This document shows positions 1 through 34,161 of a stretch of DNA of 34,161 nt, piece after piece. Position 1 is the stretch's first letter. Each line of letters begins with the position of its first letter. This DNA is from a virus, in the IMG/VR virus record IMGVR_UViG_3300017951_000054, positions 1 to 34,161 of that record; one strand, 5' to 3'. Made by a program: the position numbers and the translations under genes. Under the pieces are notes generated by a model, which did not search any database, was not told the origin of the DNA, and saw only the letters and a program-made list of their open reading frames with translations.

Positions 1-2
1 AG

Positions 3-3000
3 TTTTCGCTGGGAGCAGGCAGGCGAGTATATGACTTTACTAATCTAGGGTCAACTTCAGTTTACCTTACGATTGCTGGTACGCCAGAATCAGAGCAGTG
101 GCTTGGTAATTTCTGGATGAGTAATTATGAAGGATTCGTAGAAGCCATTTTGAAGAAGGGGAAGAGCCTTTACAAAATTAGAAAACTCGAAGACTTAGAT
201 TACATTGCTCGTCTTGCTACCGACAGTCAAATATCATGGCATCAGTTTTGGGAGATGGAGCTACAGAGCAATCAATATATATTGCCAATCATCGACAGGC
301 TTACGTACTATGAAGGTCAGGGTTTTACTCGCCAAGAAGCCAACGAAAGAGTTTTCGAGGAGGGGAATGACACCGACCTAGGCTTATACCTCTTTCCTGA
401 AGAGCATGAAAACGAAGCTCGTGGTATGTCCCGTGAAGAGATTGAAGCTAAACGATCTCAGTTGATTGCCACTGCAAGGCAGTCATTAGAAATGACTAAG
501 GGGTGGAGATCAAGGCTTGATTTTTATAACATTCATGGGCTGGACGTTCGTGTCCCTGACAGAGAAATGCAACGCATACGGGACGCGGGTATCGGTGGAG
601 TCATCAATTCAGTTACCATCTTTAACCCACTTGATCTTGATATTATTGCAGTTCAGGATTTTGATGGGAATAGCATATTACCGCAGACGCCTCCAACTCC
701 AGTAGAAATTGAGCAGAACGAAGCAGTCTTGACTGGAGATGTTGTTGAGTACGTTGAGGAAGCCGAAGACAACAATATAGATGAGAGTATTCAACAGGAC
801 GTGGTTGATACCTTGGAGTCTTCAAAGACTCCTGCCAGCAAGCCGCAAGAGCTGGATCACGAAGCTGACGTTGAGATGCTGCTAGATTTGGGTTATCCAG
901 CCGAAGCCTTGGAAGATCTTATTCTTGCTTTCGGGCAGGGGGAGGAAGACCAATTCTTAAAGACTAAAACTATTGAAGTTGGGTTGTATGACAACACTAC
1001 AAGTCAAGATAGAGCTAGAGATTATTGGCAAAATATGCAGGCTCTTGCCGAGAGATTCAAGGAGCAGTTCTCTCCAGTACAGAGGGTAAGGTTCTATGAC
1101 AATCTTGTTAAAGCGCGTGAAGCAGACGTTGCGGCAGAAGAGGAAGTCGTATCGCAGTCTACTAACAAGCCTAGTAACCTGCCCCCTCTTCCTCCGCCAG
1201 CCTCTACGCCTACGCCAGAGGCGACTCCCGCTCCGGTTGAAATAGACGAGGCTATCAGGCAGGCTGAAGAAAAAGTTCAGGAGGCTTTGCAAAACGTTGC
1301 CGATGCTGATGCAGAATTTAACCCTATCGAGGAAAAACTCGAAGAGGACGGCTTCAACGATGACGAAATTAGAGCCCTTATATTACGACCGGCCAATGTG
1401 AGGGACCAAGAACTCTTGGACAGGTGGAACGAGCTGTACACCAACGCTCAAATAGTGGAGTGGGCAGGTCTCTTGGACGCGGTGGAAAGGTACGATACCG
1501 AATACGAAGACGCTGTTGCTGAACTCAACAAGCTCAGAGCGGAAAAGGAAGATGCCACCGAGGGGGTTCAAAGCACGGTTGAACCAGAAGTCGAACGCGA
1601 TACTACTGATATGAGTGAAGCGATCGAGGTGACGAGGCAGCAGGGTCGAGAGGTCATGGATGAAATCTCCGCCATTAAGGAGAGCGGGGATGAATCCGAC
1701 GAAGCAATCCAAGAACTTGAATCGCTAGAGCTGGAGCTTCAGGAAATTGAAGAGATTCTTCGTCGCGCTCAGGAAGAAGGGTTCATCCCTGAGGGTGAGG
1801 AGCTTATCCCTGAAGATACTATCGAGGAAGAAGAGGAAGAAGAAGACGAATCGGAGGAGGAGGAAGAGCCGTACTACACTCTCCCTGATCTAAACCTGAC
1901 CTTCCCCAAGCCCGGTACACGTCGAAACGATGGCTTGCATAGCCGTCGCATAAAGGGCAAGGATCATCTTGAGCTGTTGAGTGCGCTCGCTGTTGATCTT
2001 GCAAAGACGGAGATGGCTCTTGGGAATATCCAAGACAGGCTCACCGCTGAGGGCAGTTATACTAATCCTCACGAGCAGGACTTGGATGCGCTTGAAGCAG
2101 CCGGGTTCGACCGGTACATATGGGAAGAGGTGATTTCAAGGAACGCGCCAACAGGATCAGGATTCATTCAAGCGGGGGGCTTTGATCTTAGCACCGAAGA
2201 AATATCCGACGAGGAGTGGGAACAGCTAACGGGAGGACTACCCCCAAACACGGCTTACACTCAGCAAGTCGAGGAGGCTACTGAGGTATACCTAGAAGAC
2301 TTTACTGACGAGCAGCGAGCCAAGTTCTATGAAAACTTCATGGCTAGCCAAGCGGAAGCACCTGAGTCAAATGACCCGGAGTATCTAGCGGCTTATAATG
2401 ATTGGGTTTATCATACGGCTGAGCTTGAATGGGAGATTCTAGACTTTAAGGCTCGACACCCAGGGAAGAAAGCGCAAAAAGCTTTGCGGGATGCGGCCAT
2501 AGAAGATATTATTCTAGCAAACGAGTACAGGCTCTTGGAGCCCCCTAAGAATATTCTTAACGAGATTATAACCGAGCCTCTTCAGGGGGCGCAGCCCACA
2601 GTTCCATCCCCTAGTTTCCTTCAGGCAGGGGTTGGTCGCCCCGTCGAAGAGGTAGTCGAAAACCTCAAGAAAGAGCTTGCAGATATTAAATGGGAGCTAG
2701 AGCAGCTTGGCGTCACCACTACTGAAGAGGGTGGTTGGATTGAGCAGTTTGATTCCAATGCACCCCTCGACCCTGTTTTCCGTGAGGAAATTGATACGTT
2801 GAAAGAGGCGTACTTTGAACTCTTGGAAGACATAGAATCATACAAAAGAATAGGGGTGATTGACGAAGACGAAGCGTTCCTACCCGGAGAAGAGGAGGAG
2901 CTTGATCTTCCTGATCCGATTGAGGATGACGAAGGGGAGGCAGAGCTGCTTGTCTTCGGTGAAGGTTACGACGATGTTCTCGACATGACAGAAGGTGAAC

Positions 3001-5903
3001 TGCGCCTAGAACTTGTTGAGCTTTCTGAGCTAGAAGCCGGTCCCGGATTGGACAAAGACTTAAAGTTGAGAAAGAAGGAAGTGGCGTCTGAGCTTCAGGC
3101 TAGAATATATCCGTTCGGTGAAGGGGTTAAGTCTCCAGGCGAAAGGCTTGCTAAAATCCTCGATGGGGATAACGCATTGGCTTTTGAGGAGACTAGCACC
3201 TACCTGAAGAGGGTAAGGGGTAAGTATAAGTCTGCCACTAGGACAGCGAATTTGCCTCAGCCTCAGTCGTCGTTCCCCAACTTTGCTGCTTTCATTGAAA
3301 GCAAAATATCAGACGGTAAGGCTGGTTTGCTGGAAGTCTTGGACAAAGCTGACGAACGGTTTAGTCCGATGATTGGATACGCTGTTCGCCAGTTTGCTTT
3401 CTCTGGTTTTACTGGACGTGATTTGCTTAGAATGCTCAACACGATGAACCCGCAGAGACTAGCGTCTCTGGCAACTGAATCTGCTCTCGTACAAGAGATG
3501 GGTAGATTGCTTAAAGATACCCCTGAGGAAGTACAGGGCAGGGTTTACGACGTGCTTATTGGTAAGTCTGATGGCACTGACCTTGATCCTCAGCTTGCTG
3601 TCACTGTGCGAGGAGTCAGGGCTTATATCGACCAGCTCTCTTTGCAGATTAGGGACTTGGTTCTTGAGTCTAAGAGGCAGGCGGCAGAGAGCGACCCGAG
3701 TGCTGACCCGACTACTGAAGAGGATGAAGAAGTATTCTCCCACATACAGCAGGTCATCACTGACAATATTGGCACATACGTTACTAGATTCTACAGGGCC
3801 GATTACATTACTGGGTACGCCGCCTTGGTAAAAAAGACTAGACCTGATCTTATCAACGATGCCATACAAGGCTTGCTAAAAGATCACCCGTCAATGAAAG
3901 AAGAGCAGGCGGTCGCTACTGTCGATCAACTTCTTAGGCGGCATTCGGAGAGACATAGTGGCTCCTCCTTCCTTGGACCTAATGTCGGGAGAGCTAGACT
4001 GCTCAAGAGAAAGAATCTCCCTGAATACATACGGAGACTGCTTGGCGAAGAGAAGACTCCCGGCTTGGTAATTGACAAGACAGTTCACGATCTTCAGTCG
4101 ATGATTATTAATTTTGAAATCATGTCTTCGGTTAAAGATTTTGTTAAGCCGGATGGCTCTGTTTACGCCGTAGACGAGTACGATCACATCAACGGATTTG
4201 TTCAGCAGGTACCCAAGGAGTTGCGGTACGGCCCACTTGCAGGAATGTACGTAACCAATGAAACCTACGATGCCCTTGTTGATTTTGAGCATGGCTTTAA
4301 TAATTTCGTTCTTGATATAATGAACGATTACGTCGGTTCGCCGTACAGGAAAATGCAGACGGCAGGAAACCCAGCAACCCACGCTAGAAACATTGGCGGC
4401 GGTGCGTTCCTGTCTTTCTTGGCGAACACTTCGATCACTAACCCTAGGAACTGGGAGTATTACCGAAGGGCGACGTTTGCACTTAGAAACAGAAACAGTT
4501 CTGACTTTGGTGAACTCGCTGCTTCGGGGGCACTTGGTACCCAGCAGAACATTTCCCCTCAGCTAGAGAAGTTGGTGAAAGAAGTCGAGTCTTCGGTGAG
4601 GGACGGAATGTCTTGGGCTGGTGCATACCGAAAGTACATAAGGGAAACAATGAAGTCCGTAAGTGCTGGATGGGAAGCTATTCAGGAGTTGTACATTGCG
4701 GAGGACCAGTTCTTTAGAGCGGCTACTTACTTCAAGGAGCGTGCTCAGGGCGCGACTGACATCGAGGCAGCTAACTGGTGCAATATGTGCTACCCCACAT
4801 ATGGTAACAATCCGCGAGTACAAAGGGCAATGGAAGCAACCGGATTCTTTGCGGCGTTTCAGTCCTTCTATTTGTCAACCATACCAATTATAGCTAACGC
4901 TGCAATCCACAATCCGATTAAGCTTGCGCTCCTTCAGGGCGCAACGATTGCAGCTACTTCCGGTATAATTAGTATGGCCGTCGCGGCTATTCTTTCAAAG
5001 CTTGGCGACGATGACGATGAGGTTGGTGCCTTTGAGGAATATGGAGAGTGGGTATACAACTGGAATCTCGCACGAGGACTACTGCCTGATTATGCAAAAT
5101 CATCTGTTCCGATTCCAACTGGTAGCAAACTGTATGTAATAAACATACAAAACATTCAGCCTTTGTCGGATACAGTGCAGTCCCTTGAGAGGTACGCAAA
5201 GAATCCAGTAAAGGAGGGTCAGGAACAGTTCTTGTTCCAGACTCCTATGTCTGAGCTAATGATTAAAGTAGCTACGGGCCGCGATTCTAGGGGGTACCCT
5301 GCGTACATGACTCCGTTTGGGGCTAGGGGTGAAAGACCCATCACTCCTAGTAATCCGACTGCACAAGAAACTATGCAGATGATGGCTACTCACATTGCCG
5401 AGACTCAGACTCCGCCTTGGATGGTTGGAGCAGAGCAGCGCAGGTTCAGTGAGTTCTTTAAGAAGGGAACGGAGGAAGGAGATTGGCGCGAGTTTGCTAA
5501 TACAGCAGTTGGGTTCGTGTCTGGAATTAGACCGGTGGAAGTAGAGTGGGATCGCTTGTACAAGTACAAACTCAGTGCGGAGAATAGAGACTTTGTATCG
5601 AGGTTGATGAATCATGGCAAAAAAATTGAAGGCGGTCGCAGAGAGTTGGAGAATACTCTTGTTAGCCTTGAGTATGACATTGCTAGACACTCAAACAGAA
5701 TCGCTCAGCTCGACAAGGAGTATGGTGCAGCCAGGAAAATTGGAGGGACTATGGGCCTTACGTCGGCAGAAAGAGATACAATGGACAGGTCAAAAAAATC
5801 TGCTATGTCCAGAGGTAAGAATTTGCGTATCAAATTCTTGCAAAAGATTAATTATCTCAAGAAACAAGAAGCAAGGCAAGGAGAAGGAAATGAGGTTAAG
5901 TGA
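3..5903 (+). CDS. giant virion-associated (ejection/polyvalent) protein, 5' end cut by window
   Basis: The frame is open from base 3 to the stop at 5903, so at least 1,966 codons are visible. The first ATG is at 117, but the 38 codons before it read like normal protein and contain no stop, so the gene probably starts outside the window. The N-terminal half (counting from that ATG) is mostly charged helices, with a proline-rich linker near residues 355-375 and a run of Glu/Asp near 568-585. The C-terminal part holds a helix-rich region with a TAGNPATHARNIGGG segment, typical of large phage proteins that enter the cell with the DNA, and a hydrophobic stretch near residues 1575-1635 that could insert in a membrane. 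It lies directly upstream of the lysis genes and continues the late transcription unit. No catalytic domain was recognised; a virion-ejected role is inference. Confidence 0.75.
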   Translation, partial: FSLGAGRRVYDFTNLGSTSVYLTIAGTPESEQWLGNFWMSNYEGFVEAILKKGKSLYKIRKLEDLDYIARLATDSQISWHQFWEMELQSNQYILPIIDRLTYYEGQGFTRQEANERVFEEGNDTDLGLYLFPEEHENEARGMSREEIEAKRSQLIATARQSLEMTKGWRSRLDFYNIHGLDVRVPDREMQRIRDAGIGGVINSVTIFNPLDLDIIAVQDFDGNSILPQTPPTPVEIEQNEAVLTGDVVEYVEEAEDNNIDESIQQDVVDTLESSKTPASKPQELDHEADVEMLLDLGYPAEALEDLILAFGQGEEDQFLKTKTIEVGLYDNTTSQDRARDYWQNMQALAERFKEQFSPVQRVRFYDNLVKAREADVAAEEEVVSQSTNKPSNLPPLPPPASTPTPEATPAPVEIDEAIRQAEEKVQEALQNVADADAEFNPIEEKLEEDGFNDDEIRALILRPANVRDQELLDRWNELYTNAQIVEWAGLLDAVERYDTEYEDAVAELNKLRAEKEDATEGVQSTVEPEVERDTTDMSEAIEVTRQQGREVMDEISAIKESGDESDEAIQELESLELELQEIEEILRRAQEEGFIPEGEELIPEDTIEEEEEEEDESEEEEEPYYTLPDLNLTFPKPGTRRNDGLHSRRIKGKDHLELLSALAVDLAKTEMALGNIQDRLTAEGSYTNPHEQDLDALEAAGFDRYIWEEVISRNAPTGSGFIQAGGFDLSTEEISDEEWEQLTGGLPPNTAYTQQVEEATEVYLEDFTDEQRAKFYENFMASQAEAPESNDPEYLAAYNDWVYHTAELEWEILDFKARHPGKKAQKALRDAAIEDIILANEYRLLEPPKNILNEIITEPLQGAQPTVPSPSFLQAGVGRPVEEVVENLKKELADIKWELEQLGVTTTEEGGWIEQFDSNAPLDPVFREEIDTLKEAYFELLEDIESYKRIGVIDEDEAFLPGEEEELDLPDPIEDDEGEAELLVFGEGYDDVLDMTEGELRLELVELSELEAGPGLDKDLKLRKKEVASELQARIYPFGEGVKSPGERLAKILDGDNALAFEETSTYLKRVRGKYKSATRTANLPQPQSSFPNFAAFIESKISDGKAGLLEVLDKADERFSPMIGYAVRQFAFSGFTGRDLLRMLNTMNPQRLASLATESALVQEMGRLLKDTPEEVQGRVYDVLIGKSDGTDLDPQLAVTVRGVRAYIDQLSLQIRDLVLESKRQAAESDPSADPTTEEDEEVFSHIQQVITDNIGTYVTRFYRADYITGYAALVKKTRPDLINDAIQGLLKDHPSMKEEQAVATVDQLLRRHSERHSGSSFLGPNVGRARLLKRKNLPEYIRRLLGEEKTPGLVIDKTVHDLQSMIINFEIMSSVKDFVKPDGSVYAVDEYDHINGFVQQVPKELRYGPLAGMYVTNETYDALVDFEHGFNNFVLDIMNDYVGSPYRKMQTAGNPATHARNIGGGAFLSFLANTSITNPRNWEYYRRATFALRNRNSSDFGELAASGALGTQQNISPQLEKLVKEVESSVRDGMSWAGAYRKYIRETMKSVSAGWEAIQELYIAEDQFFRAATYFKERAQGATDIEAANWCNMCYPTYGNNPRVQRAMEATGFFAAFQSFYLSTIPIIANAAIHNPIKLALLQGATIAATSGIISMAVAAILSKLGDDDDEVGAFEEYGEWVYNWNLARGLLPDYAKSSVPIPTGSKLYVINIQNIQPLSDTVQSLERYAKNPVKEGQEQFLFQTPMSELMIKVATGRDSRGYPAYMTPFGARGERPITPSNPTAQETMQMMATHIAETQTPPWMVGAEQRRFSEFFKKGTEEGDWREFANTAVGFVSGIRPVEVEWDRLYKYKLSAENRDFVSRLMNHGKKIEGGRRELENTLVSLEYDIARHSNRIAQLDKEYGAARKIGGTMGLTSAERDTMDRSKKSAMSRGKNLRIKFLQKINYLKKQEARQGEGNEVK

Positions 5904-6360
5904 GCACGGGCTAAATCAGATTCGTAAGCATGAAGGTTTTGGCCCAGATATATACCGTGACGTGGCCGGCCTGAAGACGGTGGGGTACGGTCATTTGCTT
6001 ACCGCATCTGACAAGGCAATTGGCAGGTTCAAGTATGGAGTCAGTGAAGAAGGGGCAATGAGACTTCTGGCTGAGGATGTGGCTTGGGCCGAAAGAGTGG
6101 TTAATAATCTAGTAAGGGTAAGCCTCAAGCAGCAGGAGTTTGATGCCCTTACGAGCTTTGTATTTAACATTGGGGCTACGGCGTTCCGGCGATCTACTGC
6201 ACTCAAGCGTCTCAACCGAGGCGACAAGAGGGGGGCAGCAGAGGCCATGACTTGGTGGAATAAGATCACCGTCAAGGGTAAGAAGGTGCCCTCGCAGGGC
6301 CTATCTAATAGGAGGATGGCTGAGTACCAGCTATTCCGGGGTGATAAGGATGGGGCCTGA
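5890..6360 (+). CDS. endolysin, T4-type lysozyme (glycoside hydrolase 24)
   Basis: This 156-residue protein should cleave the glycan strands of host peptidoglycan for lysis. The start is the ATG at 5890, preceded by AAGGAG, and it overlaps the giant gene by 14 bases. The segment KHEGFGPDIYRDVAGLKTVG holds E15, D24 and T30, which have the same spacing as the catalytic Glu11-Asp20-Thr26 triad of T4 lysozyme. There is no N-terminal signal or SAR anchor, so it probably depends on a holin for release. The next gene has a transmembrane segment and may be that partner. The length is normal for the family. Confidence 0.93.
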   Translation: MRLSEHGLNQIRKHEGFGPDIYRDVAGLKTVGYGHLLTASDKAIGRFKYGVSEEGAMRLLAEDVAWAERVVNNLVRVSLKQQEFDALTSFVFNIGATAFRRSTALKRLNRGDKRGAAEAMTWWNKITVKGKKVPSQGLSNRRMAEYQLFRGDKDGA

Positions 6361-6667
6361 TGAGCACAATCACGGGGCCATCCACGTCTTTAGGCACTGG
6401 CAGTTTATAGCTGCTCTTATCGGCATAGCCGTAGTCTTTGGTAGGCTGGAGACTAAAGTGCAGGCGATGGAGCCCCTTCAGCAAGAAGTAAAAGAGATTA
6501 CGGAAGGCGTCGGAGAGATCAAGGTTGAGGTCGGGAAGCAGGGCCAACAGATCAAGGGCGTTGAAAGAGCGATAAAGAAAGGCGAGAAAAGGGACCGGGC
6601 GGTTGAAGCTCAGGTCGCACAAATATTGCAGATCCTGTTGGATAACAACAGGGAGGAAGGAGAATAA
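6350..6667 (+). CDS. small membrane protein, holin or inner-membrane spanin candidate
   Basis: About 105 residues with one N-terminal hydrophobic segment (HWQFIAALIGIAVVFGRLE) followed by a long charged, heptad-like helix rich in Lys, Glu and Gln. Position right after the endolysin, plus one membrane span, suggests a lysis role: holin, or the inner-membrane spanin subunit, which also has a TM-plus-coiled-coil plan. No outer-membrane spanin lipoprotein is nested here. The start is uncertain: a GTG at 6341 and this ATG at 6350 are in frame, and neither has a clear ribosome binding site. It overlaps the endolysin end. Confidence 0.65.
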   Translation: MGPDEHNHGAIHVFRHWQFIAALIGIAVVFGRLETKVQAMEPLQQEVKEITEGVGEIKVEVGKQGQQIKGVERAIKKGEKRDRAVEAQVAQILQILLDNNREEGE

Positions 6668-6668
6668 G

Positions 6669-7049
6669 ATGAGCACATACAAGGTACATAGTTGGTACCA
6701 GCTATTCCCGTCGGGTACATTGAGCAATGGTAGTCCGGTTACTACACCTAGCATTGACCTGAAGCGTGGCGACATTGATGCGCTGGCGTGGAAGGCCGCT
6801 AGCTTCGGTGGCGCACCGGATATTGCGGTAGAGTACGCAGTTTGCATGACGGCAGATGAGGTTGGTATCAGTAATTGGATTTCCCTGACAAACCTGAACA
6901 CTGGCGATGCAGGTGCTATTGCTGCTGACAAGACTAATGTAGAAGCGGTTGCACCACTGCCTGCTCGGTTTATCAAGTTTCGGTTCACGAACAACGACGC
7001 TACGGATGTGACTGGACTTGAAGTTCAGATGCGAGTGACGGGTGCGTAA
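6669..7049 (+). CDS. hypothetical virion-type protein
   Basis: A 126-residue protein, started at the ATG at 6669 behind AAGGAG; the longer frame from 6603 overlaps the previous gene and is not needed. The sequence is rich in Thr, Asn, Gly and Val with short beta-prone stretches and ends FRFTNNDATDVTGLEVQMRV, a style common in small capsid or tail accessory proteins. No family was recognised. It sits between the lysis genes and a run of small basic proteins in the late rightward unit. Confidence 0.7.
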   Translation: MSTYKVHSWYQLFPSGTLSNGSPVTTPSIDLKRGDIDALAWKAASFGGAPDIAVEYAVCMTADEVGISNWISLTNLNTGDAGAIAADKTNVEAVAPLPARFIKFRFTNNDATDVTGLEVQMRVTGA

Positions 7050-7051
7050 CA

Positions 7052-7351
7052 ATGGCTATTGAGCACAGAGGTGAGAAGTTTGCGGGGTACAACAAGCCCA
7101 AGGCTACACCTTCTCACCCCAAGAAAAGTCACGCCGTTCTTGCCAAGGAAGGCGGCAAGGTCAAGCTGATTCGCTTCGGTCAGAAGGGAGTCAAGACTAA
7201 CCAGACCGTAGGTCAGCGTGAGGCTTTTAAGTCTCGGCATGGCAAGAACATCAAGAAGGGGAAAATGAGCGCGGCATACTGGGCTGACAAGGTTAAGTGG
7301 TCGCCCTCTAAAACAAAAAGTTCTTCCAAGAAATGGAAGAAGGGAAGCTGA
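7052..7351 (+). CDS. basic conserved phage protein, unknown function
   Basis: A 99-residue, strongly basic protein starting two bases after the previous stop. The middle (KVKLIRFGQKGVKTNQTVGQ, then REAFKSRH and SAAYWADKVKWS) resembles small proteins seen in many T7-like and marine podovirus genomes near structural genes; this is from memory and not searched. The Lys/Ser-rich tail suggests nucleic-acid binding. It starts a run of four small genes, at least three of them very basic. Confidence 0.7.
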   Translation: MAIEHRGEKFAGYNKPKATPSHPKKSHAVLAKEGGKVKLIRFGQKGVKTNQTVGQREAFKSRHGKNIKKGKMSAAYWADKVKWSPSKTKSSSKKWKKGS

Positions 7352-7361
7352 GGAGAAAGCA

Positions 7362-7505
7362 ATGGATACATTCAAGGGAATCATTGACGTATTCGACAAT
7401 GATACATTTGGCAAGATTACTGGCACGGTGGCTATGATGGTTACTTGGCTCACGGGAGCGGCGGACATTCTTCGCCGTGTGATGGAAGTCCTAGAGGGTT
7501 TTTAA
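7362..7505 (+). CDS. small hydrophobic protein, unknown function
   Basis: A 47-codon frame with a good ribosome binding site (GAGGAGAAAGCA before the ATG), packed between two other genes with gaps of 10 and 1 bases. Residues 17-38 (GKITGTVAMMVTWLTGAADI) are fairly hydrophobic and could form one membrane helix or an amphipathic helix. A lysis-related role is possible given the region but is speculative. Confidence 0.6.
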   Translation: MDTFKGIIDVFDNDTFGKITGTVAMMVTWLTGAADILRRVMEVLEGF

Positions 7506-7506
7506 G

Positions 7507-7749
7507 ATGGCAACACCTAACAAGAAAGAGAAGAAGGATCTCAAGAAGATCATTAAAGAGCGAACCGGTTCTTCCGATAAGAAGTCCAAGGCTGGCAGCA
7601 CCACCGCTGCTTCAAAGATGAAGTCCAAGATGATGGGCAAGTCTGCGGACAAGGCTGGCAAGAAGGTCGCCAAGAAGGTCGCCAAGAAGGTGGCGCGGAA
7701 GGTGGCTAAGAAGGTGGCTAAGAAGGTCGCCAAGAAGAAGGGTTACTAA
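7507..7749 (+). CDS. lysine/alanine-repeat, histone H1-like basic protein
   Basis: An 80-residue protein with at least 32 lysines. From about residue 51 it consists of back-to-back KKVA repeats (seven, one with Arg), like the C-terminal tails of bacterial histone H1-like and HU-fusion proteins that condense DNA. It probably binds nucleic acid, perhaps packaged DNA or the host nucleoid. The repeat is also visible as a direct repeat in the DNA (7668-7740), so its copy number may vary between relatives. It lies in the late unit with other basic proteins. Confidence 0.75.
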   Translation: MATPNKKEKKDLKKIIKERTGSSDKKSKAGSTTAASKMKSKMMGKSADKAGKKVAKKVAKKVARKVAKKVAKKVAKKKGY

Positions 7750-7750
7750 T

Positions 7751-7978
7751 ATGTCGGTATGCAGAGACACGAGCAAGAAGATCATCCGTAACGGGCAGGG
7801 CACGGGCAAGCAGATCCGTGTAGGCGGTGCGCCGCCTGCCTCTAAGGGTGGCACGCACACGGACAGCCATAGCGGTCGAGTGATCCGCGTCGGCGGCACG
7901 CCTCCGTCCGCTAAGGGCGGTACGTACACGGACCGCCACAGCGGTCGTTCGATCAAAGCTGGGACCAAGCATTTTTAG
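7751..7978 (+). CDS. small protein with two tandem 22-residue repeats
   Basis: A 75-residue basic, glycine-rich protein. It contains two near-identical units, each beginning IRVGG(A/T)PP and ending HSGR, around residues 22-44 and 45-67, with a GGTxTDxHSGR core. The repeat is also clear at the DNA level. No hydrophobic segment is seen. It is the last gene before the terminator near 8 kb. No family was recognised; the repeat style suggests a surface or nucleic-acid-binding peptide. Confidence 0.7.
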   Translation: MSVCRDTSKKIIRNGQGTGKQIRVGGAPPASKGGTHTDSHSGRVIRVGGTPPSAKGGTYTDRHSGRSIKAGTKHF

Positions 7979-7985
7979 TTTGGGT

Positions 7986-8015
7986 GGGGGTCGGGATCTC
8001 CTCCACCCGGCCCCC
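7986..8015 (+). terminator. rho-independent terminator candidate
   Basis: A ten-base-pair stem GGGGGTCGGG / CCCGGCCCCC with one G-T wobble and a ten-base loop, followed by a short TTT. It begins 8 bases after the stop of the repeat protein and probably ends the late transcript. The T tract is short, so termination may be partial. Confidence 0.65.
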
Positions 8016-8041
8016 TTTACCTAACGGGTTCGTAGCTGTAA

Positions 8042-8050
8042 TGCTACAAT
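8042..8050 (+). promoter_or_regulatory. extended -10 promoter candidate
   Basis: TGCTACAAT matches the extended -10 form TGnTATAAT at all but one position. It lies just after the terminator and seven bases before the A of the ATG at 8057, so the transcript could be leaderless. No good -35 is seen, as expected for the extended class. Confidence 0.45.
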
Positions 8051-8056
8051 GTGGGG

Positions 8057-8848
8057 ATGAAAAAATACAGATCGCATCTGGTTATTCCAGATACGCAGAT
8101 TAAGGAAGGGGTTCCGATAGATCACATTCTGGCAGCGGCTAGATATGCAGCCGAGAAGCAGCCAGATGTTATCGTGTTCCTTGGTGACTGGTGGGACTTC
8201 CCTTCCCTATCGGCATGGGATAGCTCTGCTCAAAAAGTAGCAGAGAAGACTGCCTACTTAAAAGGCGTAGACAGCGAAGACAATTCATTGGGGGACATAG
8301 GTAGTGGTAACTATGCTATGCGAGAGTTTTGGAAAATTATTCGGCGTCGTAAAAAGTATATGCCGGAGTCTCATTTCTTTGATGGAAACCATGAACACCG
8401 CTGCACTCGGGCTAGGCACGAGCAACCGGAGTTGGGTGAAGCCATCTCCCTGTCCCATAGGTGGTTCGACCCGACTACTGTCGTTCACGGATTCCTCAAA
8501 CCTAGAGTCATTGACGGAATATCGTACTGCCACTACTATTGCATGGATAGCAATGGCAGGGTCACAAACTCCAAGCGAGGACAGGCTAGCGCAAGAGCGC
8601 AAGTCCAAAACGTCGGAATGTCCGCAACAGCAGGACACAAGCAGGGCCTTGATACTCATATCAAAGAAGTGCCCGGAGGACGTAGAAGAGGAATTATTGC
8701 GGGATCTTTCTACCAACACTCCGAAGATTATCTCAGCCCTCAAGGAAATGCACACTGGCAAGGGTGCCTACATAAACATGAAGTACGACAAGGCGATTAC
8801 GACCTCATGGAATTAAGTTTAGAGTTTCTTCTAAAGAGATATGGCTAA
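8057..8848 (+). CDS. calcineurin-like metallophosphoesterase
   Basis: A protein of about 263 residues with the motifs of the binuclear metallophosphoesterase fold: PDTQ (D12), GDWWD (residues 43-47), GNHEHR (110-115), AGHKQG and, near the C-terminus, a LHKHEV histidine pair. It should hydrolyse a phosphoester; the substrate could be a nucleotide, DNA end or protein phosphate and cannot be told here. The GTG at 8051 is an in-frame alternative start. It begins a rightward group of small genes separated from the virion genes by a terminator, and its end overlaps the next gene. Confidence 0.88.
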   Translation: MKKYRSHLVIPDTQIKEGVPIDHILAAARYAAEKQPDVIVFLGDWWDFPSLSAWDSSAQKVAEKTAYLKGVDSEDNSLGDIGSGNYAMREFWKIIRRRKKYMPESHFFDGNHEHRCTRARHEQPELGEAISLSHRWFDPTTVVHGFLKPRVIDGISYCHYYCMDSNGRVTNSKRGQASARAQVQNVGMSATAGHKQGLDTHIKEVPGGRRRGIIAGSFYQHSEDYLSPQGNAHWQGCLHKHEVRQGDYDLMELSLEFLLKRYG

Positions 8849-8984
8849 AAGAAAAATAAGCGAAGAGCACAGACCACCTTACATGGTATGGGTATATAAA
8901 GATGGAAAGAAAACAATTGAAAAGAAGATCTCCTGTTTCTGCAAGGAATGCTACACGCCCGACCATTGCGATGGTGAGCGATAA
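8841..8984 (+). CDS. 47-residue cysteine-knuckle protein
   Basis: The start ATG lies inside the end of the phosphoesterase gene and follows AAAGAGAT. The protein is Lys-rich and carries CFCKECYTPDHC, four cysteines and a histidine close together, which could bind one zinc ion. Such small zinc proteins often act by protein contact in phages, but no family was recognised. Confidence 0.55.
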   Translation: MAKRKISEEHRPPYMVWVYKDGKKTIEKKISCFCKECYTPDHCDGER

Positions 8985-9168
8985 GGATTGGGACTTCTGG
9001 GTCAAAGCGTTCAGCGATATTGATTACCCTATGAAGAATAAGCACACGGATGTATGCGGCAGCATTATCCTAAAGACAAAGCACTGCCCAAAGGGCACGT
9101 TTATTGTGTACGGTAAGCACGAGCCTATGTACATGGACATAAATAGTATGGACTATTACAATGAATAA
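8971..9168 (+). CDS. small hypothetical protein
   Basis: A 65-residue protein from the ATG at 8971, overlapping the previous gene by 14 bases; the in-frame ATG at 8902 would overlap it by 83 bases and the extra residues look like a shadow frame. No clear ribosome binding site is seen, so translational coupling is likely. Rich in Asp, Tyr and Lys; no family recognised. It overlaps the next gene by 8 bases. Confidence 0.55.
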   Translation: MVSDKDWDFWVKAFSDIDYPMKNKHTDVCGSIILKTKHCPKGTFIVYGKHEPMYMDINSMDYYNE

Positions 9169-9688
9169 GAAGTACAGCCAGCCAGAGTCCGTTGTCCCTA
9201 TCAACCCGAAGACGGGGCAGCGGGAAAACTATAGTCTGCACTTTCGCAAATGCGTTGCTGCCTACATGGCAGAGCAGGGTGCTAAGCAGAGTGAGATTAT
9301 CTTGCGTACTGGCCTTAGTAAGCAGACTGTACAGAAGGTGCGGCGCGGGGAGTACGACCTTGCACCCGAGGTCATTGAAGCAATCAGGTCACAGGAATCT
9401 AACAAGCTGACCAAGAAGTTTAACAAGTTGATTGATGCAATGACTGACGAAAAGATTGATTCGTCAACGCTACCCCAGATTGCCGTAGCTGCTGGTATCA
9501 TGTTCGATAAACGTCAGATTCTAGAGCAGAAACCTACGGTTATTCTGGAGCAGACGTACTCGGATGCAAGGCTAGATGCTCACGAGGCAGAGCTAAAAGC
9601 TAAGCTCGAAGCAATTCAAGAGAAGATCGGGGCACTAGAAATAGATGCCGATTACTCCTTAGTGGAAGAGGGAGAGGTATCGTCCTGA
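9161..9688 (+). CDS. HTH DNA-binding protein, possible small terminase subunit
   Basis: A 175-residue protein with a helix-turn-helix at about residues 42-64 (QSEIILRTGLSKQTVQKVRR), a helical middle, and a coiled-coil-like C-terminus rich in Glu, Leu and Lys. This plan fits a small terminase subunit: N-terminal DNA-binding HTH, oligomerisation helices, acidic tail. It also fits a transcription regulator. TerL lies 12 kb away, and no other TerS candidate is seen next to it. It is the last rightward gene before the leftward block and its end overlaps a leftward gene tail-to-tail. Confidence 0.6.
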   Translation: MNKKYSQPESVVPINPKTGQRENYSLHFRKCVAAYMAEQGAKQSEIILRTGLSKQTVQKVRRGEYDLAPEVIEAIRSQESNKLTKKFNKLIDAMTDEKIDSSTLPQIAVAAGIMFDKRQILEQKPTVILEQTYSDARLDAHEAELKAKLEAIQEKIGALEIDADYSLVEEGEVSS

Positions 9689-9885
9689 TCCTCTTCGTCT
9701 AGCTGGGAGAGAATCCTTTCGGCATCTTCCGAATACCCTTGGTCGTCGTCAAATACCATTGTCCCGAACATGACTCTACTAGGGTATCTGCGGGCGGCGT
9801 AGCCACTACCCTGTAGTTCATCGAGTTCTTGTAGATAGGCTTCGATGGATTCACCTCCATCCGATGTACGATCAAATACACCCAT
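9652..9885 (-). CDS. small acidic protein, unknown function
   Basis: A 77-residue acidic protein ending EDQDDTSPSSTKE. The ATG at 9885 has GGAG ten bases upstream; another ATG three codons earlier is too close to that site. It is the last gene of the leftward unit and overlaps the end of the HTH gene by 37 bases. Acidic small phage proteins can be DNA mimics or inhibitors, but nothing here proves that. Confidence 0.6.
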   Translation of the reverse strand: MGVFDRTSDGGESIEAYLQELDELQGSGYAARRYPSRVMFGTMVFDDDQGYSEDAERILSQLDEEDQDDTSPSSTKE

Positions 9886-9930
9886 GATTTCCATTCTCCT
9901 TTGTCCGCCATGCGGCGGTGATATTGTGTT

Positions 9931-10245
9931 TCAGACAGACTCATCGTATTCTTTCATTGCCTTCAGCAAGAGTATCCTATCACGAACGCCCTTAGCCGTG
10001 TTGTGATAAGTGATGCCCTCCGGGTGTCTTACCACGTAAACGTGGCGCTGTCTAGTGAAATACTCCTGTTCTTTTATTACTACTTCAGCTCCTACCTTGG
10101 CTGCTTCTTTCTGGATTCTTTTAATCGTTGGCATCTTAGGCCAATACTCATGGCCCTGTCTGTATTCAGAATTAGCCACGTTAGGTGGCTCAAAGTATTC
10201 TATGATTTGGTTGTTTCTTTCAAAGCTATTTAACTTACTATTCAT
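9931..10245 (-). CDS. hypothetical protein
   Basis: A 104-residue mixed-charge protein, with AAGG upstream of the ATG at 10245, overlapping the lipoprotein gene by 8 bases. The middle (AKVGAEVVIKEQEYFTRQRH) looks like a small alpha/beta domain. No family recognised. It lies near the distal end of the replication unit. Confidence 0.6.
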   Translation of the reverse strand: MNSKLNSFERNNQIIEYFEPPNVANSEYRQGHEYWPKMPTIKRIQKEAAKVGAEVVIKEQEYFTRQRHVYVVRHPEGITYHNTAKGVRDRILLLKAMKEYDESV

Positions 10246-10603
10246 CTACTATAACCTTAGTGTTCCACGCCGCAGGGCCACACCCTGCTAGCGCACCCAC
10301 CACGAGGGTGGCTCTTCGCGCAGTGCGATTGGGCATTGCGTATGCAATACCCCCTATGATTAAACTTGCTCCTATCTTTACTCCGACTAAAGCTGCTTTG
10401 TTTTCTGGCACCGTGGGGTTAGCTTCGGTGTGCCCATCGTCAAGTGCTACCCAAGTCGTAGCCGTGTCTGCTGCTTGGCAGGCAACCATGACCGCGGCTA
10501 GTGCTTTGTCAGTGCGATCCCACTGCGACCTGCTCGTTGAGCAGGCCACAGTGGAAGTCGCTAGAATCAGGCTACCTATTAGTAAACTTCGTGTACTTAG
10601 CAT
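10238..10603 (-). CDS. predicted lipoprotein with membrane segments
   Basis: A 121-residue protein with a type II signal: Arg near the start, a hydrophobic stretch, then the lipobox TVAC with Cys at residue 21. The rest contains two further hydrophobic segments (GVKIGASLIIGGIAYAM and ARRATLVVGALAGCG) and an ATTWVALDDGHTEANP segment that recalls small bacterial membrane proteins of the DUF5658 kind. It overlaps the helicase gene by 32 bases. A role in the host envelope, such as superinfection exclusion, is possible but not shown. Confidence 0.65.
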   Translation of the reverse strand: MLSTRSLLIGSLILATSTVACSTSRSQWDRTDKALAAVMVACQAADTATTWVALDDGHTEANPTVPENKAALVGVKIGASLIIGGIAYAMPNRTARRATLVVGALAGCGPAAWNTKVIVDE

Positions 10604-11918
10604 TCCATCCTACTTCTGCAACCCCAGTAGCACCGTTGCGTTGCTTGGCTATCAATAGCTCGGCAACGCCCGGTGATAATGTCTGAGGATTGTACACCTC
10701 ATCACGGTAGATGAGTATTACTACGTCAGCATCCTGTTCTATCTGGCCGGAATCCCTGAGGTCCGCCATGCATGGACGCTTGTCCACACGGGCCTCCACG
10801 GACCTATTAAGCTGAGACAGAGCTATCACAGGAACATGAAGCTCCTTCGCAAGTGACTTGAGAGATCGGGAGATGTTAGCTATCTCCTGCTCACGACTCT
10901 GCTCTGATCCGGCACCCCGCATAAGCTGTAGGTAATCTACGATAATCAGGTCCAAGCCATTACGAGATGACCTAGCCATTCTCCGAGCCTTAGCCCGCAG
11001 TTCAGTTGCGCTGATGGAAGGAGTATCGTCAATAAATATCTCAGCCTCCCCTATCATGCCACTGCCCATCGCAATCCTACGTTTGTCGTCGGGTGTGCAC
11101 CTACCCGCACGGAGATCGTACATATCTATCTCTGCCTTAGAGCAGAGCATTCTCTGCACGAGCTGCTCCTTGCCCATCTCAAGGGAGAATATGCCTACTG
11201 AATGACTAGAAGCCTCAGTTAAGCTACGAGGAACCGATATATTCTCGGCCATGTTAAGGACAAGGGCAGTCTTCCCCATGCTGGGTCGTGCTGCCACAAT
11301 GATGAGATCACCTCTTTGAAACCCTGCCGTCAAACAATCAAGCGAATCGAAACCGCTCTCTAGTCCAGTCACTGCCGATGGATTCTCTAGAATTTCATCT
11401 AGTCTTTCGACAGCGGGTACCACTAGCGAGTCGATCTTACTGAAGCAAACGTCTTGCTTCCGACCACCGATCTCAAACAGGGCGGACTCTGCTCTGTCGA
11501 GCAGAACGGAAGGGGGTTCGCTCGTGGAATAAAGCTGATCTGTCACCTCAGCTACGCGCTGTATGGCCCTACGCAACAGGGCTTTCTCACGCACAATGTC
11601 GGCATAACGCTCGACGTTGGCCGTGGTTACAGCACGCTCCATTTGCTCAGCTAGTCCGCTGATACCCCCAACTTTCTCCAAGTCGCCACTCATCTTGAGG
11701 CGTTCAGAGACAGTTACAATATCGACAGGCTCAGACAGTCCTGCTAGATCTGATACTGCTCTGAATACTACTGCGTTCTTCTCGTAATAGAAGTCCGAGT
11801 ATGACACCTGCCCCGCAATGCGCTCAAAGCAATCGGGGTCTAGGAAGCATCCACCGATGATGGACTCTTCCGCCTCCAACGAATGAGGCGGCACCTTCAG
11901 TTGAATGCCGTCTTCCAT
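10572..11918 (-). CDS. dnaB: replicative DNA helicase DnaB
   Basis: A 448-residue DnaB-family helicase, a full normal length. The N-terminal domain (residues 8-130) is present. The RecA-like core has Walker A ARPSMGKT (210-217), the SLEMGKEQL segment, Walker B LIIVDYLQLM (325-334), the arginine-rich SREQEIANISRSLK motif, and the LSQLNRSVE and DLRDSGQIEQDADVV motifs. It should unwind DNA ahead of the fork in place of, or together with, the host helicase. AAGGAG lies upstream of the ATG, which follows the stop of a small membrane gene without a gap. Confidence 0.97.
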   Translation of the reverse strand: MEDGIQLKVPPHSLEAEESIIGGCFLDPDCFERIAGQVSYSDFYYEKNAVVFRAVSDLAGLSEPVDIVTVSERLKMSGDLEKVGGISGLAEQMERAVTTANVERYADIVREKALLRRAIQRVAEVTDQLYSTSEPPSVLLDRAESALFEIGGRKQDVCFSKIDSLVVPAVERLDEILENPSAVTGLESGFDSLDCLTAGFQRGDLIIVAARPSMGKTALVLNMAENISVPRSLTEASSHSVGIFSLEMGKEQLVQRMLCSKAEIDMYDLRAGRCTPDDKRRIAMGSGMIGEAEIFIDDTPSISATELRAKARRMARSSRNGLDLIIVDYLQLMRGAGSEQSREQEIANISRSLKSLAKELHVPVIALSQLNRSVEARVDKRPCMADLRDSGQIEQDADVVILIYRDEVYNPQTLSPGVAELLIAKQRNGATGVAEVGWNAKYTKFTNR

Positions 11919-12098
11919 TTACCTCTCCTTCAAGTATGCTTCGGGGTTAAACAAAACCACGAACCAGAAAACAGGCCACATGATAGCCCACACAATCAAA
12001 GCAATCGCGCTATCTTGTGCGTCTGAAGCAGCCCTAATGAAAAGAAATCCTGCAAAATGGAGCAGGATAATTACTCCATAGATTTCCAGGCCGGTCAT
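11919..12098 (-). CDS. 59-residue membrane protein
   Basis: A short frame with a strong ribosome binding site (AAGGAGG) and exact head-to-tail packing: its ATG follows the stop of the DUF3310 gene directly and its stop is followed directly by the helicase ATG. Two hydrophobic segments are visible, IYGVIILLHFAGFLFI and ALIVWAIMWPVFWFVVLF, with an Arg between them, so a two-span inner-membrane protein is likely. No family recognised. Confidence 0.75.
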   Translation of the reverse strand: MTGLEIYGVIILLHFAGFLFIRAASDAQDSAIALIVWAIMWPVFWFVVLFNPEAYLKER

Positions 12099-12416
12099 TT
12101 ACTTGTCCTCCTTCTTGATTGGTACGACGCTGCATATTTTAGGCAGCGGCCTACCGTGCTCCATCCATTTCTCAAAGTCTTGGTTTTCCCAAGGCGTAAG
12201 ATAGAAGTCCATCTTCTCATCGAGGTGCTCGATAAGGTACTGGATGCAGTTCAGTGCCTTCAAGAGATCTCTGTATGGCATCTCTTTGAAAGGGTAGCGA
12301 GTAATTAGTTTTATCACATCTCCTTCGGTCTTGCCGAAATTATTTGACTCGATAAAGTCTCTCGGTTCAATACCTCCGCGCTCAAGATAGTGCGAAGGGT
12401 TATCAATATCTTGCAT
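12099..12416 (-). CDS. DUF3310-family protein
   Basis: A 105-residue protein carrying the DUF3310 signature: PSHYLERGGIEPRDFIES near the N-terminus, then EGDVIKLITRYPFK and a DLLKALNCIQYLIEHL helix. The family is common in phages next to nucleotide and replication genes; its biochemical role is not established. GGAGG precedes the ATG, and a terminator hairpin lies just upstream, so this gene may have read-through or its own start of transcription. Confidence 0.85.
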   Translation of the reverse strand: MQDIDNPSHYLERGGIEPRDFIESNNFGKTEGDVIKLITRYPFKEMPYRDLLKALNCIQYLIEHLDEKMDFYLTPWENQDFEKWMEHGRPLPKICSVVPIKKEDK

Positions 12417-12433
12417 AAGTCCTCCAAAAGAAA

Positions 12434-12451
12434 GGGGGGCCGAAGCCCCCC
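12434..12451 (-). terminator. rho-independent terminator (leftward)
   Basis: Read leftward: GGGGGGC-TTCG-GCCCCCC, a perfect seven-pair stem with a TTCG tetraloop, followed by TTTCTTTT. It lies 3 bases after the stop of the dockerin-like gene and before the ribosome binding site of the DUF3310 gene, so it divides the leftward unit. Confidence 0.85.
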
Positions 12452-12454
12452 CTC

Positions 12455-12778
12455 TTAATCAACGACGCACTGGTCAGTGACCAAGCACAGGGGTGGAGTA
12501 GTCAGCTCCACGGCATACTGCATAAGCAGTAGTGCATCCGTTACGGTGGCATCGCCATCAAGGTTCAAGTCACCGCAAACATATTCACATTGACAGTCTC
12601 GGATAGTAGTCGTTGTAGGTTTGATACACGTAGTCGTACTTGTACTACTACTTGTAGTCGTCACCCAACTCCAACCCGAATCCGAGTCTGAGTCTGAGTC
12701 GCTATCACCCTTCGCCATCGCCGGGATCGTCGTCCCGAGGATGAGGGTCATAGCGAAGCCAATCATTGAGTTCTTCAT
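12455..12778 (-). CDS. secreted dockerin-like (EF-hand) protein
   Basis: A 107-residue protein. Residues 1-22 form a signal peptide ending PAMA. Then come Ser-Asp repeats (24-34), a Ser/Thr-rich linker, and a cysteine-rich end with CGDLNLDGDATVTDALLLMQ. That segment has the calcium-ligand pattern of a type I dockerin repeat: D70, N72, D74, D76 and D81. Only one full repeat is present where dockerins normally have two. The ATG at 12778 overlaps the upstream stop by one base (TGATG), with AGGAGG 13 bases before. It should be exported and may bind calcium or a cohesin-like partner at the cell surface. A terminator follows. Confidence 0.75.
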   Translation of the reverse strand: MKNSMIGFAMTLILGTTIPAMAKGDSDSDSDSDSGWSWVTTTSSSTSTTTCIKPTTTTIRDCQCEYVCGDLNLDGDATVTDALLLMQYAVELTTPPLCLVTDQCVVD

Positions 12779-12944
12779 CAATTAGATCTTCCTCCTGTTT
12801 TTTTCTGAGATCTTCTCTTGTTGTTTTGTGCGGGCCTCCGGGCGACCCGGCGTTGATCGGGAGTCTCTGTTTCCCGAACCAAGCTTTTCTTCGTTCCCAA
12901 GCTCTTGAGCTTGATTTCTTTTGATCGTCGTCTGAGTATTTCAT
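12705..12944 (-). CDS. possible overlapping small acidic/basic protein
   Basis: A 79-codon frame that overlaps the end of the nuclease gene by 167 bases and the dockerin-like gene by 74 bases, each in another frame. The product (KQEEDLIDEELNDWLRYD, ending DDDPGDGEG) looks at least as protein-like as the low-complexity tail of the nuclease in the same DNA. No ribosome binding site is seen before the ATG at 12944. It may be a real overprinted gene or a shadow. Confidence 0.3.
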   Translation of the reverse strand: MKYSDDDQKKSSSRAWERRKAWFGKQRLPINAGSPGGPHKTTREDLRKKQEEDLIDEELNDWLRYDPHPRDDDPGDGEG

Positions 12945-13272
12945 TTACTAAGTTTAAGGATTCTTTACCTAAATTGTTTATTGCCTTGGAGTCTAGGTAT
13001 ATAACAACCCATCCGTTTTGAATAGCTAGATTGTTTTTCTCATAGTCTCTAGACAGTCCCTTTCCTGTATTGTGCGCTGACTTACCCATGTAAGTACCAC
13101 CCTGTATCTCTACAGCTACGCGCTGCTTAACCCAAGCGAAGTCCATCTTGAACCTGCGATTAGGTATCGCGCAATACTCTCTTTGTATCTTGAATCTTTT
13201 ATCGCCTAGCTTTTTCCATAGCTTCAGGAATAGCTCTTCTAATTTACTCTTCCGTCCGTTTGTAGCTGGCAT
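12778..13272 (-). CDS. PD-(D/E)XK / DUF559-like endonuclease
   Basis: A 164-residue protein from the ATG at 13272 (a GTG at 13314 is in frame and has GGGAG at a poor distance). Residues 1-115 have the plan of Vsr/DUF559-type nucleases: SKLEELFLKLW helix, RRFKMDFAW strand with Asp, VAVEIQGG strand with the acidic residue, and IQNGWVVIYLDS strand. It may process DNA ends or branched DNA. From about residue 120 the sequence becomes basic and low-complexity and overlaps another open frame. The start overlaps the end of the Cas4-like nuclease gene by 29 bases. Confidence 0.75.
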   Translation of the reverse strand: MPATNGRKSKLEELFLKLWKKLGDKRFKIQREYCAIPNRRFKMDFAWVKQRVAVEIQGGTYMGKSAHNTGKGLSRDYEKNNLAIQNGWVVIYLDSKAINNLGKESLNLVNEILRRRSKEIKLKSLGTKKSLVRETETPDQRRVARRPAQNNKRRSQKKTGGRSN

Positions 13273-14128
13273 ACTGTTCACACACAGTTCGCGCAGGACA
13301 TGGGAAGCTGTCACATCTAACTAGCTCTCCCGGCCTGACTTGGATCTCCATTTGAGTTTGGTTTGCTGTACGCTCAATGAAATCTTGAGCCTCCTCCATC
13401 GAAGAGCATAGCTTAGTAGCTCTGCTTGCTCCGACTTTTGTTACCGCATACACGGTAGGCTTTCTCTTTATCTCTTCGTCGGTGCACAGAGGCAGTACCT
13501 CCCTTGCTTTGACGTGTTCACGGACCCTTCTCTTTATGAAAGATTCGGTAAGGTGCAAGTCCCACTTATTAAATGGGATTGTTACCACGCCAGTAGGCGG
13601 GAAGTCCTTGTTGCGTCTAGCGGCAGCAGCCGACCAGTCCAGTATGAATGACACCACCTGTAAGTCATTGATTTTACAGGAGTTTTTATCTGCTAGCCAC
13701 GCATACATATTGAGTTGCTGTTCCCATTCCAGGAAATCTTGATTAACTATCTTCCATACTTTGCACGTTTTCCAGTCAGTGATGACGCCATTTTCAATTA
13801 GATCTGGCGTACCAGCAATCGTGTACTCAGTGCCATCGACTTCGACTTTTGCTGACAGCGGCTTCTCTACTTGGGAAGTAGTACCGCACGTAACAAGAGC
13901 CGCTCGTTGCATGAGATTATGGAACGCTGATCCATACAGGGCGTTCCGTTTGTCATGCGCGTCCTCTTCTAGCGAAGAGTCGAACGTCTTAATTAGTGCC
14001 GCTACTCGTGCGGGCTGCAACAGCTCGGTAACTCCGAAGTCTCTCTCGACTGGGACATAATCAAGAGCAGTCATTTCGATTGCTTTCTTGAATACTTTAT
14101 GAAGCCCCAGCTTATTAGTGAGTTTCAC
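13244..14128 (-). CDS. RecB/Cas4-like PD-(D/E)XK exonuclease
   Basis: A 294-residue nuclease. The motifs are H70 in YGSAFHNLM, D109 in AGTPDL, D118-x-K120 in ITDWKT, and Q138 with Y142 in QQLNMYAWL, the order seen in RecB-type nuclease domains. At the C-terminus C272, C277 and C283 (CDSFPCPARTVC) resemble the three-cysteine end of Cas4/AddB iron-sulphur nucleases; an upstream partner could be C81. It probably trims DNA ends in recombination or replication together with the SSB. The start is GTG at 14128, four bases overlapping the upstream stop (GTGA), with GGAGG about ten bases before. Confidence 0.85.
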   Translation of the reverse strand: MKLTNKLGLHKVFKKAIEMTALDYVPVERDFGVTELLQPARVAALIKTFDSSLEEDAHDKRNALYGSAFHNLMQRAALVTCGTTSQVEKPLSAKVEVDGTEYTIAGTPDLIENGVITDWKTCKVWKIVNQDFLEWEQQLNMYAWLADKNSCKINDLQVVSFILDWSAAAARRNKDFPPTGVVTIPFNKWDLHLTESFIKRRVREHVKAREVLPLCTDEEIKRKPTVYAVTKVGASRATKLCSSMEEAQDFIERTANQTQMEIQVRPGELVRCDSFPCPARTVCEQYASYKRTEE

Positions 14129-14304
14129 TCTTTGCTTGCCTCCGACAGAGAGTGTATCAAATCAAACACACCCTCTGCTTCTAGTTGTTGTAGTTCTTTC
14201 TTTGATCTTACTTTGTGGCCTACGAATGCGGCCACGATTTTACGTGCTTCGTGCTTTGTTAGCACGACTAATTCTTTTGAATTAAAAATCTGCGGAGAGT
14301 CCAT
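14125..14304 (-). CDS. small hypothetical protein
   Basis: A 59-residue, charged helical protein. The ATG at 14304 has AAAGGA at a good distance and is preferred to the in-frame GTG at 14331. The stop overlaps the start of the nuclease gene (GTGA), so the two are translationally coupled. The sequence holds ELVVLTKHEARKIVAAFVGH, perhaps a short DNA-binding helix bundle. No family recognised. Confidence 0.65.
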   Translation of the reverse strand: MDSPQIFNSKELVVLTKHEARKIVAAFVGHKVRSKKELQQLEAEGVFDLIHSLSEASKE

Positions 14305-14315
14305 GTTAATATCCT

Positions 14316-14417
14316 TTAGCTGATCCTCCACAGCTTTACACTTATGTCAGTGGAGAGCAATCCCAAGAACCTCGGCTCAACCACGCGACAATCCCATGTG
14401 ATGATTGCCTTGCCCAT
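14316..14417 (-). CDS. possible 33-residue protein
   Basis: A short frame (MGKAIITWDCRVVEPRF start) in the 157-base gap between the SSB gene and the 59-residue gene. It has only a weak TAGG before the ATG. Its end covers the region just before the next ribosome binding site. Coding is plausible from packing alone; nothing else supports it. Confidence 0.3.
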   Translation of the reverse strand: MGKAIITWDCRVVEPRFLGLLSTDISVKLWRIS

Positions 14418-14461
14418 TACCTAGCGGAGTTGTATGGTAGCAACTGCAACGCTAGGTGTTA

Positions 14462-14971
14462 TTAGAAAGGAATGTTATCCCTCTCTACCTTGCCGTCACA
14501 CACATACTTCAGCATCGACTGAGAGAAAGCACGACAAGTCTCAGCGTCGAGCCCGTGCTCCGAGAAGCACTCGAACGATTCGACGAGGAACCGTCGAGCA
14601 ATCTCCTCACCCATGACCGGTTCAGCCTGTCGGCCACCCCGAGGGGGCGGAGAAGATGACGGACCACCTCCATTGCCACCGTTGTTAAAGCCCTGTCCAG
14701 CGGACGGACGCTTCAGCACCCAATCCTGATAGTTGTTCAGGGTGCACAAAAGCTGAGTCGTCTCACCGGGCTCAAGCCCAGTCTTGCCCTCGCCGTAACG
14801 GAACGTGCCCTGAAGCTGCTCCTCTCCACCGGAGAGAGTGAAGACAATAGACTGGTCGTAATAAACAACCTGAGAGTTGTCCTCTCTCTTGGTAAAGCTA
14901 CGTTGCTTGGTCTGACCGGTTGACACTACGGTCACTGTCTCGGTCTTTGCGTTATCCCACATTCCTGCCAT
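14462..14971 (-). CDS. ssb: single-stranded DNA-binding protein
   Basis: A 169-residue protein, started at the ATG at 14971 behind AGGAGG (seven-base spacing). Residues 1-88 are beta-rich, as in an OB fold. A Gly/Ser/Pro linker follows (about 93-114), then a helical part, and the chain ends ERDNIPF, close to the DDDIPF tip of bacterial SSB that recruits partner proteins. A helical domain between the linker and the tip is unusual. The call rests mainly on this plan and tip and on the position between nuclease genes; no direct family signature of the OB part was recognised. Confidence 0.75.
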   Translation of the reverse strand: MAGMWDNAKTETVTVVSTGQTKQRSFTKREDNSQVVYYDQSIVFTLSGGEEQLQGTFRYGEGKTGLEPGETTQLLCTLNNYQDWVLKRPSAGQGFNNGGNGGGPSSSPPPRGGRQAEPVMGEEIARRFLVESFECFSEHGLDAETCRAFSQSMLKYVCDGKVERDNIPF

Positions 14972-15164
14972 TACTGGTCCTCCTACTTGCTGTTCTGCAA
15001 GATCTGTATTGTACACACACTGTGTATCGAGTGTACTAAAAAGTTTTTTACACGGCCTACATATATCTGTGGTATACTCAGGCTTAGTAGGCCGTAAAGC
15101 GTTTCTCTAGTTAAGATATAATATATAATATATATATCCTACCGAAAGATATAATATATATATT
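14972..15164. promoter_or_regulatory. AT-rich intergenic region upstream of SSB
   Basis: This gap holds a perfect nine-base inverted repeat ACGGCCTAC / GTAGGCCGT (15052-15060 and 15087-15095), two copies of GATATAATATATA 33 bases apart (15115-15127 and 15148-15160), and long TA runs between them. Read leftward, TTTACG and TATACC 16 bases apart form a weak promoter for the SSB unit. The easily melted DNA could also be an unwinding element. No gene is seen. Confidence 0.5.
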
Positions 15165-15509
15165 CTATAGGGCTTGTAAGAATGCAAGGTTCACCTCGAT
15201 GCTACCTCTTTCATTGATCTGGTCCATAATGTGGGACCGGATAACTAATCCGAGTTCATCTATGCCTAATACTTCAAGGCACCACAAGTATGAGCCAACC
15301 TCAGTTGACAGATCGTCGAAGAAATCGACTGACTCTTGCCATTTACCGTACTTAAAAACGGACATGGCTTGGTCGTCATGGGTCTGCTGTGTCTTGCGTA
15401 AGACGAGCAAACGATCACGGATTATATGACAGGCCATTAATTTATAGCCTTCCATAAAATCTGTCCAGTCAAATCCCTCTTGTTCTTGAGTTGCTTCCCT
15501 CTGTTCCAT
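15165..15509 (-). CDS. hypothetical protein
   Basis: A 114-residue, mostly helical acidic protein, with no recognised motif. It starts four bases after the stop of the 61-residue gene and is the last gene before the AT-rich region. It may share a transcript with the genes up to the peptidase. Confidence 0.65.
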   Translation of the reverse strand: MEQREATQEQEGFDWTDFMEGYKLMACHIIRDRLLVLRKTQQTHDDQAMSVFKYGKWQESVDFFDDLSTEVGSYLWCLEVLGIDELGLVIRSHIMDQINERGSIEVNLAFLQAL

Positions 15510-15512
15510 GAG

Positions 15513-15698
15513 TTAGTAATCCCTTGCTTTCATCGAACAGAAATCCAAGATGGTTGCGTAGTCGTCAGTGACAAGCATGGCTAATGTAGTCCCGTACTCG
15601 TCTTCGACAGTGACAGACCAGATCTTTTCGGTGTCATTCTCTTCGTAGGTTCCCTTGACGGTGAACCCGTTTAGTCTCTCTGAGATAAATCTTGTCAT
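15513..15698 (-). CDS. small hypothetical protein
   Basis: A 61-residue protein whose ATG overlaps the stop of the 123-residue gene (TAATG), with a purine-rich AGAGAGG before it. The sequence suggests a small beta-sheet (TVKGTYEEN, KIWSVTVEDEYGTTLAMLV). No family recognised. Confidence 0.65.
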   Translation of the reverse strand: MTRFISERLNGFTVKGTYEENDTEKIWSVTVEDEYGTTLAMLVTDDYATILDFCSMKARDY

Positions 15699-16069
15699 TA
15701 TCCTCTCTCTTTTGCCAGTTCGATTACGTCCTTCAGGTACTCCGAAGGAGATGTGTCAGATCCGTGGAGATCCGAACCTTTTCTGTAGTACAGAACCAGT
15801 GTGCTTAGCGTAAGCCATGCGTCGGACGCTTCTTCTGGTACGACCACGTTGCGCAGTTTCCAAAGCAAGTCTTCTGCCTTGTCAAGCAAGGTAGGAAGAC
15901 GCGCTATCTGGTCTGCGGTAACGGGGTCCGAGGCTTCGCACATTTTGTACGTTCTGTCGTTTTCATTAACAACTACAGTGCGTCGTAGCTCTTCGTTGGA
16001 ACCGCCGAGCACTTCCCACCGTTCATCTCTGACAATCACTCTCCTTCCCTCCGCTCTGGTTTTCTTCAT
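15698..16069 (-). CDS. hypothetical protein
   Basis: A 123-residue protein with a basic first 30 residues and a helical, acidic second half (DQIARLPTLLDKAEDLLWKL and later WLTLSTLVLYYRK). It starts one base after the peptidase stop and overlaps the next start, so it belongs to the same transcript. No family recognised. Confidence 0.65.
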   Translation of the reverse strand: MKKTRAEGRRVIVRDERWEVLGGSNEELRRTVVVNENDRTYKMCEASDPVTADQIARLPTLLDKAEDLLWKLRNVVVPEEASDAWLTLSTLVLYYRKGSDLHGSDTSPSEYLKDVIELAKERG

Positions 16070-16070
16070 C

Positions 16071-17150
16071 TTAGTCCTCCACTAACTGTCGAATCATGTG
16101 AATCTCAAGCTCGATCTCGTCGGCAGAGAAACCGTGCTCGTCGAGGAACACGGCAACTTCTGCCGGATGAGACTTGATGAGATCCGTGAGCTGCTCGACG
16201 CCGAACGCAAAGTTGAGTTCGGCTTGAGTATCGCTCTCTATCTTTTCCCTGTCTGGTGCAAGGTAAGTGCTACCGAGGTCAGACTCCTTGTAGCTTGCGG
16301 TGTAGTTGCTGTAATTACCCCACAAGCCATCGGTGTAGCGACCGTGGTAGTCGATACCGTACAGGGTGTCGTACTTACCTTGTCCTGCTTCATTGTACGC
16401 CGTAAGACGAGTCTCGTCAAACAGTTTGATGAATGTATCTGCGACACGAAACATATAGTCGGTGTCGAGTACTTCTAGCGGTGTATGCTGTCGCTCGTAA
16501 CCGACAGAGATGTTGGTGCATTCGTGCACGAGATCTGTGTAGTTCTCTGTGTCAGTGAATGAACCGCCGTCGTCACACTCCAGAGGGAGTGCAGGGGCGA
16601 GCATACCTGCTAGATCTTTGACAAACTGGTCAGAGCAACAGCGATAACCTGCTTGGTAAGTGATGACGGACTTGTACAACTTTCTGTCAAAAGCGATAGC
16701 ATAGTCAATGCCACTGAGTAGGTCGGGCGTGTTGCGCGAGATGTACTCGCTGCCTAACCCGCCTACTTCTTCGCCACGATGAAAGATGTACAAGCCTGGC
16801 ACTCCCGCGTAGATCATGGACAACAGGATGTAGACACCTGCGCCATCATCAGAGCCAAGACAATTGCTGCCGGAATCGACAGGCAATGTCATGTAACCGT
16901 GTCGGTCAATGTCAACAATCTGCTTGCCGTCGCCACGATGTACGGTGTCAGTGTGTGCGGACCACATCACTTTCGACTGCGTGCCATCTCTCAACGGGAG
17001 CCGGATGTATCTATTGCCAAACGAGTCGCGCTGCATACCGGGAACCACGTCAATGAATCTGCGAATGAACGCAAACTCAGAGTCAGATCCGTGAGGCCGT
17101 TTGTACTCTAGCATACGGCATATTTTTTTGAGTTTACCCTTCTGTCCCAT
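16071..17150 (-). CDS. M20/M28-like zinc aminopeptidase
   Basis: A 359-residue protein with the metal site of co-catalytic zinc peptidases (peptidase T / M20 / M28 / M42 group): H66 and D68 in AHTDTV, D101 or D102 in LGSDDGAG, catalytic E127 with ligand E128 in HRGEEVGG, D155 in IAFDRK, and H222 in RQHTPLEVLD. All ligands are present, so it should be active on a small peptide or amidated substrate. The M20 dimerisation domain seems reduced, which fits M28/M42 better. A perfect AAGGAGGT lies before the ATG. Such an enzyme is unusual for a phage of this size; it may release amino acids or modify host peptides. Confidence 0.85.
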   Translation of the reverse strand: MGQKGKLKKICRMLEYKRPHGSDSEFAFIRRFIDVVPGMQRDSFGNRYIRLPLRDGTQSKVMWSAHTDTVHRGDGKQIVDIDRHGYMTLPVDSGSNCLGSDDGAGVYILLSMIYAGVPGLYIFHRGEEVGGLGSEYISRNTPDLLSGIDYAIAFDRKLYKSVITYQAGYRCCSDQFVKDLAGMLAPALPLECDDGGSFTDTENYTDLVHECTNISVGYERQHTPLEVLDTDYMFRVADTFIKLFDETRLTAYNEAGQGKYDTLYGIDYHGRYTDGLWGNYSNYTASYKESDLGSTYLAPDREKIESDTQAELNFAFGVEQLTDLIKSHPAEVAVFLDEHGFSADEIELEIHMIRQLVED

Positions 17151-17175
17151 GTTGGACCTCCTTGCGCCTTGTTGT

Positions 17176-18795
17176 TTAGGCGGTGTCTACAGAGATCTTG
17201 ACCAGTGTTTCCGCTGCTGCCTCTAGCTCTGCTGCTTCAGGCTTGAGGTAGTAACGGAAGTTTGCAGTATCCCAGCGCACACCGGGGTGTGCCGTGGCAT
17301 ACCATGATCCCTTCTCTGAATGCTCCAGCGAAACGTACTTCTTGCCGTAACGCAGGCAGGCTTCGCACACCTGTAGTTTTGTGCCGTCGGCACCAATGAC
17401 ATGATCGCAGAGTGCGTCACAGGGGACGCCGATTCCGCATTCTTCGCACGCACTGTAGTCTTCTGCGCAGTATCTACAGACATCCTGACTACAGTGACCC
17501 CCACTGGAGCGGGGTGCCTCTCGACCCGAGCCGAAGTAGCTGATGCTACCGTTAGCACTGGCACGCTCCGACTTGTATTTTTCTTCGTCGCATATGATGC
17601 AACCGAAAAATCTGTCACGGTAGCAGTGGTAACAGTAGTAATCGCCATCGACTACGAGCGGTGCTTCTGGACTTGAGCTATACGGCTCGTAGTTCCAGTA
17701 AGCAGTATCACCGCACGATGTGCACTGGTAAGTGCGACGAGCAGCACCATCGGTGCCACGGGCATGGAAAGTGACAGGATCGTCAACGCATTCAGCGTTG
17801 CACTTCTCGTCGGGACCGCAGATCACAAGCCAGCCGTCCTCTTCCTTGACGTATTCAGCTACGTCAAGGTATGGGGCCAGAACCATGACGGCACCCTCGT
17901 CGCTGTCGCGCAGTACGTGGTGGGTTAGCTTACCACCAGCGAAACTACGCTCCGGGTCGGAGGCGTTCCATCGTCGGTAGCCGTCTTTTTCGAGCACCGC
18001 GGCCATACGGTATTGATCTCCGTAGATCTTGCCGTAAACCTGGTTGTCGGTACGGACGACTGTTCGGGCCACGAGCCTGCTGCCACGATACAGCGCAGCC
18101 ACCGCCATGTTGGGCGAATTGGCGTACGCCCAGACCGGGTGTGAATCGTCATCCAGACAGTATACGTACTCGCCGCGTTCATGACTCATGCACGCGCCGA
18201 ATCCCATCTCCTCTGAATGAAGGTACATCTCCTCGATCTCATGGGCATCGGTCAACAGTTCGATACGGCAGCCGTGAAGCGTGATCTGCGCGGCGATGCA
18301 GTCTTGGTCAGATTCGGAAATCTCATCCAAGTCAGCATCCTGACACACCTTGTGAAGGTAGCGACCGAGCCGACTGTTAGTCTCCGCGTCCATGCGACAC
18401 TTCTCAAGATCATTGAAGTAATGAACATGAGCCGTGCCGTCAGCACCATGAGTAACGTCTACCCAAGGGCATGACCACTCAGGGATTCTTGCAGCCAGTT
18501 CGGGACATCGCTCCCGCAACAAGTCCATGATGTACAGCCGAGTCTGCGCACCGTGCTTCTTGAAGTGCTGGATTCGCTTGCGCTCACGCTCTCGCCATGA
18601 CTCGTCGCCTTCTGGGAAGAAGGGCTGTCTGTAGTACTCGTTTTCAGAGTCGCTACTGTTGAGTGATGCTGCAAGATCGCTGGCAATCCAGGCGTCTTCA
18701 GTCAGAAACACGGACGGTTCGTCGGGCGGTACATAGTCCCGCACTGTGTACGGATGCACAATCTGCCTTACCTTGATACAGTATTGATATTGCAT
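17176..18795 (-). CDS. large multi-zinc-finger protein, unknown function
   Basis: A 539-residue protein. Residues about 195-300 hold a domain with CMSH, HPVWAYANSPNMAVAALY and LVARTVVR motifs, which I recall from uncharacterised phage proteins. Residues about 350-490 contain many cysteine pairs (CTSCG, CYHCY, CIICDE, CRYCAE, CEECG, CEACL), with several treble-clef or LIM-like zinc fingers likely. No catalytic site was recognised. Its role may be binding a host complex. AGGAGG precedes the ATG. It is the first gene downstream of the series of hairpin-separated small genes and shares the high GC of that region. Confidence 0.75.
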   Translation of the reverse strand: MQYQYCIKVRQIVHPYTVRDYVPPDEPSVFLTEDAWIASDLAASLNSSDSENEYYRQPFFPEGDESWRERERKRIQHFKKHGAQTRLYIMDLLRERCPELAARIPEWSCPWVDVTHGADGTAHVHYFNDLEKCRMDAETNSRLGRYLHKVCQDADLDEISESDQDCIAAQITLHGCRIELLTDAHEIEEMYLHSEEMGFGACMSHERGEYVYCLDDDSHPVWAYANSPNMAVAALYRGSRLVARTVVRTDNQVYGKIYGDQYRMAAVLEKDGYRRWNASDPERSFAGGKLTHHVLRDSDEGAVMVLAPYLDVAEYVKEEDGWLVICGPDEKCNAECVDDPVTFHARGTDGAARRTYQCTSCGDTAYWNYEPYSSSPEAPLVVDGDYYCYHCYRDRFFGCIICDEEKYKSERASANGSISYFGSGREAPRSSGGHCSQDVCRYCAEDYSACEECGIGVPCDALCDHVIGADGTKLQVCEACLRYGKKYVSLEHSEKGSWYATAHPGVRWDTANFRYYLKPEAAELEAAAETLVKISVDTA

Positions 18796-18799
18796 TTCC

Positions 18800-18906
18800 C
18801 TTCCTCCTGTTATGCCGCTAGCCCAATGCCAGCAGCGAGATCAGAAAATCTGAGACAGGAGAGCAGCCCTGCCGGTGCTTGCACCGACAGGGGGCGACAG
18901 TTGGTT
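18800..18906 (-). repeat. two-hairpin intercistronic RNA repeat, copy A
   Basis: Lies between the 120-residue gene and the zinc-finger gene. Read leftward it forms hairpin 1 (18867-18892, 12 pairs, one G-U) and hairpin 2 (18814-18836, nine positions, one G-U, one mismatch, loop ATTGG). This is the most diverged copy. Confidence 0.75.
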
Positions 18907-18909
18907 GCA

Positions 18910-19272
18910 TCACGAGATGTCGAAAGGCACGCCTGCGCAGTGATGACCGTTTTCCGAATCCCACTCGACCAAGTGGTATTCTCCGGTCTTTGCGTTGACC
19001 AGCCATTCGTGGTCGTTGAAGATGACCCTGTAATATCCTGCGGGCAAGAACGCCGAGGAAATCCGAGTGGCTTCGCCATCTTTCAGACGCCAGTGGTTTG
19101 GACCCAACTGCTCCAGAAAGATGTTGATTTTGACATCGTAGATGCCATCTCCAGACGAGTTTTCGGGCTCCGACAGAGTGCACTCACTCCAGCTATGGAC
19201 GTAAGTGTTGTTCTGATTCAGGAGTTCGAAAACTCTCCCGACACAATCAGTGACCTTTTTCTTATTTGTCAT
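18910..19272 (-). CDS. hypothetical protein
   Basis: A 120-residue protein started at the ATG at 19272, which follows the same leader (GACAGGGGAAAGCAGA) as the next upstream gene; a longer frame to 19290 would enter the hairpin element. The sequence is mixed alpha/beta, with GYYRVIFNDHEWLVNAKTGE near the end. No family recognised. It is flanked by two copies of the hairpin repeat. Confidence 0.65.
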   Translation of the reverse strand: MTNKKKVTDCVGRVFELLNQNNTYVHSWSECTLSEPENSSGDGIYDVKINIFLEQLGPNHWRLKDGEATRISSAFLPAGYYRVIFNDHEWLVNAKTGEYHLVEWDSENGHHCAGVPFDIS

Positions 19273-19274
19273 TC

Positions 19275-19389
19275 TGCTTTCCCCTGTCAATGCGCACTGC
19301 CCAACGCAGTCCGCGAGCCTCAGGAAATCAAGAGACAGGAGAGCAGCCCTGCCGGTGCTCGCACCGACAGGGGGAGACGGTTGGTTGCG
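19275..19389 (-). repeat. two-hairpin intercistronic RNA repeat, copy B
   Basis: Lies between the 67- and 120-residue genes. Hairpin 1 is at 19347-19372 (12 pairs, loop GA). Hairpin 2 is at 19292-19314 with loop GTTGG. The fifth stem pair is A-T here where copies C and D have G-C, a compensatory change. Confidence 0.8.
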
Positions 19390-19593
19390 TTACGCATCAT
19401 CAATGTGTGATTGCGTCCCTAATCCCGCGCAATGCTTAGCGGGCAGGAGGGAGACGTGGTTGGATTCTTTGGAGTATATGTTCATTACATACTCGACCGA
19501 GCAGTAATGTCCAACCATGTTGTTGACAGCCAACTGCTGATAATGGTTGATGCACCTGTAATACCCTTTGGGCATTTCCGTTACTTTGTCCAT
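19390..19593 (-). CDS. small hypothetical protein
   Basis: A 67-residue protein rich in Tyr, Asn, His and Cys (GYYRCINHYQQLAVNN, then CSVEYVMNIYSK). It shares with the 120-residue product a short GYYR segment, which may show distant duplication of the gene together with its leader. The leader GACAGGGGAAAGCAGA precedes the ATG. No family recognised. Confidence 0.6.
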   Translation of the reverse strand: MDKVTEMPKGYYRCINHYQQLAVNNMVGHYCSVEYVMNIYSKESNHVSLLPAKHCAGLGTQSHIDDA

Positions 19594-19599
19594 TCTGCT

Positions 19600-19712
19600 T
19601 TCCCCTGTCAGTGCGCGCCGCCCAGTGCGGCACGCGAGCCTCGAAAAGTTAGGCGACGGGGAGCAGCCCTGCCGGTGCTTGCACCGACAGGGGGCGACAT
19701 GGCATCAGGCGA
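19600..19712 (-). repeat. two-hairpin intercistronic RNA repeat, copy C
   Basis: Lies between the 60- and 67-residue genes. Hairpin 1 is at 19667-19692, identical in its stem to copy A. Hairpin 2 is at 19613-19635 with loop ACTGG. The seventh stem pair is C-G on the plus strand where copies B and D have T-A, again compensatory. Confidence 0.8.
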
Positions 19713-19895
19713 TCACCGGATGTGAACCAGTGGCACTGAATCGAGCGCGGAGCCGAAGGCCGCGATTGCTCGCGGTGCGTAGCCGCGTGTAACTTGCTGA
19801 CTCTGGAGCAATGCCCCAATGACCGCCAGCCATATGAGCACGCGGATACAGTTAGCCATCCACGCCTTGGCGTTTCGCATGAGATTGTCGAACAT
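19713..19895 (-). CDS. small membrane protein
   Basis: A 60-residue protein started at the ATG at 19895 behind GGGAGGAAG. An amphipathic, basic N-terminus (NLMRNAKAWMANC) leads into a hydrophobic helix (IRVLIWLAVIGALLQ) at residues 17-31, followed by a more polar end. Probably one membrane span. It is the first protein gene downstream of the tRNA. No family recognised. Confidence 0.6.
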   Translation of the reverse strand: MFDNLMRNAKAWMANCIRVLIWLAVIGALLQSQQVTRGYAPRAIAAFGSALDSVPLVHIR

Positions 19896-19899
19896 ACTG

Positions 19900-19948
19900 C
19901 TTCCTCCCGTCAATGCGCGCTGCCCAATGCAGCACGCGAGCCTCAAGG
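19900..19948 (-). repeat. hairpin 2 of the intercistronic repeat, copy D, joined to tRNA
   Basis: Only hairpin 2 is present (19915-19937, loop ATTGG, nine pairs with one G-U) with the conserved GAGGCTCGC flank. The tRNA 3' end takes the place of hairpin 1. Confidence 0.7.
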
Positions 19949-20025
19949 TGGTGCCCCGGACTGGATTCAAACCAGTGTCTCTGGCCTGAGAGGGCCAGCG
20001 TCCTAGGTCGCTAGACGACCGGGGC
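19949..20025 (-). tRNA. tRNA-Glu (CTC)-like gene with one extra anticodon-arm base
   Basis: Read leftward, a seven-pair acceptor stem GCCCCGG / CCGGGGC is followed by A73 and an encoded CCA. The D arm is GTCT-AGCGACCTA-GGAC, the T arm ACTGG-TTTGAAT-CCAGT, and the variable loop AGAC. The order matches bacterial tRNA-Glu closely. The anticodon arm is CTGGCC-CTCTCA-GGCCAG, one base longer than normal: either a six-pair stem with a six-base loop or a five-pair stem with an eight-base loop. T33-CTC-A37 reads as Glu CTC. The D loop has GA where GG is usual. It may be functional, degenerate, or a processing signal. Confidence 0.8.
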
Positions 20026-20473
20026 AGACGGGACGGTTCGACGCGGACCCATCTTAGAGCGGGGACCGCGCCGCCGTCCTCAGGACAGCGGGCAGCACTG
20101 GAGGGTCGCTCCAGCCGCTACCGCTGCCCTTAGGAGGCAACAGGGAAAGGAATAATCCCGTGACTACGAGCACATACCCTTTGAAGGGGGAACGCGGGGA
20201 TACCGCTAAATCAAATACCCTCTCTAGGTTATATTCGGCTTAGGCGCATATGCGCTGCGTCTGCATTGTCGCTTCACACCATACGGTGTCCCCTTCAGTC
20301 CAGAGGCGTGTACGCCATACCGCAGAGGCGGCTGGTTCCTACCCACCTACGCACAATTACGTAGATTGTGGGTGTGTACACGGACGGGCAATAGCATCAC
20401 TCATGCCTAACGAGTATGAGCAAGGATGTACAAGCGAGTCCATTTGTGAGCACGGGAAGGGGTGAAGCCGAGG
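20026..20473 (-). ncRNA. structured non-coding stretch upstream of the tRNA
   Basis: No convincing gene lies in these 448 bases. Read leftward it folds strongly. At 20090-20129 an outer seven-pair stem GGGCAGC / GCTGCCC encloses a six-pair stem CTGGAG / CTCCAG. At 20031-20079 a long arm pairs GGACGG with CCGTCC and GCGCGG with CCGCGT, then CCC with GGG. One pair is G-U on the minus strand but A-C on the plus strand, which favours leftward transcription. Further features are the palindrome GCGCATATGCGC (20244-20255), a bulged hairpin at 20344-20374, and one arm of a 30-base inverted repeat (20427-20456). A structured leader or small RNA is inferred. Confidence 0.45.
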
Positions 20474-20489
20474 GTAGCCTAGGGGCTAC
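20474..20489 (-). terminator. short hairpin at the end of the 112-residue gene
   Basis: GTAGCC-TAGG-GGCTAC, a perfect six-pair stem that includes the stop codon of the leftward gene. No T run follows, so it may be an mRNA end or attenuation signal and not a full terminator. Confidence 0.35.
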
Positions 20490-20824
20490 TTACGGCGAAT
20501 CGTTACCCTTGCAGACGGACGCATTCGTGCCTTGCGATTGACCTCATTATTCAGCATGAAGCCACCCATAAGACCCGTACCCGTCTGTCCCAGAACAGGC
20601 TCAGCCTGTTTTGGCGCAGTCTCACGAATCGGACGCGAGCGTTTGCGTGTGCGGACCGGTTTGATTGTCCACCCTTGAGCCTGCGCGTCCCGCTGGTAGG
20701 TTCGAACGGACACGGTGCAGCCGCACCATGAGCATTGACGAACCCTATCCAGATAGGCGCATTTCGGCCCAACAGAGCGAAACAAGGTTACAAACTTGTG
20801 CCTACAGATACCATTTGATGCCAT
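20486..20824 (-). CDS. basic cysteine-containing protein, unknown function
   Basis: A 112-residue protein from the ATG at 20824, which has AGGAG seven bases upstream. The frame is open back to 20974 but without a good start signal. The N-terminal part has cysteines and a histidine that could bind zinc (CRHK, CAYLDRVRQCSWCGC), followed by a basic linker (KPVRTRKRSRPIRE) and a basic tail. This suggests a DNA- or RNA-binding regulator. It is the first gene of the leftward unit, the usual place for an early regulator. No family recognised. Confidence 0.6.
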   Translation of the reverse strand: MASNGICRHKFVTLFRSVGPKCAYLDRVRQCSWCGCTVSVRTYQRDAQAQGWTIKPVRTRKRSRPIRETAPKQAEPVLGQTGTGLMGGFMLNNEVNRKARMRPSARVTIRRK

Positions 20825-21073
20825 GTGGATACTCCTACGTCCAAGCGAAGTTGGACATTTGTACTCCCCATGCCCACAAATGGACACGCTTGTACACCAC
20901 GACGTTTTCCCGCGTACAGTTGCACACCCGTAGCTCGGCCGTAGCCTGCTAGCTAGATGGCGCAGCGGGGACATAGCCCCAGAGCGCGGTACGGTCGGAA
21001 TCGTCGCCGTCGCCCCAGACGTTGCAGGCTGCGTGCCAAGCCTGTAAGTACCTGAAATCGTTACTCAAGTGTA

Positions 21074-21131
21074 AATAGAACACGTTCTATTGTACACAAT
21101 TGTGAACAATTTTGTTCGGAAGTGTGCACTT
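21074..21131. promoter_or_regulatory. cluster of four palindromes at the divergence point
   Basis: In order: AATAGAAC-AC-GTTCTATT (21074-21091, perfect arms), TTGTACACAATTGTGAACAA (21090-21109, one mismatch pair), GAACAA-TT-TTGTTC (21104-21117, perfect) and AAGTG-TG-CACTT (21120-21131). They overlap or abut. A fifth, AACGCG-TTG-CGCGTT, lies nearby. The site is between the leftward early unit and the rightward late unit, so it probably holds operators, or an origin. Confidence 0.6.
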
Positions 21132-21228
21132 TCGCCCCTACTTTCGCCTTTCCCCTTTCCCCGTAAGATGAACGCGTTGCGCGTTACCTTATATGGCGCA
21201 GGATGGGTCAAGGGTAAAAGGGGTTGTT

Positions 21229-21258
21229 TTGCACTTGACGTTCCTCTCGCGTTATAAT
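21229..21258 (+). promoter_or_regulatory. rightward promoter candidate
   Basis: TTGCAC and a perfect TATAAT (21253-21258) are 18 bases apart. A TTGACG also lies 12 bases before the -10, too close for the usual sigma-70 spacing. It would transcribe towards the terminase operon. Confidence 0.5.
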
Positions 21259-21679
21259 GATGGGTGTCAAGGGAAAACTAGATATAGTGTGGGGTGGCAG
21301 CCCTAGACCACTAGATTTTGTGGTTGCAGCAGGCAGAGGAGACGTGATAAAATGGACACGGGGCAATCCCCCCCCCGAGGGTTCCAAATGTATTATATAT
21401 ATCGGACCCATACGGGAGATCCCCCGCAAAAAGACTATGAATTTATGACATAGTGCGCCGTATATCACGTAGTGGCGCTCGCAGACTCGCGCCGTATACA
21501 TAACCCCTTTCAATAAAAAACAAAAAACGGTAAAAAAAGAAATATAAATAGCATATTTTCAGACAAAATACAATACCTAAATCCAAGTTTTTAATCTTTT
21601 TTGTACGGACATGGCAAAAATGTGCATTATATTAACAATATCAATAACTTACCGCGCTGCGGTAGAGGGAGAATAGACT
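21259..21679. other. AT-rich gap before the packaging operon
   Basis: An open frame of about 53-63 codons (up to 21448) has no clear start signal and is doubtful. GATGGGTGTCAAGGGAAAA (21259-21277) repeats GATGGGTCAAGGGTAAAA (21202-21219). GCGCCGTATA occurs twice near 21450 and 21500. From 21510 to 21650 the DNA is very A+T rich. TACCGC-GCT-GCGGTA (21650-21664) forms a hairpin just before the ribosome binding site of the next gene. Confidence 0.4.
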
Positions 21680-21904
21680 ATGCCTATGCTATTTATGGCG
21701 GTTGTCACCTATATTGTCCTGGAATTGTTTGGAGGTAACACCCGAACAGTAGCTTCCTGGGAGGTAAAGGGTAAAGATAAACCCAAGAAGGCCAAGAAGA
21801 AGGCCAAAGACGCAGTTCTCGGCGCCCCCCGCGTAGATTTGCGGACCAAAGAGGGGCGAATGCTTAAAGCAAAGCAGGCGCGACTTCGTGGAAAACGAAA
21901 GTAA
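21680..21904 (+). CDS. small membrane-anchored basic protein
   Basis: A 74-residue protein with AGGGAGAA before the ATG. Residues 2-18 (PMLFMAVVTYIVLELFG) form one membrane helix; the rest is strongly basic (KDKPKKAKKKAKDA and a KAKQARLRGKRK end). It could tether DNA or the terminase to the membrane, but no family was recognised. It is the first gene of the packaging operon and overlaps the TerL start by 17 bases. Confidence 0.6.
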   Translation: MPMLFMAVVTYIVLELFGGNTRTVASWEVKGKDKPKKAKKKAKDAVLGAPRVDLRTKEGRMLKAKQARLRGKRK

Positions 21905-23393
21905 AATACGAGAAGAGCTTCAGGAGGCTAAACACCTCCTGTCTGCCCTTGAAAGAATAAAGAAGGAGCGGGCTCGCAGGAAGAAAGAGGAATCTATTCG
22001 TTATTTTGAGCCCCACCCTAAACAGGAGGAGTTCCTTTTCGACAAGAGCCAGACGCGAGTCGTATTCGGAGGGAACAGAAGTGGGAAAACTCATGTGTCT
22101 ATGGCGGAAGTTGTGGCGCACGCGCTCGGATACAGACCGTGGCTCTCGGAGGAAGATGAAAATTATAGGGTGGAAGTGCAAACACCTTCAAAGGGGGTCA
22201 TCGTCGGAGAGTCTTTTGGCACCGCGATTAAGGATATACTGGTACCAAAGCTCCTCGGGAACCCAGATCAAGGTGTGCCTGGATTGTTACCTAAGACTGC
22301 GATCGAGGGGAAGCCTAGAAGAAATGCCCAAGGCATTATCACTGAGATCAGACTAACAAACGGATCTCGCTTGGTGTTTATGTCCTACGACCAATCAGTA
22401 GATTTGTTTGAGGGCGGTGACTGGGACTATGTTGCTTTTGATGAGCCGCCCCCTAGGGCAATCTTTATTGCGTTGCAACGTGGATTGACTGACCGTGGGG
22501 GTAGATGCTGGATTGCGTGCACGCCACTCAAAGAGCCGTGGCTGTATGACGATCTTGTTTGCAGAGACGACATACCTTGCTATACGTTTGATCTTGCGGA
22601 TAATCCGCATATCAGTCAGGAGGCAAAGGATCAGTGGGCTAGGAATCTAACGGACGAAGAAAAGAAGGTCAGGCTGCATGGACAGCCTCTTCAGCTTGAA
22701 GGACTTATTTACAATGGCTACGCAAGAAAATCAAATTCATTTAGGATTGCTCGCCATAAGATACCTTCACATTGGCCTTTGTGGTGCTCTATTGATCCTC
22801 ACCCTAGAACTAAGCACGTTGCTGTATGGGGTACTATACGGCCAGATGGAGTTATGCTTATTGTCGGAGAAGTTCAAAACACGGACTCAGAAAACAGGGT
22901 CCAGCCATTCTGTGACGCGATTCTGTCTTTCGAGCGGGACGTACTTGAATGCGACCCCGAAAGAATCGAAGGAAACCGACTTATTGACCCCAGTGCATCA
23001 ACGGCTGTAGATGGAATTAGCTTGCTGGATAGATTTAATGATTACGAAATATATGCCAGACCTGGGTCCAAGCAACTAATGCACGCTATTAACATTACTA
23101 AAGATATGCTGCACTCGGACCCGGAAATGGGCATAGCCCCAAGGCTTATGTTTTTTGACGACCTGAAAGGATTGCACCATGAGCTAATGAGATACTCGTG
23201 GCAGGAATGGGCAGGCAGGACAAAGGACGAGCGGAACCCCAGGTCTAAGCCTAGGGACAAAGACGATCACTTTATTGAAGCAATGCACAGAATTATTTTG
23301 GACAACCCACAGTATGAGCCGGTGAGCTTTGGAGAGATACTAGAAGAACAGAGATACTACACCCCAGTTGATACTGAGGGCAGAGGATACTAA
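21888..23393 (+). CDS. terL: terminase large subunit
   Basis: A 501-residue packaging motor. The ATPase has Walker A GGNRSGKT (61-68) and Walker B YVAFDEPP with D185 and E186. The nuclease domain starts at SIDPHPR (D303) and has further acidic residues in LIDPSAS and DDHFIEA. It should pump DNA into the prohead and cut the concatemer. The start is GTG at 21888, the only in-frame start before the ATPase, and overlaps the previous gene. The N-terminal 40 residues are a charged helix that may contact TerS. The stop overlaps the portal start (TAATG). Confidence 0.97.
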   Translation: MENESKIREELQEAKHLLSALERIKKERARRKKEESIRYFEPHPKQEEFLFDKSQTRVVFGGNRSGKTHVSMAEVVAHALGYRPWLSEEDENYRVEVQTPSKGVIVGESFGTAIKDILVPKLLGNPDQGVPGLLPKTAIEGKPRRNAQGIITEIRLTNGSRLVFMSYDQSVDLFEGGDWDYVAFDEPPPRAIFIALQRGLTDRGGRCWIACTPLKEPWLYDDLVCRDDIPCYTFDLADNPHISQEAKDQWARNLTDEEKKVRLHGQPLQLEGLIYNGYARKSNSFRIARHKIPSHWPLWCSIDPHPRTKHVAVWGTIRPDGVMLIVGEVQNTDSENRVQPFCDAILSFERDVLECDPERIEGNRLIDPSASTAVDGISLLDRFNDYEIYARPGSKQLMHAINITKDMLHSDPEMGIAPRLMFFDDLKGLHHELMRYSWQEWAGRTKDERNPRSKPRDKDDHFIEAMHRIILDNPQYEPVSFGEILEEQRYYTPVDTEGRGY

Positions 23394-25396
23394 TGGCAGA
23401 CGTAACATCACACAACGTAAACCGGGCTTCTGAATTGAAGTCCACAGACGAAGAAGCGTACAAAGATTTAGCGTTACAGATTACAAACTGGTATAAGGCT
23501 GATCGAGACGCTCGACTCGAATGGGATGAAAAACTAGATGAATACTACAAGCTCAGTATTTGTGAGCCACTTGATCGGACCCCAGCGATTGAAGGAGGTG
23601 CAAATGTTTGTACCCCCATCGTTGCGTCCGCTGTACTTTCGTTCTCTGCTAGGGCGTATTCCTCCATCGTCACCACTCCAGACTCTAAAGTTGTCAAAAT
23701 TGAACCAGTAGAAAAGAATGACGTTAAGAATGCTCGGATCGTAGAGCATTTTATGAACTGGCAGATTTCATCGGAGATGGAAGAGTGGGAAGAGGGATTT
23801 GACAAAAGCCTGCATGAACTCGCTACGTTTGGAACGGTTTGGCGTAAGGTTACATGGCTTAAGGATGAGCAAAGACCTCGCGTAGTCAATGTGCCTACAG
23901 TAGATGTTTTTGTTCCCTATGGATGTTCCTGCATTGAGAAGTCCCCTCGTATTACTCAGCGACTCAGAATGAATCTGGACGACATTCTAGAGAATCCTGA
24001 TTATCAGAATAATAAAGACTTGAAGCCCGCTGGAATGTTTTTGGAAGAAGAAGATACCAGCATTGTTACAGAGACTTCCGATGAGCTTTCAGGCGATAAC
24101 CCGCCGATGTATCAGGACGAAAGCGTTGATCGTAACACTGTTCTTGAGGCCCATGTTCTTATGAAGATTCCCGAGTTTGGTGATACCAAGCGGGAGCCAT
24201 ACACTATTACAGTTGACGTACCTAATCAGGAAATCCTGAGGTTGGTTAGCAGAAAGGGGCCAAATGGAAAGACGATACACCACTGGATTGATTACCACTT
24301 TATTCCAAATTCGCAGGGCTTTTATTCGTTTGGTTATGGAGCATTTCTCCATCAGCTCAATAATATCCAAAACACAATCTACAATCTTGCTATTGATTCT
24401 GGTAGACTCTCTAACACACCTTTTATCCTTTATGGTCGAGGAGCTGGCCTCAAGGGGCGTAACCTTCAGCTACGTCCGGGGGTTGGCCTCCAGGTTAGCG
24501 ACGTTAATGAAGTCAGAGAAATAAAGCTCCCTGGCTTGGACAATTCGATTATTGCGCTAATGCAGCAGACGGAAAAGTTTGGTCAGGATATTTCCTCCAA
24601 TGCCGAAGAGCTGCAGGGCAGAGGACAGAAGGGCATCAGGGAGCCCACGGCTTCAGGTACGCAGATGCGAATTGAGCAGGGATTGACTCAGTTCTCTGTT
24701 CTGACTAAGCGCGTTCTTCGTTCTCTTAAGCGAGAGCTTCGCCTGCTGTTTGAATTTAACGCCATGTTCCTTACCAATGAAAAAACATTTCGCGTTGTTG
24801 GCCGAACAGATGCAACGGCTTTTGATTTCCAAAAGCTGTCGCCTGACAACCTTAACGGCAAGTATGATATTAAACCTACGGGCGATCCAGCGTTTGCAAG
24901 TCCGATAGAGCGTAAGAACGAAGCTCTTACAATTATGAACACCATGCTGCAAAACCCGTTGGTGGTTGGAATGCAGGGTATGCTTCCGCCTAACTTTGCT
25001 GCAATGAGAAAGGGGCTTGAAAACTTCCTCGTAGAGTTTGAGCGTAGCGATATTATTAATTCTCTGCCCAGTGCGCCGGAGCCTTCCCTTCCCCCGGAAG
25101 AGGAACTTCAGCTTCTGATTGAAGGGGAAGAGGTAATGCCCAAGCGAGGCGAAGATCACGTAATGCATCTTTCCAGGCACGTTGCTTTTGTCAGAACGGA
25201 AGATTTTGCAAGGCTTGATGCGGAACAGAAGATGAGGATTCAGAATCACATCATTATGACTGAAGCCTTGGCTGAGCAGGAAACCGAAGAGCTTATTAGA
25301 CTTCAGAATGCACAGGCTATGTTTATAGCCAATAACCAAATTACAGGAGGAGGAAATGGAGGTTCCCAGCAAGGGGGCGGTTCAGGAATGGCTTGA
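23393..25396 (+). CDS. portal protein
   Basis: A 667-residue protein directly after TerL, with the size and plan of podovirus portal proteins (P22 type). Recognisable parts are IEGGANVCTPIVASAVLSFS near residue 65, a DNIQNTIYNLAIDSG-like helix near 330, and a long helical end with ADAEQKMRIQNHIIMTEAL. It should form the dodecameric ring through which DNA enters the head. The start overlaps the terminase stop by one base. The last 30 residues are Asn, Gly and Gln rich, and the next gene begins inside them. Confidence 0.9.
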   Translation: MADVTSHNVNRASELKSTDEEAYKDLALQITNWYKADRDARLEWDEKLDEYYKLSICEPLDRTPAIEGGANVCTPIVASAVLSFSARAYSSIVTTPDSKVVKIEPVEKNDVKNARIVEHFMNWQISSEMEEWEEGFDKSLHELATFGTVWRKVTWLKDEQRPRVVNVPTVDVFVPYGCSCIEKSPRITQRLRMNLDDILENPDYQNNKDLKPAGMFLEEEDTSIVTETSDELSGDNPPMYQDESVDRNTVLEAHVLMKIPEFGDTKREPYTITVDVPNQEILRLVSRKGPNGKTIHHWIDYHFIPNSQGFYSFGYGAFLHQLNNIQNTIYNLAIDSGRLSNTPFILYGRGAGLKGRNLQLRPGVGLQVSDVNEVREIKLPGLDNSIIALMQQTEKFGQDISSNAEELQGRGQKGIREPTASGTQMRIEQGLTQFSVLTKRVLRSLKRELRLLFEFNAMFLTNEKTFRVVGRTDATAFDFQKLSPDNLNGKYDIKPTGDPAFASPIERKNEALTIMNTMLQNPLVVGMQGMLPPNFAAMRKGLENFLVEFERSDIINSLPSAPEPSLPPEEELQLLIEGEEVMPKRGEDHVMHLSRHVAFVRTEDFARLDAEQKMRIQNHIIMTEALAEQETEELIRLQNAQAMFIANNQITGGGNGGSQQGGGSGMA

Positions 25397-25571
25397 ACAC
25401 CCAGTTACTTCCTGGCTTAGAGCAGCTAGCCTAGAGCTACAGGAAGATATTAAAATTAAAATTCTAAAGCAGGTCAAAAGCGGATCTAACTACGAAGCCG
25501 CTTTCGAGGCCGGACGAGTCGATGGAGTTGATTCCTTCTGGAGTCAGGTCTGGCGCATGGAGGATGATTAA
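25356..25571 (+). CDS. small protein between portal and GroES
   Basis: A 71-residue protein with a very strong AGGAGGAGG before the ATG, overlapping the portal gene by 41 bases. It is helical and acidic (WLRAASLELQEDIKIKIL; SNYEAAFEAGRVDGVDSFW). Small genes at this place in podovirus genomes are often virion accessory proteins, but no function is known here. Its stop lies one base before the GroES ATG and its 3' end carries that gene's ribosome binding site. Confidence 0.75.
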   Translation: MEVPSKGAVQEWLEHPVTSWLRAASLELQEDIKIKILKQVKSGSNYEAAFEAGRVDGVDSFWSQVWRMEDD

Positions 25572-25572
25572 C

Positions 25573-25920
25573 ATGGTAAATATTGTACCGCTTGGCAGTC
25601 GTCTGCTAGTGAGGCGAATGAAGGAAGAGCAGACTGAGGGTGGCATTTTCTTGCCTGAGAAGGCAAAGGATCACGCCCTTATTGGTACCGTTATTGCCGT
25701 TGGTGAAACTGTTTGTGGCACTATTATGATAGGCGATCAAGTTTTGTTTGGTAGGTATTCTGGACAGGGGGTGGAGCGGAACATCCCCCTCGCTAGCTCA
25801 ATGGCTGGTGAGTACGACGACGTATACCTGATGACCGATGAAGACATTCTTGCTATTGTATGTAGTGACGATGAACTAAAAAACGTAAAGCTGAGGATTA
25901 GTAATGTCGCAGGAGAATGA
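25573..25920 (+). CDS. GroES-like co-chaperonin (Cpn10)
   Basis: A 115-residue protein starting at the ATG at 25573, eight bases after GGAGGA; a longer frame to 25522 overlaps the previous gene. It has the GroES plan: PLGSRLLVRRMK first strand, a mobile loop with TEGGIFLPEKA, where I25-F26-L27 takes the place of the Ile-Val-Leu that binds GroEL, then GTVIAVGE, a GDQVLFGRY segment, and the YLMTDEDILAIV end strand. It should cap the host GroEL and help fold capsid proteins, as T4 gp31 does. It sits between portal and scaffold, in the head operon. About 18 residues after DILAIV extend past the normal end. Confidence 0.92.
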   Translation: MVNIVPLGSRLLVRRMKEEQTEGGIFLPEKAKDHALIGTVIAVGETVCGTIMIGDQVLFGRYSGQGVERNIPLASSMAGEYDDVYLMTDEDILAIVCSDDELKNVKLRISNVAGE

Positions 25921-26644
25921 TAATAAAATTCCTACGATGTTGGAAGGGAGCGATATTGTCCCGGAAAGCACCACGGAGGAAACAGTTGAAGTAACAGAGC
26001 AGGTGGAGGAAAAGAGCGCCCTTGATAAGCGTTTCGCTCAACTTACTGGCGAACGCGAATGGCTTCGTGGTAAGGTTCAGAAAGCAGACGAAGAGAACCA
26101 GAAGCTTAAGAAGGAAATCGAAGCCTTTAAGTCAAAGCAGGTAGAGCCCGAGCCTGAGCATCCGGGAGAGGGTGCCTCTGTCGATGAGATTAATGCATAC
26201 TGGGCTAAGAAGATGGAATCTACTGAGCAGCGCATGAGTTGGGAAATCGAAAATCGTTTGGCTGAGCTTAGGTTTCAGTCGATGAAAAACGATACGGATG
26301 ATTTTGCTGAACTGCATGAGAAGTACTGGAATCGTTTCCAGAAGAGCCCTACGATGATGGGGGTGATTGAATCAAGTAAAGATCCAATCAATGAATTTTA
26401 CGTTCAGGCAAGACGTTTCGAGGAAATCGAAAAGGCCGGTCAGGATGTAGTGGCAAGTCAGCGCGAAGCAGCTATTGAAGCTGCCTCTTCCGTTGCGGAA
26501 GCTACGCCGCCAGAGCCCGTCAATAAGAAGCAGACCAACAGGGTGCTTTCAGATCAGGACTGGCGCGAGTATCAGCGTATGTTCCCTAACCTCAAGGTAA
26601 CAAGAGAAGAAGTCGAGGCTTCGCTCAAGAAGGAGATTAGCTAA
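25904..26644 (+). CDS. scaffold-like protein
   Basis: A 246-residue acidic, helical protein. It has a long coiled coil at about residues 40-80 (WLRGKVQKADEENQKLKK) and a charged middle, ending KVTREEVEASLKKEIS. Composition, length and place before the head proteins fit a capsid scaffolding protein. The ATG at 25904 has TGAGGA upstream and overlaps the GroES end; the stop overlaps the next start (TAATG). No protease domain was seen. Confidence 0.75.
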   Translation: MSQENDNKIPTMLEGSDIVPESTTEETVEVTEQVEEKSALDKRFAQLTGEREWLRGKVQKADEENQKLKKEIEAFKSKQVEPEPEHPGEGASVDEINAYWAKKMESTEQRMSWEIENRLAELRFQSMKNDTDDFAELHEKYWNRFQKSPTMMGVIESSKDPINEFYVQARRFEEIEKAGQDVVASQREAAIEAASSVAEATPPEPVNKKQTNRVLSDQDWREYQRMFPNLKVTREEVEASLKKEIS

Positions 26645-27294
26645 TGGCTAGTGAAAAAGAAGGACACAAGCGTCTTAGTCAGGCGGCTAAGGAGAAGTAC
26701 GAGCAGGCTCAGGAGGCTGCGGCCAAGGCTCCGGGGCCTTTTGTAAACCAGGGTGACGAGATTGATCCGGTCGCTACTGACGATGAGGTCAGGCCCCACA
26801 AGGGTCTTACCGGGCTGGCAACTAAACCCGAGAACGCATTTGGCACATTCAAGATCGACAAGCTTGCAATTAACCCCAAGCCTTCGGTCAGGGCCAACTG
26901 GCAGTTCCGCCTGTGCCGAGAGGACAAGCTTAATGATAAGCTGAACATGGGCTGGGTTGTGGCAAAGAGTTCGGATTTCGTAGAGGATAATCGGCTTCCG
27001 TCTGAAGTTACTATTTCTGACGGATCTTCTGTTTGTAAGCGAAATGAGCTGATTATCATTAAAATGCCGAAAAAGGAATTTGCGGCCTATAAGCATTACA
27101 TTCGTAGCCGCACCGCAGCACAGACTTCTTCGATTATTGACAAGGCGATTATGCTTGGGTGTAAACGCCCGCCAGGCCAGATGGGTGGGGGAATCAAAGC
27201 TAAGCTGATTTTTCCCGGCGAGAGAATCCCTCGGACAATCAAGAGGGAGGAAGTTGCTATCATCGAGGATGCATTCGAGGAAATGTACGGCTAA
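26644..27294 (+). CDS. hypothetical protein of the head operon
   Basis: A 216-residue protein. The first 45 residues are charged and helical; the rest looks alpha/beta with LIIIKMPKKEFAAYKHYIRS and IERIPRTIKREEVAI-like segments near the end. The family was not recognised. Position between scaffold and capsid proteins suggests a head role. It starts on the scaffold stop (TAATG) and is followed by a structured 200-base gap. Confidence 0.65.
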   Translation: MASEKEGHKRLSQAAKEKYEQAQEAAAKAPGPFVNQGDEIDPVATDDEVRPHKGLTGLATKPENAFGTFKIDKLAINPKPSVRANWQFRLCREDKLNDKLNMGWVVAKSSDFVEDNRLPSEVTISDGSSVCKRNELIIIKMPKKEFAAYKHYIRSRTAAQTSSIIDKAIMLGCKRPPGQMGGGIKAKLIFPGERIPRTIKREEVAIIEDAFEEMYG

Positions 27295-27494
27295 GAGCCC
27301 ATTTGACAAAATGGGTAGAAAGCCTTAAATTACAAATAGTTAGGGGGCTGAAGGGACTAGTGCGTCTAGTCCTTGACGCCTCTGTGGTCTTACGAGATGG
27401 ACCTAAAATCTCGGCGGGGTGCCTGCGAACCCTAATCGCTGCGCTGGTCAGGGCTACTGACGATACATTAAATTTTAGACAAGGAGATTTGACA
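27295..27494 (+). promoter_or_regulatory. structured 5' leader of the capsid genes
   Basis: No gene is seen in these 200 bases. They hold three stems: CCCATTT-GACA-AAATGGG (27298-27315), a nine-pair stem around GGACTAG-TGCGT-CTAGTCC (27352-27374, one G-U) and GTCAG-GGCTA-CTGAC (27447-27461). CTAAAAT (27403-27409) can pair with ATTTTAG (27473-27479) just before the AAGGAG site. This may stop upstream read-through, stabilise the mRNA, or carry a late promoter; TTGACG at 27373 has no good -10. Confidence 0.45.
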
Positions 27495-27968
27495 ATGGCA
27501 AATCGAGACATTCCTTCTGGGTTTACCCAGATTCAGTCTAAGGTTCCGTCGTCCGAGCCTTTCGTTACTACGCGAGTGGTGAGTGGCGCTACGATCTACA
27601 AAGGTGCGGTCGTGGACGTTAATACGGATGGAACTGTGACACGCGATGCTGGTCCTATTACAGCCAGCATTCTCAGCAAGGGCATTGCGATGAACGGCGG
27701 AGCCGCTGGTGAGTCCATTCAGGTCTGCACCAAGCTCAGCGACATCACCTGCGAAATCCAGAGTGATGACAACAGCATCACGGGCGACGTTCGTGGACAG
27801 AGCTACGACCTCGTGGTCGGGGCGGACAACACCGTGACCGAGCAGAGCGGGATCGAGCTGGACGGAAGTTCGGCTGGCGGTAGCGTTTGCCGCGTTACTG
27901 ACATGATTGATCGACCGGACAACGACGTTACACTTGCGAACAACAAAGTTCGCGTTGAGTTCATCTAA
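27495..27968 (+). CDS. head decoration-like protein
   Basis: A 157-residue protein from the ATG at 27495, with AAGGAG eight bases before; the frame is open to 27303 but that part is the leader. It is rich in Gly, Thr, Val and Asp with many predicted strands and has the DUF2190/lambda gpD-like feel of capsid accessory proteins that bind the head surface (YKGAVVDVNTDGTVTRDAG; ILSKGIAMNGG). It directly precedes the major capsid gene, the usual place for a decoration protein. The exact family is not certain. Confidence 0.7.
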   Translation: MANRDIPSGFTQIQSKVPSSEPFVTTRVVSGATIYKGAVVDVNTDGTVTRDAGPITASILSKGIAMNGGAAGESIQVCTKLSDITCEIQSDDNSITGDVRGQSYDLVVGADNTVTEQSGIELDGSSAGGSVCRVTDMIDRPDNDVTLANNKVRVEFI

Positions 27969-27985
27969 TAGGAGATTGAAGTAAA

Positions 27986-28876
27986 ATGGCTACTTTTAGT
28001 GCAAATCAGCCGTATCTCGTAACAGATGGATTGCGGCGAGTTCTTTTTAATGAGCTGTCTCGTTTCAACGAGCAGTACACGACCTACCTCCGAGTCGAAA
28101 ATTCGACGAAGAGCGATGAGACGTATGCCCGCGTGGGTACGTTCGGTCTGGTTTCGGAGCGTCTTGAGGGCGATCCGGTTTCTTACGATGATCCCCCTTC
28201 GGGATTTGATGTGACGATTACGCCGCGTGAGTTCGCAAAGGGCTTCCGCGTCAGCCGCATCATCCGAGAGGACGATCAGTACAACATCATCCCGCAGCTT
28301 CCGAGTGGGCTTGCTAGCTCGCTGAAGGAGACGGTTGAGACGGATGCGTCAAACATCCTGAACAACGGCTTCACCGGTGGTTTCGTGGGTGGTGACGGTC
28401 AGCAGCTTTTCTCGACGGCTCACCCGCTGCCGGGTGGAGGCACCGCCTCTAACCGTCCGAGTGTTGACTCCGACCTGTCGGAGACTTCGCTGGAGCAGGC
28501 TGACATTGATATTGCTAGCTGGGTTGACGACCGGGGCAAGAAGGTCAATATGCGACCGACGACCCTGATCGTTCCGAAGGAGCTTGACTGGACGGCCAAG
28601 CGTATCCTGAAGACGGAGCGTGACCCGGATTCGGCAAACAACACCATCAACGCTGCGTACGGCTACCTGCAGCAGAACGTGGTTAATTACCTGACGGACC
28701 CGGATGCGTGGTTCGTGCAGTGTGACCGCCACTACCTGCTGTTCAACTGGCGTCGTACCCCGGACTTCGATACGGACAACGATTTCGATACCGATAACAT
28801 GAAGGCCAAGCTCACCGCACGGTGGGGAACGGGCTTCGAGGATTGGTACGGAATGTACGCTTCGCCGGGCGCGTAA
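27986..28876 (+). CDS. major capsid protein (HK97 fold, Mu gpT-like)
   Basis: A 296-residue protein, a normal length for compact HK97-fold capsid proteins. The sequence FSTAHPLPGGGTASNRPSVD, the later TTLIVPKELDWTAKRIL and the VVNYLTDPDAWFVQC segment are of the kind seen in Mu gpT-like major head proteins. A six-residue repeat FDTDND-FDTDN lies near the C-terminus (about 258-268). GGAG precedes the ATG. Codon use is more G+C biased than in the neighbouring genes, as expected for the most expressed gene. Hairpins flank the gene cluster on both sides. Confidence 0.9.
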   Translation: MATFSANQPYLVTDGLRRVLFNELSRFNEQYTTYLRVENSTKSDETYARVGTFGLVSERLEGDPVSYDDPPSGFDVTITPREFAKGFRVSRIIREDDQYNIIPQLPSGLASSLKETVETDASNILNNGFTGGFVGGDGQQLFSTAHPLPGGGTASNRPSVDSDLSETSLEQADIDIASWVDDRGKKVNMRPTTLIVPKELDWTAKRILKTERDPDSANNTINAAYGYLQQNVVNYLTDPDAWFVQCDRHYLLFNWRRTPDFDTDNDFDTDNMKAKLTARWGTGFEDWYGMYASPGA

Positions 28877-28925
28877 TTAACTAGGGGGGCGTGGTCTTAG
28901 AGACACCCCCTGAACCTCTCCGTCT

Positions 28926-28959
28926 GAGCGCCCCTTCGGGGGCGCTCCTTCGGGAGCGC
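28926..28959 (+). terminator. two overlapping TTCG hairpins after the capsid gene
   Basis: GAGCGCCCC-TTCG-GGGGCGCTC (28926-28947, nine pairs) shares its right arm with GCGCTCC-TTCG-GGAGCGC (28942-28959, seven pairs), so only one can form. No T run follows, and AAAGGAG comes next. A further stem, GGGGG / CCCCC enclosing GTCT-TAG-AGAC, lies just upstream (28884-28911). It could be a partial terminator, RNA-stability element or switch. Confidence 0.6.
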
Positions 28960-28976
28960 AAAGAAAGGAGAGAAAT

Positions 28977-29705
28977 ATGTCATCTACACGTTTCCCCAAG
29001 GGCCTCACCAATGTAGACGGTGATAATGTCCTTGGAAATATGAAGAGCCCAGATCCGAGTAAGACCTTTACCTTCTGGGACGATTTTGTTAAAGTTCGGG
29101 CGAACGACTGGAATGTTACCAACGGTACCAACACGACAGGCGCCCCCACCTACCTCCTCGAAGTAGGTAATGATGGATACGGCACCTGTGTGTTCGGACA
29201 GTCCGCTGGAACGTCGGCGGACGATGAGTACCAGATGGCGTGGTCGGGCCAGACTTCTGGCACTGACGCTAAGCAGATTGTGTCGCTTACGAATACCAAG
29301 CGCACTTTCTTCAAGATGCGATTTAAGATTGATGTGGCGGGACACGGCGTTAATTTCGGTCTTTTCCCGGCAGGCTCTGCCGAGGTTTGGCAGGTCAATA
29401 ATGACGAAGTGAGCTTTCTTTCCCCTCCGGGCAGCCTTGACCTGAAGGTCAGAGTTCGCCAGAACGGCGGGGCTGTAGTAAACGACGTTCTTGTTGGAAG
29501 CCTCGTAAACGATCAGAACATTGAGTGTGCCTTTGAGTGGCACAACGGTAAGCTTCGAGTCTTCGTTGACGGTTCTCACGTAAACACCTTTGATGTTCCA
29601 GAAGATCCGACACAGCGTTATGGTTTTGCAAATGCGGTTAAGGCCACTACTGCAACCGACTACGAGCAGCGGATCGACTACGTACTGGTTGCTCAGGATC
29701 GTTAA
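28977..29705 (+). CDS. virion structural protein, lectin-like beta sandwich candidate
   Basis: A 242-residue protein with AAAGGAG before the ATG. The opening (SSTRFPKGLTNVDGDNVLGN, then FTFWDDF) matches a type of protein that I recall from marine podovirus capsids. The body has alternating strands with FFKMRFKIDV, EVSFLSPPG and KLRVFVDGSHVNTFD, like a concanavalin/LamG-type sandwich. It could decorate the capsid or bind carbohydrate. The stop overlaps the next start (TAATG). Confidence 0.75.
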   Translation: MSSTRFPKGLTNVDGDNVLGNMKSPDPSKTFTFWDDFVKVRANDWNVTNGTNTTGAPTYLLEVGNDGYGTCVFGQSAGTSADDEYQMAWSGQTSGTDAKQIVSLTNTKRTFFKMRFKIDVAGHGVNFGLFPAGSAEVWQVNNDEVSFLSPPGSLDLKVRVRQNGGAVVNDVLVGSLVNDQNIECAFEWHNGKLRVFVDGSHVNTFDVPEDPTQRYGFANAVKATTATDYEQRIDYVLVAQDR

Positions 29706-29965
29706 TGCCTCGCAGGAGGCGATACAAGCTCGGTGAACATCTCGTCACTGACGAGACGGGCACCGTTCGTTATGCTTCACAAGTGAGTCCGGGGGTGGCC
29801 GGTTCGCAGAAAGGATTGGATAACGTTTATTACGTTGACCAGCCGGGACGCGACGACCTCCCCCAGCCACTTTTGAGGCGCAAAGAACCACGAATGCGGC
29901 CTCCGCTTACGGGACCGCTTAGAATTATTTGGGAGTTTTACGATGAAAATGGCAACCCTGTTTAA
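29705..29965 (+). CDS. small basic protein
   Basis: An 86-residue protein with an Arg-rich start (PRRRRYKLGEH) and Pro/Arg-rich second half, ending IIWEFYDENGNPV. It may be a minor virion component. Starts on the upstream stop and overlaps the next gene by 23 bases. No family recognised. Confidence 0.65.
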   Translation: MPRRRRYKLGEHLVTDETGTVRYASQVSPGVAGSQKGLDNVYYVDQPGRDDLPQPLLRRKEPRMRPPLTGPLRIIWEFYDENGNPV

Positions 29966-30440
29966 GTCCTTTGCGCTTGGATGCGCTATTTTTTGGGGGA
30001 GTGTGCTTCCTTCTTTTGCGGCTCACACTAAGCTGGCTGAGTATGTTCTTACTGATAGCGGCCAGTCGTACGAAGTTTGCCAGGTGTGGCAGACTGATAA
30101 TGGTGATACTAGCGAGACAGTAATCATTGACAGTAGTAGCATTACGGCTACTGGATGGAGCCATGTGAATGTAGATTCATTTGTCTTCAATCAATACGGT
30201 GCCGCTGATTACGAACTCTACCTTGAGTTTGATGCTACGTCAAATTCTACATTCCATTTTATTGAAAGTAAAAATGTAGCTGATGTGGTGCAGTGGGCTG
30301 AGCGAGATTGGAGCAAGAGTTCTAATGGACTTCCGAACCCGCTTGGAGCTGGAAATACAAACGATATTGTATTTCGTTATACATCTCCTAACAATAATGA
30401 TTCACTTAACATTTGCGTTAAGGTAAGGCTTATTTACTAA
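29943..30440 (+). CDS. exported protein inside the head-tail operon
   Basis: A 165-residue protein with a clear signal peptide: basic start, hydrophobic LFKSFALGCAIFWGSVLPS, cleavage after SFAA near residue 27. The rest is beta-rich with two cysteines (EVCQVWQTDN and NICVKVRLIY). GGGAG precedes the ATG. An export signal is unexpected among virion genes, so the product may act in the periplasm or envelope and not in the particle. The stop overlaps the adaptor start (TAATG). Confidence 0.75.
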   Translation: MKMATLFKSFALGCAIFWGSVLPSFAAHTKLAEYVLTDSGQSYEVCQVWQTDNGDTSETVIIDSSSITATGWSHVNVDSFVFNQYGAADYELYLEFDATSNSTFHFIESKNVADVVQWAERDWSKSSNGLPNPLGAGNTNDIVFRYTSPNNNDSLNICVKVRLIY

Positions 30441-31342
30441 TGGCTCGACCTAAACAGCCTACAATAAAATCAATTACCGAAGAAGCTCTTAAGCGTGCAG
30501 GTATTCAGGTAAATCCTGATACCTGCAAGAGAGCTAAGGATTATTGGTTTCCTGAGGCCGTAAATGATATTATTAATTCAGCTCGGGCCGCTAAGGCGGA
30601 CGGGCTTTTTGAAGTTTTGCACACTACCTCAACCACGGTAACTGTGCCCAATCAGAGGCGTTATGCACTTCCTGAAGATTATGATGAAGGTCTTACTGTA
30701 CAAGTCATTGATGGCACCCATAGCGGAACTGTTTCGTCCGTCCCATCGACGACCTCGGTAAACATCGGAACAACCTACACCGATACGGACATTAATGGAT
30801 CGTATATTCTTATTACATCTGGGTTTGGTGTAGGTCAGCTAAGGCAGATTATTTCTTACGATAACAGTACTGGCATTGCTGTTATTGATATTAATTGGGA
30901 CGAAAATAATCAGCCCGAGTCTACTTCGACTTATATGATTTGTGATGAGTTTTATCTCATTGATGCGGAGTGGATTAAAGAGTCGGATGAAATTGAGAAT
31001 CCGGTTAGTCCTAGGCGTCCTCGTGCCTTCTCTCAGTTGAATAACGAATACATATTGGATTATCCACCTGATAAGATTTACGGGCTTCGCTTGCGCTATT
31101 ACGCTAATCCCAACATGATTGACTACGATAACGAAAAGTGGGCAAAGATGTTGAGGGATTGGCAGAGCGCATTGGTCGAGGGCGTCCATGCTATTGCCTT
31201 GGAGGATATAGATGATGCTAGATCTGACAGTGCTAGGGCTAGGCAAATGTCAAAGATCGCAGGAATTATAGCCAAGGAACGTCCCTTTGGGGATGAATTT
31301 GAGGGATTTACTTTTAAGAGAATCCCCGGCATGAGGAGATAG
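30440..31342 (+). CDS. head-tail adaptor / tail tubular-like protein
   Basis: A 300-residue protein. The start (TIKSITEEALKRAGIQVNPD, then DYWFPEAVNDIINSARA) is typical of podovirus adaptors of the P22 gp4 and T7 gp11 kind that sit under the portal. A beta-rich insert of about 80 residues (TVQVIDGTHSGTVSSVPSTT) follows, and the helical end (MLRDWQSALVEGVHAIALED) returns to the common fold. It should join the portal ring to the tail. The call rests on this start, the length and the order of genes. Confidence 0.75.
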   Translation: MARPKQPTIKSITEEALKRAGIQVNPDTCKRAKDYWFPEAVNDIINSARAAKADGLFEVLHTTSTTVTVPNQRRYALPEDYDEGLTVQVIDGTHSGTVSSVPSTTSVNIGTTYTDTDINGSYILITSGFGVGQLRQIISYDNSTGIAVIDINWDENNQPESTSTYMICDEFYLIDAEWIKESDEIENPVSPRRPRAFSQLNNEYILDYPPDKIYGLRLRYYANPNMIDYDNEKWAKMLRDWQSALVEGVHAIALEDIDDARSDSARARQMSKIAGIIAKERPFGDEFEGFTFKRIPGMRR

Positions 31343-31344
31343 AA

Positions 31345-31791
31345 ATGATTCGTAGATATTCTGGCACTGGAAGTGTCATTGGCGGAACTAATAAGACAAT
31401 GCTTCGAGTGGGTGGAACCAGCGGTAGCAAGGCTACTGTTTATGATATTATTGTTGGTTCGCCCAGCAGCCCTGTAGATCAGGCTGCCTCCATTAATGTG
31501 TATAGGACCAGCACTGCAGGAACAGGATCAGCAGTTACGCCCACCGAGCTTTCGACTTCGGGTATTACGGCGAGCACGCCCTGTGCCAAGACTTTTACCG
31601 TAGAGCCCGCAGCTACTGGGTCGTACCTGCAGTTTGGTATGAATGCTCAGGTAACTTTCCGTTGGCAGACGCTGCCCGAAGAGGGGATCACTGTTGATTC
31701 TACTGGGGCTGCCGATGGAGTCGCAATTAAGACCGACTCTGTTAGCGGAGGAAGTCAGGAGTACGTAGCCACGTTCTTGTTTACGGAGTAA
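31345..31791 (+). CDS. small virion structural protein
   Basis: A 148-residue protein rich in Gly, Ser, Thr and Ala with repeated short strands (SKATVYDIIVGSPSSP; FGMNAQVTFRWQTLPEE). It resembles beta-structured tail or head accessory proteins. It lies two bases after the adaptor and one base before the next gene. No family recognised. Confidence 0.7.
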   Translation: MIRRYSGTGSVIGGTNKTMLRVGGTSGSKATVYDIIVGSPSSPVDQAASINVYRTSTAGTGSAVTPTELSTSGITASTPCAKTFTVEPAATGSYLQFGMNAQVTFRWQTLPEEGITVDSTGAADGVAIKTDSVSGGSQEYVATFLFTE

Positions 31792-31792
31792 T

Positions 31793-32071
31793 ATGATTAC
31801 TCCTAACAAGGCTGGATACATTACACTATCTGGCGCAGGCAAGACAGTTGAATGTGACACTATCACTTGCAGGCACTGCATGAGGATTGTAGTCACGAGT
31901 GCAACACAGCCGGAGTTCGAGGGCGACCTTGGCTACGGCTTTTGCCTTGCTTGTTCACATGATATTTGTGGTCCGTGCGAAACACGGGCCAGAGTTTACG
32001 GTTGCGAAGACTTTCGCCGCCGATTGGAAAAGGCTGAAAACAGGTGTCGATTTCTTCAAACAATAGAATAG
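31793..32071 (+). CDS. zinc-ribbon-like small protein
   Basis: A 92-residue protein with eight cysteines in pairs: CDTITCRHC, FCLACSHDICGPC and later YGCEDF and NRC. Two zinc sites are likely. I recall similar small Cys-rich proteins near tail genes of T7-like and marine podoviruses, function unknown. Its end overlaps the next start by 28 bases. Confidence 0.7.
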   Translation: MITPNKAGYITLSGAGKTVECDTITCRHCMRIVVTSATQPEFEGDLGYGFCLACSHDICGPCETRARVYGCEDFRRRLEKAENRCRFLQTIE

Positions 32072-32322
32072 TTAGGAAGCGAAGACTTATTGTTGAGTCT
32101 GTCTTTACTCCCCACACTGTTTACAAGCCGCTTAATAAGCTGGCTTATATACAGGGCTATGATAATTTTATCAGGCCCCATAGGCGTAAAAATCATTTGT
32201 ATCAATCTGTCTTTGCAAAGACTGATCTTATTCCGGTTAATGTTTTTGCCCAGGACGATTGGAAGACTTCGCCATTGTCTAATCAGGATTGGAGAACAGT
32301 CCCAAAGTTTCCTAACAAGTAA
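32044..32322 (+). CDS. basic hypothetical protein
   Basis: A 92-residue protein from a GTG at 32044 inside the end of the previous gene, with AAGG upstream. It is rich in Arg, Asn, Pro and Tyr and ends with two similar segments (AQDDWKTSP and SNQDWRTVP). No family recognised; the place suggests a tail component. Confidence 0.55.
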   Translation: MSISSNNRIVRKRRLIVESVFTPHTVYKPLNKLAYIQGYDNFIRPHRRKNHLYQSVFAKTDLIPVNVFAQDDWKTSPLSNQDWRTVPKFPNK

Positions 32323-32346
32323 AGCTAAAGGCACAGGAGTAAATAA

Positions 32347-34158
32347 ATGGCAGAGGGTATGGCCCAGGCATGGTGGGCACAAATTATTGATGCCGATGGG
32401 ACTGTAGAGAATCCCAAGGTTTATGTTTATGACGCAGGCACTACAACGCCTGCTACGGTTTGGACTGACCCGGAAAAGCAGAATGTTATTTCTCAGCCTA
32501 TTGTTGGCGACTGCGGAGGGTTTGTAAGTTTCTACGGAGACGGCGAGTACAGGATAAAGGTTTGCCGTAACGATGAGTCCACTGTCTATAACGTAGATTC
32601 TGTTAGGATCAGCAAGGACGTTTCTCTTATTTGGGAGGGGTCTAACGGCACTACACTTCCGGCAGTAACTGATTATAACAAGTGGCAGCTCTTTGGCCTG
32701 CACGACGGAGCCAACAAGTTTAACGGCCTTTACATTAATAACGGCACCGAGTACGAAAGGGTTAATACAAGGCTTATCAACGTAATGGATTACGGTGCTA
32801 AGGCCGATGGGGTTACTGACGATACTCAGGCATTTATAGACGCCATTGCTGCAGCGGAAGAAGGTGATACCGTTATTGCGTCTGGCAACGCCAGCCCCTT
32901 TAGGATTGCTACTGGCAATATTACCCTCCCTAGTGATAAGACTATTCATTTGTATGGCAGTGGTAGCGAGATCCTTCTCGACGCAGATGTTCCATGCTTT
33001 GTTATAAGCTTAGATCCTGGTCCTACTAGGCCAATGCACGTCATTAACGGCTGGCAGTTTAAGGGGGGTAATAACAAGACAGGCACTGGCGTAAAGCTGG
33101 TGGATGCAAGTCATCAGACTGTCTCTAATTGTTTCTTCCAGAACCTTAAGCACGCAGTTGAGCTAGAGAATCTTCTGTGGTGGACAGAAGCCACATCCCT
33201 TATAAATCTTAATATTAGAGATTGCACTAGGGGAATTAACGCAATCAACAGTGGCAGCTCCTCTAATTCTATGGCCTCAACAATGCTGAGCAATGTCTCA
33301 ATATCAATTGTTCAAGCCAACGATATTGGCACTGGCGTTTATGGTATTTATCAGGACACAGATCTTAGCTTTTATCGAGGCGCCTTTATTGATGTAAAGA
33401 TCTTTATTGGGCAGAATAATTGCGTAGGCTGGTACTGTGATGGCACGCTTAGGAATTTGTTTGGTCAGCTCTCCATTGAAGGCAACAACGCAGCGTCGAT
33501 TGGCAATACTGGAATTGAGTTTGGACCTAATGCAACCCTGCTTTACGCCGACCTGAATCTTGATGTTCGAGGAACAATAGCTAGCGAGTTTACTTTTGAT
33601 ACACCGCTGTCTATTAGCGGATTCAAAACTATGTCCAATAGTCAGCCTACTGGACATTTGAGAACTCCTGACGTAATTAGTCCTATTCGATCCGTAATGG
33701 ACGCCACGGTAGATGGCATTACAAATGCTGCAAGTACCGTGTACCATTGGGTTGAGCGAGTTACATCGTCTAACAGGTTCCAGATTGAAGTTAACCCCGT
33801 TACTCCTCCAGAGTTTGTAAGGAGTGACGATACAAGCAAACTTGGTCCTGTAAGAATCATGTCGATAGGAAGCGGCACTTCGGCCAATCTTCCCACTGGG
33901 GCAACTCCCAGTGTTCAGGGACGCACTTTCTTTAAGACTAATAACACCGTGGCTACTGATCTAACTAACTTTGCAGGTGCTAGCACCGGACAGGAAATTT
34001 GGATTAGAGGAAACGACGGTGGCAATACTACGCTTAAGTTTAGTACCAGTGCAAACCTGAAAGGAAACAATGGATCGGATCATGTCGTTGATGATGACAA
34101 GGTTGTTGTTTGCAAGAAGGACGACAACGACGTATGGTATTGCATCATAGGTACGTAA
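32347..34158 (+). CDS. tailspike / tail fibre with pectate-lyase-type beta helix
   Basis: A 603-residue protein with AGGAG before the ATG. Residues 1-110 form the particle-binding part (TTTPATVWTDPEKQN and DCGGFVSFYGDGEYRIKV are typical). At about residue 145 the motif VMDYGAKADGVTDDTQAF starts a right-handed beta helix of the pectate-lyase/glycosyl-hydrolase 28 kind, running to about residue 430. The C-terminal 150 residues are a separate trimer or receptor domain. It should bind, and perhaps cleave, a surface polysaccharide. It ends three bases from the window edge. Confidence 0.9.
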   Translation: MAEGMAQAWWAQIIDADGTVENPKVYVYDAGTTTPATVWTDPEKQNVISQPIVGDCGGFVSFYGDGEYRIKVCRNDESTVYNVDSVRISKDVSLIWEGSNGTTLPAVTDYNKWQLFGLHDGANKFNGLYINNGTEYERVNTRLINVMDYGAKADGVTDDTQAFIDAIAAAEEGDTVIASGNASPFRIATGNITLPSDKTIHLYGSGSEILLDADVPCFVISLDPGPTRPMHVINGWQFKGGNNKTGTGVKLVDASHQTVSNCFFQNLKHAVELENLLWWTEATSLINLNIRDCTRGINAINSGSSSNSMASTMLSNVSISIVQANDIGTGVYGIYQDTDLSFYRGAFIDVKIFIGQNNCVGWYCDGTLRNLFGQLSIEGNNAASIGNTGIEFGPNATLLYADLNLDVRGTIASEFTFDTPLSISGFKTMSNSQPTGHLRTPDVISPIRSVMDATVDGITNAASTVYHWVERVTSSNRFQIEVNPVTPPEFVRSDDTSKLGPVRIMSIGSGTSANLPTGATPSVQGRTFFKTNNTVATDLTNFAGASTGQEIWIRGNDGGNTTLKFSTSANLKGNNGSDHVVDDDKVVVCKKDDNDVWYCIIGT

Positions 34159-34161
34159 TAT

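Follow-up and report, generated by a model that had tools for sequence, protein, structure and literature searches.

The window analysed here, a stretch of 34,161 bases, is the whole of an IMG/VR virus record, which may itself be a fragment. It derives from a tailed phage, with genes for the terminase large subunit (21888-23393), the portal (23393-25396), the major head protein (27986-28876) and a DnaB-type helicase (10572-11918). The rightward strand carries the structural genes. Leftward genes form a block beginning at about 20 kb. A tRNA-like gene comes first, followed by three small open reading frames (ORFs), a 539-aa ORF and a peptidase-like gene, and the far end holds the replicative helicase gene and two small ORFs. 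Judging by their position in this block, the small leftward genes are probably early phage genes. Near its beginning lie four copies of an intergenic element, named A to D from the lowest coordinates upward, among the following genes:

17176-18795, minus strand: 539-aa ORF with no family, following element A
18910-19272, minus strand: gene 3, 120 aa counted from ATG, paralogue of gene 2
19390-19593, minus strand: gene 2, 67 aa, paralogue of gene 3
19713-19895, minus strand: gene 1, 60 aa with a hydrophobic stretch, no family
19949-20025, minus strand: tRNA-like gene of Glu-like type, CUC region, with an abnormal anticodon loop, adjoining element D on its 5' side

The tRNA-like gene resembles tRNA-Glu, but ARAGORN could not assign its anticodon. 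Its anticodon arm, CUGGC-CCUCUCAG-GCCAG, has an 8-nt loop or, with an extra pair, a 6-nt loop, a size as in frameshift-suppressor tRNAs, and its discriminator base is A; a search for exact matches to the tRNA pattern, made to infer the host, returned none. Upstream of it, a 33-nt inverted repeat with 88% complementarity (20427-20459 / 20864-20896) surrounds the region of a small leftward ORF (20486-20974) and may delimit a small mobile unit or act as regulatory sites. Elsewhere, a perfect 20-bp inverted repeat (69-88 / 13803-13822) with a separation of 13.7 kb is either a contig-end artefact or real, and a small rightward ORF (7615-7737) contains lysine-rich tandem repeats of 12 nt each. The long gene-poor stretch ahead of the terminase block (21000-21680), with its AT-rich runs and repeated GGGGAAAGG-like motifs, is a candidate divergent promoter or origin region.

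The minus strand bears the intergenic element in three almost identical copies, A (18.80-18.90 kb), B (19.27-19.38 kb) and C (19.59-19.70 kb), as well as in a partial fourth copy, D, which consists of the element's second half and directly follows the tRNA-like gene. A previous sequence-only reading had described the same element in the three gaps between leftward genes, and our analysis confirms this description. Each full copy contains two hairpins:

18867-18892, minus strand: element A hairpin 1, from sequence and fold
19347-19372, minus strand: element B hairpin 1, from fold and 5' arm search
19667-19692, minus strand: element C hairpin 1, from fold and 5' arm search
18814-18836, minus strand: element A hairpin 2, from fold and covariation
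19292-19314, minus strand: element B hairpin 2, from fold and covariation
19613-19635, minus strand: element C hairpin 2, from fold and covariation
19915-19937, minus strand: element D hairpin 2, from fold, covariation and covariance model

Hairpin 1, with the arms CCCTGTCGGTGC / GCACCGGCAGGG and a 2-nt centre (AA or GA), is the same in A, B and C except for one loop base, and its 5' arm has exactly three exact matches in the window, all of them at A-C. The stem reported earlier is present at these three sites, but when folded it comprises 11 pairs closed by a 4-nt loop rather than 12 pairs around the 2-nt centre. It is GC-rich and stable, lies 16-19 nt past each stop codon and is followed by the sequence CUGCUCUCCUGU; the U-tract that would follow the GC-rich stem of an intrinsic terminator is absent at this point, and a terminator scan made no call there. 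Compared with dinucleotide shuffles, the elements fold with z-scores of -4.39 (A), -3.45 (B) and -4.47 (C).

Hairpin 2 is conserved by structure. As described previously, it is a nine-position stem with the loop NNTGG, and the changes noted at pairs 5 and 7 proved right as stated; in copy B, pair 4 is a G x G mismatch. Inclusion of copy A adds pairs 3, 4 and 6, which are also altered on both sides, so that both-sided changes affect five of the nine pairs (seven cells), with pairing kept in 35 of the 36 cells across the four copies (pair 3, GC/UG; pair 4, UG/GC; pair 5, GC/AU/CG; pair 6, CG/UA; pair 7, UA/CG/GU). Shuffles yielded a mean of 1.9 such pairs and reached the observed count in 3 of 500 cases, and the covariation exceeded shuffles in all measures and all slid registers, although it reflects a small number of independent events in four related copies. 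The leftward strand of A-C folds better than the other strand by 8-11 kcal/mol. Together with the wobble pairs, this difference assigns the structure to the leftward RNA and not to the DNA, as the sequence-only reading had proposed. Its notion of a modular structured RNA is thus supported by covariation, strand asymmetry and repetition.

A third helix, P1, was overlooked in that reading. It forms between the strand that connects the two hairpins, CUGCUCUCCUGUC, and the leader, GACAGGGGAAAGCAG, which carries the Shine-Dalgarno sequence (SD) and provides the 3' strand of the helix. The leader had been reported as shared by B and C, and GACAGGGGAAAGCAGA-ATG is indeed exact in both, whereas it is altered in A and D. 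The strands concerned are:

18854-18866, minus strand: element A anti-SD strand of P1, CTGCTCTCCTGTC, from fold
18803-18810, minus strand: element A SD strand of P1, ACAGGAGG, before the ATG of the 539-aa ORF
19334-19346, minus strand: element B anti-SD strand of P1, CTGCTCTCCTGTC
19274-19288, minus strand: element B SD strand of P1, GACAGGGGAAAGCAG, from fold and duplex
19655-19666, minus strand: element C anti-SD strand of P1, CTGCTCCCCGTC
19595-19609, minus strand: element C SD strand of P1, GACAGGGGAAAGCAG, from fold and duplex
19897-19911, minus strand: element D leader with SD, GACGGGAGGAAGCAG
20027-20033, minus strand: element D possible P1 strand, TCCCGTC, immediately 5' of the tRNA, from predicted fold

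In the predicted folds of A, B and C, hairpin 1 is followed by a three-way junction composed of P1, a small variable stem and hairpin 2, and P1 with the paired SD is found in both the minimum-energy and the centroid structure. Element A retains eight contiguous P1 pairs despite its altered leader, and the helix of element C is bulged, unlike that of the neighbouring copies. B and D are set apart by a P1 pair that is changed on both strands, U-A to C-G, with C representing a hybrid of both types. In D, UCCCGUC directly 5' of the tRNA could pair with GACGGGA in the leader, which would place the tRNA inside the junction of the predicted fold; this pairing is suggestive only. On its own, the P1 duplex of B (p 0.016) and of C (p 0.0185) is better than dinucleotide shuffles, but that of A (p 0.42) or of D (p 0.19) is not, so P1 is less certain than hairpin 2. 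Consistent with burial of the SD, the mean unpaired probability at positions -16 to -4 is 0.16-0.32 in A-C, as compared with 0.38-0.71 at eight of the nine other leftward ATG/GTG starts; the exception, the helicase start, is also predicted to be paired (0.16).

Genes 2 and 3 are diverged paralogues (18 of 52 residues identical, about 35% amino acid identity, E 1e-6 for the pair), and the downstream flanks of A and B share 92% identity over 63 nt, indicating that tandem duplication of gene and element together accounts for at least part of the module's spread. Hairpin 1 stayed fixed while the adjacent paralogues diverged to this extent, which suggests that selection or gene conversion acted on the RNA.

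All evidence on the element comes from four copies in one genome. A covariance model built from A-C recovered D (37 bits, E 1.4e-7) and detected no fifth, full-length copy in the window. No copies were found among the matches listed from Rfam, phage, IMG/VR and genome collections; as these collections also hold no near relative of the phage, this outcome of the refuting check named with the sequence-only reading is uninformative rather than refuting. Among the Rfam 15 families, only tRNA exceeded the gathering cut-off, with no family for the element. A blastn search with 3.5 kb of the locus yielded no homologues in the phage collection, where the best match of the terminase reaches 26%. In IMG/VR, the 539-aa protein and the portal retrieved no relatives, the terminase retrieved one (24%) and the major head protein 12 contigs (30-39%), in which neither the element nor, at E 1e-3, any of the window's leftward genes was found. 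IMG/VR searches with DNA patterns (hairpin 1, hairpin 2-leader and leader-ATG) gave no matches or chance matches in unrelated sequence; the hairpin 1 tail was absent from 84,980 bacterial and archaeal genomes, and the element was absent from the plasmids searched.

The earlier statement that no named phage element has this form was too strong, because start-associated sequences (SAS/ESAS) with upstream inverted repeats have been published, albeit with different sequences (PMC3203893, PMC7302621). In Cluster K mycobacteriophages, 11-19 genes carry the SAS, a conserved repeat of 13 bp, at their SD; about half of the copies are preceded by an imperfect inverted repeat, and a role in translation initiation was proposed but left unexplained (PMC3203893). 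A similar motif pair exists in Cluster EF Microbacterium phages (PMC7302621), whose motif we compared by eye only. Like SAS/ESAS, the leaders and hairpins 2 of our four copies are short repeats, with an inverted repeat upstream, at the SD of small non-structural genes, and they are conserved unusually well beyond the SD itself. However, SAS/ESAS occur in 10-19 copies per genome rather than four, and neither a third helix nor an invariant hairpin 1 has been described for them. Their 13-bp motif, GGGATAGGAGCCC (or GGGAAAGGACCCC), is not found at the SDs studied here, and the Cluster K motif, with up to three mismatches allowed, has four matches in the window (7.7 expected by chance), none of them at the leaders. 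SAS/ESAS is the nearest published kind, with which the element shares its place without being a member by sequence, and it may work in the same way. In local folds of the TM4 SAS sites, the SD is mostly unpaired in most cases (0.27-0.69) and not consistently buried. At one TM4 ESAS site, at about 17600-17690, the inverted repeat and the SAS are likewise preceded by a GC-rich hairpin, CCCTGAGCCC...GGCTCGGGG, an order that matches that of hairpin 1, hairpin 2 and leader.

Repeated intergenic stem-loop cassettes among small early genes are also typical of the T4-type PeSL, mobile promoter/stem-loop units that spread by recombination and carry an early promoter, whereas no sigma-70-like site was recognised inside A-C, although the promoter type of the host may differ. 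Inverted repeats of 18 bp in Cluster EG (Hyperion) and 17 bp in Cluster O (Corndog) likewise lie in short gaps between small genes, those of Cluster EG 14-22 bp ahead of the starts, but unlike the element they are near-perfect DNA dyads with conserved arms, with neither compensatory changes nor an SD helix described (PMC7302621, PMC4351075).

The module, which precedes three or four small genes in a row, appears to hide the ribosome-binding site of each gene and is probably a reusable translation control unit of a kind akin to elements of other phages. The best-supported reading, to which we give roughly even credence, makes it a repeated cis-acting structured mRNA leader that limits translation initiation. 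Hairpin 1 would close the 3' end of the upstream cistron in each intergenic gap, and the three-way junction would keep the SD of the next gene inside P1, thereby lowering translation initiation by default. P1 could then be opened, for instance by a protein bound to hairpin 2 or its NNUGG loop, by processing or by ribosome density, and its opening would set the expression of the entire gene set jointly. What we infer beyond the repeats, their strand, the covarying hairpin 2, the predicted SD pairing in A-C and the spread partly by duplication is that translation is repressed, that a signal opens P1 and that the genes are expressed early. The SD leader is the one part common to the positions before every start, and because this conserved leader is predicted to be paired in A-C, the anatomy favours translation initiation at least as strongly as cistron processing. 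The parallel with SAS/ESAS, which also lie directly before start codons, may be counted for translation control (PMC3203893). Weighing against it, some pairing of the SD is expected anyway, since pyrimidine-rich spacers pair with purine-rich SDs.

The main rival is cistron processing, also raised in the sequence-only reading, in which a host nuclease of the RNase III type would cut P1 or hairpin 2, separate the cistrons, remove the anti-SD strand and free the SD, leaving hairpin 1 as a 3' stabiliser. We consider this explanation unlikely but worth serious attention. An element lies between every consecutive pair of small genes, with hairpin 1 at the end of the upstream cistron and hairpin 2 plus leader at the beginning of the next. 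In T7, RNase III cuts the early mRNAs between cistrons, and its early-region sites are likewise hairpins between consecutive early cistrons, a likeness judged by description only. In D, the tRNA replaces hairpin 1 and the anti-SD strand, and tRNA 5' and 3' maturation would cut at the same place; the predicted fold pairs the leader with UCCCGUC at the 5' edge of the tRNA, so that maturation would free the SD. However, with its 11 bp, hairpin 1 is short for RNase III, and the P1 of D is not significant on its own. The two mechanisms may be combined, because a cut between the P1 strands would free the SD. A specific form of such a combination, with three-way-junction RNA switches that bury each SD and are opened by RNA processing, the first copy using the tRNA as its junction arm so that tRNA maturation licenses downstream translation, seems improbable to us.

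A similarly low likelihood attaches to the idea that hairpin 1 terminates transcription or partially attenuates it, with hairpin 2 and the leader forming an ordinary 5' UTR. The distance from the stop codons is usual for terminators and the stem is stable and GC-rich, but termination is made less likely by the missing U-tract and the negative scan. Moreover, A-C contain no promoter-like site, the single weak match, close to D (19913-19884), extends into gene 1, promoter-like matches are as numerous as expected from shuffles, and the conserved P1 and covarying hairpin 2 would be left unexplained. An attenuator in which the hairpin 1 3' arm pairs with the anti-SD strand was rejected, as P1 stays in the minimum-energy fold with the hairpin 1 5' arm blocked, and the position of the stop codons also counts against it; duplex energies also failed to single out long-range pairing between each anti-SD strand and the SD belonging to its own upstream gene. 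It is distinctly improbable that the repeats lack an RNA function and are passive products of recent tandem duplication or a recombination cassette, each copying event having carried the flanks along with a gene unit of about 300-480 bp. The paralogy of genes 2 and 3, the matching flanks of A and B, and the anti-SD type, which tracks the unit rather than the junction, fit this idea, but the compensatory changes in hairpin 2 and the invariance of hairpin 1 beside strongly diverged proteins are unexpected without selection, and the idea is already disfavoured. An antiterminator that modifies RNA polymerase is hardly credible. The put RNA of HK022, a segment of early phage RNA that measures about 70 nt and forms two stem-loops (PMC9378689), resembles the two adjacent hairpins in an apparently early operon. 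However, put occurs once per operon, downstream of a promoter and not associated with starts, antitermination needs no copy per gene, and the covariance model of the element, in a one-way comparison, found no match in HK022.

Several phage groups are known to carry start-associated repeats combined with inverted repeats, yet the function of these repeats has stayed unexplained. The compensatory changes and the predicted SD-burying helix described here allow a concrete, testable RNA mechanism to be proposed for such elements.
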